From: an uncultured Erysipelotrichaceae bacterium | GTDB lineage: Bacteria; Bacillota_I; Bacilli_A; Erysipelotrichales; Erysipelotrichaceae | Length of the DNA: 64,000 nucleotides | Direction: 5' to 3' | Assembly: GCA_902786245.1 (NCBI GenBank) | Contig: CADABS010000007.1 | Coordinates: 1 to 64,000 of the forward strand | Part shown: positions 1 through 64,000 of the stretch, piece by piece | How positions within the stretch are numbered: position 1 is the first letter of the stretch | Layout: the number at the start of each line of letters is the position of its first letter | Translations under genes and position numbers: made by a program | Notes under the pieces: generated by a model | What the model saw: the letters and a program-made list of their open reading frames with translations, nothing else | Told to the model about the DNA's origin: nothing | The model's database searches: none

Positions 1-59
<59 letters not shown>

Positions 60-74
60 ATTTGACTCTATTTT

Positions 75-95
75 GACAAGTCTTCCAGACTTGTC
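75..95 (-). other. rRNA leader hairpin
   Basis: A perfect 8-bp inverted repeat (GACAAGTC / GACTTGTC, 5-nt loop) lies just upstream of the 16S 5' end. In rRNA operons such leader stems commonly take part in precursor processing or antitermination. That role is inferred from position only. Confidence 0.5.
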
Positions 96-185
96 TCTTC
101 CATAAACTTAATTGACGTTTTCTGTGTCTTTTTCCTGTTCAGTTTTCAAAGATCTCTGCACCACTCTCACCGAGCGTGCTTTATG

Positions 186-214
186 ATATTACCACCGCTT
201 GATTCCTTTGTCAA
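186..214 (-). promoter_or_regulatory. rRNA operon promoter
   Basis: The minus strand reads TTGACA (214-209), a 17-nt spacer, then TAATAT (191-186). An A/T-rich run precedes the -35, as expected for an UP element. It lies about 130 nt upstream of 16S and points toward it. This is the best sigma-70/A-type match in the window. Confidence 0.85.
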
Positions 215-324
215 CATCTTTTTTCAAAAGTTTTTCGAAACTTTTTTGGAAGATGTCTGACCGGCTCTGTGCGCGGGGTATTTACAATACTATCACCTTT
301 TTTCCGGTTGTAAAGCACTAATTT

Positions 325-885
325 TCAAAATTCTGATTCTTCTTCAAAATACATTTCCTGCCGCCGCATGTTTCTGTACAGATGATAATAATGATCAATG
401 CATTCCTGATTGAAAGGCTCTTCCCCTTTTTCCATTTCCCTGATCAGTTTCTGCATCTGAAATTCAATGATCTTCTGCAGCTGCGGCGAATATCCCATTT
501 CTTTGGCATGCTGGGCATATTCCGTTTCATCCAGGATCTGATAGCCGCCGTCCGGATACAGTTTAATATCCAGATCATAATCAATATTTCTGACAGCCTC
601 GCCGTCATATACGCTCGGCGAAGCCAGATTGCAGTAATAATAGATACCGCTGTGACGGATCATGGATATGATGTTATACCATTTCTTTGTATAAAAGAAA
701 CATACCGCCGGTTCCCTTGTCAGCCATCTGCGGTCATCTGCCTCAATGACCCAGGCCCGGTCGGTTACTGCGACAATGCAGTCTTCATCTGCTTTCAGCA
801 CAAACGCTTTGCACCAGGTTCTGTGCAGGCTGCCGTCATGCTTGAAACTCTGTATATATATAGTACTGCCGATTTCCGGTTTCAT
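325..885 (-). CDS. DUF402 family protein (nucleoside tri/diphosphate phosphatase-like)
   Basis: This 186-residue protein belongs to the DUF402 family. Firmicute members about this long hydrolyse nucleoside tri- and diphosphates with a metal ion. The family's conserved block is visible, with aromatic residues around WYNI, an IYYYCNLASP-type strand and a YDLDI acidic segment at about residues 70-105. An upstream TTG would add four residues. The ATG at 885 is preferred because a GGGAGG ribosome-binding site sits directly before it. The last residues are acidic (EEESEF). It lies 114 nt downstream of the AAC(3)-like gene, so co-transcription with the psu cluster is possible. The substrate is inferred from the family. 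Confidence 0.82.
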   Translation of the reverse strand: MKPEIGSTIYIQSFKHDGSLHRTWCKAFVLKADEDCIVAVTDRAWVIEADDRRWLTREPAVCFFYTKKWYNIISMIRHSGIYYYCNLASPSVYDGEAVRNIDYDLDIKLYPDGGYQILDETEYAQHAKEMGYSPQLQKIIEFQMQKLIREMEKGEEPFNQECIDHYYHLYRNMRRQEMYFEEESEF

Positions 886-900
886 TTTCCCTCCCAAATA

Positions 901-920
901 ACTGCCGCACAGGCGGCAGT
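901..920. other. Intergenic hairpin
   Basis: Perfect 8-bp stem ACTGCCGC / GCGGCAGT with a 4-nt loop. A T-rich tract follows it on the plus strand only, although both flanking genes are on the minus strand. It may be a weak terminator for opposing transcription, or a structure just upstream of the DUF402 ribosome-binding site. The role is unclear. Confidence 0.4.
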
Positions 921-999
921 CATTTTCTTTTTTCTGTTTTACAGTTCCGGAATATCCGTATTTACCGTATATTCCGGCCGTCTAACATGCATGCATTCT

Positions 1000-1821
1000 T
1001 CAGCGGTAGAGATCATAGACAACTGTTTTTTCAAAGTACTTCGTTGCCTCATCGATCGCCTGTGCCGCCGAGAAATAGCGGATCCTGCATCCGCCGAGTT
1101 CGGTTTCGCGGATCATTTTCTTCTTATGCATGATCGCTCCGACCTTCAGGAATGACTCTTCGTTCAAAGACAGATCCAGGTATTTGCGCCATGCATGTGT
1201 TCCGTTTTCCGTCGTCATCGCCGCGCCGTTGATCATGACCGGACGGCAGTCGCATCTGTATTCTGCCAGATGCATGCATGTACACGTATCGAAATCCGTT
1301 CCCAGCATCAGGACTGCACCTTTCAGTTCATACAGTCTTGCGCAGGGAGATTCTTCCGCCAGCGGAAAATGCAGCGACTGCCGGTTGCACAGCAGTTTTG
1401 CATATCTGCCCCATGCCGCATAGGATACGGACGGATGCGATGATACAACAACGCCTTCTCTTTTCCGGAAGTTTTCCGCTACTTCGCCCATGCGCGGAAT
1501 ATCTTCCGTAACCGGATCGAATGCCGGTATGGACTGCCGGATATCTTTATACAGACCGGCGCTGACCGGAGGATCCTGCCAGTCCGAAGGTTCACTGTTG
1601 CCGCGGTTCTGGGTCGGCATCAGAATGGTTCCGCCGGTACCGGCGATCTCCATCAGTGCATCCACGACCGTTCTGGCACCGCCGACGACGTAATGAAAAG
1701 ATGAAAGGCTGGAGTGCACTTCAATAATCTGATTGCCCGATACACCGAGATTCCGCAGGGCACTGACCAGTGCGTCCTTGGTAACGGGATCCGCAACTGC
1801 TTCTTTTCTTCTGTCTTCCAT
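1000..1821 (-). CDS. AAC(3) family N-acetyltransferase
   Basis: A member of the aminoglycoside 3-N-acetyltransferase (YokD/AAC(3)) fold, about 273 residues, the usual size. Recognisable blocks are the N-terminal HSSLSSFHYVVGGA segment, a PTQN motif near residue 70, HPSVSYAAWG near 130 and LGTDFDTCTCMHLAEYR near 175. Family members transfer acetyl from acetyl-CoA to an amine, but most chromosomal copies are not resistance genes and their substrate is unknown. The ATG at 1821 starts 2 nt after the psuG stop and has GGGAAG upstream. A TTG at 1836 would overlap psuG. The context suggests a role in nucleoside or sugar metabolism rather than drug resistance; that is inference. Confidence 0.82.
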   Translation of the reverse strand: MEDRRKEAVADPVTKDALVSALRNLGVSGNQIIEVHSSLSSFHYVVGGARTVVDALMEIAGTGGTILMPTQNRGNSEPSDWQDPPVSAGLYKDIRQSIPAFDPVTEDIPRMGEVAENFRKREGVVVSSHPSVSYAAWGRYAKLLCNRQSLHFPLAEESPCARLYELKGAVLMLGTDFDTCTCMHLAEYRCDCRPVMINGAAMTTENGTHAWRKYLDLSLNEESFLKVGAIMHKKKMIRETELGGCRIRYFSAAQAIDEATKYFEKTVVYDLYR

Positions 1822-1823
1822 AT

Positions 1824-2732
1824 TCACTTCCCGCAATATGCCTTAGCGATTTCCGTTCCGACTGCCGCGTTGTTGAAAACAAGCCTGATATTTGCGGCCA
1901 GCGAATCGCCGCCGGTGATCTCCGCTGTTTTCGCCAGCAGGAACGGTGTGCATTCTTTTCCTTTGATGCCCTTTTCATCCATTTCCCGGATCGCTTCTTC
2001 AATGACCTGATTGATCATGACAGGGTCCATGGATTCCTCTTCCGGAATCGGATTGGTGATGAGCACACCGCCGTCAAGGCCCATTTCCCGTTTTGCCCTG
2101 ACAATATCGGCAGCTTCCTGCGGATCATTGACCCGGCAGTCCACCCGGAGTCCGGATGTTCTGGTGTAGAAAGCCGGCAGTTCATCGGTCTGATAGCCAA
2201 GGACCGGAACGCCTTTTGTTTCCAGTACTTCCATCGTTTTTTCCAGATCCAGGATCGCTTTAGCGCCGGCGCAGATCACAGTAACATTTGTCCTTGCCAG
2301 TTCTTCCAGATCCGCGGAAATATCAAATGTCTTTTCGGCACCGCGGTGGACACCGCCGATACCGCCGGTCACGAAAAACTCGACGCCGCCTGCCGCCGCA
2401 ATGATCATCGTTGTCGCTACGGTCGTTGCACCCCAGGAATGCTTTGCCATCACCACCGGCAGATCCCGGCGGGATACTTTCGGAATGCTCATGCCGCGTC
2501 TGCCGAATTCGGTGATTTCCTCTTCGGTCATGCCGACTACACCGACGCCGTCAATGATGCCGATCGTTGCCGGAACACCGCCATGGGCACGGACGATCTT
2601 TTCAACCTGCAGAGCGGTTTCGACATTCTGCGGATACGGCATGCCGTGAGAAATGATCGTCGACTCCAGCGCAACGACCGGTTTTCTGTTTTTCAATGCT
2701 TCCTCAACTTCAGGATTGACTCTTACCCACAT
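1824..2732 (-). CDS. psuG: Pseudouridine-5'-phosphate glycosidase
   Basis: PsuG (IndA family) cleaves pseudouridine 5'-phosphate to uracil and ribose 5-phosphate in the cytosol. At 302 residues it is the normal length. The N-terminal ALESTIISHGMPYPQN block, the IGIIDGVGVVGMTEEEI segment, the FVTGGIGGVHRGAE glycine-rich loop near residue 125 and the C-terminal NIRLVFNNAAVGTEIA block are all present. The start overlaps the end of psuK by 10 nt, a coupled arrangement matching the two-step pathway of kinase then glycosidase. Confidence is high because both partners are adjacent. Confidence 0.95.
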   Translation of the reverse strand: MWVRVNPEVEEALKNRKPVVALESTIISHGMPYPQNVETALQVEKIVRAHGGVPATIGIIDGVGVVGMTEEEITEFGRRGMSIPKVSRRDLPVVMAKHSWGATTVATTMIIAAAGGVEFFVTGGIGGVHRGAEKTFDISADLEELARTNVTVICAGAKAILDLEKTMEVLETKGVPVLGYQTDELPAFYTRTSGLRVDCRVNDPQEAADIVRAKREMGLDGGVLITNPIPEEESMDPVMINQVIEEAIREMDEKGIKGKECTPFLLAKTAEITGGDSLAANIRLVFNNAAVGTEIAKAYCGK

Positions 2733-3667
2733 AATCTGACCTCCTCAATCTTCAGGCTGTTTCTCTTTTCTTCTATCATACTGCTGCACAGCTTCCTTCT
2801 GCGCACCGCATCATTTTCAATTGTCAGCACCGCAGCGCAGATGCCGTCTCCGGCTGCTTCCAATGCTTCTCTGCCATCCAGTCTTGCGGCCATATACGCA
2901 CCAAGGAATGCATCGCCTGCACCGGTTGCGTTATGCACATTGACCGTTTCATGGCGCAGATGAACTTTGTAATCCTGCGTTCCCAGCAGAATCCCTTCTT
3001 CCCCCAGCGATATGACGGTTTCTCTGACACCCTGCCTGCGGAACCATTCCAGACAGGCAGCGGCGCTTTTTTCATCCGCCGGCCGGATGCCGCTGATCCT
3101 TTCTGCTTCATAGCGGTTCGGCTTGAATATATCCAGTCTGTCCAGCACCGGGATAAACTTTCCGCATTTGCTGACGGATACCGGATCCGCCGCCTTCATG
3201 CAGCTGCAGTTTTCCAGAAGGAACCGGATACTGTCCGCTTCCAGATTCGCATCAGCTGCCAGTATATCATTCTGCTGCAGACTGTGCGGTATGTTTTCCA
3301 GCAGTGCCGGTGTCATCTTCTGCAGAATATGCATGTCATTGAGAGCCAGGCGCATATCGCGTTTTTCATCCAGTATGGCCATATATACCGAAGACTGCAC
3401 ATCGCTGAATGTGAAACTCTGCGCGCAGTCAATTCCCAGCTGCCGGCAGTCTTCTTTCATGCGCTGTCCGAAATCATCTGCAGAAAAACATGTTACCAGT
3501 GAAACCGGTTTGCCGAGCAGCGCACAGATCTGCGCTATATTCCGGCCGACACCGCCGAATTCCATGCGGATCGAGCCCGGATTCGAATCATGATCGAGCA
3601 GGCTGCTGTCTGCCCAGCCGATGATATCGATATTGGCGCCGCCCGCTACAACGATCCGTCCCTTCAT
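2723..3667 (-). CDS. psuK: PfkB-family pseudouridine kinase
   Basis: A PfkB/ribokinase-type sugar kinase of 314 residues. The N-terminal VVAGGANIDIIGWA strand and the EFGGVGRNIA substrate loop near residue 37 are the first family signature. NATGAGDAFLGAYMAA near residue 245 holds the catalytic Asp and anion hole of the second. Next to psuG, the most likely reaction is pseudouridine to pseudouridine 5'-phosphate. The ATG has AGAGGGAAG just upstream, and the gene follows the DUF3783 gene by 10 nt. No pseudouridine transporter is adjacent; the Bmp-type nucleoside system at 16273-21074 is one candidate importer (inference). Confidence 0.92.
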   Translation of the reverse strand: MKGRIVVAGGANIDIIGWADSSLLDHDSNPGSIRMEFGGVGRNIAQICALLGKPVSLVTCFSADDFGQRMKEDCRQLGIDCAQSFTFSDVQSSVYMAILDEKRDMRLALNDMHILQKMTPALLENIPHSLQQNDILAADANLEADSIRFLLENCSCMKAADPVSVSKCGKFIPVLDRLDIFKPNRYEAERISGIRPADEKSAAACLEWFRRQGVRETVISLGEEGILLGTQDYKVHLRHETVNVHNATGAGDAFLGAYMAARLDGREALEAAGDGICAAVLTIENDAVRRRKLCSSMIEEKRNSLKIEEVRLCG

Positions 3668-3677
3668 GCTTCCCTCT

Positions 3678-4250
3678 TCAGTTTACCGTTCTTTCCAGCT
3701 GCCGCAGTTCATGAGAAAGGCGGAAACAATGGCGGTCCGTCTCCTGCAGCGTAAACTCTCTGCCATGCAGATATGTATATGCTTCCCGGGCGTACTGCGC
3801 CAGTTTTTCGGAACTGTCCGAGCCGGGATTCTGTCTGACATACTGCACTGCAGCCTCGATCATTCTGCCCAGGACCTTCAGCTTCACCGCGGTTTCATAT
3901 TCCGCTTCCGCTGTTTCCAGAAGCCTGCTGACGGTCCACTGTCTGTTTTCCTGTGTCAGCCGGATCCTGATTCCGTCAAAGGCAATTCCGTACCTTTTCA
4001 TCGTATGCGAGAATGAGCGGATCGATTCCACGGTAAACCCGTCATAAAGAATGAATTCCCTGGAAAACTTCTGTCCCGGTTCCGTGACCGTATTGTCTCT
4101 TTCAAATACCGACTCCGCCGGAGAAAACAGAGAATCATCCGCAAAAACACTGCATCCGATTCCTTCTGAAGCCGCTGCTCTGCTGACTTTTTCCGCTTTT
4201 TCCCGGGTCATTCCGTATAATGCTATTCTGCTCATAATCATCGTACTCAT
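3678..4250 (-). CDS. DUF3783 domain protein
   Basis: A 190-residue protein with no recognised enzyme motif. Residues about 83-140 (REFILYDGF, then MKRYGIAFDGI, RLTQENRQW and LLETAEAEYE) match by eye the pattern of DUF3783: a short strand, a finger-loop-like helix, a T..N..W strand and an acidic helix. The C-terminal third is helical and charged. It is probably the first gene of the psu operon, ending 10 nt before psuK. Its start is uncertain, since three in-frame ATGs lie within 15 nt and no strong ribosome-binding site is seen. Function unknown. Confidence 0.65.
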   Translation of the reverse strand: MSTMIMSRIALYGMTREKAEKVSRAAASEGIGCSVFADDSLFSPAESVFERDNTVTEPGQKFSREFILYDGFTVESIRSFSHTMKRYGIAFDGIRIRLTQENRQWTVSRLLETAEAEYETAVKLKVLGRMIEAAVQYVRQNPGSDSSEKLAQYAREAYTYLHGREFTLQETDRHCFRLSHELRQLERTVN

Positions 4251-4279
4251 TTCACTGCCGCATTCATCCGGCTATCCCT

Positions 4280-4289
4280 AAGTATACTT
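4280..4289. promoter_or_regulatory. Palindrome overlapping a possible -10 of the minus-strand operon
   Basis: The perfect palindrome AAGTATACTT sits between the DUF3783 gene and the divergent MntR/DtxR-type gene. Read on the minus strand it contains TATACT, a possible -10 box. It could be an operator for the neighbouring regulator, but it does not closely match a known MntR or DtxR box. Confidence 0.3.
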
Positions 4290-4347
4290 GTTTTAAGGCT
4301 ATTTTTATACTGGTTTCAGAATGTTCAGACAGCTTCACGCACATCTA

Positions 4348-4375
4348 TTGTTTTTTTTGCCAAACATTTTACAAT
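4348..4375 (+). promoter_or_regulatory. Possible promoter of the DtxR/MntR-type gene
   Basis: TTGTTT, a 16-nt spacer and TACAAT lie 22 nt before the ATG and upstream of the GGAGG ribosome-binding site. The -35 is only a partial match. Confidence 0.45.
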
Positions 4376-4397
4376 ATCAATTAGCGGAGGTTTTACG

Positions 4398-4778
4398 ATG
4401 TCAATGCAGATTTACGAGTCAGCAGAGGATTACCTTGAAGCTATTTTAATCATTCGCGAGTGCAAGGGAATCGTGCATTCAGTCGATATCGCTGAAGAAC
4501 TTGGATTTTCAAAAGCAAGCGTCAGCGTCGCTATGAAAAAACTCAGAGAAAACGGTTATATTACCATGGAAAAAGACGGATCCATCAAGCTGCAGGATGA
4601 AGGCGAGCGGATCGCGCAGCGCATTTATGAACGGCACCGTCTGTTTACCGAGTATTTCATTTCCCTCGGTATCGATCCGAAAACAGCCCAGGATGATGCA
4701 TGCAGAATCGAGCATGATCTCAGTGATGAGACCTTCGAGAAAATGAAGCAGGATATTCTGAGCCGGAAAAATTCCTGA
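4398..4778 (+). CDS. DtxR/MntR family metal-dependent transcriptional regulator
   Basis: At 126 residues it has the size of the two-domain MntR class, without the SH3-like third domain of DtxR/IdeR. The N-terminal YESAEDYLEAILII helix is followed by a winged helix-turn-helix (DIAEELGFSKASVSVAMKKLRENGY, residues about 31-55). The metal-binding and dimerisation helices follow, with ERHRLFTEYF and CRIEHDLSDETFE, where the conserved Cys, Glu and His lie. Members repress Mn2+ or Fe2+ uptake genes when metal is bound. No metal transporter is adjacent, so the targets are not visible here. GCGGAGG sits 8 nt before the start. Confidence 0.92.
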   Translation: MSMQIYESAEDYLEAILIIRECKGIVHSVDIAEELGFSKASVSVAMKKLRENGYITMEKDGSIKLQDEGERIAQRIYERHRLFTEYFISLGIDPKTAQDDACRIEHDLSDETFEKMKQDILSRKNS

Positions 4779-4790
4779 TCTGAAAGCCAA

Positions 4791-4817
4791 AGACGGATAC
4801 ATATGCCGTCTTTTTTG
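4791..4817 (+). terminator. Rho-independent terminator of the MntR-type gene
   Basis: Stem AGACGG / CCGTCT with a 9-nt loop, followed by a run of T, 13 nt after the stop codon. Confidence 0.8.
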
Positions 4818-4828
4818 ATGCCTGCATT

Positions 4829-4854
4829 AAAAAAGACATCCCGGAGGATATCTT
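4829..4854 (-). terminator. Terminator of the cdaA-to-glycosylasparaginase operon
   Basis: On the minus strand AAGATATCC, a short loop and GGATGTCTT (one G-U pair) are followed by TTTTTT. It sits immediately after the last gene of the seven-gene operon. Confidence 0.8.
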
Positions 4855-5757
4855 CTATTCCAGATTCAGTTCTTCGATCCGTACGGCATCCGCTTCCGGC
4901 CTTGCAATGTAAACCTTTGCCGGATGGCTGCTGTCGCTGACAGCAAAGGTGAATTCGACATTGGTGCCGATTCCCCATTCCCCCTGGCGGCTGACTGCGA
5001 TCAGGGACATCGCTTCCGCATGGCCGTTTCTTTCCTTCAGTTCCCGGTCAAGATCCGATACTGCTTTCTGCGCGGCTTCCATGGGGCTCATGCCGTTTTT
5101 CATATGCATGACGCAGGCATAGCTCAGAGCACCCTTCATGATTTCCTCGCCCATACCGGTCGCTGCGGCTGCGCCAGTGCGGGAATCCGCATAATAGCCG
5201 CTGCCGGGAACCGGTGTGTCGCCGACCCGTCCGGGTTCTTTCATGAACAGTCCGGAAGTCGATGTTCCGGCACAGATTGTTCCGTGTGCATCGCGTGCCA
5301 GAAAGCATACCGTATCATGGCCGTCATAGGCGGACAGTTTTTTCAGCCGGTCTTTTTCCGCCTTCCAGATTTCCTTTGCCGCTTCGGTCAGATTGTCTCT
5401 TTCCTCAAAACCGTTTGCCCGTGCATATGCTTCCGCTCCCGGTCCGACGAGGAAATTGTTTGCCTCTTTATCCATCAGAGAACGGGCAATCCGGACAGGA
5501 GAACGGAATCCCTCCAGCGATCCGACCGCACCGAAATGAAGCGTATCGCCATCCATGAAACCGCCGTCCAGAACGACATGGCATGTACGGTCCGGCCTGC
5601 CGCCGTATCCTACCGAATGAAACTCAGGGTTGTCCTCAACATCGCTGATGCCTTCTGTAACTGCATCCGCTGCTGTACCGCCCTGCTGCAGAATATCCGC
5701 CGCAATCCTGACTCCGGCTGCGGCCATTTTCCATGTTCCGATGACTGTCCATTCCAT
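4855..5757 (-). CDS. N(4)-(beta-N-acetylglucosaminyl)-L-asparaginase (glycosylasparaginase family)
   Basis: An Ntn-hydrolase of the T2 family, 300 residues. The N-terminal block (IGTWKMAAAG, VEDNPEFHSVGYGG, FMDGDTLHFGAV) is typical of aspartylglucosaminidases. The autocleavage site is DGHDTVCFLA, giving Thr149 as the new N-terminal nucleophile. GRVGDTPVPGSGYYAD near residue 188 forms the substrate pocket. Characterised relatives split the GlcNAc-asparagine bond, and some also act on isoaspartyl peptides. No signal peptide is seen, so it is cytosolic. It starts 3 nt after the Mur ligase gene and is the last gene of the operon. Why a glycoasparagine hydrolase is tied to envelope genes is not known. 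Confidence 0.9.
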   Translation of the reverse strand: MEWTVIGTWKMAAAGVRIAADILQQGGTAADAVTEGISDVEDNPEFHSVGYGGRPDRTCHVVLDGGFMDGDTLHFGAVGSLEGFRSPVRIARSLMDKEANNFLVGPGAEAYARANGFEERDNLTEAAKEIWKAEKDRLKKLSAYDGHDTVCFLARDAHGTICAGTSTSGLFMKEPGRVGDTPVPGSGYYADSRTGAAAATGMGEEIMKGALSYACVMHMKNGMSPMEAAQKAVSDLDRELKERNGHAEAMSLIAVSRQGEWGIGTNVEFTFAVSDSSHPAKVYIARPEADAVRIEELNLE

Positions 5758-5760
5758 AAA

Positions 5761-7329
5761 TCAGTAACTGAATGCGTCCGGCAGATCATTTTCAAGAAGT
5801 ATCGTATCCTGGCTTCCTGTATTCTGATAGACGTACGCAAACGCCTCCTTCACTGTATCCACGATGATGATATCTGATGTATCAAAGCCTGTTTCTTTCA
5901 GTCCTTCCGCAATCGGTGCAGTCTGGGTACGGCCGACGAGAATGACGGTATCCGCCTTTCCTTTCATCCTGCGTCCGAATTCGCGGTTGATTTCTGCCTG
6001 CCTTTCACCCAGATCGATCATTCCCGGTGTGACGATGACCCGTCTGCCCGGCATCATGGAAAGCACATCCAGTGCCATGGCAGAGCCGGCCGGATTCGCG
6101 TTGAACGCGTCGTCGATGAATCTGTGTCCGTTGATGATTTTCAGTTCCAGGCGGTGCTCCACCTGCTTCATGTTTTTCACCGCTCTTCTGATTGTCTTCC
6201 ATTCGACGCCAAGATAACGGGCACAGGCAACTGCGGAAAGAATATTCAGAATATTGAGATTTCCGAGCAGCTTTGTCTCCAGTCCGATCCTTTCATCGCC
6301 ATGCACGACGGTAAAAGAAGAACCGGAGGCAGAATAGGATATATCTTCCGCCCGGTAATCGGCATCTTTATATTCGATGCCGTATGTAATGACTTTGACC
6401 TGATTCCGGATCCTGTATTCCCGGATCAGCGCATTGTCATAATTCAGCACGGCAACGCCGTCAGAAGGCAGCAGTTCCGCCATCTGCATCTTTTCCCGTG
6501 TGATGTTTTCCTGCGATCCGAATGTCAGCAGATGCTGGGGACCGATTGAAGTAACGACACCGATTGAGGGATGTACAAAATTCATCAGTTCCGTAATATC
6601 GCCGACATGATCCGCACCCATTTCACAGATGAATACCTTATGGATCGGCTTCAGCATCTCCCGGATGGTCCGGGCAATGCCCATCGGCGTATTGTAGCTC
6701 GCCGGCGTCATCAGAGAATTGTACTGTTCGGAAAGCATTGCCTGCATGATATTCTTGGTCGATGTCTTGCCATAGGAACCCGTGATGCCGACCGAAATCA
6801 GACCGGTATGTTCGCGCAGAATGCGCTTTGCATCATTGAGATAGTATGCATGGACCGACTTTTCCACCGGCAGGGTGATCCATCCGGTCAGAAAGACAAT
6901 CAGCCATGGCATCACCAGCATTGCCATAACGCTCAGAAACGAAAGACCGGTTCTGACCAGCAGAAACGAAAACAGAAACAGAAGAACTGCCTGTACCGCA
7001 ATCTGCCGTTTGACTCTGGCAGTCACCACCAGCGGCTTGATATAGTTCTGTCCCTTTTCATCCGTATACAGAAGAAATGCGCATACCGCTGCGGCTGCGG
7101 CCAATATGACCGTTCCGGGCCGGAAGATCAGTGCCAGGATCATCGCTGCCAGCGCAATCATGCCGGCAAGCGCCATGGCGGTCAGCTTATCGCCCAGTCC
7201 CTGCTTCATCCAGGACGCATATCTTCCGTTTTCATAGCGGTTCTGCTGAAACATCTGCAGCGCCCGCTTTGACGGTACATATGCCTCCGCCAGCAGGAAC
7301 AGTATAAGAATCCATTGCAGAATACTCAT
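5761..7329 (-). CDS. Membrane-anchored Mur ligase family protein (MurF-like)
   Basis: A 522-residue protein with two parts. Residues 1-160 contain about five hydrophobic segments (near 1-20, 50-70, 72-90, 110-130, 133-152). From about residue 180 there is a Mur ligase central and C-terminal module. Its ATP loop is GSYGKTSTK, its Mg-binding segment ICEMGADHVGDI, its HRLE block VEHRLELK and its C-terminal module DDAFNANPAGSAMAL. The usual soluble MurF N-terminal substrate domain is absent. MurF adds D-Ala-D-Ala to UDP-MurNAc-tripeptide; a membrane-tethered form may act on another peptidoglycan or polymer precursor. It overlaps the hydrolase gene by 4 nt. The exact reaction is uncertain. Confidence 0.85.
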   Translation of the reverse strand: MSILQWILILFLLAEAYVPSKRALQMFQQNRYENGRYASWMKQGLGDKLTAMALAGMIALAAMILALIFRPGTVILAAAAAVCAFLLYTDEKGQNYIKPLVVTARVKRQIAVQAVLLFLFSFLLVRTGLSFLSVMAMLVMPWLIVFLTGWITLPVEKSVHAYYLNDAKRILREHTGLISVGITGSYGKTSTKNIMQAMLSEQYNSLMTPASYNTPMGIARTIREMLKPIHKVFICEMGADHVGDITELMNFVHPSIGVVTSIGPQHLLTFGSQENITREKMQMAELLPSDGVAVLNYDNALIREYRIRNQVKVITYGIEYKDADYRAEDISYSASGSSFTVVHGDERIGLETKLLGNLNILNILSAVACARYLGVEWKTIRRAVKNMKQVEHRLELKIINGHRFIDDAFNANPAGSAMALDVLSMMPGRRVIVTPGMIDLGERQAEINREFGRRMKGKADTVILVGRTQTAPIAEGLKETGFDTSDIIIVDTVKEAFAYVYQNTGSQDTILLENDLPDAFSY

Positions 7330-8102
7330 GCTTTATCCCCTTTCAGAAATACATCCAGAACCCGGTTGAAGCGGTCTGCCTGATGCCAGTAGGCCCAATG
7401 GTCATCCCCTTCGAATACCGCCAGTCCTGCATCCGGTATTTCTTCTTCCATCTTCTTTCCCATCCACAGCGGTGCTGCCGTGTCGTATTCGCCCCATACA
7501 AGAAGCACCGGGCAGCGGATCTGCTTCAGATACGGTGTCAGGTCCTCATTGACGACTTTGACAAAGGTCGGACGCATGACACCTTTCGCATTCCGGTAGT
7601 CTTCCGAACCGGAACGGTTCTGCAGTTCTTCCAGTTTCTTTGTCTGACCCGTCATCTTCAGCACGGCCTTGCCTGCCTTGTATGTATATGTCCGGATATA
7701 CCAGTCCATGCCTCTTTTCGGACGGATACCGGCCGCCCCGGTCAGGCACATCTTGTTCACATCACCGGGATGTTCCGCACTGTAGCGGATCGCCACCCGG
7801 CAGCCGAAGGAATGCCCGATCAGGATCGGATTCCGGATACTGTTTTTCTGAATGAAATCCTGCAGAAAAGCTTCATAATCGCCGACGCCCCAGGCTTCCG
7901 GCGGATCCTGCGATTCTCCGAAACCGGGGAAATCGAGACTGAATACATGAAAGTCCGTCTTCAGATGCTCAAAGATACAGGACATCATTTCCTTGTTCTG
8001 TCCCCAGCCATGCAGAAGGATCACATCTCTGCCGGATCCCTCTTCCTCATATGCCGTTTTTACTCCGTATATTTCCTGAAATTTGCTCATAACGTAACCC
8101 AT
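7326..8102 (-). CDS. Alpha/beta hydrolase
   Basis: A 258-residue alpha/beta hydrolase. The oxyanion segment is LLHGWGQNKEM, the nucleophile elbow GHSFG (Ser98), the acid is in WGEYDTAAP (near 207) and the catalytic His is in EGDDHWAYWH (near 235). No signal peptide is seen. It overlaps the following Mur ligase gene by 4 nt, so the two are translationally coupled and may act on the same envelope intermediate (inference). The start is uncertain: ATGs at 8102 and 8090 are both without a clear ribosome-binding site. The substrate is unknown. Confidence 0.85.
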   Translation of the reverse strand: MGYVMSKFQEIYGVKTAYEEEGSGRDVILLHGWGQNKEMMSCIFEHLKTDFHVFSLDFPGFGESQDPPEAWGVGDYEAFLQDFIQKNSIRNPILIGHSFGCRVAIRYSAEHPGDVNKMCLTGAAGIRPKRGMDWYIRTYTYKAGKAVLKMTGQTKKLEELQNRSGSEDYRNAKGVMRPTFVKVVNEDLTPYLKQIRCPVLLVWGEYDTAAPLWMGKKMEEEIPDAGLAVFEGDDHWAYWHQADRFNRVLDVFLKGDKA

Positions 8103-8125
8103 TCTACATGAAAAGCAGTCATTCG

Positions 8126-9538
8126 TTAAGACTGCTCTTTTTTCTGCTTTCTTTCGCTTCTGCGCTTCTCTTTCTTTGATTTTTCCTTCCAGATCCGGAA
8201 ATTGACACCGTCAGTCAGATTTTCTGCCGCAATGTGATATCCGTATGTCGTTACGACCCTGTACACAATGGAAAGTCCCAGTCCGAACTGTCCGTCCGAT
8301 CCCTTCTCATACGGTCTGAACAGCGTCTGCACCAGATCCGGCGAAATCTTCTCTCCGTCATTGATCACGCACAGCTCGCCGTCCTTCAGCGTGATTCTGA
8401 TATACGAGCGGGCATAGCGCAGGGCATTGTCGATCAGGTTCTCCACTACGATGCGCCATGGCTCTTCATCGCCATGGAAACAGACATCTTCATCGATTTC
8501 CTTGAGAAAGGAAATCTCCGGACGCACTACCTTCAGGGAGAGAATTGCCTTGTCGATCACTCTGGCCATTGCCAGATGCTCGCCTTCTTCGCAGTCATCC
8601 AGCAGATAGCCCATCTTGTTCAGAATGATCAGGCTTCTGACTTTCTTTTCCAGACGGTCGGCATGTTCAATGATGACATCGACCGACTTCTCCAGCGTTT
8701 CATAGGGATAGATGCCGTCCTTGATCGATTCGCCGTAGGACTTGATCGTCGCAATCGGCGTTTTGAGGTCATGGGAGATATTCTGGATCATTTCTTCTTT
8801 TTCCTGGTTCTGTCTCTCCAGTTCTTCCTTCATATCCCGCAGCGCATCCGCAACTTCGCCGATTTCATCATTGCGGCGGATATTCAGTTCCGCATCTTTG
8901 TCATCATTCTTCACTTTTGTGACATAGGTCTTGATCTGCGACAGCGGTACGATCAAGGTGGAAACCCAGATCATCAGCAGCACAAACAGAACGCTGACAA
9001 ACAGAATATTCATCGTCACGACGCCGTTGATCAGAGACTGGCGGAACTGGGTACGGTATTCATTGGCCATGACCGAAACGATGACCATTGAATCGCTGAA
9101 CTTTGTCATGGAGTACAGGTAGGTAACCGGTACTTCACCGCCGCCGCTGACAACGAGCGCACTGAGCTTATGATCCTGCGTACCGGCAATTTCACCGGAA
9201 GCCTTTGCCCTGATATCCGCCTGCAGATCCGGTGTCAGTTCCGTTCCCGCGACATAGTGGAAAGAATCCGTGTCGATCGCATAGACCGCTTCTGTCACAA
9301 AATTCTCGCCGCTGACGTCGTAATACGGTATTTCGCCGCTGTGATCCTCCATATAGCCGATCGTACCGGCCTGCGAATTATGCAGGATGCGGTACATCTC
9401 GGTTTCAGAAAAACGATCTATCGCAGGCGTGAGAAAAACAAACACGAATCCCGCAAAGATCGTTACAAACAGAAATATGATTGTCAGCAGCTGCTGGGAA
9501 AGCGTCAGCTCCCGCAGCCACATGCGCGCACGTTTCAT
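8126..9538 (-). CDS. Sensor histidine kinase
   Basis: A 470-residue class I kinase. A first membrane helix (about 16-38), an extracytoplasmic sensor of about 130 residues and a second helix (about 180-202) precede a HAMP-type linker. The H-box is ISHDLKTPIATIKSYGESIKDG, the N-box NLIDNALRYA, and the G-boxes VINDGEKIS and FGLGLSIV. The C-terminus is a highly basic Lys/Arg-rich tail. It overlaps the upstream response regulator gene by 4 nt, so they form a two-component pair. The sensed signal is not evident; the operon suggests envelope or c-di-AMP-related stress. Confidence 0.93.
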   Translation of the reverse strand: MKRARMWLRELTLSQQLLTIIFLFVTIFAGFVFVFLTPAIDRFSETEMYRILHNSQAGTIGYMEDHSGEIPYYDVSGENFVTEAVYAIDTDSFHYVAGTELTPDLQADIRAKASGEIAGTQDHKLSALVVSGGGEVPVTYLYSMTKFSDSMVIVSVMANEYRTQFRQSLINGVVTMNILFVSVLFVLLMIWVSTLIVPLSQIKTYVTKVKNDDKDAELNIRRNDEIGEVADALRDMKEELERQNQEKEEMIQNISHDLKTPIATIKSYGESIKDGIYPYETLEKSVDVIIEHADRLEKKVRSLIILNKMGYLLDDCEEGEHLAMARVIDKAILSLKVVRPEISFLKEIDEDVCFHGDEEPWRIVVENLIDNALRYARSYIRITLKDGELCVINDGEKISPDLVQTLFRPYEKGSDGQFGLGLSIVYRVVTTYGYHIAAENLTDGVNFRIWKEKSKKEKRRSERKQKKEQS

Positions 9539-10194
9539 CCGAGCCTGTATCCAAATCCGTAAATCGTATGAATTGAAAGATTCGGCATCTTTCTGCGCAG
9601 CCGCCGGAGCGTATCATCAACGACCCGGTCGCTGCCGTAGTAATTTTCCTCCCATACTCTCTGCAGGATCTGCTCACGCTCAAAAGCAGTTCCGCGGTTG
9701 TTTACAAACAGCATCAGCAGATCGAATTCCTTCGTCGTCAGTTCGATCTGGTTTGAACCGTCAAAGACGACCCGCTGCAGTTCATCGATCTCATATCCGT
9801 CGACGACGGTCCGCTGGGTTTCATCCCGGTATGTCCTGCGGATGATGTTATTGACCCGCAGAACCAGCTCCTTGGGTGAAAAAGGCTTGGTGATATAGTC
9901 ATCGCTGCCCTTTTCAAGACCGATGATGCGGTCGAATTCCTTGTCTCTGGCCGACATGAACACCACCGGCACATCCGGCGCATGCGTTCTGATTTCTTCG
10001 ATCAGATCGAATCCGGATTTATTGCCGAGCATGATATCGAGGATCCAGAGATGGACATCATCGTCCATCGTATGCGGACTTGCCTCATCAAAGGTCAGAT
10101 ATGAACGCACTTCATATCCTTCTTTTTCCAGATACCTTTTGACCAGTTCATTCAGGTCTTTTTCATCTTCAACTATTCCGATTACTTTTTTCAT
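9535..10194 (-). CDS. OmpR-family response regulator
   Basis: 219 residues: an N-terminal receiver (IGIVEDEKDLNELV, phosphoacceptor Asp in LWILDIMLG, conserved Thr/Ser in VVFMSARD, Lys in DYITKPFSPKEL) and a C-terminal winged helix (LTTKEFDLLMLFVNN, then VDDTLRRLRRKM). It is coupled to the histidine kinase gene and begins 17 nt after cdaR. Its regulon is unknown; autoregulation of the operon would be typical. Confidence 0.94.
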   Translation of the reverse strand: MKKVIGIVEDEKDLNELVKRYLEKEGYEVRSYLTFDEASPHTMDDDVHLWILDIMLGNKSGFDLIEEIRTHAPDVPVVFMSARDKEFDRIIGLEKGSDDYITKPFSPKELVLRVNNIIRRTYRDETQRTVVDGYEIDELQRVVFDGSNQIELTTKEFDLLMLFVNNRGTAFEREQILQRVWEENYYGSDRVVDDTLRRLRRKMPNLSIHTIYGFGYRLG

Positions 10195-10211
10195 ATGCTT
10201 GTACCGTCCGT

Positions 10212-11627
10212 TCAGCTGTTGTTTGTATCACTGCCCGAGCCGCTTTCGGTTTCGGTATTCGTCTCACCCAGAACATTCAGCTGATAGGTGGATTCCCGGA
10301 GTTCATACTTGACCATTCCATCCAGGGGCTGATCCACCTGGAGCTGGAAATCATACAGACCGGGAACAGCGTCCTTCATATCAATATATACACTGATCGA
10401 ATCCGCCGTGACATTTTTGACATTGTTTTCCGTACCGATGACCGTAACCGATGTCGTTGTCTTGTTTTCCGGCTGCGACGCCTTGTAGTTATGAATATTG
10501 TTTTTATAGCTGATCGGCACATTGTCGATCGTCTTGGTCACCGCATCGCTCAGCGTTACGCTGATCGTGATCTGGTTGATATTGGAACTGTTGACGCCGG
10601 CCGGCAGAACGATCGGACGCAGGATCGTGGAATCCTTGGTGATCGTCGAAGCATTCAGTGTTACGACGACCTGATCGATGCCGGACAGAACCGACTCGGA
10701 ACCGTAGATCGTGACGGTCTGCTGGTCGCTGGTGATGGTTTCGATTGCCTTGGTTCCCTGGATCTCACCGGTCACCTGCACGGAAATCGGAACCGTCTTG
10801 TTCGGTGAAGTAACCGGAACCTTAACATGGATGGTCTCCGGAACGATATCGGCGGAAACCGGCTGACCGTCTTTGGAATAGGCAATCAGCTTCGCATCCT
10901 GCTCAAACGCCGTCGTCTGCGAGCTGACATCGATCAGCGCTTTGACAAACGCGATCGAATCCAGTGTATCTTTGGAAGCTCTGACATTGACCTTGGAATA
11001 TTCGAATTCCGGTACACCGACGCTGTAGACGGATTCCATCTTGTCGTGATTGATAAAGTCGTAGGACAGTTCAAACTGCTGTGTCGTCTTTTTCTTCAGT
11101 ACGACCTGCACTGTCGAAGGATCGATGACGATCCGGACATTATCGCCGAATCCGGTTCCTTCCAGTTTGACATCATGCACACCTTCGGTCAGTCCCTCCA
11201 GATTCGCAATGACCGTACCGCCGGAGGAAATCGCGTTGGTTACGCTTGTCGCATCGCCGACAATATTGATATCCGCTGTCTGCGGAAGTCCGCTGAGTTC
11301 GAACGTATCCGAGTTGTATTTTGCGCTGACGGCCACATCATCCAGGAAACGGCTGGAATTCAAAGCGGCCGAATAGACAGATGCCATGGTGTTGTAATTG
11401 ACAACGACATACAGCAGCACTGCCAGCACAAGCGCAACCAGCTTGCTGTATTTGCGGTTGAACAGAACCTTGTCCAGGAAGGTCGAGAACAGCCGGATGA
11501 CTCTGGCAAGTCCGTCTTCGACATGCTGGTAGGAATCCGCCATCCTCTTCGACTGTTCGGCAATACGGTTGGCCAGCTCTGTTTTATTGCTGGAGAGTTC
11601 TTCTTTATTGCGGTCTCTGTCGGGCAT
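10212..11627 (-). CDS. cdaR: CdaR, YbbR-domain regulator of diadenylate cyclase
   Basis: A 471-residue protein with a cytosolic N-terminus (about 60 residues), one membrane helix (about 62-82) and a long extracytoplasmic part made of about four YbbR repeats. Each repeat shows the pattern of a V.VP-type strand followed by a TVTIYGSE or SVTVIGTE element (near 300 and 395). In Gram-positives CdaR binds and modulates CdaA. The ATG overlaps the cdaA stop by one base, with GGAGG 8 nt upstream, so expression is tightly coupled. The last residues form a Gly/Ser/Thr-rich tail. glmM, the usual third gene, is replaced here by a two-component system. Confidence 0.93.
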   Translation of the reverse strand: MPDRDRNKEELSSNKTELANRIAEQSKRMADSYQHVEDGLARVIRLFSTFLDKVLFNRKYSKLVALVLAVLLYVVVNYNTMASVYSAALNSSRFLDDVAVSAKYNSDTFELSGLPQTADINIVGDATSVTNAISSGGTVIANLEGLTEGVHDVKLEGTGFGDNVRIVIDPSTVQVVLKKKTTQQFELSYDFINHDKMESVYSVGVPEFEYSKVNVRASKDTLDSIAFVKALIDVSSQTTAFEQDAKLIAYSKDGQPVSADIVPETIHVKVPVTSPNKTVPISVQVTGEIQGTKAIETITSDQQTVTIYGSESVLSGIDQVVVTLNASTITKDSTILRPIVLPAGVNSSNINQITISVTLSDAVTKTIDNVPISYKNNIHNYKASQPENKTTTSVTVIGTENNVKNVTADSISVYIDMKDAVPGLYDFQLQVDQPLDGMVKYELRESTYQLNVLGETNTETESGSGSDTNNS

Positions 11628-13063
11628 TACCGTTCACCTCCTTCACTGTTCTCTGAAGGTTTTTTCTTTCTGTCCGGCAGCCTGTCTACCATATCAAACT
11701 GCTCATCCAGTTCATTTTTGAATCCGACAATGCGGGATACATCCAGCCTGTCCGGATCATATTCTTTCTGGACCGGTTTCTTTGCATGGCGGAACCGGTT
11801 CATGCTTGCTTCACGGGCAGCCTGTACTTCTTCCGGTGTCATGCGTGTTCTGGTTTCCGTATTCTCTGTTACCGCCGGTTCCGCAACGGTTTCTTCCACA
11901 GGCTGCACGGTTTCCGATACCGCCGGCTGTTCCATGACAGGTGTTTCTTCTTTGTCTGCCGGTTCCTGGGGAACGGCAATGGATGTCGGTCTTGCCTTCC
12001 GGGAAGGATAGCTGGGAACCGGACGCTTCTTCTTATGCGGCAGCTTGATTTCAGCAGCCTGCGCTTCGGCATCTGCTTTTTCATGGATGATCCGCATATT
12101 TTCCGTCTCGCTGATTTTCCTGCTGCTGCCGGTCACGACCGACTCCGCTTCGATTTTTCCGGAAGCCGGTGCAGGCTGTTTCTTGATCGACAGTCTGGAG
12201 AACATGCCGGTTTTCTGCTGTTCATCTTCCTGCGGTACGCTGTATACCTCGCTCACCGGCAGACTGTTCTGCATCTCGGTAGCTTCGCCGCAGATGACCC
12301 GCAGCAGATAGTCGCGCAGCTGTTTGCGGTCGACATGGAAAATCTTTCCGCCTTCCGTAACCGAAACCATTCCGGTCTCCTCGGAAACGACGATCGTTAC
12401 CGCATCGGTGATTTCAGAAATACCGATGGCAGCTCTGTGACGGGCGCCGAAACGGGAAGGAAGCTCCATATTGGTCGGCGGGAAATATGCCGATGCACAT
12501 GCGATCTTGTCGCCCTGGATAATGACCGCTCCGTCATGCAGAGGCGTGGACGTAACGAAAATCGATGTCAGCAGTTCCGCTGTAACATCCGAATTCATCC
12601 GGCTGCCGGTCTGGATGAACGCTTCCAGTGAATGCGACTGCTCGATGGAAATCAGGGCACCGGTCTGGTCTTTGCTTAAAAGCATAACCGCGGTCACGAT
12701 ATCATCCACCAGTTTTTCCTTTTCATTGCCGGTCAGCGTGGTGATTCTTGAGAACACATTGGATTTGCCCATCCGCTCCAGGATCGAGCGGATCTCCGGC
12801 TGGAAGATAATGATGATCGCAAGGAAGCCCCAGTTGATAAACATATCCGCCAGATACTGCAGCGTTTTCAGTCCCAGCAGCTTTGCGATACCGTCGATGA
12901 CAATGACAAACAGAATACCCTTGAAAATCTGAATCGTACGGGTATTGGTGCGGATGATCCGCAGAGCATAATAAATGATCAGCCAGATGATGAAAATATC
13001 AAGGATCATCATCGTGATCATGCGTATATTTTCCAGTGTTACATTCATTCCGTAGGTAGACAA
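11627..13063 (-). CDS. cdaA: Diadenylate cyclase CdaA with long C-terminal extension
   Basis: CdaA makes cyclic di-AMP from two ATP at the membrane. Residues about 14-85 hold three membrane helices. The DAC domain has DGA at 177-179 and RHR at 208-210, both intact. Typical CdaA ends near residue 275. This one continues to 478 with a low-complexity stretch rich in Pro, Glu, Lys, Val and Thr, then a more ordered basic end (TPEEVQAAREASMNRFRHAKK, DRLDVSRIVGFKNELDEQF). The proposed start is a TTG with GGGGG 8 nt upstream; the next ATG (13048) lacks a ribosome-binding site. It is the first gene of the seven-gene operon. Confidence 0.93.
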   Translation of the reverse strand: MSTYGMNVTLENIRMITMMILDIFIIWLIIYYALRIIRTNTRTIQIFKGILFVIVIDGIAKLLGLKTLQYLADMFINWGFLAIIIIFQPEIRSILERMGKSNVFSRITTLTGNEKEKLVDDIVTAVMLLSKDQTGALISIEQSHSLEAFIQTGSRMNSDVTAELLTSIFVTSTPLHDGAVIIQGDKIACASAYFPPTNMELPSRFGARHRAAIGISEITDAVTIVVSEETGMVSVTEGGKIFHVDRKQLRDYLLRVICGEATEMQNSLPVSEVYSVPQEDEQQKTGMFSRLSIKKQPAPASGKIEAESVVTGSSRKISETENMRIIHEKADAEAQAAEIKLPHKKKRPVPSYPSRKARPTSIAVPQEPADKEETPVMEQPAVSETVQPVEETVAEPAVTENTETRTRMTPEEVQAAREASMNRFRHAKKPVQKEYDPDRLDVSRIVGFKNELDEQFDMVDRLPDRKKKPSENSEGGER

Positions 13064-13097
13064 GGAAACATCCCCCTTTGCGCTCTAGGCTTTTCTT

Positions 13098-13103
13098 ATT
13101 ATA
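13098..13103 (-). promoter_or_regulatory. -10 element upstream of cdaA
   Basis: A perfect TATAAT on the minus strand about 35 nt before the cdaA start. No good -35 is seen 17 nt upstream (TTCATG at 18 nt is the nearest). Confidence 0.45.
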
Positions 13104-13140
13104 CCGCATTATCCCCCTGCTCATGAAAGAGAGTTTTTCA

Positions 13141-13170
13141 CAGAAAGAAAAGACAGGAATTCATCCTGTC
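13141..13170 (-). terminator. Terminator of glgB
   Basis: Perfect 7-bp stem GACAGGA / TCCTGTC with a 5-nt loop. On the minus strand it is followed by TTTTCTTTCTG. It lies just past the glgB stop codon and separates glgB from cdaA. Confidence 0.75.
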
Positions 13171-13195
13171 TCTATGAGTTAACATGAATCGCTGA

Positions 13196-15172
13196 TTATC
13201 CGTTGAAGCGGAATACCGCAATGCCGTATCCCGGCAGCGGATAGGAGATCCGGCACGGCTGCTTATCGCATTCCAGCGCTTCCGCCTTATAGGATCTCTG
13301 CTTTTCAGATTTGGTTCCGACGGTGCCGTGTTCATCCAGGATCAGTGTATAAGTTTCCTTCTTCGGAACGCCGCACATATAATCCGGTCTGTCGACAGGC
13401 GTCATATTGATGACAAACAGCAGACTGTTCTTCTTTTCCTTGCCGCGGCGGATGAAACTGAAGATACTGCGGTCGGCGTCATCGGCGTTGACCCATTCGA
13501 ATCCGTTCCAGGAGTCATCCAGTTCATACATCGCCGGATACTTTCTGTACATATGCAGCAGATCTCTGACAAAGTTCTGCAGATCTCTGTTCCATGGTTC
13601 ATCGCACAGCCACCAGTCAAGCTGCACCTTTTCATCCCATTCATGGTACTGGCCGAAGTCCTGACCCATGAACAGCAGTTTCTTGCCGGCATGTCCGAAC
13701 ATGAATGCATAGCCGCATTTCAGGTTGCGGAACTTGTCTTCACCGAGGCCCGGCATCTTCTCGATCATCGAACACTTGAGGTGGACGACCTCGTCATGGG
13801 AGAGAACAAGGATAAACTTCTCCGATGTCGCATAGCTCATGCCGAAGGTCATCTTGTTGTGATTGTTCTTGCGGAACAGCGGATCCAGCTTCATATAGTC
13901 AAGGAAGTCATGCATCCAGCCCATGTTCCATTTATAGATGAATCCGAGACCGTCGTCTTCCGGTCTGGTCGTGACTTTCGGCCATGCCGTGGATTCTTCC
14001 GCGATAATGATCGTGCCGTCGTTTCTTCCCCGGATGACAGAATTCAGATGCTTGAAGAATTCGATCGCATCCAGGTTACCGTTGCCGCCGAAACGGTTCG
14101 GGATCCATTCGCCGTCTTTTCTGCCGTAGTCCAGATACAGCATGGACGCAACCGCGTCGACCCGCAGTCCGTCAATGTGATATTCATCATACCAGTACAG
14201 CGCATTGCCGATCAGGAAGTTCTTGACTTCATTCATGGAGTAATTGAAAATCTTGGTCCCCCAGTCAGGATGCTCACCCATCCGCGGATCGGCATATTCA
14301 TAGGTTGCCTGTCCGTCAAAGTCCGCCAGTCCGTGCGCGTCTTTCGGGAAATGCGCCGGTACCCAGTCAAGGATGACGCCGATGTCATGCTTATGCAGGT
14401 AGTCAACCATGTACATGAAATCCTGCGGTTCGCCGTATCTCGAAGTCGGGGCATAGTAGCCGGTGACCTGATAGCCCCAGGATCCGTCAAACGGATGCTC
14501 GGCGATACCCATGAGTTCGACATGCGTATAGCCCATATAATGGCAGTAGTCCGCCAGTTCCTTTGCCAGTGCACGGTAGTTCATGAATCCGTCTTCCGTG
14601 CCGTCCTGCTGTTTCATCCAGGAACCCAGATGGCATTCATAGATTGCCAGCGGCTGATCGAATATGCCGCTGGAAGCACGCTTTGTCATCCAGTCCGCAT
14701 CGCCCCATGTGTAATGGTCGATATCCGCTGTTTTCGATGCTGTGCCCGGACGCAGTTCGGCAGAGAATGCATACGGGTCGGCTTTGAAGAGCACTTCGTC
14801 ATTCTTGGTCAGAATTGCATATTTATAGGTTTCGCCGAAGCCCATGTCTTCCATGAATCCTTCAAATATTCCGCTCTTTTCCAGCGGAAGCATGTAATTG
14901 GATTTGGGATTCCACTGGTTTCTGTCGCAGACGATCGAAACAGCCTTTGCATGCGGTGCCCATACAGCGAAATGCATGCCCTTCTTTCCTTTGTGGACGG
15001 CCGCATGCGCACCGAGTTTCTGATAGATTTTATAATCCGTGCCGTTGCCGAACAGATATCTGTCGAACTTTGTCAGAAATACAGGATCAAGCGGTTCTTC
15101 TGCCGGTTTTGTCTTTTTGACAGGCGCCTTCTTAACACAAGCTCCAGCGGTTTTCTTTGTTGTACGTGCCAT
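13196..15172 (-). CDS. glgB: 1,4-alpha-glucan branching enzyme
   Basis: A 658-residue GH13 branching enzyme that creates alpha-1,6 branches in glycogen. An N-terminal CBM48 domain (about 60-150) precedes the catalytic barrel. The conserved regions are VILDWVPAHFP, GLRVDAVAS (nucleophile Asp339), IIAEESTAWP (acid Glu near 392) and LSHDEVVH. The first 30 residues are an unusual Lys/Ala/Pro-rich extension. The start has AAAGGAG 6 nt upstream. No other glycogen genes are adjacent, so the enzyme is either orphaned from a glg operon elsewhere or acts on imported glucans. Confidence 0.95.
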   Translation of the reverse strand: MARTTKKTAGACVKKAPVKKTKPAEEPLDPVFLTKFDRYLFGNGTDYKIYQKLGAHAAVHKGKKGMHFAVWAPHAKAVSIVCDRNQWNPKSNYMLPLEKSGIFEGFMEDMGFGETYKYAILTKNDEVLFKADPYAFSAELRPGTASKTADIDHYTWGDADWMTKRASSGIFDQPLAIYECHLGSWMKQQDGTEDGFMNYRALAKELADYCHYMGYTHVELMGIAEHPFDGSWGYQVTGYYAPTSRYGEPQDFMYMVDYLHKHDIGVILDWVPAHFPKDAHGLADFDGQATYEYADPRMGEHPDWGTKIFNYSMNEVKNFLIGNALYWYDEYHIDGLRVDAVASMLYLDYGRKDGEWIPNRFGGNGNLDAIEFFKHLNSVIRGRNDGTIIIAEESTAWPKVTTRPEDDGLGFIYKWNMGWMHDFLDYMKLDPLFRKNNHNKMTFGMSYATSEKFILVLSHDEVVHLKCSMIEKMPGLGEDKFRNLKCGYAFMFGHAGKKLLFMGQDFGQYHEWDEKVQLDWWLCDEPWNRDLQNFVRDLLHMYRKYPAMYELDDSWNGFEWVNADDADRSIFSFIRRGKEKKNSLLFVINMTPVDRPDYMCGVPKKETYTLILDEHGTVGTKSEKQRSYKAEALECDKQPCRISYPLPGYGIAVFRFNG

Positions 15173-15268
15173 GATTTACTCCTTTTATCCGAATTATCTT
15201 CCGAAAATCATTTCTACCATAAGTGTATGACTGAAATGAAAATCTTTCAAGATTCTCACGGCGGCTGA

Positions 15269-16189
15269 TCAGTTTTGAAGAATATGCCGGGCGATCGTAT
15301 CGATGACTTCATCCGGTATATGGCGCTCTGTGCCGTATTCCTTATTTGCTTTCAGTGCACTGTCATACATCGCCTGCACAAATGCATGGTCCAGACCGGG
15401 AAAGAGCCGGAACGTGACATTGTCTCTTCCGTCCAGCAGTTTCTGATAAGACGCATAATCGTCTTTGACCGTTGCCTGAAAATCTTTTTCTCCCTGCAGG
15501 ATCAATACCGGTTTTTCACAGTCCGCAAGATAGGATGCGGCAGGATGAGCGTTCATTTCCTTGAAATAATACAGGGTGAGTCCGCCGCCGAGGTTTGTGT
15601 TCTTCGCTTCTTCATCGGATATTCCCTGCAGTCGGCTGAACATGGCGGCATATTTTTTCTTCTGCTTTCCGGTCAGAAAACCGATCAGTCCGCCGCTGCT
15701 TTCAATCGCTTCCAGCTGGGAGATCATGATTTCATCCAGTGTCCGCAATGAACCGGCCATCAGGATCAGACCGCGGAAATTTCCTCCCTCTGCGTCAATG
15801 CGCGGTGCCAGCATCGCACCCATGGAATGGCCGATGATGAAGATCCTTTCCGGATCGATCCGCGGATCGCTGCGCAGCAGTTCTGCCGCCCGCACTGCAT
15901 CAATGATAGTCTCCTCACGTATGGTGATATTCTTTTCCTTCATGCACCTGCGCCGATGCGCAAATGTTCTTTTGTCATAGCGCAGCGACGCAATGCCTCT
16001 TGCGGCAAGTCCTTCCGCGATATCCAGAAACGGTGTCAGCTTTCCCACTGCTTCGTTCATATCGCTCGGTCCGGAGCCGTGAACAAGTACGGCAGCCGGC
16101 ACTTTTCCTTCCGCCGTTTCCGGCAGGGTGAGTATTCCGTTCAGCGGGTATTCTGTCGATGTTCCGATCATGATTTTTTCTCTTCTCAT
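15269..16189 (-). CDS. Alpha/beta hydrolase (S33-type esterase/peptidase fold)
   Basis: A 306-residue cytosolic hydrolase. AVLVHGSGPSDMNE gives the oxyanion loop, GHSMG the nucleophile elbow (Ser122), LQGEKDFQATVKDD the acid and GLDHAFVQ the His. An inserted helical lid occupies about residues 160-205. It resembles dienelactone-hydrolase or acetyl-xylan-esterase-like proteins; the substrate is unknown. AGAGGTG sits 5 nt before the first ATG. It is transcribed toward glgB, 96 nt away, with only a weak hairpin between. Confidence 0.87.
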   Translation of the reverse strand: MRREKIMIGTSTEYPLNGILTLPETAEGKVPAAVLVHGSGPSDMNEAVGKLTPFLDIAEGLAARGIASLRYDKRTFAHRRRCMKEKNITIREETIIDAVRAAELLRSDPRIDPERIFIIGHSMGAMLAPRIDAEGGNFRGLILMAGSLRTLDEIMISQLEAIESSGGLIGFLTGKQKKKYAAMFSRLQGISDEEAKNTNLGGGLTLYYFKEMNAHPAASYLADCEKPVLILQGEKDFQATVKDDYASYQKLLDGRDNVTFRLFPGLDHAFVQAMYDSALKANKEYGTERHIPDEVIDTIARHILQN

Positions 16190-16237
16190 ATCACACCTCT
16201 TTGCATTATTTATATTAATTCAATATATGCATAATGT

Positions 16238-16267
16238 AAATATGAAAAGACAGCCCTGCGGCTGTCT
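16238..16267 (-). terminator. Terminator of the nucleoside ABC transporter operon
   Basis: Perfect 8-bp stem AGACAGCC / GGCTGTCT with a 4-nt loop, followed by TTTTCAT on the minus strand, directly after the last permease gene. Confidence 0.8.
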
Positions 16268-16272
16268 GAGGT

Positions 16273-17220
16273 TTAACGTTTGCTGGGATCGTAGATCTCG
16301 CCGGATGCCTTCGGTCCGACCTGCTTTCCGGAAGTCAGGATGATGACCAGGATCGTTGTCAGATACGGAACCATGGACATGACTTCCTGCGGAATCGCCG
16401 TACCCGATACATAGTAGGAAAGCGTCTGGGCAAAGCCGAACAGGATGCCTGCACCGAGGATGCCCCACGGATTCCATTTACCGAAGATCAGTGTTGCGAT
16501 GGCAACGAAGCCGAGGCCGTGTACGGAAGCACCGGTAAACTGTGTATCCGTTGACAGAACCAGGAATGCACCGCCCAGACCCGACAAAGCACCGGAGAGC
16601 AGAACACCGATCCAGCGCTCTTTGGCGACATTGACACCCATCGAAGCGGATGCCTGCGGGAATTCGCCGCAGGAGCGCAGACGCAGACCGAAGCTTGTCT
16701 TGTATGCCGCAAACCAGACGATGACGACCAGAATGAATGCGACATAGGTATACGGATAGTTATTGGTGAAGAACAGCTTGCCGATGACCGGAATATCTTT
16801 CAGCACCGGAATGGAAACACGGCTGAATACTTCGCTCATGCTGTAGCTGTTGGTACGCTCCTGATTGAAGATGATTTCGCACAGGTAGATCGTCAGACCG
16901 CTGGCGAGAACGTTCAGGGCCGTACCGGAAATCGTCTGGTCCGCCCGCATATGAATGGAGGCAAACGCATGGATCGAAACGAACAGGGTTGAAGCCAGAA
17001 CTGCACAGATGATTGCCCACCAGATGCCGCCTTTGAAGCCGGAGGTGGAAAGCAGTACCAGCACTGCGGCAGCGGTGAAGCCGCCGATCTGCATGCATCC
17101 GTCCAGGGCGACATTGACAACACCGGAGCGTTCGGAGAAGAAGCCGCCCAGAGCAGTGATGATCAGCGGGGTCGCAAGCATCAGCGCAATCGGGAACATT
17201 TCAGAAATCATGTTCAGCAT
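16273..17220 (-). CDS. Nucleoside-type ABC transporter permease (NupQ/BmpF-like)
   Basis: A 315-residue integral membrane permease of the BPD_transp_2 family with about eight hydrophobic segments. The N-terminal TPLIITALGGFFSERSGVVNVALDG block and the ADQTISGTALNVLASGL loop are characteristic of the second permease of BmpA-dependent nucleoside importers. It ends the operon of ATPase, permease and permease, 1 nt after the first permease. Together they would form the channel for purine or pyrimidine nucleosides; the substrate is inferred from the family. Confidence 0.92.
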   Translation of the reverse strand: MLNMISEMFPIALMLATPLIITALGGFFSERSGVVNVALDGCMQIGGFTAAAVLVLLSTSGFKGGIWWAIICAVLASTLFVSIHAFASIHMRADQTISGTALNVLASGLTIYLCEIIFNQERTNSYSMSEVFSRVSIPVLKDIPVIGKLFFTNNYPYTYVAFILVVIVWFAAYKTSFGLRLRSCGEFPQASASMGVNVAKERWIGVLLSGALSGLGGAFLVLSTDTQFTGASVHGLGFVAIATLIFGKWNPWGILGAGILFGFAQTLSYYVSGTAIPQEVMSMVPYLTTILVIILTSGKQVGPKASGEIYDPSKR

Positions 17221-17221
17221 A

Positions 17222-18310
17222 CTATGCGTCCTCCTTTACTTTCTTGTCTTTTTTGCTGTTGATCATATTCAGCACGAGAACGATACCGTACTGGATTGCA
17301 ATCAGGATCAGGATACATGCCTGGATCAGATTGGTGATGGACTTGGTCATGCCCATTCTCTGCAGCGTTGTTGTTGCGGATTTCAGCAGACCGATCAGCA
17401 GACCGCCGAACAGAATACCGGAAGTCTTGCACGCACCGATCAGAGCGACGGAGATACCGTCGAATCCGTAGTTGTCAAATGCATCGAAGATACGGCCGTA
17501 GCCATAGACACCGATCGTGACGATCGCACCGGCAACACCGACGAACGCACCGGCGATCATCATGGAAAGAACCGTATTCTTTGTCGTGGACATACCTGCG
17601 TAGCGGGCGCCTTCCTTATTGAAGCCGGTCGCTCTCAGAGAGAAGCCGAAACTTGTCTTTTCAATGATGAACCAGTACAGCAGCAGCGCGATGATGACAA
17701 ACACAAATCCCCAGTTGAACTTGGAAGCCGTGCCGAAGTTCAGCGATCCCAGGGATACCGTTTCCGGGAATTTGACGGTTTCATGCAGTGTATTGATATT
17801 GATCGGCAGTACGTTTCTGATCATGAAAGTATTCAGATACAGTGCCGTATAATTCAGCATAATGCAGATGACGACTTCGTTGATGTTGCGCATAGCTTTC
17901 AGGAAGCCGGGCAGGAAAGCCCACAGCGCTCCGGCAAGACCTCCGGCCAGAACGCAGGCAACCGTATGGATGCCGGCCGGCAGCGGTACATAGAACGCCA
18001 CGAACGTGCATGCCAGGGCACCGACGATGAACTGTCCTTCGCCGCCGATATTGAACATACCGGTACGGTATGCAAAGGCAACGGAGAGACCGGTCAGGAT
18101 AACCGGCATGGAGTTCAGCAGCCAGTTCAGCGGATACAGAATATTGACGCCTTTTTCCGGATGGGTCAGATCGAAACCGATCATTGCCCGCAGAATTGCG
18201 ATGAACATGTTGACCGGATTTCTTCCCGTTACCAGCAGCAGAAGGCTTGCCAGCAGGAAACCGATCAGAACAGCAATCAGCGATATCGTACTTGCTTTGT
18301 ATTTCTTCAT
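17222..18310 (-). CDS. Nucleoside-type ABC transporter permease (NupP/BmpE-like)
   Basis: A 362-residue permease with about ten hydrophobic stretches. The family blocks AFAYRTGMFNIGGEGQF (near 77) and RNINEVVICIMLNYTALYL (near 140) are clear. The C-terminus is a basic, Lys-rich cytosolic tail. It overlaps the ATPase gene by 4 nt. It pairs with the second permease to make the heterodimeric channel of a BmpA-type importer. Confidence 0.92.
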   Translation of the reverse strand: MKKYKASTISLIAVLIGFLLASLLLLVTGRNPVNMFIAILRAMIGFDLTHPEKGVNILYPLNWLLNSMPVILTGLSVAFAYRTGMFNIGGEGQFIVGALACTFVAFYVPLPAGIHTVACVLAGGLAGALWAFLPGFLKAMRNINEVVICIMLNYTALYLNTFMIRNVLPININTLHETVKFPETVSLGSLNFGTASKFNWGFVFVIIALLLYWFIIEKTSFGFSLRATGFNKEGARYAGMSTTKNTVLSMMIAGAFVGVAGAIVTIGVYGYGRIFDAFDNYGFDGISVALIGACKTSGILFGGLLIGLLKSATTTLQRMGMTKSITNLIQACILILIAIQYGIVLVLNMINSKKDKKVKEDA

Positions 18311-19839
18311 GCCTGTGCTGCCTCCTTCTTCAGAGCGCCGGACATCATCAGACCCAGCTCATTCTCATTTGTATCTTTTCTTTCAACGATACCGGTCAGT
18401 TCTCCGTCATGGATAACTGCGATCCGGTCGGAAAGGTTCATGATTTCATCCAGTTCCAGCGATACGAGCAGGACTGCCTTGCCCTGGTCGCGCTCGGAAA
18501 CGATACGCTTGTGAATATTCTCGATGGCACCGACATCGAGGCCGCGGGTCGGCTGAACGACCAGCAGCAGATCTGCACCGCGGTCCATCTCCCGGGCGAT
18601 GATTGCTTTCTGCTGATTTCCGCCGGACATATCGCGGGTCAGCGATTCTCTGCCTTCACCGGAACGCACGTCGAATTCCTCGATCAGACGGTCGGCATAT
18701 GTATTGATCTCACCCTTCTGCAGAACGCCCCGCTCCGCAAACGGAATCCGGTCATAGCTGTGAATGACGAGGTTTTCCTTCAGCAGGAAGTCGAGGATCA
18801 GTCCATGTTTATGTCTGTCTTCCGGTACATGTGCCATGCCGGCATCATAGTGCTCGCGGATCGAGGCATTGGTGATATCGACACCCTTCAGAATAACCGA
18901 TCCGGATTCGGGCTTGACCATGCCGGTCAGGGCATAGACAAGTTCTGTCTGTCCGTTTCCGTCAATACCGGCCAGACCGACGATTTCACCGGCCCGTACC
19001 GACAGGGAGAAGTTTTTGACCGCATCCAGTCCCTTGACATCCTTGACACAGAGATTCCGGATATCCAGGACCGTTTCGCCCGGTTCCGCTTCTGTTTTTT
19101 CCGTAGTGAAACTGACTGCACGGCCGACCATCATCTCGGCCATCTGCGTCTCATCGACATCTGCGACCTTGTATGTTCCGATGCATTTGCCTTTGCGCAG
19201 GACCGTAAAGGTATCGGCGACCGCCTTGATTTCCTTCAGCTTATGCGTGATCAGAAGGATCGTCTTTCCTTCTTTGATCAGGTTGCGCATGATTTCCATC
19301 AGTTCTTCAATTTCCTGAGGCGTCAGAACCGCTGTCGGCTCGTCAAAAATCAGGATGTCCGAATCGCGGTAGAGCATCTTGAGAATTTCGACTCTCTGCT
19401 GCATGCCTACGCCGATATCCTGGATCAGTGCTTTCGGATCGACCTTCAGGCCGTACTGTTCCGAAAGTTCCGCCACTCTTTTCTCCGCGCCTTTGATATC
19501 TACCGTTCCGAACTTTGTCTTCGGTTCTTTGCCGAGAATGATATTTTCGGTAACGGTAAAACTGTCAATCAGCTTGAAATGCTGGTGAACCATACCGATT
19601 CCCAGATCATTGGCAATGTTCGGGTCGGTGATCTTGACTTCTTTTCCGTTTACCTTAATGATGCCGCTGGTAGGCTGATACATACCGAAAAGAATCGACA
19701 TCAGGGTGGACTTGCCGGCACCGTTTTCTCCAAGCAGAGCATGTATTGTATTTTTTTCTACCTGAAGAGTTATGTCGTCGTTCGCCCGGATGCCGGGAAA
19801 ATCTTTTGTGATGTTCAGCATCTCGATTGCATACGTCAT
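18307..19839 (-). CDS. Nucleoside-type ABC transporter ATP-binding protein (NupO/BmpD-like)
   Basis: A 510-residue protein with two ABC domains, as in sugar and nucleoside importers. The first has Walker A GENGAGKST near residue 37, signature VGMQQRVEILK and Walker B ILIFDEPTAV. The second has a degenerate Walker A region (GLAGIDGNGQTEL), signature LTRDMSGGNQQKA and LLLVVQPTRGLDVGA. A second-site degenerate ATPase is usual for this family. It is transcribed with both permeases and separated from the lipoprotein gene by a terminator. Confidence 0.94.
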   Translation of the reverse strand: MTYAIEMLNITKDFPGIRANDDITLQVEKNTIHALLGENGAGKSTLMSILFGMYQPTSGIIKVNGKEVKITDPNIANDLGIGMVHQHFKLIDSFTVTENIILGKEPKTKFGTVDIKGAEKRVAELSEQYGLKVDPKALIQDIGVGMQQRVEILKMLYRDSDILIFDEPTAVLTPQEIEELMEIMRNLIKEGKTILLITHKLKEIKAVADTFTVLRKGKCIGTYKVADVDETQMAEMMVGRAVSFTTEKTEAEPGETVLDIRNLCVKDVKGLDAVKNFSLSVRAGEIVGLAGIDGNGQTELVYALTGMVKPESGSVILKGVDITNASIREHYDAGMAHVPEDRHKHGLILDFLLKENLVIHSYDRIPFAERGVLQKGEINTYADRLIEEFDVRSGEGRESLTRDMSGGNQQKAIIAREMDRGADLLLVVQPTRGLDVGAIENIHKRIVSERDQGKAVLLVSLELDEIMNLSDRIAVIHDGELTGIVERKDTNENELGLMMSGALKKEAAQA

Positions 19840-19925
19840 GGAAACCTCCTCATACTTGATACTTCTGCTAGTATTTTAACAGGTTAGCGTTTGATTCTTA
19901 TATGGAAAATCACGAATTCGGAAAA

Positions 19926-19959
19926 TAAAAAAAAGGAAAGAACACAAATCATTCTTTCC
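19926..19959 (-). terminator. Terminator between the lipoprotein and ATPase genes
   Basis: Stem GGAAAGAA / TTCTTTCC, followed on the minus strand by an uninterrupted run of T. It lies between the binding-protein gene and the ATPase gene of the same transporter. Partial read-through would yield an excess of binding protein over the membrane complex. Confidence 0.85.
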
Positions 19960-19970
19960 TTCCGGATCAA

Positions 19971-21074
19971 TTACTGAATACGGTCGTCTGTTTCGATTGC
20001 CTTGGAATCGACAGTGACTTCACCGCTGATGATCTTCTGTGTCCATTCATCAACAGTCTTCAGAACGTCTTCTGTCAGGTTCGGGTTGTTCTCCGGCAGA
20101 GAGACACCGCCGTCAGCCAGTGTGTAGTTGACAACACCGTGTACGAAGTTTCCTTCAGCGACCTGCTTGCAGGCATTGTAAGCAGCGACGTCAACTCTCT
20201 TCATCATGGATGTCAGAATTGCGGACTTTTCATTGCCTTCAGCGACAGAGCCTTCATAGATACCCTGTTCATACTGGTCTGTATCGACACCGATTACCCA
20301 GACATCTTCACCGTTTCCGCGGCGTTCAGCACCTTCCTGGATGACGCCGTTTCCGGATGCGCCTGCGCAGGAGAAGATAACTGTTGCACCGTTGTTGAAC
20401 TGCTTCTGAGCCAGAGTCTTGCCCTTTTCAGGTGCAGCGAAGTCTTCGCAGCTGTCGAAAGAGATGATGCAGTCAGGACATACAGCCCAGACACCCTGCT
20501 GGAAGCCTGCCCAGAACTTGAACATGGAGTCGGACTTCATACCGATAACCATACCGACATGCTTGGAGCCGTTTTCGATTGCCTTCAGACCGGCAACAAC
20601 GCCTACGAGGAATGAACCTTCGTGTTCAGCGAAGACTGCCTGCTGCAGGTTCGGAGAATCTTCGAGCCAGCCTACGTCGATGATCAGGATCTTCTGATCA
20701 GGATACTGCTTGACTGTATCGTTGACAGCACCTTCGAACAGGTAGCCGGCAGCGACTTCGAGGTCGACCTGCTCATCAGCGAACTGTGTCAGGTTCGGTG
20801 TATAGTCAGCGTCTGTGTTGGACTGCAGATAGGAATAATCTGTTCCTTCCTTCAGACCGTTTTCTTCAGCGAACTGTACGATTCCTTTGTAAGTTGTCTG
20901 GTTGAAAGACTTGTCATCGATACCGCCCTTGTCAGTAACGAAACCGATTGTGATCTTGGATCCTTCATCACCGCCGTCTGTTGTACCGCCGTCTGCGGCC
21001 GGTGTGCTGCCGGAGCATCCTACCAGGCCGAGAGCGAGAACAGCGGCCAGAGAAGACTTCATAAGCTTATTCAT
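19971..21074 (-). CDS. BmpA/Med-family nucleoside-binding lipoprotein
   Basis: A 367-residue substrate-binding lipoprotein. The signal peptide ends in lipobox LVGC (Cys20), followed by a Gly/Thr/Asp-rich linker. The mature domain has the BMP-family pattern (IGFVTDKGGIDDKSFNQTTYKG, then ILIIDVGW and GSFLVGVVAGLKA). In the family, this protein captures guanosine, adenosine, inosine or other nucleosides outside the membrane. TTAAGGAGGG precedes the start. A promoter is visible at 21109-21137. The ATPase and permeases lie downstream past a terminator. Base composition fits the neighbours. Confidence 0.93.
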   Translation of the reverse strand: MNKLMKSSLAAVLALGLVGCSGSTPAADGGTTDGGDEGSKITIGFVTDKGGIDDKSFNQTTYKGIVQFAEENGLKEGTDYSYLQSNTDADYTPNLTQFADEQVDLEVAAGYLFEGAVNDTVKQYPDQKILIIDVGWLEDSPNLQQAVFAEHEGSFLVGVVAGLKAIENGSKHVGMVIGMKSDSMFKFWAGFQQGVWAVCPDCIISFDSCEDFAAPEKGKTLAQKQFNNGATVIFSCAGASGNGVIQEGAERRGNGEDVWVIGVDTDQYEQGIYEGSVAEGNEKSAILTSMMKRVDVAAYNACKQVAEGNFVHGVVNYTLADGGVSLPENNPNLTEDVLKTVDEWTQKIISGEVTVDSKAIETDDRIQ

Positions 21075-21108
21075 TTGCTATTTCCCTCCTTAAGTTTTCC
21101 CTATCGTT

Positions 21109-21137
21109 ATTTTATGGACTCTATCCGCTGAATTCAA
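21109..21137 (-). promoter_or_regulatory. Promoter of the nucleoside-binding lipoprotein operon
   Basis: Minus strand TTGAAT, a 17-nt spacer and TAAAAT, 34 nt upstream of the start codon. Confidence 0.6.
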
Positions 21138-21200
21138 TCATTTTGTCTGTGTTTTCAAAGTTACATTTTCCCTGAAATTTTTTCATGCTGGAATGCGCTT

Positions 21201-21231
21201 GTTTCAGGCGGTACAGAGATGAAACACCGCC
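21201..21231. other. Interleaved inverted repeats (possible H-type pseudoknot)
   Basis: GTTTCA, GGCGGT, a 7-nt spacer, TGAAAC and ACCGCC occur in this order. The two pairs of perfect 6-nt complements are interleaved as in an H-type pseudoknot. It lies in the divergent region between the lipoprotein and MBOAT genes, outside the transcripts predicted from the promoters seen. Confidence 0.45.
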
Positions 21232-21261
21232 CGGGCAGACTGTTCAATCTTCTGTTCAATT

Positions 21262-21269
21262 GTTATAAT
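21262..21269 (+). promoter_or_regulatory. Extended -10 promoter of the MBOAT operon
   Basis: A TGTTATAAT element (extended -10) lies 28 nt before the MBOAT start. The -35 region (TGTTCA at 17 nt) is poor, which is usual for extended -10 promoters. Confidence 0.6.
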
Positions 21270-21297
21270 ATTCGACGATATAAAAGGAAGTTATCCC

Positions 21298-22701
21298 ATG
21301 GTATTCAGCAGCCTGACATTTCTGTTTGCATATCTGCCGGTCGTGTTCCTGGTATATTTCATCGTACCGGCCGCCTGGCGGAATCCCGTCCTGTTTCTCT
21401 TCTCCCTGTTTTTTTACGGGTGGGGCGAACCGGTCTATGTGGCGGTCATGCTGTTCTCGATCCTGTTCAACTGGCTGTTCGGTGCATTTGTCGCAAAATA
21501 CAGAAAAAAGAACAGGGAACTGGCAAAGAAATGGATGATCGCATGCATCGTGCTCAACCTCGCACTGCTGGGTTTCTTCAAATACTATGATTTCCTGGCA
21601 GAGAATCTGCAGGCACTGGGTCTCTCGTTCATCGAACCGCTGCATCTCGGTCTGCCGATCGGTATCAGTTTCTACACATTCCAGGCAATGTCCTATCCGA
21701 TCGACATCTACCGGAATGAGACCGATGCCCAGCGTTCCGTCATCAATTTCGGTGCTTATGTGACGATGTTTCCGCAGCTGATCGCCGGACCGATCGTACG
21801 CTACCGCGATATCGCCGCAATGCTGACGAAGCGCACCCATTCCCTGCAGAAATTCAATGCCGGCATCGACCGTTTCATGATCGGACTGGCAAAGAAGGTT
21901 CTTCTGGCCAACAGCTGCGGAATGATCTTCGAATCCATTTCCGCCCTGCCCCAGGCCCAGACCAGCACGGTCACCGCCTGGCTCGGTATACTCTGCTATG
22001 CCTTCCAGATCTACTTTGATTTCAGCGGCTATTCCGACATGGCGATCGGACTGGGAAAGATGTTCGGCTTCGAATTCCTCGAAAACTTCAATTACCCGTA
22101 TACAGCCGTATCCGTCACCGACTTCTGGCGCAGATGGCATATGTCTCTGTCGACCTGGTTCAGAGATTATGTATATATTCCTCTCGGCGGCAACCGCCAT
22201 GGTCTGCCCCGGCAGATCATGAATATCATGACGGTCTGGCTGCTGACCGGTTTCTGGCACGGCGCTTCCTGGAATTTTGTCCTTTGGGGCGTATTCTACG
22301 GTATCGTGCTGATCATAGAAAAGACATTCCTGCTCAGGTATCTGGAAAAAGCACCCGGCTGGCTGAAGCATGTCTATACGATGTTTATCGTTCTTCTGGC
22401 CTGGGTCCTGTTTGCGTTTACGGACTTCTCCCAGGGTCTGCAGTTTCTTTCCCGGATGTTCTTCGGGGCATCCGCATTCATCAACGGTGTGAGCATCTAC
22501 TATCTCCGCAGCAATTTCATTCTGCTGGCGGTCTGCTTCATCGCCTGCACGCCGGTTGGAAAGGAAACATGGGAAAAACTTCTGAAAAAGGAAAAGCGGT
22601 TTATCTGGCTGCGTCCGGCACTGATCCTGCTCGGGCTGACCGTATGCACCGCATTCATTGTCGACGCGACGTACAATCCGTTCCTGTATTTCAGATTCTG
22701 A
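21298..22701 (+). CDS. MBOAT family O-acyltransferase (AlgI/DltB type)
   Basis: A 467-residue polytopic membrane protein of the membrane-bound O-acyltransferase family. The signature region is RRWHMSLSTWFRDYVYIPLGG near residue 280. The catalytic His is in TGFWHGASWNFVLWG near 320. Family members move acyl groups across the membrane for O-acetylation of surface polymers. AAAGGAAG lies 8 nt before the start. The next gene, a DHHW/AlgX-like protein, is the usual partner that completes transfer outside the cell. The polymer modified (peptidoglycan, teichoic acid or polysaccharide) cannot be told from sequence. Confidence 0.93.
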   Translation: MVFSSLTFLFAYLPVVFLVYFIVPAAWRNPVLFLFSLFFYGWGEPVYVAVMLFSILFNWLFGAFVAKYRKKNRELAKKWMIACIVLNLALLGFFKYYDFLAENLQALGLSFIEPLHLGLPIGISFYTFQAMSYPIDIYRNETDAQRSVINFGAYVTMFPQLIAGPIVRYRDIAAMLTKRTHSLQKFNAGIDRFMIGLAKKVLLANSCGMIFESISALPQAQTSTVTAWLGILCYAFQIYFDFSGYSDMAIGLGKMFGFEFLENFNYPYTAVSVTDFWRRWHMSLSTWFRDYVYIPLGGNRHGLPRQIMNIMTVWLLTGFWHGASWNFVLWGVFYGIVLIIEKTFLLRYLEKAPGWLKHVYTMFIVLLAWVLFAFTDFSQGLQFLSRMFFGASAFINGVSIYYLRSNFILLAVCFIACTPVGKETWEKLLKKEKRFIWLRPALILLGLTVCTAFIVDATYNPFLYFRF

Positions 22702-22710
22702 GGTAACGCC

Positions 22711-23832
22711 ATGAAAAAACGGAGAAATGAAAACATTGTCAATATTCTGAGCGCTGCCGTATTCGCGGTCTTTATCTTCGGCATTGCCATTGTGAATCTG
22801 TTCCACGGCAACGGCAGCTTCTCGGAAAACGAAAACAGATATCTGGCTTCCTTTCCGGAAGTTTCGGCGCAGAATGTATTCTTCGGCGATTTCGATACCG
22901 AATTCGAAACCTGGTTCAGCGACCAGTTCATCGGCCGCGATACCTGGATCGAGCGCAAGGCGGCCGCCCGCCGCAGCATGGGCGCAATCGAAAACAACGG
23001 CGTCTATTTCGCTTCCGGACAGCGTCTGATCCAGCAGTTCCTTTCGTATGATGAAAGCCAGCTGGAGCACAACATCCGCTATCTGCTCGATTTCGCGGAA
23101 GAAAACAAAGTACGTCTGAATGTCCTGCTGGTACCGGGTGCCGGTACCGGTGAAAAGAAGTTTCTGCCCTTCGGCGCCTATAACGTTGATGAAACAAAAC
23201 TGATCAGTGACATCTATGCACAGATGCCCTCTCAGAACTGTATTGAAATTGCGCCGGCGCTCAGTTCTTCCGGTGATTATTATTTCCATACCGATCACCA
23301 CTGGAATGCGGAAGGTGCGAAAACCGGCTATGATGCGATCTGCCGCAGCGTTCTGAAAAAAGAATCGCTGGCATTCAGCTATACCGAAGTTTCCGATGAT
23401 TTCAAAGGAACCATGTATTCCCGCTCCGGAGCCTTCTGGACAAAAGCCGATCCGGTCATCCGTATCGATCCGGTCCATCCCCGCAGCTTCACCGTGACCT
23501 TTGAAGACGGCTCTGTCATGCATTCCCTGTATGCGGATGCGCGTCTGAAAGAAAAAGACAAATACACTTACTACCTGGATGGCAACCATCCCTACGTCAA
23601 TATCAAAACAGATATCGAAGGCGGACGCAGAGCAGTCATCATCAAAGACAGCTTCGCCCATATCCTGCTTCCCTTCCTTGCCTGCGAATACAGTGAGATC
23701 GACATGTTCGATCTGCGCTATTACAACGGCAGCGTATCCGAATACATCAAAGACCGTGAAAACACGGACGTCTATGTAATCTATGGTGCGGAAACATTCT
23801 GCACAGACAAGAATCTGGCGGTATTATGGTAA
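22711..23832 (+). CDS. DHHW/AlgX-like surface polymer acetylation protein
   Basis: A 373-residue protein with an N-terminal membrane anchor (about residues 11-32) and an extracytoplasmic SGNH-like domain. The diagnostic TDHHWN motif falls near residue 194. A lysine-rich VIIKDSFAHILLPFL segment near 310 carries the Ser block typical of AlgJ/AlgX/DHHW proteins. It probably accepts acetyl groups from the MBOAT protein and attaches them to a polymer. It sits 9 nt after the MBOAT gene with TGAGGT upstream and overlaps rlmD by 7 nt. Confidence 0.88.
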   Translation: MKKRRNENIVNILSAAVFAVFIFGIAIVNLFHGNGSFSENENRYLASFPEVSAQNVFFGDFDTEFETWFSDQFIGRDTWIERKAAARRSMGAIENNGVYFASGQRLIQQFLSYDESQLEHNIRYLLDFAEENKVRLNVLLVPGAGTGEKKFLPFGAYNVDETKLISDIYAQMPSQNCIEIAPALSSSGDYYFHTDHHWNAEGAKTGYDAICRSVLKKESLAFSYTEVSDDFKGTMYSRSGAFWTKADPVIRIDPVHPRSFTVTFEDGSVMHSLYADARLKEKDKYTYYLDGNHPYVNIKTDIEGGRRAVIIKDSFAHILLPFLACEYSEIDMFDLRYYNGSVSEYIKDRENTDVYVIYGAETFCTDKNLAVLW

Positions 23833-25136
23833 AACTGACTATTAAAAAATCCGGAATCAACGGCGAGGGAATTGCCTACCGCAATCATTCGCCCGTATTC
23901 ATCAGCGGTGCTCTGCCGGAGGAGACGGTCATCGCTGAAATCACAGCAGAAAAAGAAAAATACGCAGTTGCGCAGCTGCAGAAGATCCTCGTCCGCTCAA
24001 AGCGCAGAGTAAAGCCGGCCTGCCGCTGTCAGAAAGAATGCGGCGGCTGTCCGCTGATGACTGCCTCCTATGATCTGCAGAAGGAGATCAAGGTGCAGCT
24101 TCTGGAGGAAGCCCTGTATAAATACGGAAACGTACGTTCCCATTTCATCCGGGACATGCGCGGATGCGAAAAGGAACTGGGATACCGCAACCAGCTGAAG
24201 CTTCCGGTTCATGAAGAAGACGGAAAACTGACAACCGGTATGTTCAGCGCGGATTCCAACCGCTTTGTGGCAGTGCGGAACTGTCCGGTCCATGACCCGC
24301 TTCTCGAGAAGACCCGCGTCAGCGTCCTGAAGGTTCTCAACGCGCATCATTTTCCGGCCTGGAGCCTGAAGCGTCAGGAAGGTCTGCGCTATCTGATCAT
24401 GCGGATCATGGAAGGAAAGATCCAGTGTACGCTGGTGACCGGCAGAGGCACGGTTCCGGAAGAAATCGCGTCAGAACTGGCTGCCATTCCCGCTGTCAGC
24501 GGCGTATACCAGTCCGTGCAGTCCGCCCGCAAAGCAACGGAGATGTTCGGCACAAGACCGTTCCTGCTGGCCGGCGGAGAGGATCTGCCCCTGACCGTCA
24601 AGAATATTGAATTCCGTCTTTCACCGCAGTCCTTTTTCCAGCTCAATACGGAACAGGCACTGAAGCTGTATGAAACAGCTGTATCCAAGATCGATCCCTG
24701 CGATGTGCTGGTGGAAGCCTACTGCGGCATCGGCGCAATGTCCTTCTTAGCAGCGGACAAGGCAAAGAAGATCATCGGCATCGAATCGGTCAAAGACGCT
24801 GTCCGCAATGCAGCGGAAACTGCCGAACGGAACGGATTCCGTCATTTATCGTTTATGCATGCGGACGCAGCGGAAGGTCTGCGGAAAATCGCAGAGACGG
24901 AAAAAGTCGGCTGCCTGCTGATGGACCCGCCCCGTTCCGGCCTGGACGATGCCATGATCGAAGCAATCCTTGCGGCTGATCCGAAGAAGATCATCTATAT
25001 TTCCTGCAATCCTGCAACGCTCGGCAAAAACCTGAAGAAACTGAAACATGCCTATCATGTGGTAACTGTCATTCCGTTTGATCTGTTCCCGCAGACTCCG
25101 CATATTGAATCTGTTACGGTACTGGAACGGGGGTAA
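23826..25136 (+). CDS. rlmD: 23S rRNA (uracil-5-)-methyltransferase, RlmD/TrmA family
   Basis: A 436-residue SAM-dependent RNA m5U methyltransferase. It has an N-terminal TRAM-like domain (about 1-55). The iron-sulfur cysteines are in CRCQKECGGCPLM (about 60-72). The C-terminal Rossmann domain has VEAYCGIGAMSF, LLMDPPRSGLDD and the catalytic ISCNPATLGKNLKKL. RlmD/RlmCD-type enzymes modify 23S rRNA; the precise uridine (747 or 1939, or both) is not deducible here. The start overlaps the DHHW gene, an unusual pairing that is probably just a shared transcript. Confidence 0.9.
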   Translation: MVKLTIKKSGINGEGIAYRNHSPVFISGALPEETVIAEITAEKEKYAVAQLQKILVRSKRRVKPACRCQKECGGCPLMTASYDLQKEIKVQLLEEALYKYGNVRSHFIRDMRGCEKELGYRNQLKLPVHEEDGKLTTGMFSADSNRFVAVRNCPVHDPLLEKTRVSVLKVLNAHHFPAWSLKRQEGLRYLIMRIMEGKIQCTLVTGRGTVPEEIASELAAIPAVSGVYQSVQSARKATEMFGTRPFLLAGGEDLPLTVKNIEFRLSPQSFFQLNTEQALKLYETAVSKIDPCDVLVEAYCGIGAMSFLAADKAKKIIGIESVKDAVRNAAETAERNGFRHLSFMHADAAEGLRKIAETEKVGCLLMDPPRSGLDDAMIEAILAADPKKIIYISCNPATLGKNLKKLKHAYHVVTVIPFDLFPQTPHIESVTVLERG

Positions 25137-25142
25137 TGCCAT

Positions 25143-26387
25143 ATGCGCGGAGAAAAAGTACGCTATATCATGACAATGATCGCGATGTGCGGTCTGGTCG
25201 GCAGTTCTGTCGGCATCTGCAGCGGTACAGCCGGTCTGTTCTACACAGCCATATCCGAAGATCTCGGCATTTCCAAAGCAACCATCTCCCTGACATATAC
25301 GATCAGCGCACTGGCATCGGCCTTTTCCGGACTGGCGATTCCCCGTGTACTGCGGCGGGAATCCAATCTGAAACCCCTCATCTTCGCCGGTGTCCTGCTT
25401 TCCTGCGGCGGCACTGCCCTGCTCTCTGCCGCTTCCGGCATCTGGATGCTTTATATCCTGTCGGCTGTCCGCGGCATCGGTGCCGGTCTGCTCAGTTTTG
25501 TTCTGGCGACGACCGTCATCAACCAGTGGTTCCTCGCAAAGAACGGACTGATGGTATCCATTGCCATGGCATTCAGCGGTCTGCCGAATGTGCTTCTTGC
25601 CAATCTGTTTGCCAGGATCATCGAAACAGCCGGATGGCGATTCGGATATCTGTTTGTCACCGGTGTCATGGTCCTGTTCAGTCTGCCGGCGCTGCTGTAT
25701 CCGGTATGTCTGCGGCCGGCCCAGTGTTCGATGGAACCTTATGGCTATAAAGAATATCTGAAATTCAGAGAAGAGCATCCGGAAGCTGCAGTCGTGACCC
25801 AGGGCAATGATCACATCGGCATGACCAGCCCCCAGATGATCGGTCTGTTCTTCTTCTCAATGATCGTATGCATTATTGCAAGTATGCTGCAGCACCTGTC
25901 GTCATTCGCCGTATCGCTGGGAATGACCGCAGCAGTCGGTGCCCTGATGACCTCGACTGCCAGTGCTGCCAATATTGTTTCCAAACTCATCTACGGCGTG
26001 ATGACCGACCGTGTCGGTCCGTACAAATCCTCGCTGTTCTGTGCAGCAGTCAATGTGGCTGCGGTCGTGATCCTGATCACAGTCCATACACCGGCTGCGA
26101 TGGTCATCGCCTCGTTCATGTTCGGATTCACGTTCGCCAACAGTTCCACTGCCATGTCCATGCTTACCAAGGATCTCTACGGCATGGAAAACTATACCCG
26201 GGTCTATCCGCTGATTTCCTTCAGCGGCTCAGCTGCCAATGCGGTCGGTGTTACGCTGATCGGCATGCTGTATGACGCATCCGGTTCCTACTATGCCGTA
26301 TTCATCGTATGTCTGATCATGCAGGTGCTGGTCCTGATGGATGTCTTCAGCCTGATGCGGATCGGAAAGAAAGAGAAAACTGCCTGA
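25143..26387 (+). CDS. Major facilitator superfamily transporter
   Basis: A 414-residue protein with about twelve hydrophobic helices and a charged central loop (EEHPEAAVVTQGNDH, near 210). The N-terminal region SVGICSGTAGLFYTAISEDLGISKATIS resembles the MFS group that includes OFA-type and monocarboxylate-like carriers. The substrate is unknown. It begins 6 nt after rlmD, and its stop overlaps the next ATG (TGATG). Confidence 0.88.
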   Translation: MRGEKVRYIMTMIAMCGLVGSSVGICSGTAGLFYTAISEDLGISKATISLTYTISALASAFSGLAIPRVLRRESNLKPLIFAGVLLSCGGTALLSAASGIWMLYILSAVRGIGAGLLSFVLATTVINQWFLAKNGLMVSIAMAFSGLPNVLLANLFARIIETAGWRFGYLFVTGVMVLFSLPALLYPVCLRPAQCSMEPYGYKEYLKFREEHPEAAVVTQGNDHIGMTSPQMIGLFFFSMIVCIIASMLQHLSSFAVSLGMTAAVGALMTSTASAANIVSKLIYGVMTDRVGPYKSSLFCAAVNVAAVVILITVHTPAAMVIASFMFGFTFANSSTAMSMLTKDLYGMENYTRVYPLISFSGSAANAVGVTLIGMLYDASGSYYAVFIVCLIMQVLVLMDVFSLMRIGKKEKTA

Positions 26388-27295
26388 TGCGCTATACCTT
26401 TACTGACAACCGGCTGACCATCGATCCGGGCGGAAGCTTTCTGAAACGGACCGTTTCCGATTTCTTCGATCAGTATGCCCAGTCCCGCCGCAGCCGCTAT
26501 CTTCTGATTCAGGAAAAACGCATCCTGCTGGATGATGTCCCGGTACGCGATGCCGGACAGATCATCGGCAATGCGAAAATCACGGTCATCGAAAAAACAG
26601 AAGAGCCCGGATGGGTATGTGCCGCAGAGCCATGCCGCGTCATCTATAACACTTCTCTTCTGTATATCGTTCATAAAGATCCCGGCATCATCATTCACGG
26701 TGAGCCGGATGATACATCCTGTCTGATGGCTTCTGCCGCAAAATGGCAGACGGACAATCATATTCAGGTTCCGGTCCGGCCGATCCACCGGCTCGACAGA
26801 GATACGCAGGGACTGGTATTCTTCAGCAAATCGCCGTTCTTTCAGCCCTGGTTCGATCTGCAGCTCAAAGACAAGCAGATCCAGCGCCGATATCTGGCGG
26901 TATGCTATGGCACACTTGAACCGGGCGCTTCATTCATATGCAATGAACCTCTTGGCAAGGACCGCCACAGAAACAATGTCTACAGGGTTTCTGCAAACGG
27001 AACAGAAGCGCGCACCGATGTAACCTGTATCGCCCGCAAAGGTCCGTATGTTCTGCTGGACTGCCGCCTGCATACCGGCAGAACGCATCAGATCCGGGTT
27101 CATCTGAACCATCACGGACTGCCGATCGTCAACGATCCCATCTACGGCAGACCGTCGGACGATTTCAGAAATATGGGTCTCTGGGCGGAAAGCATTGAAT
27201 ACCGCGACCCCATCACCAGAAAAAAACACCGGATTCATGATGAACCGGCGGATGACTTTACATACTTTCAGGAGGATCAAGAAAATGAGATTTGA
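26387..27295 (+). CDS. RluA-family RNA pseudouridine synthase
   Basis: A 302-residue protein with an RluA-type catalytic core. The active-site Asp is in RPIHRLDRDTQGLVFF (near residue 133), followed by KRYLAVCYG-like and LHTGRTHQIRVHLNHHG blocks. The N-terminal 60 residues may be a reduced S4-like domain. An in-frame extension 26 codons upstream lies inside the MFS gene. The ATG in the TGATG overlap is the likely start. The target RNA is unknown. Pseudouridine made by such enzymes, once RNA is turned over, is the substrate of the psuK-psuG pathway at 1824-3667. Confidence 0.9.
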   Translation: MRYTFTDNRLTIDPGGSFLKRTVSDFFDQYAQSRRSRYLLIQEKRILLDDVPVRDAGQIIGNAKITVIEKTEEPGWVCAAEPCRVIYNTSLLYIVHKDPGIIIHGEPDDTSCLMASAAKWQTDNHIQVPVRPIHRLDRDTQGLVFFSKSPFFQPWFDLQLKDKQIQRRYLAVCYGTLEPGASFICNEPLGKDRHRNNVYRVSANGTEARTDVTCIARKGPYVLLDCRLHTGRTHQIRVHLNHHGLPIVNDPIYGRPSDDFRNMGLWAESIEYRDPITRKKHRIHDEPADDFTYFQEDQENEI

Positions 27296-28496
27296 TTTCG
27301 AAACAATCATGGACCGCCGCGGTCACGACGCTATTGCCGTTGACCTTCCTTCCGCCGAAAGCGGACAGTTCGCCGCTGTACACAGAAAAGAAGGCTTCGA
27401 TGTCATCCCGATGTGGGTGGCAGACATGAACTTTGCGGTTGTTCCTTCGATCCAGAAGGCAATGACAGACCGGATCGCCCACCCTGCCTTCGGCTATTTT
27501 GCGGTCAGGGATGAGTATTATCAGGCAATCATTGACTGGCAGACCGGACGCAATGGCGTACAGGGACTGGAACCGAAGCATATCGGCTATGAAAACGGTG
27601 TACTCGGCGGTGTGCTGAGCGCTCTGGCTGCTCTTTCCTGCCCGGGCGACAATATTCTTGTCCATTCGCCGACATATATCGGATTCACCTTCTCCATGGA
27701 AAGCGCCGGCTACCATATCGTCCATTCGCCTCTGTACCTGGATGAAAACAATATCTGGCGCATGGACTATGAAGACATGGAAAAGAAGATCCGGGAAAAT
27801 CACATCCATACTGCCATCATGTGCAATCCTCACAATCCTTCCGGACGGGTATGGACAAAAGAAGAACTTGCAAAGGCAATGGAAATCTATGAGCGCAACC
27901 AGGTGTATGTGATCAGTGATGAAATCTGGTCGGATATCCTGCTGAACGGAAACAGACATACCCCGACCCAGTCGGTCAATGACTATGCCCGCGAACATAC
28001 AGCTGCTTTCTATGCCCCCAGCAAGACATTCAATCTGGCCGGTCTGATCGGCAGCTACCACATCATCTACAACGACTGGCTTCGCGACCGTATCCTGAAG
28101 CAGTCGTCTCTTTCCCACTACAATTCGATGAATGTCCTCTCCATGCATGCACTGATCGGTGCCTACAGCGAAGACGGACGCCAGTGGGTCGATGAGCTGA
28201 AGGAAGTCCTGAGCGGAAACATCAATTACGCAGTTGACTTTATCCGGGAAAACCTGCCGGGTGTAACCCTGGCAAAGCCGGAAGGCACCTATATGCTGTT
28301 CCTTGACTGTACAGAATACTGCCGAACGCACAACTGTTCCGTGGAAGATGTTCTGTATAAAGGCTGGGAATACGGCGTCTACTGGCAGGACGGCAGACCG
28401 TTCCACGGCGAGTATTCCATCCGCATGAATCTTGCTCTGCCGCTGAGCCGTGTCAAAGAAGCATTTGAGCGGATCAGAGAATACGTACTGCTCTGA
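27285..28496 (+). CDS. PatB/MalY-type PLP aminotransferase (C-S lyase)
   Basis: A 403-residue fold-type I PLP enzyme. Family blocks are MWVADMNFAV near 43, CNPHNPSGRVW near 181, the YVISDEIWSDI cofactor Asp and the Schiff-base Lys in APSKTFNLAGL near 246. PatB/MalY enzymes usually act as cystathionine beta-lyases or cysteine-S-conjugate lyases. AGGAGG lies 9 nt before the ATG at 27285, inside the 3' end of the pseudouridine synthase gene (11-nt overlap). An apparent upstream extension is therefore rejected. It is the last gene of a six-gene plus-strand operon. Confidence 0.92.
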   Translation: MRFDFETIMDRRGHDAIAVDLPSAESGQFAAVHRKEGFDVIPMWVADMNFAVVPSIQKAMTDRIAHPAFGYFAVRDEYYQAIIDWQTGRNGVQGLEPKHIGYENGVLGGVLSALAALSCPGDNILVHSPTYIGFTFSMESAGYHIVHSPLYLDENNIWRMDYEDMEKKIRENHIHTAIMCNPHNPSGRVWTKEELAKAMEIYERNQVYVISDEIWSDILLNGNRHTPTQSVNDYAREHTAAFYAPSKTFNLAGLIGSYHIIYNDWLRDRILKQSSLSHYNSMNVLSMHALIGAYSEDGRQWVDELKEVLSGNINYAVDFIRENLPGVTLAKPEGTYMLFLDCTEYCRTHNCSVEDVLYKGWEYGVYWQDGRPFHGEYSIRMNLALPLSRVKEAFERIREYVLL

Positions 28497-28497
28497 G

Positions 28498-28544
28498 AAA
28501 AAAAGCCATGTCCTGTTCATGCATTGAACGGACATGGTTTTTTT
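28498..28544. terminator. Bidirectional terminator between the lyase and murI
   Basis: A long hairpin (CCATGTCC and GGACATGG, plus an inner GTTCA/TGAAC) is flanked by AAAAAAA on the left and TTTTTTT on the right. It can terminate both converging genes. Confidence 0.9.
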
Positions 28545-28549
28545 AATTC

Positions 28550-29356
28550 TCAGATACTGACCTGTTCGACATCGCCGACCAGCTGCTTCTCCATGAAAAT
28601 CAGGGCATTGTCATGGAAATGCTCGGCATCGTCGCTGACATAGTAGCGGTGCTCACCGCCCTTTTCCTCCCGGATCATCCCGCCGGAGGAAAGTCCTTCA
28701 TACAGAGCATCCGCCGCTGCCTGGGAGGAACTGATGACATTGATCTGCGGAACGATCGAGCAGATGGCATCCATCAGCAGCGGATAATGCGTACATCCCA
28801 GTACGATCGTATCCACTTCCTTTTCGGTCAGCGGTGCCAGATATTCCTTCAGGATGATCTGCACGACCGGATCATCTTTTTTATACCGGCTGTTTTCCAC
28901 CAGCGGAACCAGCAGCGGACAGGGCTGGGCAAAAACCTCCGCTTCCGCATTGTATTTACGGATCTGCTTTTCATAGGCCCCGGAGCGGCAGGTAGCCGCT
29001 GTCGCCATGATTCCGATCCGGTTGTTCTTCGTTTCATGCGCTGCTTTTCTGGAAGCCGGCTCAATGACGCCGAAGATCGGAAGATCGAATTTTTCCTCCA
29101 GCACTTCTCTGGCAACCGAGTCAGCTGTATTGCATGCGATGACCAGTGCCTTCAGGGAAAACCGGTTCAGGAATGTCACGTCATTGACTGCGAAATCGCG
29201 GATCTGTTTTTCTGATTTTGTGCCGTACGGAAGATGTGCCGTATCGCCGAAATATATCGTATTTTCATCCGGCATCTTTTCCATAATGGAACGGGCGACG
29301 GTCAGGCCGCCGATTCCGGAGTCGAAGATACCGATGTATTGATCTCTACTGTTCAT
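28550..29356 (-). CDS. murI: Glutamate racemase
   Basis: A 268-residue racemase that makes D-glutamate for peptidoglycan. The N-terminal IGIFDSGIGGLTVAR block, VIACNTADS (first catalytic Cys, near 75) and VLGCTHYPLL (second catalytic Cys, near 187) are all present. The start overlaps the murD end by 4 nt, so D-Glu production and its use by MurD are coupled on one transcript. Confidence 0.96.
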   Translation of the reverse strand: MNSRDQYIGIFDSGIGGLTVARSIMEKMPDENTIYFGDTAHLPYGTKSEKQIRDFAVNDVTFLNRFSLKALVIACNTADSVAREVLEEKFDLPIFGVIEPASRKAAHETKNNRIGIMATAATCRSGAYEKQIRKYNAEAEVFAQPCPLLVPLVENSRYKKDDPVVQIILKEYLAPLTEKEVDTIVLGCTHYPLLMDAICSIVPQINVISSSQAAADALYEGLSSGGMIREEKGGEHRYYVSDDAEHFHDNALIFMEKQLVGDVEQVSI

Positions 29357-30690
29357 AATGCATTCACGATTTTCTTGAAATGTTCTCCTCTTTCTTCGAA
29401 GCAGGAATACTGATCGAAGGAAGATGTCGTCGGCGACAGCAGGACCGTATCGCCGCTGACCGCCAGTTTCTTCGCTTCCCCGACCGCTTCCGGCAGATCC
29501 GTTACGACGATTGCCTGATCCCCGACCAGGTCAGTGGCAATTCTTCTGCCCGAAGCACCGTATCCGATGACGTTCTTCACACAGCCGAGATGTTTTTTCA
29601 TCTCATCCATGGACAGTCCCTTTTCAAAGCCGCCGACCAGCAGGATCACGCCGTGATCGAATGCCTTCAGGGCAGTGATCGTTGCGTCTGTATTTGTTCC
29701 CTTGGAGTCGTTGTAATACTTTACACCGTCCAGTTCTCTGACAAATTCGATCCGGTGCTCAACGCCTTTGAAGTGATACACAACATCCGCAATCACCTCC
29801 GGTGATACGTTTTCATACATGCACAGGGTTGCGGCAATCAGAATGTTCTGCAGATTGTGCTTGCCCGGCAGCGGAACTTTCGCTGTTTCCAGGACCTTTG
29901 TGCCGTTCACCGTCATCCAGCCGTCTTTCAGGCAGGAGTCTGCTTCATGATCCAGCGAGAACGTATGGGTCCGGCACGGGATGGGATATCTTTCCGTATA
30001 TTCCAGCACATTGGCATCATCGGTATTCTGCAGGAATACATCATTGTCTTTGGTATTGAGATATACGCGGGTCTTGGATGCATAATAATTGTCCAGACCG
30101 CCCATCTGGTCGATATGGTCCGGTGTCAGATTGACGATGACGGATACTTCCGGCCGGAATCTGTCGATATCGATGAGCTGCGCATTGGAGATTTCCAGAG
30201 CGATATAGTGGCCTTCTTCATTCAGCAGGTTTTCCTGCAGAACGATCTCGCACAGCGGCGTACCGATGTTTCCGCAGACATGGACCTTCTCACTGCCGTA
30301 TGCCTTTTTCAGGATCTCATAGGTCAGCGTCGTTGTCGTCGTCTTGCCGTTTGTGCCGGTGATGGCAGCGATATGCTGGGGCTTCATGACATCATATGCC
30401 AGTTCGATTTCGGTGATGACCGGAATGCCGCGCTCTTTCAGCCTCCGGATAAACGGGGTGACAGGCGCAACGCCGGGGTTCTTGATCACCAGGTCATAGT
30501 TTTTTTCAAATACAGCATCATCCTGTCCGACAATGGTTACACCCATGTTCTCGAGTTCTTCTTTTTCCGCGACTTCTTTTCTCTCGGAAAGTGTTATATG
30601 ACGCGCACCGAGCGCGTTCAGCAATCTGATGGCAGCCATGCCACTGCGGGCAAGACCGATCACCAGAATCTCAGCTTCAGTATAGTTCAT
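29353..30690 (-). CDS. murD: UDP-N-acetylmuramoylalanine--D-glutamate ligase
   Basis: A 445-residue Mur ligase adding D-glutamate to UDP-MurNAc-L-Ala. The N-terminal Rossmann-like domain begins VIGLARSGMAAIRLL. The ATP loop is ITGTNGKTTTTT (near 115), HRIEFVRELDGVKYYNDSKGTNTDATI spans the conserved His and C-terminal hinge, and LLSPTTSSFDQYSCFEERGEHFK gives the typical end. Length is normal. AAAGGACGG lies upstream. The downstream gene is murI. Confidence 0.96.
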   Translation of the reverse strand: MNYTEAEILVIGLARSGMAAIRLLNALGARHITLSERKEVAEKEELENMGVTIVGQDDAVFEKNYDLVIKNPGVAPVTPFIRRLKERGIPVITEIELAYDVMKPQHIAAITGTNGKTTTTTLTYEILKKAYGSEKVHVCGNIGTPLCEIVLQENLLNEEGHYIALEISNAQLIDIDRFRPEVSVIVNLTPDHIDQMGGLDNYYASKTRVYLNTKDNDVFLQNTDDANVLEYTERYPIPCRTHTFSLDHEADSCLKDGWMTVNGTKVLETAKVPLPGKHNLQNILIAATLCMYENVSPEVIADVVYHFKGVEHRIEFVRELDGVKYYNDSKGTNTDATITALKAFDHGVILLVGGFEKGLSMDEMKKHLGCVKNVIGYGASGRRIATDLVGDQAIVVTDLPEAVGEAKKLAVSGDTVLLSPTTSSFDQYSCFEERGEHFKKIVNAL

Positions 30691-30756
30691 ATCCGATACC
30701 GTCCTTTAGTGTCATCGACAATCTTATCACGAACTCAGACTCTCTTCCACGTATAT

Positions 30757-30782
30757 AAAAAAGAAAACATCCGTCAGGATGC
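30757..30782 (-). terminator. Terminator of the ECF S-component gene
   Basis: The minus strand GCATCC, a TGAC loop and GGATGT are followed by TTTTCTTTTTT, starting right at the 3' end of the gene. Confidence 0.8.
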
Positions 30783-31298
30783 TTACTTCACGATCAGTTT
30801 TACGATCAGCGGTATCAGGATGAGCTGGCCGATGATGCCGGGCACCGCATTAAGGAATGCGCCGGCCATGAATGCCTGCATTGTAAAGGCATTGCCGGCA
30901 GCCCCTAATAATACGACTTCGGCAAGGCCCCAGACGATGCGTCCGCACAGCATGGCAATGATCAGCGTGATATAGATCTGCACCAGACCGCGTTCTTTCA
31001 TCCGGCTGAAAATCAGACCGCTGACCAGACCGTAGGTGCACAGTTCAAATGCCATGGCAAGGGCATTGGGATACATCGGCGGCATGCCGAAGAGCACCGA
31101 ACGCAGCAGCGGGCAGATGAATCCGATCAGGGCACCATACTGCCAGCCGCAGATGAATCCGCACAGAAGCACGGGATAATGCATCGGGCACAGCATTGCG
31201 CCGATCTGGGGAATCTGTCCGGTAATAAACGGAAGTACCTGTCCGACTGCCAGCAGCAGCGCTGCCATCACAAGATTCTTTGTTTTTGTCTGTGTCAT
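30783..31298 (-). CDS. ECF transporter S component, substrate unknown
   Basis: A 171-residue membrane protein with about six hydrophobic segments, the size and topology of substrate-binding S components of energy-coupling-factor vitamin importers. The N-terminal LLLAVGQVLPFITGQIPQIGAMLCPMHYP block and the LRSVLFGMPPMYPNALAMAFEL loop are shared with a conserved but mostly unassigned S-component family. It would dock to a shared EcfT-EcfA module encoded elsewhere. The ribosome-binding site GAAAGGAAA follows a transcription terminator (31316-31347), so expression is almost certainly controlled by the leader RNA. The ligand is unknown. Confidence 0.85.
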   Translation of the reverse strand: MTQTKTKNLVMAALLLAVGQVLPFITGQIPQIGAMLCPMHYPVLLCGFICGWQYGALIGFICPLLRSVLFGMPPMYPNALAMAFELCTYGLVSGLIFSRMKERGLVQIYITLIIAMLCGRIVWGLAEVVLLGAAGNAFTMQAFMAGAFLNAVPGIIGQLILIPLIVKLIVK

Positions 31299-31315
31299 AT
31301 TCTGTTTCCTTTCAT

Positions 31316-31397
31316 AAAAAAGGCATATCTAAAATACAGATATACCTTCTGGTTTCATTGTATGCGCTTCTGCGCAATGCATGGCTTCTGCCATACC
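31316..31397 (-). ncRNA. Structured 5' leader with attenuator upstream of the ECF S component
   Basis: In the minus-strand RNA two small hairpins follow each other: ATGGC-AGAA-GCCAT (31394-31381) and TGCGC-AGAA-GCGCA (31376-31363). Flanking GTAT/ATAC could close a three-way junction. About 15 nt later an intrinsic terminator (AGGTATATCT / AGATATGCCT, then TTTTTT) ends just before the ribosome-binding site. This is the layout of a transcriptional riboswitch. It matches no class I recognise; the identical AGAA loops differ from the ACGR loops of guanidine-II. Confidence 0.6.
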
Positions 31398-31402
31398 TGC
31401 TT

Positions 31403-31431
31403 ATCATATAGTTATTTCATCAGTCCTGCAA
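31403..31431 (-). promoter_or_regulatory. Possible promoter of the ECF leader RNA
   Basis: The minus strand reads TTGCAG, a 17-nt spacer, then TATGAT. The predicted transcript would start within a few bases of the first leader hairpin. The -35 is weak and lies inside the preceding gene. Confidence 0.4.
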
Positions 31432-32065
31432 GCATTTCACCCGCAAAATCGCGGCCGAGTGCTTCGGAGTTGATGCAGAGATCATAAATGTTCCTGTCGC
31501 CCCATACGGTATCGCTGTGCGCCATATGATAATTGGAGCGGATATTGTCTTCTTCTCTGATCTTTCCGATGATTTCCTCCCGGTCCGTCAGATCCGCATA
31601 GAGCGGGCTGATGCGGGCTCTTGCGACCTTTGCGTCCATATCCGTCGCATACATCAGAACATAATTGCATGTATAGCCCCGGGATGTGATCATTTCAACG
31701 GTTGCCCGGTCATGGATCAGGCACGGTCCCGCTGCCAGTGCTTTATCGATTGCCTTGTCAAAGGCAGCCGTGATTTTTGCATACATCGGATCGGAGACGA
31801 TTTCTTCCCGGGTCAGACCGCTGCGTCTGAGTCTGTTTTCAAAGGCAGTGACATCATCGATTGTCACGCCTTCTTCCGGTACCAGTTCCAGCAGGATCAC
31901 TGCATCGTAGTACGTATATCCTGCTGCGCGGCATGCCTTTACACCGATCATCCTGCCCATCGAGCAGTATTCGCTGTCCAGCAGAACGCAGTCAGGTTTC
32001 GGATGCTTTTTTTCAAATTCAGCCATTCCGGCAGTATTCAGTGCCGTGCGTACATCTTCAGCCAT
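31412..32065 (-). CDS. Cytidylate kinase-like family protein, degenerate P-loop
   Basis: A 217-residue protein matching the cytidylate-kinase-like family: the GRMIGVKACRAAGYTYYDAVIL segment, a central acidic helical insertion, LIHDRATVEMI and YATDMDAKVARAR with the basic lid. Normal members begin with a GxxGSGKST-like loop; here the equivalent is DSEYCSMGRMIG, which lacks the Gly-Lys. It may bind nucleotides weakly or have another role. The ATG at 32065 has AAGGAGA upstream; a longer in-frame version would run into telA. It follows telA by 16 nt. Confidence 0.72.
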   Translation of the reverse strand: MAEDVRTALNTAGMAEFEKKHPKPDCVLLDSEYCSMGRMIGVKACRAAGYTYYDAVILLELVPEEGVTIDDVTAFENRLRRSGLTREEIVSDPMYAKITAAFDKAIDKALAAGPCLIHDRATVEMITSRGYTCNYVLMYATDMDAKVARARISPLYADLTDREEIIGKIREEDNIRSNYHMAHSDTVWGDRNIYDLCINSEALGRDFAGEMLAGLMK

Positions 32066-32081
32066 AAGTATCTCCTTGAAT

Positions 32082-33017
32082 TTATTGACTGATCCAGCCG
32101 GCCAGGGATATTCCCTTCCGGCGGGCTTCATTTCCGTTTTCTTCCAGTTTCAGCACCGCCTGCAGCGAGCGGTCCAGTGCTGTCTCTGCCTGCAGGAAGA
32201 TCTGCAGATCGATGGTCGGTTCCGCCGGCGATCCGGCAGAACGGATGCCGTAGGAAAGCAGGATCGTATTCCGGTAGAGCGGAAATGCGTCCGTATACAG
32301 TTTCTCCAGTGTTTCCGCCATGGACAGATCCGCTGCACTGATCAGTCTGATCTGGGTCATTGTCTGCATCGGAAGGGCTCTGCTGACTTTCAGGTCTTCC
32401 AGCTTCCGCTCCAGACGGGCAAGCAGCTCCCGGTAGTCCTGGGCCCGCATCGTGTCTTCCAGAAGATCTGTCTGCTGCGCCCGCTTCACAAGATCTGCGT
32501 ATCTCCCCTGTTCTTCGTTTTTCAGGCAGCACTTTCCGGCATAGATATACAGATCGAATTCGCGGATGGTATCCATGCACTGTTCATAGAAGCGCTCCAT
32601 CCTCCGGCTGTGGCGGATCAGGGAGCCTCTGTGTATTTCCAGCCTTCTGCCTGTTTCCGTCATGACCGCGGAAAAGGGATCATAGATCTTTCTGAAATCC
32701 GCATACGGCAGCGGACCTGCGGAACAGATGCGGCGGACATTGCCTGTGAAGGTTTCCTTCTGGCGGATCAGCTTCCGGATATCCTTCGCTGCCTCCTGCA
32801 GATCGCTGTGCGGCACATCCAGCAGAGAGGATTCCGAAAAATGAATGACTTTCTGCCGGGCCGCTGCCCCGTACTGCATGATCATCGCTGTATCGGTGAC
32901 GTCGATCTTCGCTGCGAACGCTTCTGCATAGCGCCGGTTGGCTTCGCTCAGCTGGGTCGCATACAGTCCGCCCGGTTCTGTCTTTTCCAGTTCAAGTTCA
33001 ATCTGATGATCTGCCAT
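32082..33017 (-). CDS. TelA family (toxic anion resistance) protein
   Basis: A 311-residue, almost entirely helical and charged cytosolic protein. The N-terminal IDVTDTAMIMQYGAAARQKVIHFSESSLL and the C-terminal MQTMTQIRLISAADLSMAETLEKLYTDAFPLYRNTI blocks are the conserved ends of the TelA family. It is somewhat shorter than the usual 350-400 residues. TelA proteins were named for tellurite resistance and are linked in some species to envelope stress; a direct function is not established. It pairs here with the kinase-like gene downstream. Confidence 0.82.
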   Translation of the reverse strand: MADHQIELELEKTEPGGLYATQLSEANRRYAEAFAAKIDVTDTAMIMQYGAAARQKVIHFSESSLLDVPHSDLQEAAKDIRKLIRQKETFTGNVRRICSAGPLPYADFRKIYDPFSAVMTETGRRLEIHRGSLIRHSRRMERFYEQCMDTIREFDLYIYAGKCCLKNEEQGRYADLVKRAQQTDLLEDTMRAQDYRELLARLERKLEDLKVSRALPMQTMTQIRLISAADLSMAETLEKLYTDAFPLYRNTILLSYGIRSAGSPAEPTIDLQIFLQAETALDRSLQAVLKLEENGNEARRKGISLAGWISQ

Positions 33018-33058
33018 GTTTCACCTTTTTGTCAGTATACAACGAACCGCTCAGTTAA

Positions 33059-33067
33059 TGCTATAAT
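33059..33067 (+). promoter_or_regulatory. Extended -10 promoter of the hybrid kinase operon
   Basis: TGCTATAAT lies 31 nt before the kinase start, between divergent telA and the kinase gene. No good -35 is visible. Confidence 0.5.
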
Positions 33068-33097
33068 GTTGTCAAAATTCCAGAAGGAGAGCTGTTT

Positions 33098-34810
33098 ATG
33101 TCAAGAGAATATGCGGTGGTTTCTTTTCAGGGAACAGAACCTGAAATTCTTTACCGTACCGAAGGATTTATGCCTGATGACGTTCAGGAAACAATTCGCC
33201 TTTCCTCTGATGCGCAGCTTTGGATCAGCGGCATCGATGAAATACAGAAAAAGAACGAAGAACTTGCAGAAATGCTGCGGCAGTCGGAGGACGCCAACCG
33301 GGCAAAAGAAGTTTTTCTCAGCAATATGTCACACGATATCCGCACACCCATGAATGCGATCATCGGAATGACCGCACTGGCTGCCAAGTACATTGATGAA
33401 AAGCCCAGAGTCCTGGATTCTCTGCAGAAGATCACCACTGCCAGCAGCCATCTGCTCAGTCTGATCAATGAAGTTCTTGATATGTCGAGAATCAATTCCG
33501 GACGTCTGCAGATCGCGGATGAACAGTTTTCGCTCAGCGACCTTCTCTATGACACGCTGACGATCATCCGGCCGCAGATCGATCAGAAGCACCATACGCT
33601 TGACCTGGATATCCGGGACATTGCCTTTGAAAGTTTGTACGGCGATGCCATGCGTCTGCAGCAGATCTATGTCAATATCATCAATAACGCCGTCAAGTAT
33701 ACAGAAGACGGCGGTGAGATCCGTCTGACTTTCTGCGAAACCGCTGAAGACGGACGGTGCATCCTGCATTTTATATGCAGGGATAACGGCATCGGCATGT
33801 CTGAAGAATTCCTGCAGAAGATTTTCGATCCTTTTGAAAGAGCCAACACGACGACCATTTCAAAGATCGAAGGCACCGGTCTCGGCATGAGTATCGTCAG
33901 GAAACTCGTTGAGGCCATGCAGGGTACGATCCGTATTGAAAGTTCTCCCGGTGCAGGCACAGGTGTACTCATCGATATTCCGCTGCGCTATGAAAAACTG
34001 CAGATCAATACATCCGCTCTTGCGGATAAATACATACTGATTGTGGAAAAGGATCCGCATCTGCAGCAGCTGTACAGAGAATACCTGCATGAATTCAATA
34101 TCCGCTTTGCCCTGACCGATTCGCCTTCGGAAATGGTCACCGCCATGACAGATGCGGAATTCAGGAATGATCCGTTTGACGGCGTGATCCTGGGTGAGGA
34201 TACCGGAAGCGGCCAGATGGTTTTTGATCTGGCTTCCTATATTCATCAGTCAGACAGCAGTCTGCCGGTCATTCTGGTCAGCAGTATGGATAAAGAAGAA
34301 ATCGAGTACCGTGGCGCACGCAGCGGGATCTCCCGGTTCATTCCGGTTCCTTTCTTCCGCAAATCTCTGATCAACGGACTGAATGATGCATTCTCCCGCA
34401 GGAACAGTACGGAAACATCAGCGGCTCCGGATCTGTCCGGAAAGCATATTCTGCTTGTGGAAGACAATCTGATCAACCGGGAAATCGCAAAAGAAATCCT
34501 TCTCACAACCAATGCCGAAATTCACACCGCTGAAGACGGCAGTCAGGCTGTACAGATGTTCACAGAATCAGAGCCGGGCTATTACGATCTGATTCTGATG
34601 GATGTGCAGATGCCTGTGATGGACGGATATGAGGCAACCGGAAACATCCGGGCCAGCGGCCGTCCGGATGCGGATGTGCTTATTTATGCCATGACAGCGA
34701 ATACTTTCGCTGAAGATATCGCCAAAGCCCGGGCTGCCGGGATGAACGGACACATTGCAAAACCGATCGATATCTCAAAACTGATCAGTACCCTCAGAGA
34801 AATCGTATAA
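33098..34810 (+). CDS. Cytosolic hybrid histidine kinase with pseudo-receiver and receiver
   Basis: 570 residues without membrane helices. A short N-terminus and coiled region (about 45-72) lead to the H-box (NMSHDIRTPMNAIIGM, His79), an HATPase domain (NIINNAVKYTEDGG, DNGIGMS, GTGLGMSIVRKL), then two receiver-like domains. The first (about 310-435) lacks the acceptor Asp: FDGVILGED has Gly where the Asp should be. The second (about 447-570) is intact, with LLVEDNLINREI, LILMDVQMPVMDGYEA and HIAKPID. AGAAGGAGAG precedes the start. The next gene, 11 nt on, is a degenerate HD-GYP protein, probably its partner. Confidence 0.9.
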   Translation: MSREYAVVSFQGTEPEILYRTEGFMPDDVQETIRLSSDAQLWISGIDEIQKKNEELAEMLRQSEDANRAKEVFLSNMSHDIRTPMNAIIGMTALAAKYIDEKPRVLDSLQKITTASSHLLSLINEVLDMSRINSGRLQIADEQFSLSDLLYDTLTIIRPQIDQKHHTLDLDIRDIAFESLYGDAMRLQQIYVNIINNAVKYTEDGGEIRLTFCETAEDGRCILHFICRDNGIGMSEEFLQKIFDPFERANTTTISKIEGTGLGMSIVRKLVEAMQGTIRIESSPGAGTGVLIDIPLRYEKLQINTSALADKYILIVEKDPHLQQLYREYLHEFNIRFALTDSPSEMVTAMTDAEFRNDPFDGVILGEDTGSGQMVFDLASYIHQSDSSLPVILVSSMDKEEIEYRGARSGISRFIPVPFFRKSLINGLNDAFSRRNSTETSAAPDLSGKHILLVEDNLINREIAKEILLTTNAEIHTAEDGSQAVQMFTESEPGYYDLILMDVQMPVMDGYEATGNIRASGRPDADVLIYAMTANTFAEDIAKARAAGMNGHIAKPIDISKLISTLREIV

Positions 34811-34821
34811 CGGAGAATATC

Positions 34822-36609
34822 ATGCGCCAATATCAGCAAAAATACATCGACAACATAAGGGAAATCGCACAGCTGAGCAATTTTTACAGTGTTCCGGCGG
34901 ATGATTTTGATGCGTGGTATGCCCACCATTCTGCTTCCCGCAGACGCATCAATGATCTGCGCAGCGAGAATATCAGACTGCTGAGCACGTATTTTTTCCC
35001 GGTCATTGACAATCTTTACAGCGCTTCCGAAGAAGAACTGATGGATCTGACGGAGTTTTCCCTTCAGCTGATGGACTGGACAACCAACCTGGACTGCGGA
35101 CTGTATATACTGATCCATGAATCGCTGCTCAGCATGTACAGATATCAGAAAAACCGGGCCGGCATCATCAGGGAGCTGTATAACCTCGGCATGGGACTGT
35201 ATTATCAGGACCGCATGATTCAGGGCATTGACGATCAGCGTACCGCCCGCTTCCTGTTCCGCAACGAAATGGTGTTCACGGAAGCAGGATCGTATCTGCG
35301 CTTCTTTGATGAAATCGAAGATGAAGAAACAAAAGGATATATTATCCGGGCTCTTGCCAATATAGCAATCTGTACTTCCGACAGGAAGCGCCGGGTCGCT
35401 GTCAGCGCAAAGATTCTGCGGATCGTGCAGGATCCCTTTTACCGGGAGAAAGCTCCCGGTCTGCCATGGGATACATTCCTGCGGCGCACGCATCAGCAGA
35501 TGAGTGCCAACCGGGATGTTCTCTCCAAAGGAAATATGTCGGCAGAGGAATTATCCCTGATCCTGGAATCATGCCAGGTCGTCTTTGAGCCGGAGATCAA
35601 TACGGACAAGCCGAATATCCGCTGGCTCTGGCCGTATTATGAAATGGAATACAGCTGCGGCTTCGTCGATCTGCAGACGACGCTTGCCAGGATGGAAAAA
35701 CTGATTTTTGACGCATCCTATGATCAGTATGATTATTCCGGACTTTACGCCAATGTGCAGCTGCCCATCTACTATGGCCGGCTGATCCGTGACAACCCTT
35801 CCCTTGCCGGCAGACAGAGACATATCCAGATCCTCAGCCGCGCCTATGCGAAAATGATGAAAACGCTGATGACCTTTCCGCAGGAAGATTTCGGTGATTT
35901 TTATTACTACAACATCACACTGGTCATCACCGACTATTATGAAACCGCCGGGGTTGAAACATACCGGTCCGTCACCGAAAAACTGATGCGCAAGATGTCA
36001 GGTCTTCTTTACGTCGATGCGCTCATGACCGGAAAAATCATGGAAACGCTGTGCAGTGCGATCTATGATGATACGCCGGAATTCTTCCGGGACCTGCCGG
36101 TATTCCATTCCGCAGATAAGGAATCCCTGCTTGAATATGCCCGGCTGTGCGGACTGTACTGCAATTTCGGACTGATCAAAATGAATATCCGCAGAATACA
36201 GCAGTCGCGCAATCTGCTGGAACCGGAATATGAACTGTATCAGCTTCATGCGGCATCGGGCTATGATGATCTGCGCAGACATCCTTCCACCAAGGCTTTT
36301 GCGGATATTGCCCTGGGCCATCACAGCTGGTACAGCGGCGGCGGATATCCGGATGATTATGTGCGCAATGAATCCGTTTACCGCCAGATGACGGATATTG
36401 CGGCTGTCGCATCCTATCTCACGGAGAAACGGGATACGGCGGATTCACCCGTAGAAATGATCTTTCAGGAGAAACGGGGACGGTTTTCCAGCAGAGTCCT
36501 TTCATGGCTGCATGATCCGGCCGTGCAGCAGGCAGTCGAAACGATCCTGAAGGATGAAAAAGAATTATACCGGACTGTATTCAGCAGTCTGAAAAACGAA
36601 CAGAACTGA
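34822..36609 (+). CDS. Large helical protein with degenerate HD-GYP-like C-terminus
   Basis: 595 residues. The first 480 or so look like an all-helical array (Tyr/Leu-rich, TPR-like spacing) of unknown class. Near residues 493-540, FADIALGHHSWYSGGGYP followed by a MTDIAAVASYLTEKRD helix mirrors the HHE..DG.GYP and ADVFDAL..R blocks of HD-GYP phosphodiesterases. The upstream metal-binding HD motif is not evident, so catalysis is doubtful. The gene lies 11 nt after the hybrid kinase and may be a signalling output or scaffold. Family recognition rests on the C-terminal motif only. Confidence 0.6.
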   Translation: MRQYQQKYIDNIREIAQLSNFYSVPADDFDAWYAHHSASRRRINDLRSENIRLLSTYFFPVIDNLYSASEEELMDLTEFSLQLMDWTTNLDCGLYILIHESLLSMYRYQKNRAGIIRELYNLGMGLYYQDRMIQGIDDQRTARFLFRNEMVFTEAGSYLRFFDEIEDEETKGYIIRALANIAICTSDRKRRVAVSAKILRIVQDPFYREKAPGLPWDTFLRRTHQQMSANRDVLSKGNMSAEELSLILESCQVVFEPEINTDKPNIRWLWPYYEMEYSCGFVDLQTTLARMEKLIFDASYDQYDYSGLYANVQLPIYYGRLIRDNPSLAGRQRHIQILSRAYAKMMKTLMTFPQEDFGDFYYYNITLVITDYYETAGVETYRSVTEKLMRKMSGLLYVDALMTGKIMETLCSAIYDDTPEFFRDLPVFHSADKESLLEYARLCGLYCNFGLIKMNIRRIQQSRNLLEPEYELYQLHAASGYDDLRRHPSTKAFADIALGHHSWYSGGGYPDDYVRNESVYRQMTDIAAVASYLTEKRDTADSPVEMIFQEKRGRFSSRVLSWLHDPAVQQAVETILKDEKELYRTVFSSLKNEQN

Positions 36610-36611
36610 AC

Positions 36612-36636
36612 GGGACCGCACAGGTCCCTTTTCTTC
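36612..36636 (+). terminator. Terminator of the hybrid kinase operon
   Basis: GGGACC / GGTCCC stem with a 5-nt loop, then TTTTCTTC, 3 nt after the stop codon. Confidence 0.75.
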
Positions 36637-36647
36637 ATCCCGGTCCT

Positions 36648-36682
36648 TAAATAAAAGATGCACCGGTCATTTCCGGTGCATC
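36648..36682 (-). terminator. Terminator of the GNAT-DUF4298 gene
   Basis: Perfect 10-bp stem GATGCACCGG / CCGGTGCATC with a 6-nt loop, then TTTTATTT on the minus strand. Confidence 0.85.
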
Positions 36683-36696
36683 CCATCAGATATTGT

Positions 36697-37548
36697 TTAC
36701 AGCTGCGGCCATTCTTTCATGCGGTCAGCGGTCTGCTTCATATCATCCAGCAGATCGTATACCGCATCCTGGGAAAGCACGCCTCTTTTGAGGCCGTCCG
36801 GCAGAAGTCCCTTTTCATCATCTTCATAATCCTGCCGCCACTGTCCGCTTTCGTAATACCGGCGCAGTTTTTCCAGATCGCCGGAAACTGATTCCAGTTC
36901 ATCCAGGGCTGCCTTCATCTTTTCATATGCGGCAGTGCATCTGTCCAGGCACGCCTCCATATGCATGATTCTTTCTGTCTGTGCATTCATCGTTCTGTCT
37001 TCCTCCTGCAGTTTCAATCCCATGCCGCATCCGCCTTCATCTTCTTCGAGAATCTCAAAGCCGAGTTTTCTGTAGAAGCGGAAGGCTCTTTCATTCTTTT
37101 TTGCCACTCCCAGCATAACGCCTTTCACCCCGTCTGCTTTCATGATCTTCAGCGCTTCTGAAACCAGTGCGGTTCCGTATCCCCGGGAAGTATGTGCTTC
37201 AAGAATATCGATATGCATATGAGCCGGATATGTCTCTGCATATCTTTCACAGAAATCCATTTCCCCTGCACATCTTTCTTCATAGCCGCCCAGTTTCCGG
37301 ATTTCTTCCATATACGGACGCATGTTCTTCCGGTATGTTTCATAGTTTTCCGCAAAAAGGATGTATCCCTGCGGCTGACCGTCTTCAATCAGGACCAGCG
37401 CATGTTCATGGGCAAGGTACGGTTCGCAGTAGAACAGAAGCGTAAACCTGCCGTGGCGCGGGTCTGTGCGGGCTTTCTCTGAGGCTGTCGCAAGACAGAT
37501 GGCTGTCAGTGCGTCATGATCCTCCGGACGGTATTGTCTGATTTCCAT
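36697..37548 (-). CDS. GNAT N-acetyltransferase fused to DUF4298
   Basis: 283 residues in two parts. Residues about 1-178 form a GNAT domain with the acetyl-CoA loop in LEAHTSRGYGTALVSEALK and the NERAFRFYRKLGFEIL motif. From about 188 to the end is a DUF4298-type domain: a helix ERIMHMEACLDRC, then LEKLRRYYESGQWRQDYEDDEKG and the conserved LKRGVLSQDAVYDLL. DUF4298 proteins are usually stand-alone, about 90 residues. The second ATG (37548) is chosen because GGAGG is 7 nt upstream; the first is only 1 nt away. The substrate is unknown. Confidence 0.82.
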   Translation of the reverse strand: MEIRQYRPEDHDALTAICLATASEKARTDPRHGRFTLLFYCEPYLAHEHALVLIEDGQPQGYILFAENYETYRKNMRPYMEEIRKLGGYEERCAGEMDFCERYAETYPAHMHIDILEAHTSRGYGTALVSEALKIMKADGVKGVMLGVAKKNERAFRFYRKLGFEILEEDEGGCGMGLKLQEEDRTMNAQTERIMHMEACLDRCTAAYEKMKAALDELESVSGDLEKLRRYYESGQWRQDYEDDEKGLLPDGLKRGVLSQDAVYDLLDDMKQTADRMKEWPQL

Positions 37549-37629
37549 TTGCATGCCTCCCTGTACTTCTTCTGAATGTATTCCCTGTTCATATGCGGAA
37601 AGATGTATAATCTCTTTGAGGGGATTAAC

Positions 37630-39003
37630 ATGAGAAGAGCAGCTTTTCTATCGTATGACTGGAACTACAATATCATAACAGATTTATACAGAGGCGCCGG
37701 AATATCGGCGCGTGAACATGCGGATACGCAGCTGTTTATCTTCAGTGCGTTCGGCGAAGACGGGAAATCCAGCCCGGAAACCGGTGCATTTGAGATCTTC
37801 CGGCTCTGCAATCCGGAGGACTATGACGGATTTATCATCCAGGGCAACCGGGCCTGGCCGCCGGCAATGCGGCAGGAAACCGTACAGCGCCTGCGGAAGT
37901 TCGGCAAGCCGGTCGTTTCCGTCAACTATGAACTGGAAGATACCGTCTATGCCGGCACAGATAACTATGAAGCAATGTACGGACTGGTCCGGAGGGTTCT
38001 GAAAGAAAGCCGGTGCCGCAGACCTGCTTTTGTCAACGGTCTGGAAACCTCGATCGAAGCACAGCAGCGTTCAAAGGGATTCTTCGATGCCTGTAAGGAA
38101 GCGGGCTTTGAGAAGCCGGACTTCTATCAGGCAAGCTGGCAGATCGAAGAAGGCGTCCGCACCGCCCGGGAAATGCTCAGGGACCGCAGCAATATCCCGG
38201 ATATGATCTTCTGCTGCAACGATGATCTTGCGGCCGGTGTGCAGGAAACCCTGCAGAATGCCGGCATTCATATTCCTGAGGATGTACGCATTACCGGATT
38301 TGACAACCGTGAGCACAGCCTGCGCTCGCAGCCCCGGATCACAACGGTTGACCGCGATTATCTGACGATCGGCTATAATGCCATGAAAACACTGTGCGAT
38401 CTGATGGATGGAAAAGATGTGCCTGCCGCTGTCTACAGTCCGGTCCGCTATGTCTTCTCCGAATCCGCAGGGATGCAGAATACGACCGAAACGATCGAGT
38501 CGATCCGCTCCGTCTACTACTCCATCGATAAGGCAATGCGGCAGTTCTATGAAACGCTGATCCGGTTTCAGCCGGCAGTGCTCAAAGCAGATACCCTGCC
38601 TGAGATCCTGTCGGTATGCGAAGAATATTTCCCGCAGCTGAAGCTTCCGGCAGTCTACCTGGTTCTGAACAATGACTTTCTTTCAGATCAAAGCGGAACC
38701 GCACCCGTCGGCTACGGCAGCCGCAGCAGTCTGGCAGGATGCGCAAACGGATGTCCGCAGCTTGCGCCGGATCATATCTATGGGGAATTTGACACAAGGG
38801 AACTTCTGCCGCAGAACATACGCATGAACGCATCGATGTATATCATCTATCCGCTCAGGGATGAAGGCACATGCATCGGCTACTTCATCACGGAAGGCAT
38901 CTCGCCGTCCATGAAATACGGATTCCTGACGGTCATCCTGACGCTCGTATCCGCAGCGGTGCAGAATGTCCGCAGAAAAGAACTGCTGCAGAACAGCCGA
39001 TAG
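37630..39003 (+). CDS. LacI-type periplasmic-binding-fold sensor without HTH
   Basis: 457 residues. The first 280 have the LacI/GalR effector-binding fold: FIIQGNRAWP, GKPVVSVNYEL, KGFFDACKEAGF, DMIFCCNDDLAAGV, DVRITGFDNREHSLRSQPRITTV. There is no N-terminal helix-turn-helix and no signal peptide. The last 170 residues resemble a GAF-like or linker region that in related proteins leads into a GGDEF or kinase domain, but the protein ends there. It is probably a cytosolic ligand sensor acting through protein contact. GAGGGG lies 6 nt before the ATG. Confidence 0.75.
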   Translation: MRRAAFLSYDWNYNIITDLYRGAGISAREHADTQLFIFSAFGEDGKSSPETGAFEIFRLCNPEDYDGFIIQGNRAWPPAMRQETVQRLRKFGKPVVSVNYELEDTVYAGTDNYEAMYGLVRRVLKESRCRRPAFVNGLETSIEAQQRSKGFFDACKEAGFEKPDFYQASWQIEEGVRTAREMLRDRSNIPDMIFCCNDDLAAGVQETLQNAGIHIPEDVRITGFDNREHSLRSQPRITTVDRDYLTIGYNAMKTLCDLMDGKDVPAAVYSPVRYVFSESAGMQNTTETIESIRSVYYSIDKAMRQFYETLIRFQPAVLKADTLPEILSVCEEYFPQLKLPAVYLVLNNDFLSDQSGTAPVGYGSRSSLAGCANGCPQLAPDHIYGEFDTRELLPQNIRMNASMYIIYPLRDEGTCIGYFITEGISPSMKYGFLTVILTLVSAAVQNVRRKELLQNSR

Positions 39004-39021
39004 CAGAAACAGACATATCAC

Positions 39022-39057
39022 AAAATAAAAGAACTCTGCATGAAGTTCTTTTATTTT
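39022..39057. terminator. Bidirectional terminator
   Basis: Perfect 14-bp inverted repeat (AAAATAAAAGAACT and its complement) with an 8-nt loop and a T-rich arm in both directions. It separates the sensor gene from the converging phosphoesterase gene and overlaps that gene's last codons. Confidence 0.85.
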
Positions 39058-39716
39058 CGTTTATTCAGAATATACCAGTCATAGAAGAAACTGCCGGTCT
39101 GTCCTTCCGGAGGATATGCGTCATCCGGCAGATCCAGGATCACATGACCGTATCCGTTGATGATCTTCGTACCGCATGCATGCGTATGTTCGCGCTGGAA
39201 GGAACCGTATTCTCTGTGCACATGGCCATGGAACATATATGCAGGCTTGTATTTCTCCAGCAGATCATTGAAACAGCTGAAACCGGCATGGGCAAGATCA
39301 TCCAGATCGCCATACCCCTCTGCCGGCGCATGGGTCAGAAGAATATCAAACCCGCCGGTAAATGCCAGCAGTCCCCGCAGTTTCCGGATCCGTTTTTCCA
39401 TCTCTGCTTCCGTATACATATCCGGACCGGGCCGGTAGCGGTAGGATCCGCCCAGTCCGAGAATGCGCAGACCGTGCCAGTTGTATATCTTATCGTCAAT
39501 ATCATCGCAGCCCAGCGGTTCTTTCCTGTCATAGACACCGTCATGGTTGCCCCTCACATACACCAGTGGCCGGTTTACCATGGTTGTCAGAAATTCCAGG
39601 TAATCCGGATCCAGATCGCCGCAGGAAAGGATCAGATCCACGCCTTCGGTCTTTGCCGGCGTGTAGTATTCCCAGAGTCCGGGTTCTTCACAGTCGGCAA
39701 CGATCATGAGTTTCAT
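39051..39716 (-). CDS. Calcineurin-like metallophosphoesterase
   Basis: 221 residues with the metal-binding motifs in order: MIVADCEEPG (an altered DxH), SCGDLDPDYL, VRGNHDGVY, LLTHAPAEGYGD and FHGHVH. The first motif replaces the usual DxH with DCE, so metal site 1 may be altered. The substrate is unknown. It overlaps the BMP-domain fusion gene by 4 nt, so both proteins are likely to work together. Confidence 0.87.
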   Translation of the reverse strand: MKLMIVADCEEPGLWEYYTPAKTEGVDLILSCGDLDPDYLEFLTTMVNRPLVYVRGNHDGVYDRKEPLGCDDIDDKIYNWHGLRILGLGGSYRYRPGPDMYTEAEMEKRIRKLRGLLAFTGGFDILLTHAPAEGYGDLDDLAHAGFSCFNDLLEKYKPAYMFHGHVHREYGSFQREHTHACGTKIINGYGHVILDLPDDAYPPEGQTGSFFYDWYILNKRK

Positions 39717-41590
39717 ACGGCCGCACCGCTTTCTTCCGCTTTTTTCTTGCCTGAATCCGTGAGCTGGGCATAGCCGGGAATGATGCCGATGATATTGTCA
39801 TTCAGCCAGTTCATCGTCATGATTTCTTCATTGGAGAGAACCGGATCATAGGGACCCTTGATCATTTTTTCCGTGCTGTGCAGTTCACCGTCAAAGGGAT
39901 TGAGTTTTCCGGCTTTCAGCGCTTCTTTCAGCAGACTGATCAGTTTTCTCGAGGAATACGGCAGACTGCCGGAGACATTGACATCCAGCACCTGCGAGCT
40001 CATTCCCCACCAGTAGCTGACCGCCTTGTCTTTCTTTCCGCCGTACGTTCCGCTGATCATGCTCTGGATCAGTTTTTCATAGTAATTCGCCCAGTTGATC
40101 ACCGGGACTGCCAGGTTGACCGGTCCCTCTGCGGTCAGCTTGAAGAGCCCTGCTTCGGTCGCGTTCTCTTTGAATTCCTTCATATCCGTACTTGCGAATA
40201 CCCGGATGTTGAGACGGCGCATCTGGTCCTGCCAGTCCTGGTCCAGCGTATCCTTCCATCCCAGATAGACCCGGGCTTCCGGATCGATCAGAGAGGCACC
40301 GATCGCAAATGCATTGATCTCCGCAACCGTCCCGAATTCAGGATATCCGGCAATATAGGCAAGCTGATGGTTCTCGCCGAATACCGCTGCCAGGGCACCC
40401 ATCAGGAACGATGCCTCATAGGTTCTGACGGCATAGGTGCGGACCGATGCGTCCGATCTGTGCATGGAACAGTTGAGAAAGCGGCAGCCCGGCATACGCA
40501 CTGCCTGCCGGTATGTTTCGGCATAATGGGACGGGGAAACCGTGATTACGGCATCCGCTTTTTCGGAAGCGTCCTGCAGAGCCAAGCGCAGCGAAGACGG
40601 TTCACTGCAGTTTTCATAGACGTATGTAGCGACCTTGTTTCTGAATCTGCTGTCAATCATGATCCGGCCGAGTTCATGTTCGAATACAGCCATGGATGAC
40701 TGCGGATCAGCATCATAGATAAAGGCGATGCGCAGCGGCTTTTCCGGAATCAGCGGAACGATTTTTCTGATATCAATGACCGGTTCCTTCGTCTCGGAAG
40801 GACGGTCGATAATCTCGGCAGGGCTTTCCTGCAGGGATACGGCAAATTCATCTGCCATGGCGGTCAGACGCGGCATGATCTTCTCGGCGGACAGCCGCAG
40901 GCTGTCGCTGCTGTATGCCGCAAGATACTTCAGGAAGGCATCGGACGGACTGATATATGCAGGATCAGCATATCTTTTTTCATAGACTGTTTTGAAATTA
41001 TGGAAAATGCCGCGCAGTCTGCGCATATCCATCTCATCCCATGGCTGATCCATGGAAAGGTTCAGCATGCGGCAGAGCTTTCTGTAGCTGCCGGCTTTGG
41101 AAAAGGAAATGTCATACATGCCGGAAACCTTGAAGAAGTGCAGAAATTCTTCATATGCTTCATCTTTTTCCTTCGGCAGCAGCCGCGTTACGCTCGCCCG
41201 GATCATGATCGCATCGAGATACTTCATGACCGATACGCGCTTGTTTCCTTCCTGTACATAGAACAGATGTCTGTATTCATAGACCTGTACCGGATCGCGC
41301 AGTCCTTCTTCCATCTGGCTTTTGAGCAGAGATGTCCATTTCATGGCGAATTCGGTATCGGGTCCGGCAATGGGCATGAAATCGGACGCAAAAGCATTCT
41401 GCCGGGCAGCGGTTTTTGTGCCGGCGATCTGCGCAAGCGGTATATCAAGCGTTCCGACATAGACACTGCCGGCAAGGTCATTTTCACTGATCATTTCATC
41501 CAGAGAGCGGACATAGGGATATTCACCGTGTATGACAGCTTTCCGCAGGGTTCTGTCCCCTGCTTTTTTGGCTTTCAGATAATCTTCCAT
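39713..41590 (-). CDS. Cytosolic BMP-domain protein with ParB-like N-terminal domain
   Basis: 625 residues. Residues about 1-190 include VQVYEYRHLFYVQEGNKRVSVMKYLDAIMIRASVTRL, which resembles the ParB/Srx-type nuclease or nucleotide-binding fold. Residues about 265-620 are a BMP (BmpA-type) substrate-binding fold (PLRIAFIYDADPQSSM, SFLMGALAAVFGENHQLAYIAGYPE). No signal peptide or lipobox is present, so the binding domain is inside the cell, unlike transport lipoproteins. It could sense nucleosides or nucleotides. The partner gene is the phosphoesterase. This architecture recurs in Firmicutes as far as I recall, without an assigned function. Confidence 0.78.
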   Translation of the reverse strand: MEDYLKAKKAGDRTLRKAVIHGEYPYVRSLDEMISENDLAGSVYVGTLDIPLAQIAGTKTAARQNAFASDFMPIAGPDTEFAMKWTSLLKSQMEEGLRDPVQVYEYRHLFYVQEGNKRVSVMKYLDAIMIRASVTRLLPKEKDEAYEEFLHFFKVSGMYDISFSKAGSYRKLCRMLNLSMDQPWDEMDMRRLRGIFHNFKTVYEKRYADPAYISPSDAFLKYLAAYSSDSLRLSAEKIMPRLTAMADEFAVSLQESPAEIIDRPSETKEPVIDIRKIVPLIPEKPLRIAFIYDADPQSSMAVFEHELGRIMIDSRFRNKVATYVYENCSEPSSLRLALQDASEKADAVITVSPSHYAETYRQAVRMPGCRFLNCSMHRSDASVRTYAVRTYEASFLMGALAAVFGENHQLAYIAGYPEFGTVAEINAFAIGASLIDPEARVYLGWKDTLDQDWQDQMRRLNIRVFASTDMKEFKENATEAGLFKLTAEGPVNLAVPVINWANYYEKLIQSMISGTYGGKKDKAVSYWWGMSSQVLDVNVSGSLPYSSRKLISLLKEALKAGKLNPFDGELHSTEKMIKGPYDPVLSNEEIMTMNWLNDNIIGIIPGYAQLTDSGKKKAEESGAAV

Positions 41591-41616
41591 ACAATACCTC
41601 CGCGGTTCATTCCATT

Positions 41617-41693
41617 TTCAATTCTGTATTGTTATGGAAGACAATGCAACCGGGAATTGAACAATGATGGCATATTGTTTCATGTACTATAAT
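41617..41693. promoter_or_regulatory. Nested dyads and -10 element before the AmmeMemoRadiSam genes
   Basis: TTCAATTC (41617) pairs with GAATTGAA (41654), ATTGT with ACAAT inside it, and TGAACAAT (41658) pairs imperfectly with ATTGTTTCA (41674). TATAAT follows at 41688, 25 nt before the start codon. This is probably a promoter-operator region between divergent genes. Confidence 0.4.
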
Positions 41694-41717
41694 AAAATCA
41701 GATAATGGAGGCTGCGC

Positions 41718-43073
41718 ATGATCAGAAAAGCAATTATGGTACCCCACCCGCCGATTGCCCTGGCAGAAGTCGGACGCGGCGAAGAAAAGAAAATTCAGCA
41801 GACGCTGGACGCATACGGAGAAGCCTGTTCATTCATTGCGGATGATCATCCCGATACCGTCATCATCCTTTCTCCGCATGCGCTGATGTACAGAGATTAT
41901 TTCAATATTTCCGGCGGAAAGGATGCCTATGGCGATATGGCCCGGTTTCATGCCGGCAGGGTCGCCTTCCGGAAAGAATATGATACGGAGTTTGTTTCCT
42001 GTCTGACGCAGATGCTGGAAGAAGAAGGATTCCCGGGCGGTACGCAGTACGACCGCGATCCTTTACTGGATCACGGCACGATGGTTCCGCTGTATTTCCT
42101 GACACCGTATCTGCCGGACTGCCGGATCGTCCGGATCGGACTCAGCGGTCTGCCGCTTTCCATGCATTACCGCCTGGGCATGTACATTCAGAAAACCGCA
42201 GAAACGCTGGGCCGCCATATCGCGGTCATCGCCAGCGGCGATCTTGCCCACTGCCAGAAAGAAGACGGTCCCTACGGCTATAAAGCAGAAGGCCCTGCCT
42301 ATGATGAGGCCATCATGAAGACGATGGGAACGGCCGCTTTCAACGAACTCTTTGATTACCCCGCTTCCTTCCTGCATGCATCCATGGAATGCGGACACCG
42401 GGCATTCGTCATTCTGGCCGGTATTCTTGACGGTCTGTCTGTCACACCGCATGTATTGAGCCATGAAGCGACCTTCGGTGTCGGCTACGGCATTGTCACT
42501 TTCGATATCGGTTCTGCCGATAATGAAAGACATTTCCTCGATCAGCACAGAGCTGTGCATTCATCCGATCCGCTGGTGCAGCTGGCTGTGCAGGCAGCCG
42601 CATACAGCGTCCGTACCGGAAAAACGATGCCCGTACCTTCTGCACTGCCTGCATCTCTGCAGAAACCGGCCGGATGCTTTGTATCGGTCCACGAAGACGG
42701 CGATCTGCGCGGATGCATCGGAACGATCTTCCCTGTCCATGATACCCTGGCAGAGGAAATCGTAAACAACGCCCGCAGCGCCTGTCTGCGCGATCCCCGC
42801 TTTTCCGCAATCACCGAAGATGAACTGCCGTTTCTGGAGATCAGTGTCGATGTCATGGGAGAGCCGGAAGTCATCCATGACCGCTCGCAGCTGGATGTGC
42901 ACCGCTATGGCATCATCTGTACATCGAAGAACCGCCGGGGACTGCTTCTGCCGGATCTTGAAGGCGTCGATACCGTAGAACAGCAGATTGCCATTGCCTG
43001 TTCCAAAGGCGGCTTCGACCCGGATGAAGAAGACCTTGTCATCGAGCGGTTTGAGGCGGTGCGCCATGTCTGA
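41718..43073 (+). CDS. AmmeMemoRadiSam protein: MEMO1-like (AmrB) and AMMECR1-like (AmrA) fusion
   Basis: 451 residues. Residues 1-260 form a MEMO1/LigB-type fold: MVPHPPIALAEVGRG, IILSPHA, LLDHGTMVPLYFL and VIASGDLAHCQ hold the His/Asp residues that would bind metal. Residues 280-451 are an AMMECR1 domain with the conserved GCFVSVHEDGDLRGCIGTI and ARSACLRDPRF segments. It overlaps the radical SAM gene by 8 nt. Together they make up the three-part AmmeMemoRadiSam system. The biochemical product is not established to my knowledge; the group may modify an aromatic or cofactor-like substrate. Confidence 0.9.
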   Translation: MIRKAIMVPHPPIALAEVGRGEEKKIQQTLDAYGEACSFIADDHPDTVIILSPHALMYRDYFNISGGKDAYGDMARFHAGRVAFRKEYDTEFVSCLTQMLEEEGFPGGTQYDRDPLLDHGTMVPLYFLTPYLPDCRIVRIGLSGLPLSMHYRLGMYIQKTAETLGRHIAVIASGDLAHCQKEDGPYGYKAEGPAYDEAIMKTMGTAAFNELFDYPASFLHASMECGHRAFVILAGILDGLSVTPHVLSHEATFGVGYGIVTFDIGSADNERHFLDQHRAVHSSDPLVQLAVQAAAYSVRTGKTMPVPSALPASLQKPAGCFVSVHEDGDLRGCIGTIFPVHDTLAEEIVNNARSACLRDPRFSAITEDELPFLEISVDVMGEPEVIHDRSQLDVHRYGIICTSKNRRGLLLPDLEGVDTVEQQIAIACSKGGFDPDEEDLVIERFEAVRHV

Positions 43074-43887
43074 AATACGCTGTGAGATCTGTCCCCACCG
43101 CTGTCTGCTCAAAGAAGGACAGACCGGACGGTGCCGGGCCAGAAGAAATATCGGCGCAGAGAATACATGCATCAATTACGGAAAACTGACATCCCTGGCA
43201 ATCGATCCGGTTGAAAAGAAGCCGCTGTACGGATTCTTTCCGGGTTCCTGTATTCTTTCCGCCGGCAGCTTCGGATGCAATCTTGCCTGTCCGTTCTGTC
43301 AGAACCATGAAATCTCGATGCAGAATGAAAACAGCGTACCGACCGCTGATGTATCCCCGCAGCGTCTGCTTGATATCTGCCTGCAGCACCCGGAAAGCAT
43401 CGGCGTTGCCTTTACCTACAACGAGCCCTGCATCAGCTATGAATACATCATCGATACCGCTGTTCTGCTCAGAAAACATGATCTGAAGACCGTACTGGTC
43501 ACCAATGGCTGTTTTGAAATCCCGGTTCTGGAGAAGCTGATGCCGTATACCGATGCCATGAATATCGACCTCAAAGGCGGTGAAGATTTCTACCGTGAAC
43601 TGCATGGCGACTATGAAACGGTCCGCAGAGCAATTGAATACTGCGTACCGAGGACCCATGTGGAAGTGACGACGCTGATCATTCCCGGACGCAATGATAC
43701 CGAAGCATTCATGCGGGAACAGGCAGCCTGGCTGGCGGATCTGGATCCTGAGATGTATCTGCATATCAGCCGCTATTTTCCCCGCTACAGATATACTCTG
43801 CCACCGACGGAAACCGAAACTCTGAAGAAACTGAAAAACATTGCCTCGGAATACCTGAAACACGTATACCTCGGCAATGTCCGGTAA
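43066..43887 (+). CDS. amrS: AmmeMemoRadiSam system radical SAM enzyme
   Basis: 273 residues. An N-terminal cysteine cluster (CEICPHRCLLKEGQTGRC) resembles that of pyruvate-formate-lyase-activating relatives. The radical SAM motif CNLACPFC lies near residue 72, followed by TYNEPCISYEY, a MNIDLKGG strand and HISRYFPRY. The ATG at 43066 lies inside the 3' end of the preceding fusion gene; an apparent N-terminal extension would be out of context. It converges with the LRR gene only 3 nt away, with no terminator between. Confidence 0.9.
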   Translation: MSEIRCEICPHRCLLKEGQTGRCRARRNIGAENTCINYGKLTSLAIDPVEKKPLYGFFPGSCILSAGSFGCNLACPFCQNHEISMQNENSVPTADVSPQRLLDICLQHPESIGVAFTYNEPCISYEYIIDTAVLLRKHDLKTVLVTNGCFEIPVLEKLMPYTDAMNIDLKGGEDFYRELHGDYETVRRAIEYCVPRTHVEVTTLIIPGRNDTEAFMREQAAWLADLDPEMYLHISRYFPRYRYTLPPTETETLKKLKNIASEYLKHVYLGNVR

Positions 43888-43889
43888 AA

Positions 43890-44369
43890 CTATTCAAATG
43901 CCTGCGGACTGATTTCCGTATCATTTCCGCAGTGAAAGTCCCGCAGCTGCGTGCAGCCTTCAAAGGCATGTGCGCAGATTTTTTTCAGTCCTTCATTGCA
44001 TACGAATGTATGCAGGTTCCGGCAGTCCTTGAATGTATACGGAATGATCTGACGGACACCATGCGGCAGGATGATTTCTTCAATACTGCTTCTGACAAAG
44101 GCATACTGCCAGAGATTTTCCAGCCCTGCCGGCAGTTCGATATGCCGCAGACCCGTGCACCCGTCAAAGACGAAGCCGCCGATATCCCGGACCGTATCCG
44201 GGATCCGGACAGATGTGATCTCGGTATGACGGCGGAACACATCATCGCCGATCAGGGTAACCGGGTGACCCCAGTGCACCGGCGGTATGACGGCTTCCGC
44301 ATCATCACCGATATACCCGATGACGCTGAATGTTTCATCATACAGCTGTTTGAATATGAAATCCTGCAT
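43890..44369 (-). CDS. Leucine-rich repeat protein (LRR_5/BspA-type), short
   Basis: 159 residues from the ATG in the TGATG overlap with the esterase gene. About four repeats of roughly 23 residues follow the pattern I...VF..C..L..I.LP..L..I (for example VRIPDTVRDIGGFVFDGCTGLRHIELPAGL). No signal peptide or surface anchor is seen, so unlike typical BspA proteins it is probably cytosolic. The role is likely protein binding. A longer reading frame upstream lies within the esterase gene and is less likely. Confidence 0.75.
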   Translation of the reverse strand: MQDFIFKQLYDETFSVIGYIGDDAEAVIPPVHWGHPVTLIGDDVFRRHTEITSVRIPDTVRDIGGFVFDGCTGLRHIELPAGLENLWQYAFVRSSIEEIILPHGVRQIIPYTFKDCRNLHTFVCNEGLKKICAHAFEGCTQLRDFHCGNDTEISPQAFE

Positions 44370-45166
44370 CAGACTGAGCGTTTTCCCATCTCTGCGTAGA
44401 CATCTGTACGCGGCAGCCATTCCAGGAATTTCTCGATCTCGGCATCCCAGAATCTCCATTCATGGCCTCTGCCTTCGATTTCATCCCAGGTCACATCCGC
44501 ACCGAGTTCCTGCAGCTTTGCGGCAAATTTCTTATCCGCTTCATAGAGGAAGTCTGCCGTACCGCAGGCAGCGTATATTTTCGGGAATGCCTTTCCTTCG
44601 GCTCTGACCTTTTCCGCCAGGGCATACAGGTCATATTCCGGTGCCGGCTTTTCCAGGGAACCCATGGGATTTTCCGCAAATGTCTGCGGATTCAGCGAAA
44701 CAGCGGCTGAGAATGTGCCGGCTGCCTTATAGTTTTCAGGATGGGTGAAGGCATGCAGGTAAGTACCGAAGCCGCCCATCGAAAGCCCGGCGATATAGGT
44801 ATCTTCCGGCCGGTCGGATACCGGAAAATAGTTTTTCACAAAGGCAGGCAGTTCCTCGTCGATAAAGCGCATGAAATCATCTCCGCCGACTTTGGCATAT
44901 GCCTTGTTTTCGGCTGAGAGATTGATAATGGCGATGCGCTGTTCTTCCGCATACATTTCCACATTGGTATAGCCTGTCCACTGGGCGTGGTTATTGCCGA
45001 AGCCATGCAGAAGATACAGAACCGGAAACTTTGCCGGCAGTGCATGGGAAGGCACAATGCCGGCCATTCCCAATGATTCGGGACAGGTGACTGACGGCAG
45101 GACCGCGGTGATGTCAACCGCCCGGTTGAGGACATAGGAATAGAAATTGCATGTCAGTTTTGCCAT
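44369..45166 (-). CDS. Esterase family protein (esterase D / tributyrin esterase-like)
   Basis: 265 residues with an alpha/beta hydrolase esterase fold. YLLHGFGNNHAQW forms the oxyanion loop, GLSMGGFGTY the nucleophile elbow (Ser129), ACGTADFLYEADK the acid and GRGHEWRFWD the catalytic His. It is cytosolic. Relatives hydrolyse short-chain acyl or feruloyl esters. GAAAGGAGC lies upstream. A terminator separates it from the HPr-lactate dehydrogenase gene before it. Confidence 0.88.
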   Translation of the reverse strand: MAKLTCNFYSYVLNRAVDITAVLPSVTCPESLGMAGIVPSHALPAKFPVLYLLHGFGNNHAQWTGYTNVEMYAEEQRIAIINLSAENKAYAKVGGDDFMRFIDEELPAFVKNYFPVSDRPEDTYIAGLSMGGFGTYLHAFTHPENYKAAGTFSAAVSLNPQTFAENPMGSLEKPAPEYDLYALAEKVRAEGKAFPKIYAACGTADFLYEADKKFAAKLQELGADVTWDEIEGRGHEWRFWDAEIEKFLEWLPRTDVYAEMGKRSV

Positions 45167-45181
45167 ATTCTCGGCTCCTTT

Positions 45182-45213
45182 CAGAAAAGGCTTCCGGGCT
45201 GTCCCGAAAGCCT
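45182..45213 (-). terminator. Terminator of the HPr-lactate dehydrogenase gene
   Basis: Stem AGGCTTTCGGG / CCCGGAAGCCT with one mismatch and a 4-nt loop, then TTTTCTGA on the minus strand. Confidence 0.8.
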
Positions 45214-45228
45214 CATGTCAACCGGTTT

Positions 45229-46527
45229 TTATTTGCACTCGGCTATGCCAAGATCAACGCCTTCGTTGAAGTTGCGCGCATTTTCAAGTGTCGTAGCCGC
45301 AATTGCCTGCAGAGCTTCTCTGGTGAAGAATGCCTGATGCGATGTCAGAACGACGTTCGGGAACATCAGCAGTCTGGCTGTAATATCATTGACCAGATAG
45401 TCATCGGAGTGGTCTGTATAGACGTTTGCGTCTTCGCCTTCATATACGTCAAGACCTACTGCGTGGAACTTACCCTGCTTCAGTGCATCGATCAGCGCTT
45501 CTGTATCGATCAGTCCGCCGCGGGCTGTATTGACCAGCATGGCTGTATCTTTCATCTTTGCGATGGCATCCGCATCGATCATATGATATGTTCCGCCGGG
45601 ACCCATGATCAGCGGTGCATGCAGAGAAATCAGATCGGATCTTGCATACAGTTCATCTTTCTCAACATATGTCAGGAGTCCTTCATCAACCAGTTTCTGG
45701 TTCGGATATGCATCCCAGCCGATGACCGTCATGCCGAAGCCCTTGCAGATATTCGCCATGCACTGGCCGATTCTGCCGGTACCGATGATACCTGCGACCT
45801 TATTGTGCAGGTCGACACCGAGCAGTCCGCTCAGCGCGAAGTTGTTGTCCTTGACCTTATTGACCGCTTTGTGCATACGGCGGTTGCAGGTCATGACCAG
45901 TGTCATTGCATGTTCAGCGACTGCATACGGAGAGTATGCCGGAACTCTTGCAACACGGATGCCGCATTCACGGGCAGCCTGCAGGTCGACATTGTTGAAT
46001 CCTGCGCAGCGCAGCAGAATCAGTCTGACGCCGCAGTCATGCAGTTTTTCAACAGCACTTCTCGGGCATTCATCATTGACGAAAATACATACTGCATCAA
46101 ATCCTTTTGCAAGACCTGCTGTTTCAGGTGTCAGTCTTGTATTGAAATACTTGATATCGCAGTTATATGTTCCTTCACCGATATCTCTTGCCAGTTCGCT
46201 GAAGAAAATTCTGTCATAGTCCTTCGCACCGAAGAATGCAATTTTCAGGACGGATACTTCATCGTATTTCTTGAGTCTGTGATCGAGTTCTTCTTTGATG
46301 ATTGCCAGTGCGCCGTCTTCGTCGCCGCCTTCAGCGCTGATTTCAAGAACAGAACCCTGCTGTGCATCAAGGGCAAGGATCTGCAGAACGTTTGTGCCGT
46401 TGGCAGTTTTGTCACCGCATTTGATAACGATCTGGGAAGGCAGTGCTACGCAGGCCTGTGCGACAAAAGCCGCCGGACGGGCATGCATACCGAGAGGACT
46501 GGTAATTTCATACGTAATCTTTTTCAT
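45229..46527 (-). CDS. HPr phosphocarrier domain fused to D-lactate dehydrogenase
   Basis: 432 residues from the ATG at 46527 (GGAGG 11 nt upstream). Residues 1-88 align without gaps to PTS HPr: LGMHARPAA places the phosphorylatable His at exactly 15. The regulatory position 46, Ser in Firmicute HPr, is Asn. After about five residues, LKIAFFGAKDYDR begins a complete 2-hydroxyacid dehydrogenase of the D-LDH class: GIIGTGRIGQ (NAD loop), NTARGG (Arg), GLDVYEGE (Glu) and LTSHQAF (His). It reduces pyruvate to D-lactate in the cytosol. The HPr part could couple this to PTS phosphorylation state. It has its own strong promoter. Confidence 0.93.
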   Translation of the reverse strand: MKKITYEITSPLGMHARPAAFVAQACVALPSQIVIKCGDKTANGTNVLQILALDAQQGSVLEISAEGGDEDGALAIIKEELDHRLKKYDEVSVLKIAFFGAKDYDRIFFSELARDIGEGTYNCDIKYFNTRLTPETAGLAKGFDAVCIFVNDECPRSAVEKLHDCGVRLILLRCAGFNNVDLQAARECGIRVARVPAYSPYAVAEHAMTLVMTCNRRMHKAVNKVKDNNFALSGLLGVDLHNKVAGIIGTGRIGQCMANICKGFGMTVIGWDAYPNQKLVDEGLLTYVEKDELYARSDLISLHAPLIMGPGGTYHMIDADAIAKMKDTAMLVNTARGGLIDTEALIDALKQGKFHAVGLDVYEGEDANVYTDHSDDYLVNDITARLLMFPNVVLTSHQAFFTREALQAIAATTLENARNFNEGVDLGIAECK

Positions 46528-46581
46528 TTTTCTTTCTTCCTCCAATGATGAATTATGTTTCTGTCATCTGATTACAGGAAA

Positions 46582-46610
46582 ATCATACTACACCCGAACT
46601 CAAATGACAA
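46582..46610 (-). promoter_or_regulatory. Promoter of the HPr-lactate dehydrogenase gene
   Basis: The minus strand TTGTCA, a 17-nt spacer and TATGAT give 5/6 matches in each box, about 55 nt before the start codon. No clear cre box is seen nearby. Confidence 0.7.
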
Positions 46611-46645
46611 AGAATACATGCATCTTTACGCATATATTCTTCCGT

Positions 46646-47410
46646 TCATATGATTTCTTTCAGAGGTGAAAGAATGATTCCTTCTTCATTGCAGGCATGC
46701 CTGATTGCCTGGATAAATGCCAGAGCGCTTTCTGAGTCCCCGTGTACACAGACAGAATCCGCCCTGACGGAAATCTCTCTGCCGGTAATGGCAGTCACTT
46801 TCCCTTCCAAGATCATCCGGATGGCCCTGTTCAGTGCTTCTTTCGGATCTTTGATCATCGCTCCGGGCTTTGTTCTTGCGACCAGGGTTCCGTCTTCTTC
46901 ATAGGCTCTGTCCGCAAAGACTTCCGCGGCAGCTTTCATATGCATTCTGACAGCCGTTCTGTACAGTTCTCCGCTTTCCTGGGCCAGGATGATCAGACCC
47001 GGATCATAGGCCTGCACCGCCTGGCAGATGGCTTCTGCAATTGTCCGGTCCTTTGCGGCCATGTTGTACATGGCGCCATGCGGCTTGACATGGGCAAGCC
47101 GAAGTCCTTCTGCCCGCACAAATGCATCGAGGGCACCGATCTGATACAGAACGCATGCCTGCAGTTCCTCTGCCGATAAAACCATGTTTCTGCGGCCGAA
47201 TCCCTGCAGATCGTCAAAGCCGGGATGGGCACCGATGGATACACCGGCGTCCTTTGCCAGACGGACGGTCTTTTTCATGACGAGCGGATCACCGGCATGG
47301 AATCCGCAGGCGGCGTTGATGGATGTGACAAGCGGAACGACCTGTCCGTCATTGCCCAGTGTGTAGCGGCCGAAGCTCTCGCCCAGATCGCTGTTGAGAT
47401 CGATTTTCAT
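46646..47410 (-). CDS. pxpA: 5-oxoprolinase subunit PxpA
   Basis: A 254-residue LamB/YcsF-family protein. The N-terminus IDLNSDLGESFGRYTLGND, NAACGFHAGDP, VSIGAHPGFDDLQGFGRR and VKPHGAMYN are diagnostic. PxpA acts with PxpB and PxpC to cleave 5-oxoproline (pyroglutamate) to glutamate using ATP. It is the last gene of the operon, 14 nt after pxpC. Confidence 0.95.
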   Translation of the reverse strand: MKIDLNSDLGESFGRYTLGNDGQVVPLVTSINAACGFHAGDPLVMKKTVRLAKDAGVSIGAHPGFDDLQGFGRRNMVLSAEELQACVLYQIGALDAFVRAEGLRLAHVKPHGAMYNMAAKDRTIAEAICQAVQAYDPGLIILAQESGELYRTAVRMHMKAAAEVFADRAYEEDGTLVARTKPGAMIKDPKEALNRAIRMILEGKVTAITGREISVRADSVCVHGDSESALAFIQAIRHACNEEGIILSPLKEII

Positions 47411-47424
47411 AGGAAGGTCCTCCT

Positions 47425-48393
47425 TTATTTCCTGAAGATTCCGAGAATGCCTTTCCGGCTGAATTCTCTTTCTGCAGCAAGCAGGTATGCATTCTGTTTC
47501 CGCAGTGCTTCCTGTGCTTCTTCCAGAGATACTTTCCGGAAGCGGATCCTGTCACCCGGCATCAGCTGCGAAGCCTTGGAAAAGTCCGCGCTGATGACTG
47601 CCGCAATCACTGCATATCCGCCCGTCGTCGCATGGTTTTTCATCATCATGATCGGTGCATCCGGGGTTACCTGGATCGCTCCGTCGCACAATCCGGAGGA
47701 AATGATGTCATTTCCCTGTACGGTCTCGATTGCAGGTCCTTCCAGACGGAATCCCATCTTGTCCGACTGCAGAGAAACCGTGAATGCATTTTCATAGAAT
47801 GTTCTGCGTCCTTTTTCACTGAAGCTTTCCGCATTCGGTCCTTCTATGACGCGCAGAACCGTAAAGCCTGGATCCGGTGTTCCCGGCGGAAAGAACCGTC
47901 TGTCCATATTCGGAAGCGTACTGCGGACTTCCGTCAGTTCAATCACCGTACCGGCCTGCAGTTTCCCGCCGCGGTTGGGCCCCAGTCCGCTTTTGATATC
48001 CGTTGCCCAGCTGCCATAGACTGCCGGCAGAACAAAATCCGCAGAAAACGCAATGACACAGGAACGTCCTCTCGGCGCATTTGCGATCTTCAGAAGATCG
48101 GCTGCTTTCGCCCGGTATGTACGGTTTGTTTCGATCGGCTGTTCATTGAGAAAGACCCTGAAGCTGCCGCCGCATACCGCAAAGCATACCGCACCGGAGA
48201 ATTCGATTTCGGGTCCGGTTCCGATGCATTCAATGACCGGATGGTTCACCGGATTTCCGACCAGGATATTCGCCATTTTCATTGCCAGAGGCGACATGGC
48301 GCCGCTGAGCGGAATGCCCTGTCCCTGATAGCCGTATCTGCCTGCGTCCTGCACTGTTGTCAGCGCACCGCTTTCCCGTATCGTTATATGCAT
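47425..48393 (-). CDS. pxpC: 5-oxoprolinase subunit PxpC (KipA-like)
   Basis: A 322-residue protein of the biotin-dependent carboxyltransferase-like (AHS2) family. Typical blocks are ALTTVQDAGRYGYQGQGIPLSGAM at the N-terminus, the central LGPNRGGKLQAG, then FRLEGPAI and ISSGLCDGAIQVTPDAPIMMMKNHATTGGYAVIA. It forms the PxpBC complex of 5-oxoprolinase. The start overlaps pxpB by 10 nt. Confidence 0.95.
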   Translation of the reverse strand: MHITIRESGALTTVQDAGRYGYQGQGIPLSGAMSPLAMKMANILVGNPVNHPVIECIGTGPEIEFSGAVCFAVCGGSFRVFLNEQPIETNRTYRAKAADLLKIANAPRGRSCVIAFSADFVLPAVYGSWATDIKSGLGPNRGGKLQAGTVIELTEVRSTLPNMDRRFFPPGTPDPGFTVLRVIEGPNAESFSEKGRRTFYENAFTVSLQSDKMGFRLEGPAIETVQGNDIISSGLCDGAIQVTPDAPIMMMKNHATTGGYAVIAAVISADFSKASQLMPGDRIRFRKVSLEEAQEALRKQNAYLLAAEREFSRKGILGIFRK

Positions 48394-49085
48394 AATGCGC
48401 CTCCGCTTTTCTCAATGCTTTCGAATTCAGCCTGGCTGACGGCATGGAAATGAACGGTGTCGCCGCTTCTCAGCAATACCGGTTCGGACCGGGAAGGATC
48501 ATACAGACGGACCGGAGTCAGGCCGATGATATGCCAGCCGCCCGGCGATGTCAGCGGATAGATGCCTGTCTGCTTGCCGCCGATGCCGACGGAACCTGCC
48601 CGGATGGCAGTGCGCGGCCGGGTCCTGCGCGGAGTATGGATACGGCTGTCGAGATTGCCCAGATACGGAAATCCCGGCAGAAAGCCGATCATATAGACCG
48701 GATAGGCTCCGGCGGTATGGATGCCGATCACTTCTTCTTCGCTGAGTCCGGCATGCATGGCTACGTGCTTCAGATCCTCCGGATACGGACTTCCGTAGAG
48801 AACCGGGATATGCACTTCCCGGCCGGCAGCGGATTCTGTCTGTACGGGAAGTTCCTGCAGGTCCCTGATCCTTTTTTGGAGGCGTTCAAAAGAAATCCTG
48901 TCAGGATCATAAATGATCATCAGCGTTGCATAGGCAGGAATCCTGTCGAGAACGCCGGGAATATGCGCTTCATCGATCCGGCGGCTGATTTCCGTCACTT
49001 CGGCAAGGATCCGCGGTTCGATCTTCTGTTCAAACTGGATGAGCAGCGCTGCGTCGCCGCATGGTTTTATCACGAATTCATACAT
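48384..49085 (-). CDS. pxpB: 5-oxoprolinase subunit PxpB (KipI-like)
   Basis: A 233-residue AHS1-family protein: PCGDAALLIQFEQ at the N-terminus, HIPVLYGSPYPEDL, YMIGFLPGFPYLGNLD and the C-terminal SPGGWHIIGLTPVRLYDP. It complexes with PxpC; the KipI form in Bacillus can inhibit the KinA kinase, but nothing here indicates that role. It is the first gene of the pxpBCA operon. No strong ribosome-binding site is visible before its ATG. Confidence 0.94.
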   Translation of the reverse strand: MYEFVIKPCGDAALLIQFEQKIEPRILAEVTEISRRIDEAHIPGVLDRIPAYATLMIIYDPDRISFERLQKRIRDLQELPVQTESAAGREVHIPVLYGSPYPEDLKHVAMHAGLSEEEVIGIHTAGAYPVYMIGFLPGFPYLGNLDSRIHTPRRTRPRTAIRAGSVGIGGKQTGIYPLTSPGGWHIIGLTPVRLYDPSRSEPVLLRSGDTVHFHAVSQAEFESIEKSGGALCI

Positions 49086-49113
49086 GGTTATTATTGTATA
49101 TGCCGATAATCAA

Positions 49114-49139
49114 AAAGAAAACGTTCATTCGTTTTCTTT
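49114..49139. terminator. Bidirectional hairpin at the edge of the accessory zone
   Basis: Perfect 10-bp stem AAAGAAAACG / CGTTTTCTTT with a 6-nt loop; T-rich in both directions. It overlaps the stop codon of the ABC transporter relic. Confidence 0.7.
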
Positions 49140-49408
49140 CTGTATTTCATCCATATGTGCGTACAGGCCGTTATGCTTCAGCAGTTCTTCATGGGTGCTG
49201 CGTTCGGCGATCTGTCCGTCTTCGATCACCAGGATCTGATCTGCGCTGCAGATCGGACTGAGCCGGTGCGCAATGGCGATGATCGTTCTTTCTCCGGCAA
49301 TGTTATTGATTGCATCCCGGATTGATCATTCCGCCGCTTTTTCTATAACGATCAGGTCAGCTGCTGAAAGAATCTGCTGCACTGCTTCCCGAACGAAGGT
49401 TTGACAGT
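49125..49408 (-). pseudogene. C-terminal relic of an ABC transporter ATPase/permease
   Basis: Reading on the minus strand gives SIRDAINNIAGERTIIAIAH, then RLSPICSADQILVIEDGQI and a THEELLKHNGLYAHMDEIQ tail. This is the H-loop region and C-terminus of a type I exporter ATPase. An in-frame stop (TGA) precedes it near 49323. Before that, QQILSAADLIVIEKAAE looks like a damaged Walker B region. Nothing upstream encodes the membrane domain or Walker A, so about 500 residues are missing. It marks the border between the pxp operon and the accessory zone. Confidence 0.75.
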
Positions 49409-50056
49409 CTACTCTGTCTCCATATACGCATCCAGAAGATGACGTGCTTCCTCCATAACATCCGCTTCGCTGTCGGAAATCATTACCTCCTGAAGCAAGG
49501 CCTTCAGCGGTTCATGCAGTTGGGTCAGATCATTCTGATAATACGGATCGAGAACCTGATCAAGATAAAAGAGAAGCCTCCGTTTTGCATTGCTGTCTTT
49601 TCCGCGCAGAACCGTCCGGATTGCTTCAATGCCCTGCTCAACAAGTTCCTTTTCCTCTGCCCCGTAGAGATAATTCTGATCCAGTTTCCAGATCATCAAT
49701 GAAAACTGATCCAGCCATGGAGAGATGATCCTGAGGTTCGGACGATAGTCAAGCTTTTCAGCAGTTTCCACTGTTTCTGCTTTTTGAATGATCTTCATCA
49801 TGAACTTGACATCTTCAGACAGTGTATCTTTATTCCAGGGCATTTCATCTATATCAAAGGAAGCTGTTCCGGGTGCTGCCAGATTTTCCTGTCTGCGTTC
49901 TTTCAGAAAACCGATGAGTTTCCTCTGGCTGTCAGTCATATCATTTTCAGACGCAGCCATCTCCAGCAATTCCAGGAAACAGTCAGTTCCCTGATTTGAC
50001 ATGGAAATTCTTTCATTTCCAAAAGCAGCTTTACTGAAACCGATTATATTGCTCAT
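49409..50056 (-). CDS. Hypothetical protein, soluble and helical
   Basis: A 215-residue protein I do not recognise. It is acidic and predicted mostly helical, with no signal peptide or membrane segment. Notable blocks are MPWNKDTLSEDVKFMMKIIQKAE (near 78) and SPWLDQFSLMIWKLDQNYLYG (near 117). It lies alone between the ABC relic and a small membrane protein. With the two neighbours at 50857 and 51344 it may be part of an accessory set, since all are transcribed in the same direction. A weak ribosome-binding site (GAGG) is 10 nt upstream. Confidence 0.6.
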   Translation of the reverse strand: MSNIIGFSKAAFGNERISMSNQGTDCFLELLEMAASENDMTDSQRKLIGFLKERRQENLAAPGTASFDIDEMPWNKDTLSEDVKFMMKIIQKAETVETAEKLDYRPNLRIISPWLDQFSLMIWKLDQNYLYGAEEKELVEQGIEAIRTVLRGKDSNAKRRLLFYLDQVLDPYYQNDLTQLHEPLKALLQEVMISDSEADVMEEARHLLDAYMETE

Positions 50057-50139
50057 AATCCCTATTCCTCAAACCTGATGTACGGTAAGACAGTTCTGTC
50101 ATGATCCTGCGAATATATCATCAGCGCACGTACTGTTTT

Positions 50140-50508
50140 TCATTCCTCTTTTTTGCCGTGGAATTCGTCAGCGCTGATTTCTTTCGTCCTGTCTGCTGTT
50201 TCACCTGTGAACCCGTTGTATGTATAATCGACGTCATAATAATGGGTTTCCATCGGTTCTTCCTTATGTTTCCTGTAAACCAGGAAGAACATATATCCCA
50301 TCATTGTGAACATCCATACAAAGGTCATCGCAAAGAAGAAAACACCTGCTTTTGTTTTAAGAAACGATAATACCAAAGCCAGAATGACATGGACTGCAAA
50401 AACCGTTCCCAGGATTTTGATGGCGATATCTTCTTTCCTGCTTACTTTCCAGCTGCCGCTTGCTTTGAATTCTTTGCCTTTTCTTCTTTCATATAATGTC
50501 TTTTTCAT
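50140..50508 (-). CDS. Small membrane protein, two predicted helices
   Basis: 122 residues from the ATG with AGAGG 9 nt upstream. A basic N-terminus (KKTLYERRKGKEFK) precedes two membrane helices (about 30-50 and 56-78). A hydrophilic C-terminal tail of about 45 residues is rich in Tyr, Glu and Asp (ETHYYDVDYTYNGFTGE) and lies on the same side as the N-terminus. I know no family for it. It is in the accessory zone without close partners. Confidence 0.6.
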   Translation of the reverse strand: MKKTLYERRKGKEFKASGSWKVSRKEDIAIKILGTVFAVHVILALVLSFLKTKAGVFFFAMTFVWMFTMMGYMFFLVYRKHKEEPMETHYYDVDYTYNGFTGETADRTKEISADEFHGKKEE

Positions 50509-50856
50509 ATGCACCTGCCTCTTTCATATTACCATTCTGTCTGCATTCGGAATATATCATCCGCCTTTCTGTACTGCAGTATGCATGCAAAAGCGCTGCA
50601 GGAACACAGGGCACAGGTCTGACACTTCATGGATCAGAATACAGAAAAGTCCTGCGGATGCTGTATTTCTGCAGCCGCAGGGCTTCGATGTTTCAGATTG
50701 TTTCATGAGTCTGCTGTGTGCAGAAGATCAGCAGTCAATAAGGACACTTCTTGATTATATCTCCTTTCGATCCTGCAGATCATGTACAACGGCTGTCCTC
50801 ATTATAGAAATGCAGAATCTTCCCATCCGGTATATTGACTGCAGCGGTATGGGAGT
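50509..50856. other. Gap without a convincing gene
   Basis: About 350 nt between two minus-strand genes. A plus-strand open frame crosses it but starts inside the membrane-protein gene and has no ribosome-binding site or recognisable motif. It may be decayed coding sequence. I see no hairpin with a T tract. Confidence 0.4.
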
Positions 50857-51279
50857 TCACTTCAGAAAGTATTCGGATATTCCTTCCGCCCATTCAAGGA
50901 TACTCTCATAGGAGACACCGTCTGCAGGCAGATAATATTCTGTATTGATCTGTATGTAGTCTTTGTGAAAAGAAACGACGATTTCCTCAGCACCTGTCAC
51001 TTTCTCAGACGGATTGAAGATAATACGATACAGCCAGTCGCCTTCATTATCAGCCGGTTCCAGAGGAGATGGCTGTATTTCCAGATCAGCAAAAGAACGC
51101 AGCAATGCAATCTCACTGGCAACGTAAGTACCTGATCCATCCGGCAGTTCCATCCTTGCGGCCGGGCTTTCTATTATTCTGCTGAATACTGTTTCATCTT
51201 TGCCTGGGGAACAGGCCATCAGCAATATTGCTGTCACAGCAGCAGTAAAACCTGCAGTTATGCTTTTCCGTTTATGCAT
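50857..51279 (-). CDS. Predicted small lipoprotein
   Basis: 140 residues. A classic lipoprotein signal: basic MHKRK, hydrophobic core AGFTAAVTAILL, lipobox LMAC with Cys23. The mature part is acidic and ends in strands and a helix (IIFNPSEKVTGAEEIVVSFHKDYIQI, ESILEWAEGISEYFLK). No family is recognised. The gene upstream (51344) is 64 nt away in the same direction. Confidence 0.7.
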   Translation of the reverse strand: MHKRKSITAGFTAAVTAILLMACSPGKDETVFSRIIESPAARMELPDGSGTYVASEIALLRSFADLEIQPSPLEPADNEGDWLYRIIFNPSEKVTGAEEIVVSFHKDYIQINTEYYLPADGVSYESILEWAEGISEYFLK

Positions 51280-51343
51280 TTTCTTTTCTCTTCAAAGGCC
51301 GGCTGCCTTTGTATTCTGCGGCTGCATAATCATCCGTTTTCTC

Positions 51344-52039
51344 TTATCTTACGATCGTCATATAGGTGTTATACAGATGACTGATTACAGACCTGATCCG
51401 GATATAGGTATCCCGGATATCTCTGTTATCAGAGAGCAGAAGATAATCTTCAGAGCTGATCAGATCCATCAGGATCTTCTTGTTTTCGTAGTCTTTTACC
51501 GGATCGGAATCTGTTTCAGTTTCCAGTTTTTCCAGATACGTCTGCAGAAATGCAAGATACCGTCCATCCAGTTCTCTTTCCGCACAGAGTTTTCTGAGAC
51601 GCTTATAGTAAGAGTTAATGTCTTCAGCGATAAACCTGCTCCAGTATTCCGGCTGTTCTTTTGCATATCCGTGACCGAACGGTGTATGTACATCATTGCC
51701 TGAAACCACGATTCTGCGCCTGTAGCAGTCCTTCAGTTTCCGGTATATTTCCCCGCCCGTTCCGGTAAAAGAGGAGAAGTCTTCATGCAGGATGCTTTCA
51801 GCGATGGCTGTGTTCGTCTCGATGTCGCTGATATCTGTCTCTGAGACCCAATACGGATAGGAACCGTCCATACTGCCTAGCAGAACAGCCTTTCCGTCAT
51901 CCGGCAGATATGCAAACTCAATAACTCTGCTTTTGCCCAGATCCTGTCTGTATCCCGGCTTGACCGGTGCACACCGGGGAACCTGATTGAGCCCGCTGAT
52001 GTCCTTTTTTTCTTTATCATGTGTTCTGAACAGTTGCAT
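51344..52039 (-). CDS. Hypothetical protein
   Basis: A 231-residue soluble protein of unknown family. The N-terminal half is strand-rich (VIEFAYLPDDGKAVLLGSMDGSYPYWVSE) and the C-terminal half helical and charged (YYKRLRKLCAERELDGRYLAFLQTYLEKLE). It contains a VSGNDVHTPFGHGYAKEQPEYWSRF segment with conserved-looking aromatic and His residues. No catalytic motif is recognised. It is the outermost gene before the first guaA-type attachment repeat, so it lies outside the 52262 boundary. Confidence 0.6.
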   Translation of the reverse strand: MQLFRTHDKEKKDISGLNQVPRCAPVKPGYRQDLGKSRVIEFAYLPDDGKAVLLGSMDGSYPYWVSETDISDIETNTAIAESILHEDFSSFTGTGGEIYRKLKDCYRRRIVVSGNDVHTPFGHGYAKEQPEYWSRFIAEDINSYYKRLRKLCAERELDGRYLAFLQTYLEKLETETDSDPVKDYENKKILMDLISSEDYLLLSDNRDIRDTYIRIRSVISHLYNTYMTIVR

Positions 52040-52215
52040 ATGCCTCCTTCGGATGAGAATCTCTGCTGTACCTGTATTTCTTGTTGCCTTAGTGAATCCG
52101 AATGAATCAGACCGTTTATTTCTTCCATGCTATTTCCGCTGTCTGCATTCTCTGTCTTTCCTGTTTTCATATTACCATTCTGATGCCAAACCGGTATCCG
52201 GGGAAATCAACACAC

Positions 52216-52259
52216 TTTTCCAAGCGTGTTTTATTGTGCTTATTACATTTTTCCAAGCG
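52216..52259 (+). repeat. Direct repeat pair next to the att site
   Basis: TTTTCCAAGCG at 52216-52226 and 52249-52259, on the outer side of the guaA-type repeat, 33 nt apart start to start. Confidence 0.6.
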
Positions 52260-52261
52260 AC

Positions 52262-52274
52262 TTATTCCCACTCG
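52262..52274 (+). repeat. guaA 3'-end repeat, outer attachment site
   Basis: TTATTCCCACTCG, identical over 13 nt to the 3' end of guaA (61676) and in the same orientation. It marks the likely left end of the outer island segment. Confidence 0.7.
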
Positions 52275-52376
52275 GTAATGAGCTCCTGCACGTAAAGCAA
52301 ACAATTTACGTTTCAGTATATTTCATGTGTTTCTGTCTACAGTTTTCACTCTCGCCTACCTCGTTTACGATCCATA

Positions 52377-52408
52377 TGGTAGCAAAATGGTATCAGAGAG
52401 TGGTAGCC
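52377..52408 (+). repeat. Putative integrase arm-type repeats (outer segment)
   Basis: TGGTAGCA, 3 nt, TGGTATCA, 5 nt, TGGTAGCC in direct orientation, 115 nt inward from the 52262 repeat. The 8+3+8 arrangement parallels those at 58493 and 61563. Confidence 0.55.
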
Positions 52409-52454
52409 GTTCAAGAAGGAAACTTATTCAGTATGTTTTACCATTTCTGTTTGA

Positions 52455-53738
52455 TCAGTCTTTTAAGCATCCTATAGGAACAACGTAAACTCCATCAGGC
52501 CGGATATAGCCATACTTGGTGCCGGTGATGACAATTTTCAGATCCGGCAGACGAAGCGGAACCTGTTTTTCGGTTTTATTATATTCGCCTATCAATCTTT
52601 CTATTTCAAGAAGGTGCTTAGCTCCTTCTTCTATTTCTCTTTGCCCAAGTTTCACTTCGATCAAAGCATATCTGCCATCTTCAAGATGAAGTACCGCATC
52701 TGCTTCCAACCCATATCTGTCACGATAGTAGGAAACTCTGCCTCCATGTTCGGACGAGTATATTTTAAGATCTCTAATGACCAGTGATTCAAACAAGAAG
52801 CCCAGGGTTTTATAGTCTTTATCAAAGTATTCAGGGCCAACGCCCAATGCCGCAACAGCCAACGAAGGGTCAATAAAGTTCTTTTTCTTTGAAGCGCGGA
52901 TTGCTGTTTTTGATCTGATTGCCGGACGCCATGCCTCGACATCATCAATAATATACAGTTTCTGCAGAGCTTCAATATATTCAAAGAAAGTGCTTTCCGC
53001 CATATTTGTTTCTGTTTTCGCATCTTTATAGATATTTTTCATTTCTGTAAGCTGACAGATATTTCTGGCGTATGAACGAAGAATAGATTCCGCCCAGGAA
53101 GGATTTCTTTTCACTTTATCAACCTTAGATATATCGATCTGTGCTGTCTGATTAAACAGTGTTTTGGCTGCGATGAGTTTTGCTGCTGATTTTTCATCGA
53201 TAATCGTCCGTGGCCATCCGCCCCTGCATATTGCAAAGATCAGATCTTCAACCGTTAAATCCGACTCCCACTCCTGATCATTGATATCTTTGACATTAAA
53301 CAAATCAATGAGAGATACTTTTCCGTTAGATTCTCCGCTTTCATATAAACTCATTGGATACATCTTGAGTCTGGCAATTCTCAGTGTTCCTGTATGCGGA
53401 GTATCAACATTTGATGATGAAGAACCAGTCAGAATATATTGACCGGTAAGACCGCTGTCATCCACATCCTTTCTGATTGCTCCCCAGATTTTTGGTGCAT
53501 CCTGCCATTCATCAAACAAGATAGGTTTTATACCTGCAAGCAGCCTTGAAGGTCTGTTTTCAGCAAGCAGAAGATAATTCTCTCTCTCCTCTTCATCCTG
53601 AAACTCGACTACTGTAGCTGCCTTCTGTTTGGCAGTTGTGGTTTTGCCGCAGCCTTTAGGTCCGACTATGAGTACCACCCCAAACGCGTCCATGAGTAAT
53701 TCAAACTGGTTGTCTATTATCCTATGAAGATATTTCAT
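52455..53738 (-). CDS. AAA (AAA_14/DUF4143) ATP-binding protein
   Basis: 427 residues. The N-terminal AAA_14 ATPase has Walker A VGPKGCGKTTTAKQ (near 26), Walker B PILFDEWQDAP (near 72) and sensor LTGSSSSN (near 104). The C-terminal DUF4143 domain carries a PD-(D/E)XK-like strand pattern: YRDRYGLEADAVLHLEDGRYALIEVKLG. Such proteins are common in mobile DNA and host-variable loci; none has a settled function. Codon usage is visibly more A/T-rich than the core genes. Upstream are three 22-23-bp tandem repeats. It is the first gene inside the outer segment. Confidence 0.87.
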   Translation of the reverse strand: MKYLHRIIDNQFELLMDAFGVVLIVGPKGCGKTTTAKQKAATVVEFQDEEERENYLLLAENRPSRLLAGIKPILFDEWQDAPKIWGAIRKDVDDSGLTGQYILTGSSSSNVDTPHTGTLRIARLKMYPMSLYESGESNGKVSLIDLFNVKDINDQEWESDLTVEDLIFAICRGGWPRTIIDEKSAAKLIAAKTLFNQTAQIDISKVDKVKRNPSWAESILRSYARNICQLTEMKNIYKDAKTETNMAESTFFEYIEALQKLYIIDDVEAWRPAIRSKTAIRASKKKNFIDPSLAVAALGVGPEYFDKDYKTLGFLFESLVIRDLKIYSSEHGGRVSYYRDRYGLEADAVLHLEDGRYALIEVKLGQREIEEGAKHLLEIERLIGEYNKTEKQVPLRLPDLKIVITGTKYGYIRPDGVYVVPIGCLKD

Positions 53739-53777
53739 ACACTCACTGCTCTCCTGTTTATATCTGTATTTTATTCT

Positions 53778-53845
53778 ATCGGAGTGATTTGTGATATTTT
53801 ATCGGAGCATTTTGCGCATTTTCGCCGAAGTGATTTGCACGTTTT
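53778..53845. repeat. Three imperfect tandem 22-23-bp repeats upstream of the AAA/DUF4143 gene
   Basis: Copies at 53778-53800, 53801-53822 and 53823-53845 share the pattern ATCGGAGTGATTTGYG plus an A/T-rich tail. They lie 40-107 nt before the ATPase start codon, where an operator would be. Confidence 0.65.
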
Positions 53846-53853
53846 ATAAAAGA

Positions 53854-53892
53854 AATCTGCTGCTATTTTTAGTATCAAAATGGCAGCAGATT
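53854..53892. repeat. Inverted repeat in the divergent region
   Basis: Perfect 10-bp arms AATCTGCTGC (53854) and GCAGCAGATT (53883) separated by 19 nt, between the ATPase and flavodoxin-ferredoxin genes. The rest of the 53739-54066 gap is A/T-rich with promoter-like TATATAAT near 53905. Confidence 0.55.
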
Positions 53893-54066
53893 CGCGTAGT
53901 ATATATAATTTGTAGATATGAATGAATAGTATATACAGCAGTTAATTTCATATAGGTATTTCACATGTCTCTGCCGACTCTGTATAATGTAAGCAGAAAG
54001 AGAAAGCAGAGCTTTTTATGCGGCGGACCGGTGTTCCGGTCTGCAAATCAGAAGGAGGAGAACGGA

Positions 54067-54840
54067 ATGATTTTCTATTTTACATCTACCGGCAACAGTT
54101 TATATGCAGCTAAGCATTTTGATGAAGAACTTTACAGCATTCCTCAGGAAATGAAAAAAGAGAGCAGAAATTACAAAGCTGAAAAGATCGGCATTGTCTG
54201 CCCGCTGTTTGAATTTGATCTGCCTTCACTGGTAAAGGATTTCATTCTGAATTCACAGTTTGAAACTGATTACTTCTATATTGTCATGACCTATGGCATG
54301 CACCATGGCGGATGTGCTGCCCGCAATGCAGATTTTTTTGATAAAGCCGGCAGACATGTTGATTATTTCAATACTGTCAAAATGCTCGATAACGCTCTGC
54401 CTGTCTTTGATATAGAGGAACAGAAGAAACTGGATCCTGAAAAGAAAGTTGATGAGCATCTGGCAATGATCAAGGCTGATCTTGAAGAGAAAAAGCATTA
54501 TATTCAGCCTGCCGCAAAAGAAGAAATTGATTTCTATGAGGGCTACAAGGCAAACGCGATTGACTACAGCGCCTCGGTCAATAAGCCGAGATACAAGGTT
54601 TCTGATAAATGCATCGGCTGCGGAATCTGCACCCGCGTCTGTCCGATGGGATGTATCAGTATTGCGGAAGGACGCCCTGTTTACGATTACACAAGATGCT
54701 TCGGCTGCATGTCCTGTATTCATGCCTGCCCGCAGAAGGCAATCGGCTACGCGGCTCTGAAAGAAAAAAATCCGGATGCGCGCTACCGTCATCCGCAGAT
54801 TGAACTGGCTGAAATCATCAGATCCAACAAACAGATTTAA
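54067..54840 (+). CDS. EFR1-family flavodoxin-ferredoxin protein
   Basis: 257 residues. The N-terminal flavodoxin-like domain starts MIFYFTSTGNSLYAAKHF, with the phosphate-binding STGNS loop. The C-terminal part has two 4Fe-4S motifs, CIGCGICTRVCPMGC and CFGCMSCIHACPQKA. Such proteins shuttle electrons between flavin and ferredoxin partners. GGAGG lies 8 nt before the ATG at 54067; an upstream in-frame ATG has none. It is inside the outer guaA-linked segment. Confidence 0.9.
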   Translation: MIFYFTSTGNSLYAAKHFDEELYSIPQEMKKESRNYKAEKIGIVCPLFEFDLPSLVKDFILNSQFETDYFYIVMTYGMHHGGCAARNADFFDKAGRHVDYFNTVKMLDNALPVFDIEEQKKLDPEKKVDEHLAMIKADLEEKKHYIQPAAKEEIDFYEGYKANAIDYSASVNKPRYKVSDKCIGCGICTRVCPMGCISIAEGRPVYDYTRCFGCMSCIHACPQKAIGYAALKEKNPDARYRHPQIELAEIIRSNKQI

Positions 54841-54925
54841 CCTTGGCGGGATTGTGGTCTTCTCTTTTTTAGTACCTTTCTCTTTCTATTGTTGAAGAAA
54901 CTAAACAGAATGTGAATATAAAAAC

Positions 54926-54970
54926 GCGAAATATAATTAGCTGATAAATAGTAACGCTAAAATATTTCGC
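54926..54970. repeat. Long imperfect inverted repeat
   Basis: GCGAAATATAATTAGC and GCTAAAATATTTCGC form a near-perfect 15-16-bp dyad with a 14-nt centre. No T tract follows, so it is more like an operator than a terminator. The surrounding gap (54841-55057) is A/T-rich and has no gene. Confidence 0.5.
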
Positions 54971-55057
54971 ATATCACATTTATAGTGCTGTGTTTAAATT
55001 GTTAATAAAATCGCCTTATCCGGCCTCCAAAACAGTCCGGAGAAATTCTGAAAAAGG

Positions 55058-55091
55058 AAAAAAACTGCAGGCTTAAGCCCGCAGTTTTTTT
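55058..55091. terminator. Bidirectional terminator after the lipoprotein hydrolase
   Basis: Stem ACTGC / GCAGT plus an inner GGCTTAAGCC palindrome, flanked by AAAAAAA and TTTTTTT. Confidence 0.85.
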
Positions 55092-55100
55092 GAATACCGA

Positions 55101-56381
55101 TTATTTATTTGTGACAGACTGAATGAATTTGTCGACTTCTTCCCATCCTTTGGTGACATTCGCAAAGGCGGCTCCTGTGCCGAATCCATGCGGTACAGCA
55201 TTGTAAATGTGAACTTCCCAGTCGATCGGATAGAGCTTGTCTTCACGGCTGTTGAATGCGTAGAGCTGTTCTGTGACGGCGGGCAGTGAATGACCGGCAA
55301 AATCCTGTGTGCCTGAAAGGAACATCATTGCCGGAAGCTTCAGACCTTTGGCAAAGTTTTCTTCACTGTAAAGGCCTTTGTCATCCAATGTGAACTCGCC
55401 TGTCTCTCTGTCAACAACACCCGCATTGCCGTAACTGAAGATGGAAACCGCAGTGTTGGCAGGTACCGCGTCAATCTCATCTTCCTCATAACCGTCAAGC
55501 TTGAGCCCGAGGGATTCACAATATTCGGTTGGAGTAACATCGAAGAAGGATGTTGTCATCATATGAACACCATTGCCCTTGGATCCGCCGATCACAGTAA
55601 TTTTGTCAGCGTCAATTCCGAGATCCTTTGCATGGTATTTGATATAGCGGACCGCACGCTGTGTATCAAGTGCCAGCATGATAAAACCGCCTGCTTCCTC
55701 AATCTGATTGAATCTGTATTCAACGCCGAACACGTTATAACCCATCGCATTGAATATTCTTGCAAAGTCGAGTTCTTCCGCGGAACTTGCGCGGACCGAC
55801 GGAACTGCAATAAGTGTTCCGACTGCCTTGGACGGATCCTCAAGACGCCAGTCATTGATCACAGGTCTGAAACCCGGATCATCCGCCAGACACGCCTGAG
55901 CAGTACCCGACGGATCGATTTCTGTCCCCGGCACTGGCAGCTTTTCATGACCTTCCCATATGTCGAAGGTCGCTTCCTCATGCGTCTTGATCTGGTAAGT
56001 ATTGTTATAAAGATTTCTGAGTTCTTCAATTTTCTTTTTTGTTTCCTCATCCGGATTAGCAAAAAGTGAAAGGTTATCGTTAATTGTCGGATTGAGATCA
56101 AAGTTCATGATGAAATAGTTCTGCAGCTGTCCCATGGATTCACTTTCATAAGCTGCCAGATACGGTCCCATGGCGCGGACTGCCTTATAGAGTTCAACGT
56201 CATCTTCAGGAGCTTCGAGTTTTGTGCCTGTTACTGCTGTTTCTTCGGTCACTTCCGGTTCCTTCTGTTCTGTCTCTTCCTGCTTTTGACTGCTTTCATC
56301 AGCTTTTTCTGCAGGTGCTGCACAGCCTGCTGCGAGCAAGAGTGCGGCCAAAGCCGCAGACATCATTTTCTTTGCGTTCAT
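55101..56381 (-). CDS. Lipoprotein with alpha/beta hydrolase-like domain
   Basis: 426 residues. The signal peptide with lipobox AAGC (near residue 19) is followed by an acidic Glu/Gln/Lys linker. The domain has TVIGGSKGNGVHMM as the nucleophile region (Ser in GGSKG), MFLSGTQDFAGHSLP for the acid and NAVPHGFGTGAAF for the His. It resembles secreted or surface esterases and peptidases of the dienelactone hydrolase group. The substrate is unknown. The start has AGAGGAAG upstream. Two RpiR regulators follow the same strand upstream and may control it. Confidence 0.82.
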   Translation of the reverse strand: MNAKKMMSAALAALLLAAGCAAPAEKADESSQKQEETEQKEPEVTEETAVTGTKLEAPEDDVELYKAVRAMGPYLAAYESESMGQLQNYFIMNFDLNPTINDNLSLFANPDEETKKKIEELRNLYNNTYQIKTHEEATFDIWEGHEKLPVPGTEIDPSGTAQACLADDPGFRPVINDWRLEDPSKAVGTLIAVPSVRASSAEELDFARIFNAMGYNVFGVEYRFNQIEEAGGFIMLALDTQRAVRYIKYHAKDLGIDADKITVIGGSKGNGVHMMTTSFFDVTPTEYCESLGLKLDGYEEDEIDAVPANTAVSIFSYGNAGVVDRETGEFTLDDKGLYSEENFAKGLKLPAMMFLSGTQDFAGHSLPAVTEQLYAFNSREDKLYPIDWEVHIYNAVPHGFGTGAAFANVTKGWEEVDKFIQSVTNK

Positions 56382-56453
56382 TATCTTCCTCTCTCTGCAA
56401 TTTATTTTGCTTACACCTACATAGTAGACAAACAACTCACACAGTTCCTGCAC

Positions 56454-56483
56454 AAAAAAAGAAACCGTTCACGTTTTGTGAAC
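56454..56483 (-). terminator. Terminator of the RpiR pair
   Basis: On the minus strand GTTCAC, AAAAC and GTGAAC are followed by GGTTTCTTTTTTT. The stem includes the stop codon of the second RpiR gene. Confidence 0.75.
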
Positions 56484-57248
56484 AGCTTCTCGAAATCTGA
56501 GATTCAAATATTCCTCGGTCATTCTGGATGCGAGCCTTTGTGTTATCATAAGTTCTTCAAAACTGCCTGACTCCTCACCCGGATCGATTACATTTATAAC
56601 GCTGTTCTGCGACCTGTCTGCCCCGAAAAACCAGATCTGGCATTCTTTCTCAAGAAGTTTCCCGAGAATGTCGTTTGTCGGCGCTGTTTTAAGTCGGAAA
56701 TCTTCTGTGCTGTTATTGACAGACAGGATCAGAACCAGATCCTTATCAGTAATATATTCAAGTTCCTCAGGATGGGCATTCAGAAAATCGCCATAAAAAT
56801 ACCTGCCGTATTTTGAAGACGCCCACAAAACCCTGAAGAAATGCGTGAACATTCCGCGATAAGCCGATTTGCCGATCAGATAAACAGATTCACAGTTTTG
56901 TATTCTCTGTGTCATCTCTCTGATTTCTTTGACATTCTGCTGATATTTGTTCTTGAAGTGCCCTTCAAGACGGTTTGCAGAAACAATCAGCTGGCTGCTG
57001 TCCGGCATACTGTATCCAAGCTCCTGCTCGAGCGCATTCTGAAAAGAAGCGAATGTTCCTTCGCTGGTCATACGGGAAAAGAAACCTGACAGATATCCCT
57101 TGGAAACGCCGATCTCGCGGGACATTTCCGAAAGTGATGTGGACGGAACGCTTCTCAGGTTTGCAAGCAGATACGCTGCGGTCACTTCATCAGGCGTGCC
57201 GGTCAGAGACCGGTCATAGATCTGTTCAATCTGGTCGATGATATACAT
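56469..57248 (-). CDS. MurR/RpiR-family transcriptional regulator (second of pair)
   Basis: 259 residues. The N-terminal helix-turn-helix (LSEMSREIGVSKGYLSGFFSRM, near 38-60) is followed by an SIS-like sugar-isomerase fold (VYLIGKSAYRGMFTHFF near 135). The ATG starts 1 nt after the stop of the first regulator, with GGAG 7 nt upstream. The family usually senses sugar phosphates; the effector and targets are unknown. The neighbouring lipoprotein hydrolase is a candidate target. Confidence 0.8.
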   Translation of the reverse strand: MYIIDQIEQIYDRSLTGTPDEVTAAYLLANLRSVPSTSLSEMSREIGVSKGYLSGFFSRMTSEGTFASFQNALEQELGYSMPDSSQLIVSANRLEGHFKNKYQQNVKEIREMTQRIQNCESVYLIGKSAYRGMFTHFFRVLWASSKYGRYFYGDFLNAHPEELEYITDKDLVLILSVNNSTEDFRLKTAPTNDILGKLLEKECQIWFFGADRSQNSVINVIDPGEESGSFEELMITQRLASRMTEEYLNLRFREAVHKT

Positions 57249-57249
57249 T

Positions 57250-58014
57250 TCAAACTCCGTATGCCTGAAAATACATGTATTTGATATACCTGAGCATTTC
57301 CGCCAGCAGCACATTTGCATTTTCATCATCGCCGGTTACAGGCACGTGAATAACTGCGGTTTTTTCAGCCAGCAGGCCGGCAGGTGAACGCGCGCTGAAC
57401 ACGAAGATATCCGTATTTTCCTGGGCCAGCTTTTCCAACGGCTCACGGAAATAATCAAACAGTTTTCCGGTCAGCGTAATGATTGCAACAGCTGCCCTCT
57501 CCCTGATGACAGGCAACTGCGGCCTGTATCCGATCGGGCAGACAATTACGTTTTTGCCCATAATGATCATATCTTCAATGTAATTCAGTGCGATTGCCTG
57601 AGGGTATCCTGCCGCAAGAATATACAGTTCCTGATCTGCGTGAATATGTTCATTGAATTGTCTGACGATTCTGATAAATGCTGTCTCGTCAAAACTCTCA
57701 TCAGACAGCAGCTTCAGTCTTTTCAGCAGTGTTTCTTCGGAAGTCAGAGCATGGCGATGGATCAGCTGGCCCCGGCGCACTTTCATCGTTGTCACCATCT
57801 GAGTGCGCAGTCTGGTAAAATCATCAAAACCAAGCCGGCGGGCAAACTTATGCAAAGTTGACGGTGAACACTGGCACGCATCTGACAGCTCTGCCATTGG
57901 CAGCGTACTGATCCTGTGTGCATTTTTAATGAGCTGCTTTGCAATCTCACTGTCGGTCTCATCCTGAAATGACCCCAGTATTATCATCAGAAGCATTGTG
58001 ATTACAGTATTCAT
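57250..58014 (-). CDS. MurR/RpiR-family transcriptional regulator (first of pair)
   Basis: 254 residues. The HTH_6-type region is MAELSDACQCSPSTLHKFARRLGFDDFTRLR (about 40-70). The C-terminal SIS-like domain has ELYILAAGYPQAIALNYIEDM and VAIITLTGKLFDYF. It differs in sequence from the second copy, so the two are not a recent duplication. The start is uncertain, with weak AAGG only just before the ATG. It is the last gene before the inner island boundary at 58381. Confidence 0.82.
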   Translation of the reverse strand: MNTVITMLLMIILGSFQDETDSEIAKQLIKNAHRISTLPMAELSDACQCSPSTLHKFARRLGFDDFTRLRTQMVTTMKVRRGQLIHRHALTSEETLLKRLKLLSDESFDETAFIRIVRQFNEHIHADQELYILAAGYPQAIALNYIEDMIIMGKNVIVCPIGYRPQLPVIRERAAVAIITLTGKLFDYFREPLEKLAQENTDIFVFSARSPAGLLAEKTAVIHVPVTGDDENANVLLAEMLRYIKYMYFQAYGV

Positions 58015-58380
58015 GCCTTAATAATATCAGACATTCCTTTATTCTCACTTACCATATTTCGACTCCCGATATATGTTTGTTCTTTTGTTTTTAATGCATG
58101 TCTCTGCAAGGTGCACTGCCGCATCCGCGGCCGATCAATCCTCTTTTTTTTCCAATCCTTCCACCAGGCATTTTTTAGAAAACGCCCATTTTATCGGATG
58201 TTTTTGAGCCTTCCTTCCTCATTCAACCTGCTTTCGCAGGCAAATAGAAAAAGGCCCTGCTCCGTATGCAAGGCCTTGTTAAAAGATAGATTTTATACTC
58301 TTTTTCTGTTTTTCCTTTTTGGAAAAGGATATTTTTGAGTGTAGATTTTTGGATAGTATTGGGTGGAGATTGATACAGAA

Positions 58381-58394
58381 TTATTCCCACTCGA
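58381..58394 (+). repeat. guaA 3'-end repeat, internal attachment site
   Basis: TTATTCCCACTCGA, identical over 14 nt to the guaA 3' end at 61676 and in the same orientation. Confidence 0.75.
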
Positions 58395-58485
58395 CAGGAC
58401 TTAACTGATTCCGTTTAGGAAATATTGTTTGTCCTGTTTATCGTTCCTTTGATTACTTGATATATCCATATTATCCAGCCTATCA

Positions 58486-58532
58486 CCCCTTCTGTTATCA
58501 TTTTGTTATCAGCGTTGATAACAGAGAAGGGG
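58486..58532 (+). repeat. Putative integrase arm-type repeats (inner segment, left)
   Basis: TGTTATCA (58493), 3 nt, TGTTATCA (58504), 4 nt, then inverted TGATAACA (58516). The set is enclosed by CCCCTTC and GAAGGGG arms, giving a long imperfect inverted repeat. It starts 112 nt inside the 58381 repeat. Confidence 0.6.
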
Positions 58533-58576
58533 AACTGCTACAGAGGTCAAGTTCAAGATGCTTTGAGATAATACGA

Positions 58577-60301
58577 TTATCTCTGGGAGACGGTGAACAG
58601 CGAATAGAAATAGCCTTTCTGTTCCATCAGTTCTCCGAAGGTTCCCTGTTCCGAAACCTCGCCATTTTTCAGCGCGAACAGACCGGTACAGCGGCGCAGG
58701 ATATTCTCGTCCAGGTCGTGGGTAACGATGACGCGGGTGTAGCCGTCCAACTTCAGAATTGCGTCCAGCACCTCAAATGAGGTCTCGGTGTCCAGGGAGG
58801 CTGTGGCCTCGTCCACGAAGAGCACAGGCGTCTTGCGCAGCAGTGCCCGGGCGATGGAGATCCTCTGCCGCTCGCCGCCGGAGAGGCCGGAGCCGTTTTC
58901 GCCGCAGAGATAGTCCGCGCCCTTTTCGTCGATGAGCTTTTTCAGCCCCGAAAGCCGCACGGCGCGGTCGATCTCTTCCTCCGGGAATTCGGAGAACATG
59001 GTGATGTTGTCGCGAATGGTGCTGTTAAAGACGAACACGTTCTGCTGAATGATGGATACGAGATCGTAGAGCGAGCCGGCGGAGATGCCTTTGAGTTCCC
59101 TGCCGTCGTAAAGGATCTCGCCGCCGTAGTTTTGGGAGGATGCCATCAGCAGATTCAGGATGGTCGACTTGCCGCTGCCGGAACCGCCCACCAGGGCGTA
59201 GCAGCCGCCGGCGCAAAGTTCCATGTCAACGTCACGCAGCACCGGCTTTCCTTCTTCGTAGGCAAACGCGAGGTCCCGGACCGAGATCCCTTCGGTGAGA
59301 TGCGGCGGGATCTGCTCGCCCTCATCGGAAACGTTTTTATTCAGCGCCTGCGCCAGCTTGTCGATAAGACCGCAGGCGGACATCATGCCGGCGAAGAACG
59401 TCGGGAACGCCTGGATGGGGCCCAGTACGTAGTTCAGCAGCTGAACGAATACGATGGCGGTACCTGCCGTGATCCCCTTGCCGGAAAGCGCCAGCGCGGC
59501 GGCCACGAAGAACACGCCGAACTGCAGGACCGCGCCTGCGAAGCCTGAGGAATAGCTTACCAGAACGTTCACCTTCGTGCGTTTTTTCGAGGCTTCCGCA
59601 ACGCACCCGTTGCTTTGCGCGTGAAGCCTGGCAATGCTTTTTTCCGCCTTAAAGCTTTTGATCACGGAGAAACCCGTAAGCGCGTCCTTCAGCATGCCGG
59701 TGTAGCGCTCTTTTTGATCGGAAACGTTCTTTTCCGCGATCGCTGCCTTGTTTCCCAAAACAACAGAGACAACGATGGGAAGCAGGGAGAAGCCGATGGC
59801 GATCAGCGTCAGCAGCGGGCTGCACCACAGCATCAGACCCAGCGCGCCGATAAACGCGATGCCGACCTGTACCGTACTCTGCAGCCGCCCGATAAAGTCC
59901 GTTTCGATCGTGTTCACGTCGTTGGAAAGGGCGGAGATATAGAGCGAGCTGTTCTCGCCGGAGAAGGCCTGAATGCCTTTTTCCAGAAGCTGGTCAAAAA
60001 CGTATTCCCGGTACTGCTTCATCGCCTTTGCGCGGAACTCGGAGAGAAATGCCCTGTCCAGGAGCCATCCCAGTCCAAACAGCGCGAACGCTCCTCCCGT
60101 GACGATCAGGAGCGTGCCGAAGCCGTAGGGGCAAACTCCGGAGATCAGGTCGGCGACCTCCTTGATGAGCCATGAGATCACCAGCTCCGCCGCGGCGCCG
60201 CACAGGGCCGCGAGCACGGTCATGGCAAGATTGAATTTGTTTTCCCGGAACAGTTCTTTGATGAAGGGGCGGCGCAGCGCCTTGATCTCTTTTTTATTCA
60301 T
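58577..60301 (-). CDS. ABC exporter, fused permease and ATPase
   Basis: 574 residues: six membrane helices (about 1-310), then an ABC ATPase with Walker A VGGSGSGKST, signature LSGGERQR, Walker B PVLFVDEATASLD and H-loop VIVTHDLDENIL. It is a homodimeric or heterodimeric half-transporter of the multidrug/peptide export type. GGAGG lies 6 nt before the ATG at 60301, which overlaps the regulator gene by 8 nt. The DNA is markedly more G/C-rich than the flanking genes, indicating transfer from a higher-GC donor. The substrate is unknown. Confidence 0.93.
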   Translation of the reverse strand: MNKKEIKALRRPFIKELFRENKFNLAMTVLAALCGAAAELVISWLIKEVADLISGVCPYGFGTLLIVTGGAFALFGLGWLLDRAFLSEFRAKAMKQYREYVFDQLLEKGIQAFSGENSSLYISALSNDVNTIETDFIGRLQSTVQVGIAFIGALGLMLWCSPLLTLIAIGFSLLPIVVSVVLGNKAAIAEKNVSDQKERYTGMLKDALTGFSVIKSFKAEKSIARLHAQSNGCVAEASKKRTKVNVLVSYSSGFAGAVLQFGVFFVAAALALSGKGITAGTAIVFVQLLNYVLGPIQAFPTFFAGMMSACGLIDKLAQALNKNVSDEGEQIPPHLTEGISVRDLAFAYEEGKPVLRDVDMELCAGGCYALVGGSGSGKSTILNLLMASSQNYGGEILYDGRELKGISAGSLYDLVSIIQQNVFVFNSTIRDNITMFSEFPEEEIDRAVRLSGLKKLIDEKGADYLCGENGSGLSGGERQRISIARALLRKTPVLFVDEATASLDTETSFEVLDAILKLDGYTRVIVTHDLDENILRRCTGLFALKNGEVSEQGTFGELMEQKGYFYSLFTVSQR

Positions 60302-61376
60302 GACAGTCCTCCTGCTTTGCGAGGGATCTCCAGAGAGCGGCAAACTCTTCATTTTCAAATTGGCTGACCGCGAGATCGACAGCGTCCGTGGCTGTCGCCC
60401 CCATGTCGTCGTGGGCGCTGGCGCCTTCAATGCGGCCCACGAAGCGAACGTCGCTTTCGTCATAGCTGGGAGAAGCGTCAAAGAACGCGGCAAGTTCTTT
60501 GGCTTTGGTCAGAGTCTCCCGCGCTTCGGCTTCCTGCCCGGACAGGAACTGCGACCCGGCCAAGGCCGCGAGAAAAACGGCGCTGATCCTGTCGAAGTAG
60601 TTCGGTCTGTCTGCTTTCCGGAGCCCCGAAAGGAGCCGGGTCCCCCAGTTCAGGATCGCCTGGCAGGAATCATGGTCGCCGCATTTCAGGTATACGTTCA
60701 TATAGCCGATGATCGTGCTGATCAGATCGGAGAGGATCTTTGCAAGGGCCTCGGACAGAAACGGTACCGCCTCCGCGGTATGATCGCTTTGCGCCAGAAC
60801 ATGACCGATTCGAGGGCTGTACAGCCCGTCCGCGTTATGGGCTTTCCAAAGTTCTATGGCCTTATCGGTTTCTCCGAGCCCCAGATACGTCTGCGCGATT
60901 CTTCCGCAGATGGTCTGCTCGCTGATCTGGGGATCCTCGTTTTGCGGCAGCAAAAGACGCGATTGCTCCAGAAGTTCCAGCGCGCGGCGAAACAAAGCCT
61001 TGTCCCCTTTCTCAATGCCGAACGCGTGGTACAGCGCGGCGCTTGCGCTGACGATCCGGAAGGAGTTCGGATACTTCGCCAGGGCCTTTTCCGCCTCCGC
61101 AAGCCCTTCCGGGTCCTTTCTGCGGCGGTATTCCTGTAAACGCTTTACCGTCGCTTCCAGGCGGTTGTCCTTAACTTCATAGCCCAGCAGCACGTCCACC
61201 GAGGTATCGAAAAAGTCAGCCAGCTGAATGATCAGATCCAGCTCCGGGATCGACAGCTTCGCCTCCCACTTATATACCGCGCCAGCCGTCACCCCTAACG
61301 CTTCGGAAAGCTGCTCCTGGGTCAGCGACCGTTCCTTGCGGAAGGCGCGGATGTTTTCCGCCAGCATCATCTTCAT
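60294..61376 (-). CDS. XRE-family regulator with TPR-like C-terminus
   Basis: 360 residues. The helix-turn-helix is at 5-58 (IRAFRKERSLTQEQLSEALGVTAGAVYKWE). The remainder is helical with repeat-like spacing (YHAFGIEKGDKALFRRALELLEQSR, IAQTYLGLGETDKAIELWKAHN), resembling tetratricopeptide repeats. AAAGGAGG lies 7 nt before the ATG at 61376. It is transcribed with the ABC exporter and probably controls it, perhaps in response to a peptide or the transported compound. High GC matches the exporter. Confidence 0.88.
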   Translation of the reverse strand: MKMMLAENIRAFRKERSLTQEQLSEALGVTAGAVYKWEAKLSIPELDLIIQLADFFDTSVDVLLGYEVKDNRLEATVKRLQEYRRRKDPEGLAEAEKALAKYPNSFRIVSASAALYHAFGIEKGDKALFRRALELLEQSRLLLPQNEDPQISEQTICGRIAQTYLGLGETDKAIELWKAHNADGLYSPRIGHVLAQSDHTAEAVPFLSEALAKILSDLISTIIGYMNVYLKCGDHDSCQAILNWGTRLLSGLRKADRPNYFDRISAVFLAALAGSQFLSGQEAEARETLTKAKELAAFFDASPSYDESDVRFVGRIEGASAHDDMGATATDAVDLAVSQFENEEFAALWRSLAKQEDCHE

Positions 61377-61562
61377 TTGCCCGCCTCCTTTGTACTTCTG
61401 TAGATGATTATACAGCATCGGAACCGGAAATCGGACGGACCAGTCGTATCAATCGGATTTTATTTTTCCTACTGGCAGTAAGATTTTCATGCTTTGCGGA
61501 TAAAAGAAATAATAGAGCAGCCGTCTATCATGATCCTATGCACATTTCGCAACACAATATAA

Positions 61563-61593
61563 TGTTATCAAATTGTTATCAGCACTGATAATA
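61563..61593 (+). repeat. Putative integrase arm-type repeats (inner segment, right)
   Basis: TGTTATCA (61563), 3 nt, TGTTATCA (61574), 4 nt, TGATAATA (61586), nearly identical to the set at 58493 and in the same orientation. It starts 113 nt before the guaA 3' end. The remaining gap 61377-61675 has no gene. Confidence 0.6.
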
Positions 61594-61675
61594 TAAATAC
61601 AGCAGGCACTCCGAAGAATGTCTGCTGCTTAAAGCTATTCAGGATAACTCAACACATTTCAAGATAAAATGTGCA

Positions 61676-61689
61676 TTATTCCCACTCGA
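61676..61689 (+). repeat. guaA 3'-end, primary attachment site
   Basis: TTATTCCCACTCGA encodes the last residues and stop of guaA on the minus strand (IEWE-stop). The guaA 3' end is a well-known integration site for genomic islands. Confidence 0.75.
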
Positions 61690-62662
61690 TTGTTCCGGTA
61701 GGCTTCGGTGTCAGATCGTAGAGAACTCTGTTGATACCCTTTACTTCGTGTGTAATGCGGTCTGTGATCTTTGCCAGCAGCGCATATGGGATCTCTTCGA
61801 TCGTCGCAGTCATAGCGTCTTTTGTATTGACGGCACGGATGACACATGGCCACTCAAAGGCACGGGCACCGTCCTTGATACCGGTTGTCTTGAAATCCGG
61901 AACGATGGTGAAATACTGCCATACTTTTCCTGCCAGACCGTTATTTGCGAATTCTTCACGGAGAATCGCGTCGGATTCTCTCAGTGCTTCCAGACGGTCT
62001 CTGGTGATTGCGCCGGTGCAGCGCACTGCCAGACCCGGACCCGGGAACGGCTGACGCTCAACCATGTTTTCCGGCAGACCGAGTGCCTTGCCGACAACTC
62101 TGACTTCATCCTTATAGAGAAGCTTGACCGGTTCGACCAGTTCCATCTTCATTTCTTCAGGAAGGCCGCCGACATTGTGATGGGCCTTGATGCCCTTTTC
62201 GCTTTCGAGAATGTCCGGATAGATCGTTCCCTGTCCCAGGAAGCCGATTCCTTCCAGTTTATGCGCTTCTTCATCAAATACTTTAATGAATTCTTCGCCG
62301 ATAATATGACGCTTCTGTTCCGGATCGGAAACACCTGCGACCTTTTCCAGGAAGCGGTCTGCCGCATCCACATAGATCAGATTCGCGTTCATTTCATTTC
62401 TGAATACCTGAATGACCTGTTCCGGTTCTCCCTTGCGCAGGAAGCCGTGGTTTACATGTACGCAGACCAGATTGCGGCCGATTGCTTTGATCAGCAGAGC
62501 TGCAACGACAGATGAATCGACACCGCCTGACAGTGCAAGCAGAACCTTTCCATCGCCGACCTGTTCACGGATCTCTCTGATCTGTTCTTCAATAAATGCA
62601 TTGGCAAGAGCCTCTGTTGTGATTCTTTCCATTGTTTCCGGACGCACATTGCTAGATGTCAT
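61676..62662 (-). CDS. guaA: GMP synthase, ATP-pyrophosphatase part only
   Basis: 328 residues covering the ATP-PPase and dimerisation domains of GMP synthase. ALSGGVDSSVVAALL is the PP-loop (near 44). GQGTIYPDILES, HHNVGGLPEEM, RQPFPGPGLAVR and the C-terminal TGTIEWE are all conserved. Typical bacterial GuaA has about 510-520 residues with an N-terminal glutamine amidotransferase domain, which is missing here. The start is real: a GGAGG ribosome-binding site lies 10 nt before the ATG and the divergent lrgA begins 134 nt away. Ammonia may come from a separate amidotransferase encoded elsewhere, as in archaea. Confidence 0.93.
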   Translation of the reverse strand: MTSSNVRPETMERITTEALANAFIEEQIREIREQVGDGKVLLALSGGVDSSVVAALLIKAIGRNLVCVHVNHGFLRKGEPEQVIQVFRNEMNANLIYVDAADRFLEKVAGVSDPEQKRHIIGEEFIKVFDEEAHKLEGIGFLGQGTIYPDILESEKGIKAHHNVGGLPEEMKMELVEPVKLLYKDEVRVVGKALGLPENMVERQPFPGPGLAVRCTGAITRDRLEALRESDAILREEFANNGLAGKVWQYFTIVPDFKTTGIKDGARAFEWPCVIRAVNTKDAMTATIEEIPYALLAKITDRITHEVKGINRVLYDLTPKPTGTIEWE

Positions 62663-62796
62663 ATTTAGTTTTCCTCCGTATGTCTGCTACATTCTAACAG
62701 AGTATACGGTTTACTGCTATACCGATATGTACGATTTTTGATGCATAAAAGACCGGTTCTGCGTCATAATATTGTGTATGTACAAGGAGCTTTTTT

Positions 62797-63156
62797 ATGA
62801 AATATCTCAAGCAGTTTCTGCTCATACTGATTATCACCTGCATCGGTGAGATCCTTCATTTTATTCTTCCCCTGCCGGTACCCGCGAGCATTTACGGACT
62901 GGTACTGATGTTCGTGCTGCTGATGACAGGCATCATCAAGCTGGAAAACGTAAAAACGACCGCGCAGTTTCTGATCGAGATCATGCCGGTCATGTTCATA
63001 CCCGCAGCAGTCGGGCTGATCAATTACTGGGCTGATCTCAAGCCGATCCTGCTTCCCGCTCTGATCCTGACGGTGCTCTCCACGGTCATCGTCATGGCAT
63101 CGACCGGACTGATCGCACAGTTTATGATCCAGAAAGAAAGAGGGAAAAAAGCATGA
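62797..63156 (+). CDS. lrgA: LrgA/CidA-family membrane protein
   Basis: 119 residues with four membrane helices and the family segment FILPLPVPASIYGLVLMFVLL. LrgA is holin-like and works with LrgB; in Firmicutes the pair has been linked to control of autolysis and to pyruvate uptake. AAGGAG precedes the start by 7 nt. It overlaps lrgB by 4 nt. Confidence 0.93.
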   Translation: MKYLKQFLLILIITCIGEILHFILPLPVPASIYGLVLMFVLLMTGIIKLENVKTTAQFLIEIMPVMFIPAAVGLINYWADLKPILLPALILTVLSTVIVMASTGLIAQFMIQKERGKKA

Positions 63157-63845
63157 ACGATATGATGGCAGCCGGCGCCACCATGGGTGCCGTAATCAGT
63201 CTGATCAATTACTGGATCGGTCTGAAAATCAAAGAAAAGACAAAACTGAGTATCTGCAATCCTCTGCTTATTTCGATTATCCTGACTGTGCTGTTTGTTC
63301 TGATCTTCCGGATTGATTATGATACATACAACGCAAGTGCGAAATACCTGAGCTGGCTGCTGACACCGGCAACCGTATCGCTGGCAATTCCCCTGTATCT
63401 GGAAATCGACCGTCTGAAGAAGAATATCAAGGCGATCCTTGTCAGTATCTTTGCCGGAAGCGTGATCTCCATGGGTTCGATTCTGCTCATGTCCATGCTG
63501 TTCGGCTTCAGCCACAGTCAGTTCGTTACCTTCCTGCCCAAGTCGATTACCACTGCCATCGGCATGTCCGTATCGGAAGAACTGGGCGGCTTTGTCTCGA
63601 TTACCGTTGCGGCGATCATCGTTACAGGCATCCTCGGTGCCGTCATTGCGGATACGGTATGCAAGGTATTCCATATCACTGATCCGGTTGCCCAGGGTCT
63701 GGCCATCGGTACCAGTGCCCATGCGATCGGAACATCGAGGGCAATGGAAATGGGCGATGTCCAGGGTGCCATGTCCTCACTGTCCATTGTCACCGCCGGT
63801 ATCATCACCGTTGTCGGTGCCAATATCTTCGCTTCCTTCCTGTAA
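63153..63845 (+). CDS. lrgB: LrgB-family membrane protein
   Basis: 230 residues with several membrane helices. The conserved blocks LSWLLTPATVSLAIPLY, FLPKSITTAIGMSVSEELGG and the C-terminal VAQGLAIGTSAHAIGTSRAMEMG are diagnostic. It acts with LrgA in the same membrane complex. A terminator follows 10 nt later. Confidence 0.94.
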   Translation: MNDMMAAGATMGAVISLINYWIGLKIKEKTKLSICNPLLISIILTVLFVLIFRIDYDTYNASAKYLSWLLTPATVSLAIPLYLEIDRLKKNIKAILVSIFAGSVISMGSILLMSMLFGFSHSQFVTFLPKSITTAIGMSVSEELGGFVSITVAAIIVTGILGAVIADTVCKVFHITDPVAQGLAIGTSAHAIGTSRAMEMGDVQGAMSSLSIVTAGIITVVGANIFASFL

Positions 63846-63855
63846 TGCAATGCAC

Positions 63856-63886
63856 GGCAGTATCCTTCGGGGGTACTGCCTTTTTT
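63856..63886 (+). terminator. Terminator of lrgAB
   Basis: Perfect 7-bp stem GGCAGTA / TACTGCC, then TTTTTT. Confidence 0.88.
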
Positions 63887-63889
63887 ATG

Positions 63890-63919
63890 AAAAAAGATCC
63901 GGCATTACTTTGCCAGATC
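63890..63919 (-). terminator. Terminator of ispD
   Basis: On the minus strand GATCTGGCA, AAGTAA and TGCCGGATC are followed by TTTTTT; the loop includes the stop codon of the incoming gene. Confidence 0.75.
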
Positions 63920-64000
63920 TTCCGGTGTTGTGATCTTGATATTGGTGTAGGAACCTTCCACTGCTCTGACCGGCACATCGCTGAAGCGCTCCACCAGTGA
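63905..64000 (-). CDS. ispD: 2-C-methyl-D-erythritol 4-phosphate cytidylyltransferase, C-terminal end (partial)
   Basis: The visible 31 residues read SLVERFSDVPVRAVEGSYT, then NIKITTPEDLAK and a stop. The VEGSYxNIKITTPEDL ending is characteristic of IspD, an enzyme of the MEP isoprenoid pathway. The rest lies beyond the right edge. Confidence 0.85.
   Translation of the reverse strand, partial: SLVERFSDVPVRAVEGSYTNIKITTPEDLAK

Follow-up and report, generated by a model that had tools for sequence, protein, structure and literature searches.

The leader and the gene that it precedes

The window analysed here, a stretch of 64,000 nucleotides of DNA from an uncultured Erysipelotrichaceae bacterium, carries on its minus strand a short leader that separates the stop codon ending a Cytidylate_kin2 gene from the ATG at 31298 of a gene for an ECF transporter S component. 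The upstream gene (31412..32131, minus strand), named after its domain match, lies on the same strand and is not thought to be part of the switch. The gene presumably under control (30783..31298, minus strand) encodes a protein of 171 aa that matches PF12822 (E 6.7e-16; 59.2 bits, above the gathering score of 30.7) and PF07155 (E 2.6e-9), in agreement with an earlier note on this DNA, which had called it an orphan ECF S component. The word orphan also holds, with no substrate-level NCBIfam assignment found; the model of the folate S component FolT, TIGR04518, gives 20.1 bits against an NCBIfam cut-off of 60, and by sequence the protein has no clear solved relative.

Judged from its sequence, the promoter of the leader would be weak. 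The possible promoter pointed out in the earlier note can be recognised as TATGAT (31403..31408, minus strand), 17 nt after TTGCAG (31426..31431, minus strand), a poor -35 element that shares three of six positions with TTGACA and lies within the upstream gene, at its 3' end; a consensus scan found no promoter at the leader. In several homologous leaders (e.g. L096, L100 and L004) a TATAAT-like box stands just before the first hairpin. Since the leader starts right after the stop codon of the upstream same-strand gene, read-through from the Cytidylate_kin2 gene is also possible.

The first hairpin, HP1 (31379..31396, minus strand; GUAUGGC[AGAA]GCCAUGC), has 7 bp, and the second, HP2 (31363..31376, minus strand; UGCGC[AGAA]GCGCA), has 5 bp; in both, a C-G pair closes an AGAA loop. 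They are followed by an intrinsic terminator stem-loop (31318..31350, minus strand) of 14 bp, some of them A-U pairs formed with the U tract, by its U-run (31316..31321, minus strand) and by the Shine-Dalgarno sequence GAAAGGA (31307..31313, minus strand). The scanner missed this terminator too; part of its T-run belongs to the stem. The minimum free energy structure of 31411-31299 consists of exactly HP1, HP2 and the terminator (-34.3 kcal/mol; z -5.12, with none of 200 shuffles folding as well), which bears out the two adjacent AGAA hairpins and the strong terminator before the ribosome-binding site that had been noticed earlier. They are not twins, as a third hairpin had been missed at 31353-31344. 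This hairpin, HP3 (31344..31353, minus strand; ACC[AGAA]GGU), is a candidate antiterminator: it shares sequence with the terminator's 5' arm, so that the two are mutually exclusive, and when the nascent leader is folded with the 3' arm of the terminator still unmade, the minimum free energy structure holds HP1, HP2 and HP3. Taken by itself, HP3 amounts to -1.9 kcal/mol (3 bp) and the terminator to -16.1 kcal/mol. The layout proposed before, that of a transcription-terminating control leader, is thus supported.

Such an arrangement is rarely produced by chance. Neither two NGAA hairpins with stems of at least five pairs nor three with stems of three pairs occurred when the leader was dinucleotide-shuffled 20,000 times, and on both strands of the window the leader is the sole cluster of such NGAA hairpins. 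Across the loci L003-L105 and the window, 17 clusters of C-(A)NGAA-G hairpins were counted, compared with 0-1 for permuted loops and four for the complementary class. At least two such hairpins, one with a stem of at least 5, were present in 32 of the 102 regions of 300 nt taken upstream of other S components, a set without the window and one duplicate contig, and in none of the 102 when the first 300 nt of the S-component genes were taken as a control. When 19 other loop classes were sought in the same 102 regions, 16 gave no region, two gave one, and AGAN, which overlaps AGAA, gave eight.

Conservation in homologous leaders

Homologues of the S component were matched in 49 of 60 relatives, and 74 further loci came from a genome-contig collection. 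In alignment A3, ten leaders from the window's genus align as HP2, HP3 and terminator; the loops of both hairpins are NGAA in all ten, while their stems vary on both sides. Across homologues the loop is either a tetraloop, NGAA, or a pentaloop, ANGAA. Covariation of HP2 and HP3 scores 0.530 against a shuffle mean of 0.221, a value reached by none of 500 shuffles and by none of the slid controls (at most 0.135), and for HP2 with the terminator the score is 0.554 against 0.283, again with 0 of 500 shuffles and above the slid controls. An alignment of 19 sequences, which was fitted to the structure, gives 0.532 against 0.231 (0 of 500 shuffles). Furthermore, RNAalifold finds HP2 and HP3 unaided in the ten nascent leaders, that is, without the 3' arm of the terminator. 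The earlier note had offered a lack of conservation or covariation upstream of homologues as one refutation, and this refutation fails, both having been found.

HP3 often has one mismatch in homologues, with 76.9% of cells paired. Loop-to-loop spacing is variable, at 17-26 and 21-36 nt in nine leaders, and no conserved enclosing stem or junction was found in the window's genus. The leader is not universal either, as the upstream region of the G005 S component (L003, 67% identical) has no such hairpins. These relatives are mutually dependent, and many of the matches come from one genus.

Genes preceded by the leader

A covariance model, R1, was trained on leaders of nine S components and of one LarC gene. 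Its sole significant match in the window's genome is the window leader itself, and at E<=0.1 it matches in 17 of 40 genus genomes. Outside the training set it marks ten places, three of which are plain terminators or coding sequence and seven of which are on target, before the S component (G062, G017, G011, G032), LarC (G060), CbiM-CbiQ (G006) and the MACF gene (G001), which encodes a small membrane protein whose sequence begins with MACF. LarC is here the family PF01969 (nickel insertion) and CbiM the family PF01891 (Ni/Co uptake). A second model, R2, built on 19 sequences, matched 61 of 294 genomes of the order at E<=0.02. At E<=1e-4 in the 294 genomes, 30 of its 32 matches precede target genes (S component 21, LarC 4, MACF 3, CbiM 2; elsewhere 2), as do 13 of the 15 outside training, some of them from near relatives of training species; many of the weaker matches, inspected to E 0.0042, are ordinary terminators or coding sequence. 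In a class-level search at E<=1e-3, five of 395 genomes were matched. One is the window's own; in G479, from another family, the S component is preceded by a real leader of three hairpins, and the other three matches are plain terminators.

The position of these matches places the leader before four gene kinds, and by the same reckoning the window's S component would belong to a regulon-like set with LarC, CbiM and the MACF gene. In two genomes, G003 and G031, the leader stands before LarC and the S component comes after it, and hairpin clusters were found by script in six of 30 fetched LarC loci (L148, L151, L156, L157, L162, L164). The LarC gene of the window's genome (C7:89267-90481) sits behind another gene and is without such a leader, and the CbiM gene of that genome (C43) has a different upstream element. 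Judged by their families, the other targets in the genus, LarC and CbiM, are nickel-related and not vitamin-related.

Two side observations concern these searches. In several relatives the S component is followed by a pair of small membrane proteins, the first of which begins with MACF, with an NGAA leader of its own (L006 2160-2874, L013 2091-2848; also L215, L227, L230 and L274); these proteins match no Pfam or NCBIfam family. R2 also matches AGAA hairpins at G186:C30:708-775 (L223) and G005:C30:6538-6605 (L233). They overlap the end of a coding frame in part and lie 170-245 nt ahead of a protein with a match to PF02906, the iron-only hydrogenase domain; this may be chance or another target.

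Proposed antitermination and alternative readings

By analogy with ANTAR antitermination, the leader is best read as a factor-dependent antitermination leader, to which we assign a probability of roughly 0.5. This reading is favoured by the three identical loops, the last of which overlaps the terminator, and by the nascent structure that holds all three hairpins; by constant loops on covarying stems, together with the loop-class control; and by the matches of R1, R2 and the class-level search before few gene kinds. Against it stand the weakness of HP3 in the window and its frequent mismatch in homologues, the leader without hairpins at L003, the kinship of the relatives, and the capacity of repeated short-loop hairpins to bind a ligand, as guanidine-II does.

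The last point leads to the second serious reading, which the earlier note had adopted in the form of a vitamin riboswitch. A true riboswitch, in which the tandem hairpins would bind nickel, a nickel-cofactor intermediate or the substrate of the S component directly, in the manner of guanidine-II, is possible, though we hold it to be the less probable of the two. Conserved structure upstream of homologues is present together with an expression platform, as is generally asked of a riboswitch, and the strict loop conservation, the length and layout of the leader and the presence of CbiM and LarC among the targets are in its favour, as are the Oscillospirales leaders of alignment A6, in which positions outside the loops are invariant too. 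The guanidine-II (mini-ykkC) riboswitch consists of two short hairpins with identical loops and a variable linker, and is in this respect alike; nevertheless its loops are ACGR, whereas those found here are NGAA (AGAA in the window) and, unlike guanidine-II loops, not self-complementary, and no guanidine-related genes were seen. The lack of a conserved junction or enclosing stem in the genus and the varying spacing speak against a riboswitch in general, and the absence of LarC from 19 of 20 distant genomes checked against one with a nickel-pincer ligand. Because repeat spacing is variable and no enclosing stem is conserved, separate protein sites are favoured over one aptamer; the repeated same-loop hairpins resemble binding sites of a loop-recognising factor more than a small-ligand aptamer.

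The statement that the loops match no recognised class has held against the catalogue. The leader (31200-31500) has no covariance-model match at E up to 10 among 4227 families of Rfam 15, and over the whole window only an rRNA end is matched, at 1-59 on the minus strand, which is the beginning of a 16S rRNA gene truncated by the edge of the window. The preQ1-II, THF, TPP, cobalamin and NiCo riboswitches are leaders of ECF or metal transport genes, a position that the window leader shares while having no Rfam match. None of them was found at gathering score in the leaders of 40 homologous loci, where Rfam gave unrelated T-box, glmS, tRNA and Clostridiales-1 matches only. No description of the motif was found in the literature, among the matches listed. 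The control system therefore looks, by sequence, like one outside Rfam.

A plain terminator of the upstream gene, with accidental hairpins and no regulation, would fit a leader that begins at the stop codon of a same-strand gene, and intergenic terminators are common. It is nonetheless improbable in view of the loop-specific conservation (32 of 102 loci, where most other loop classes reach 0-1), the covariation and the association with few gene families.

Still less probable, and already weakened, is a classical ANTAR antiterminator site of the EutV/NasR type. ANTAR domains are encoded in 14 of 60 relatives and 13 of 20 distant genomes, which would allow for such a site. Against it, PF03861 (ANTAR) has no match at E<=1e-3 in the window's genome, G000 (an assembly 96.5% complete, in which a gene could be missed), and was not found in two other leader-bearing genomes, G023 (98% complete) and G052 (100%), nor in seven of the 20 distant genomes. 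Furthermore, in 11 of the 12 ANTAR loci fetched from relatives, the flanking proteins are what we take to be glutamine-synthetase-like and/or glutamate-synthase-like; L112 has neither. In these loci (L106-L111 and L113-L117) ANTAR response-regulator-like genes adjoin the glutamine-synthetase-like and mostly also the glutamate-synthase-like genes. As a separate observation, two tandem PF03861 matches lie in one open frame of 283-285 aa at G780:C64:14127-14435 and G782:C100:9388-9699. With regard to the RNA, PMC3369931 describes ANTAR targets as tandem hairpins, the second of which overlaps a terminator, with hexanucleotide loops in which the first base is A and the fourth is G. The first feature is found in the window leader, which has the same architecture, and the second is not, its loops being AGAA; a passage of PMC8934654 suggests that EutV may exclude tetraloops.

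Leader-peptide attenuation through a 21-codon ORF that starts at 31394 and ends inside the terminator is hardly credible and was rejected by loop spacing: the ORF is open in the window and the first two loops are read within GCA GAA codons, against which the loop distances are not multiples of three in seven of nine leaders measured and no suitably spaced Shine-Dalgarno sequence precedes the ATG at 31394.

Proposed mechanism and candidate regulators

In the antitermination reading, the strong terminator would form by default and transcription would stop before the S-component gene. Folding and comparison show that the nascent leader can fold into three C-(A)NGAA-G hairpins while the terminator is still being made. 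A factor that recognises the loop when two or three copies stand side by side, probably a protein and most likely a dimeric RNA-binding one, would then clamp hairpins 1-3, and the clamped HP3 would hold the 5' arm of the terminator, so that the gene is transcribed. This resembles the ANTAR leaders (eut, nas, ami), with their tandem small hairpins, repeated loop and last hairpin that excludes an intrinsic terminator, and also ANTAR systems in that one regulon has several such leaders. It differs from them in the C-(A)NGAA-G loops of 4-5 nt, in the frequent presence of three hairpins and in its targets, the S component, LarC and CbiM.

The commonest neighbour of the leaders is DUF3842. In 21 of 52 leaders its ORF terminates shortly before HP1, a count in which positions were partly set by hand, near-identical species were kept, five CbiM leaders have one ANGAA hairpin only and four leaders have little upstream DNA. 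By leader kind, it is directly upstream in 8 of 26 S-component, 6 of 10 LarC, 6 of 9 CbiM and 1 of 7 MACF leaders. Among the 74 genome-contig loci, DUF3842 lies within the fetched locus in 16 of 21 leader-bearing cases vs 6 of 53 others (Fisher p 1.3e-7, uncorrected for kinship), where leader-bearing stands for at least two hairpins; by this definition L085 and cases with one hairpin are missed, and L059 is counted although it duplicates L012. Contig C7, to which the window belongs, does not encode DUF3842. The fold predicted for the protein (pLDDT 87.8) is like Rossmann/FtsZ-like nucleotide-binding folds, with a best structural match of Z 9.2, rmsd 3.0 and 123 aligned; Foldseek gave no match at E<=1e-3, and no RNA-binding fold is among the matches listed, which decides nothing. 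No mention of DUF3842 was found in the literature searched. From this predicted fold and its position, DUF3842 is a candidate partner or sensor, and it may act as a sensor, bind the RNA or simply belong to the set like the other genes.

More tentatively, an RNA-protein control class can be proposed, in which runs of 2-4 C-(A)NGAA-G hairpins, with a non-ANTAR regulator for which DUF3842 or a protein working with it would be the first candidate, control an ECF S-component family across Erysipelotrichia and Clostridia, plus nickel uptake and cofactor genes in the genus, by terminator or ribosome-site competition. The findings as a whole offer a regulon, testable by experiment, for the S-component family and for nickel genes in Firmicutes of the gut, and they suggest a loop-binding regulator or ligand; the identity of the factor would tell what these bacteria sense when switching the transporter on, and would add to the few tandem-hairpin antitermination systems known so far.

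Distant Clostridia and the nickel theme

In Oscillospirales and Gemmiger, folding places two hairpins in a leader able to pair with the Shine-Dalgarno region, and distant Clostridia thus appear, on weaker evidence, to have similar hairpins in leaders that can hide the ribosome-binding site. Covariation in the Oscillospirales leaders is slight. R3, a model trained on them, matched none of 392 genomes of the window's phylum, none of which is known to carry that form. Two hairpins are present in 16 of the 20 more distant genomes checked, which were taken from the loci list, and LarC in only one of them, so that the nickel-pincer signal cannot be general; this cofactor, considered as a universal signal, is weakened, and nickel is only a local theme.

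Two further observations concern the nickel genes of the genus. In same-genus genomes without an NGAA leader at CbiM, a conserved C-tract/G-tract element, ACCCCC..GGGG.GGCTT, lies upstream of a TATAAT-like box at the CbiM genes (L193 in G000:C43, L173, L176, L179, L183 and L188-L192), and nine of these ten loci, L173 being left out, had no match in Rfam. Operators of CsoR/RcnR are C/G tracts, and by analogy the element looks like a DNA operator. Finally, LarC matches come in two pieces in G049, G050, G051 and G056, with a stop in one, like the known larC1/larC2 arrangement.

What the first reader, a model, noticed from the sequence alone, without database searches (positions are those of the whole stretch)
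45229..46527. HPr phosphocarrier fused in frame to D-lactate dehydrogenase
Residues 1-88 align colinearly with HPr, His15 included, and a full D-LDH follows after a 5-residue linker. Ser46, the HPr-kinase site used for catabolite control, is Asn. The fusion keeps PEP-dependent His phosphorylation potential but loses ATP-dependent control. This would let PTS flux (the PEP/pyruvate ratio) act directly on fermentative lactate formation. I know of no described enzyme of this architecture.
Basis: partly seen in the sequence, partly recalled or inferred. Interest (0 to 1): 0.87.

Follow-up and report, generated by a model that had tools for sequence, protein, structure and literature searches.

The report
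Lactate dehydrogenase wearing a sugar-PTS domain
A family of gut and rumen bacteria makes its D-lactate-forming enzyme with a built-in copy of HPr, the small protein that carries phosphate for sugar uptake, suggesting that sugar import directly controls or physically feeds lactate production; the fusion is real, conserved in dozens of species and, as far as I could find, undescribed.

Summary
The gene at 46527-45229 (-) encodes 432 aa: a canonical HPr domain (1-84, His15 present, Ser46 replaced by Asn) joined by a short linker to a complete LdhA-type D-lactate dehydrogenase (94-432). It is not an assembly artefact: the same in-frame fusion occurs as complete copies in 72 further species genomes, including the named cultured species Kandleria vitulina, [Eubacterium] cellulosolvens and Floccifex porci, and in 79 of 316 genomes of the order. 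Both domains separately recover one fused clade, so there was probably one fusion event, after which the gene spread across Erysipelotrichales, Lachnospiraceae and Oscillospiraceae without conserved neighbours. The HPr half evolves quickly (54% mean identity), yet Gly13, His15, Ala16, Arg17 and Pro18 never vary (73/73); Asn46 is kept in 67/73. The host has Enzyme I, HPr kinase and a classical stand-alone HPr (His15, Ser46), but no L-LDH and no other LdhA-type D-LDH was found. One relative has the gene beside EI in an EIICBA-EI-fusion array. Best reading: an EI-phosphorylatable HPr module couples lactate formation to PTS flux while escaping HPr kinase. Phosphorylation, its sign and any effect on activity are inferred, not shown; docking on EI remains a serious rival.

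The parts
45229..46527 (-). HPr::D-LDH fusion gene, 432 aa plus stop
46276..46527 (-). HPr domain (residues 1-84), His15 at 46485-46483, Asn46 at 46392-46390
   Evidence: Pfam PF00381; AF2 shows the HPr order of strands and helices with block pLDDT 90-96; alignment to stand-alone HPr
46249..46275 (-). variable linker (residues 85-93)
   Evidence: poorly conserved stretch; pLDDT about 80
45232..46248 (-). LdhA-type D-lactate dehydrogenase (residues 94-432); catalytic Arg336, Glu365, His397 and NAD motif GTGRIG 249-254
   Evidence: catalytic residue assignment from family knowledge of L. bulgaricus D-LDH (R235, E264, H296)
46582..46610 (-). promoter-like site TTGTCA-17-TATGAT; a TGTAGTATGATTTT-like core recurs upstream of the gene in same-genus relatives
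   Evidence: recurrence by eye in the sequences
45187..45214 (-). intrinsic-terminator-like hairpin (12-pair stem, z -3.4) after the stop codon, followed by TTTTC overlap/tail

Best explanation
The gene encodes a fermentative D-lactate dehydrogenase with an N-terminal HPr module. Enzyme I~P phosphorylates His15 of the module when the PEP/pyruvate ratio is high; rapid PTS sugar import drains the phosphate. The module's phosphorylation state then changes the activity of the attached (by homology oligomeric) dehydrogenase, most plausibly so that the unphosphorylated state during rapid sugar uptake favours pyruvate reduction. Asn46 keeps the module out of the HPr kinase/CcpA branch that acts on the cell's separate, classical HPr. 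Shown: the fusion, its conservation, the invariance of the His15 loop, the co-occurring PTS, the absence of another recognisable fermentative LDH in the own genome. Inferred: phosphorylation by EI, coupling to activity, and its sign.
For: 73 complete fusions with G13, H15, A16, R17, P18 invariant while the HPr domain averages only 54% pairwise identity; 5 of 6 loop positions fall among the 8 invariant ones, p = 8e-6; HARP motif in 91 of 92 distinct N-termini, the exception probably the copy cut at its contig end. By contrast 6 of 31 stand-alone HPr-like proteins sampled in carriers have lost His15 but keep Ser46. Purifying selection on the HPr half in the genus, pN/pS median 0.17, max 0.34. 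Hydrophobic helix-2 patch retained as V47, L48, L51. EI over cut-off in 29 of 31 carriers and in the own genome. EIICBA-EI-fusion array in L029. Sole LdhA-type enzyme in the own genome, next best 35% identity, and no L-LDH there. Precedent: unphosphorylated E. coli HPr acts on MtlR and Rsd by direct contact, and HPr regulates glycogen phosphorylase (PMC5320558).
Against: No biochemical evidence. The PTS-adjacent arrangement was seen in only one locus. Neighbours are otherwise unconserved. The sequence cannot tell regulation from EI docking or from phosphocarrier function. The AF2 result gave no coordinates or inter-domain error with which to judge whether the HPr domain touches the LDH (pTM 0.77).
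Confidence: 0.58

Rival explanations
1. Docking/channelling: the HPr module tethers the dehydrogenase to Enzyme I, which releases pyruvate on each PEP turnover, so that pyruvate is reduced locally. Phosphorylation happens as part of docking but activity itself is not switched.
For: EI makes pyruvate, the LDH substrate (established knowledge); invariant EI-facing loop and hydrophobic patch; EI next to the fusion in L029; sole recognisable fermentative LDH in the own genome.
Against: HPr-EI binding is transient and pyruvate diffuses fast, so the gain from tethering may be small (own knowledge); strict His conservation is more than docking needs.
Confidence: 0.2
2. The HPr module is an extra phosphocarrier to certain EIIs, with Asn46 making it resistant to HPr kinase; the LDH is a passive partner.
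For: Complete HPr active site and loss of Ser46; EIICBA neighbour in L029.
Against: Every carrier sampled also has at least one stand-alone HPr-like gene; a phosphocarrier gains nothing obvious from permanent fusion to an LDH, yet no unfused member was found inside the fused clade.
Confidence: 0.14
3. The HPr domain is a structural or oligomerisation relic with no phosphorylation-linked role.
For: The HPr half evolves faster than the LDH half (54% vs 79% identity).
Against: Invariant His15 loop in 73/73; purifying selection.
Confidence: 0.05
4. Assembly or sequencing error joining two genes.
For: The window comes from a 102-contig draft genome.
Against: Same junction in 73 assemblies including isolates; 79 of 316 genomes of the order.
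Confidence: 0.005

Closest known systems
LdhA-type D-lactate dehydrogenases (F. nucleatum 5z21, P. aeruginosa 5z20, E. coli 5z1z/3wx0, Salmonella 4cuj)
   Same: 43-47% identity over the whole enzyme, same fold and catalytic residues
   Different: None of these carries an HPr domain; the fused enzymes form their own clade with 99% SH-aLRT
Stand-alone HPr (PtsH) of Bacillota
   Same: Colinear, His15 loop identical, same secondary structure order
   Different: Asn46 instead of Ser46; fused-specific A20, A23, Q24, C26, V27, A42, G44, Q49, A55; permanently attached to an enzyme
Multidomain PTS proteins with an HPr module (FruB/FPr, MTP, DhaM; from own knowledge)
   Same: HPr module in a larger polypeptide
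   Different: There the partners are PTS phosphotransfer domains; here the partner is a fermentation enzyme outside the PTS
HPr acting in trans on enzymes and regulators (glycogen phosphorylase, MtlR, Rsd in E. coli; PMC5320558)
   Same: Control of another protein by HPr is the mechanism proposed
   Different: Here the interaction would be intramolecular and fixed
Crh of Bacillus (own knowledge)
   Same: HPr paralogue specialised by changing one of the two phosphorylation sites
   Different: Crh keeps Ser46 and loses His15; the fused domain is the reverse

Membership tests
LdhA-type D-lactate dehydrogenase | 2-Hacid_dh and 2-Hacid_dh_C domains over cut-off | tested here: met
LdhA-type D-lactate dehydrogenase | catalytic Arg/Glu/His and NAD GxGxxG conserved | tested here: met
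   R336, E365, H397, G249, G251 invariant over 60 sequences, G254 nearly so
LdhA-type D-lactate dehydrogenase | closest solved relatives and structural matches are D-LDHs | tested here: met
LdhA-type D-lactate dehydrogenase | NADH-dependent reduction of pyruvate to D-lactate | not testable with these tools
   needs enzyme assay
NCBIfam D-LDH/VanH equivalogs | curated score cut-off reached | tested here: not met
   best VanH 212 bits against cut-off 540; PRK12480 185 against 579
HPr (PTS-HPr) | PF00381 and TIGR01003 over cut-off | tested here: met
   69 bits vs 23; 59.4 vs 47.9
HPr (PTS-HPr) | His15 with Arg17 in the phosphorylation loop | tested here: met
   73/73
HPr (PTS-HPr) | Ser46 for HPr kinase (Gram-positive HPr only) | tested here: not met
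   Asn in the window and in 67/73; Ser in 2
HPr (PTS-HPr) | phosphorylated by EI and passes phosphate to EIIA | not testable with these tools
   EI present in the genome, nothing more
HPr (PTS-HPr) | HPr fold | tested here: met
   secondary structure order and block pLDDT 90-96 in the AF2 model; the PDB fold search listed LDH matches only

The most novel reading that the evidence does not exclude
A PTS phosphorelay acts directly, through a built-in HPr domain, on the sole fermentative lactate dehydrogenase of many gut and rumen bacteria, so that sugar-uptake flux sets lactate output within one polypeptide: a covalently PTS-coupled dehydrogenase.
Probability: 0.55. Interest if true: 0.82.

Novelty: new variant of a known kind. 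Interest (0 to 1): 0.72.

Why it matters
Lactate formation by rumen and gut Erysipelotrichales bears on low-methane rumen types; PMC5069950 ties Sharpea/Kandleria-type lactate producers and PTS genes to low methane yield and names the isolate NK3D112 among PTS-rich species. NK3D112 (L018) and Kandleria vitulina (L072) both carry this fusion. If the HPr domain works, a single histidine would link sugar import to end-product choice, and one mutant (H15A) would test a direct flux-sensing mechanism in a fermentation enzyme.

Tried and rejected
Assembly artefact: rejected by conservation. Operon-based function: neighbours of the fusion are not conserved (gene calls there are crude, longest-ORF-first, and mis-call antisense ORFs in G+C-rich loci, e.g. 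they hid EI in L029); only L029 has PTS neighbours when searched with one EI and one EIICBA, so other PTS genes could be missed. cre and Rex operator scans upstream gave nothing convincing (cre in 1 of 69, Rex best 3 mismatches in 2). No fused relative among the best plasmid and phage matches. A first comparison of fused and stand-alone HPr was misaligned and stopped with an error; one search replaces it. Ten literature searches found no description of the architecture; the library is open-access PMC only, so subscription papers and InterPro architecture lists were not checked. A Crh-like origin was rejected because His15 is kept. The lactate isomer made by K. vitulina was not confirmed in the papers read.

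Full report
What is there. The minus-strand ORF 46527-45229 encodes 432 residues with a full PTS-HPr domain followed by a full D-isomer-specific 2-hydroxyacid dehydrogenase, all three Pfam models well over their cut-offs. The reading frame is continuous through the junction and no start codon exists in codons 79-130. The gene is probably transcribed alone: a promoter-like site lies about 55 nt upstream (about two such sites are expected by chance in the region scanned) and a strong hairpin with a T tail follows the stop. Flanking genes look like a PxpA/C/B set upstream and an esterase downstream (named by eye).

It is not an artefact. A scan of about 85,000 species genomes returned 75 loci that carry the fusion or a contig-truncated part of it, at 60-94% identity; with the window's own gene, 73 complete copies could be aligned. 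They include Kandleria vitulina DSM 20405, [Eubacterium] cellulosolvens LD2006, Floccifex porci and the isolate NK3D112. In the window's order 79 of 316 genomes (14 of 80 genera) have it at E <= 1e-140, and 11 of 299 in the family of the E. cellulosolvens genome. The scan started from the window's own peptides, so more distant or independent fusions could be missed.

One fusion event, then spread. On the LDH half, 91 fused rows form one clade (SH-aLRT 99) against 21 unfused relatives, one change. On the HPr half, 72 fused rows again form one clade (97) against 30 stand-alone HPr-like rows, though with only 88 columns. Inside the fused clade Erysipelotrichales, Lachnospiraceae, Oscillospiraceae and a Selenomonadaceae MAG are intermixed, which suggests horizontal transfer of the intact fusion; MAG names are not fully reliable, but K. 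vitulina and E. cellulosolvens are isolates. Neighbouring genes are not conserved. The best plasmid and phage matches cover the LDH part only.

Is the HPr domain alive? It diverges more than the LDH half (54% vs 79% mean pairwise identity), yet G13, H15, A16, R17, P18, G67, D69, E70 never vary in 73 sequences; five of the six loop positions 13-18 are among these eight (p = 8e-6). Within the genus pN/pS has median 0.17 and maximum 0.34. The HPr kinase serine is Asn in 67, Ser in 2, Asp in 2, Lys or Gly in one each. The hydrophobic contact patch keeps its character (V47, L48, L51), while A20, Q24, C26, G44, Q49 and A55 are peculiar to the fused form and may mark contacts with the LDH; this is inference. 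AF2 on 60 sequences predicts the HPr order of strands and helices with block pLDDT 90-96.

Is the LDH alive? The closest solved relatives are the D-LDHs of F. nucleatum, P. aeruginosa, E. coli and Salmonella. R336, E365 and H397, which correspond to R235, E264 and H296 of L. bulgaricus D-LDH (family knowledge; spacing agrees), are invariant across fused and unfused sequences. No NCBIfam D-LDH equivalog reaches its cut-off, so the D-lactate assignment rests on clade and residues.

Genome setting. The own genome (96.5% complete) has one stand-alone HPr with H15 and S46, EI, HPr kinase, no L-LDH at E <= 1e-3 and no second LdhA-type enzyme (next match 35%). Of 21 carrier genomes checked, 15 lack any L-LDH match. 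EI is over cut-off in 29 of 31 carriers; the two exceptions are MAG genomes that may be incomplete. In L029 the gene order is EIICBA, EI, fusion, all on one strand, with gaps of about 100 and 175 bases.

How it most likely works. The strict His15 loop in a fast-evolving domain, in genomes with EI, argues for phosphorylation by EI. The natural consequence is coupling of lactate formation to PTS flux, by a switch in activity (preferred), by docking to the pyruvate-producing EI, or both. The sign is a guess from physiology: unphosphorylated during fast sugar uptake, when lactate is needed as a sink. HPr precedents in trans exist (PMC5320558). None of this was tested biochemically.

Novelty. No paper in the open-access library describes the architecture; subscription journals and domain-architecture databases were out of reach. 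I rate it a new variant of a known kind: two known domains in an apparently undescribed, conserved and biologically suggestive combination.

Noticed in passing
46646-49085 (-): Three adjacent ORFs resembling 5-oxoprolinase subunits PxpA (LamB/YcsF), PxpC and PxpB upstream of the fusion on the same strand; named by eye, no family search run.
   Followed up: no
41718-43887 (+): AmmeMemoRadiSam-type set: a MEMO1/AMMECR1-like ORF followed by a radical-SAM-like ORF; named by eye only.
   Followed up: no
L107, L109, L111, L112, L113, L121: In six carrier genomes the best-scoring stand-alone HPr-like gene has Glu or Asp at position 15 but keeps Ser46, the mirror image of the fused domain (Crh-like); Asp/Glu might mimic phospho-His.
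   Followed up: partly
L029:5984-8001: Both gaps of the EIICBA-EI-fusion array hold short repeats (such as CCCTAATCCCT and GGGAACAGG), probably a repeat family of this MAG.
   Followed up: no
carrier genomes: Many Lachnospiraceae-type carriers have several further HPr-like genes, including short ones matching only model positions 19-78, without the His15 loop.
   Followed up: no
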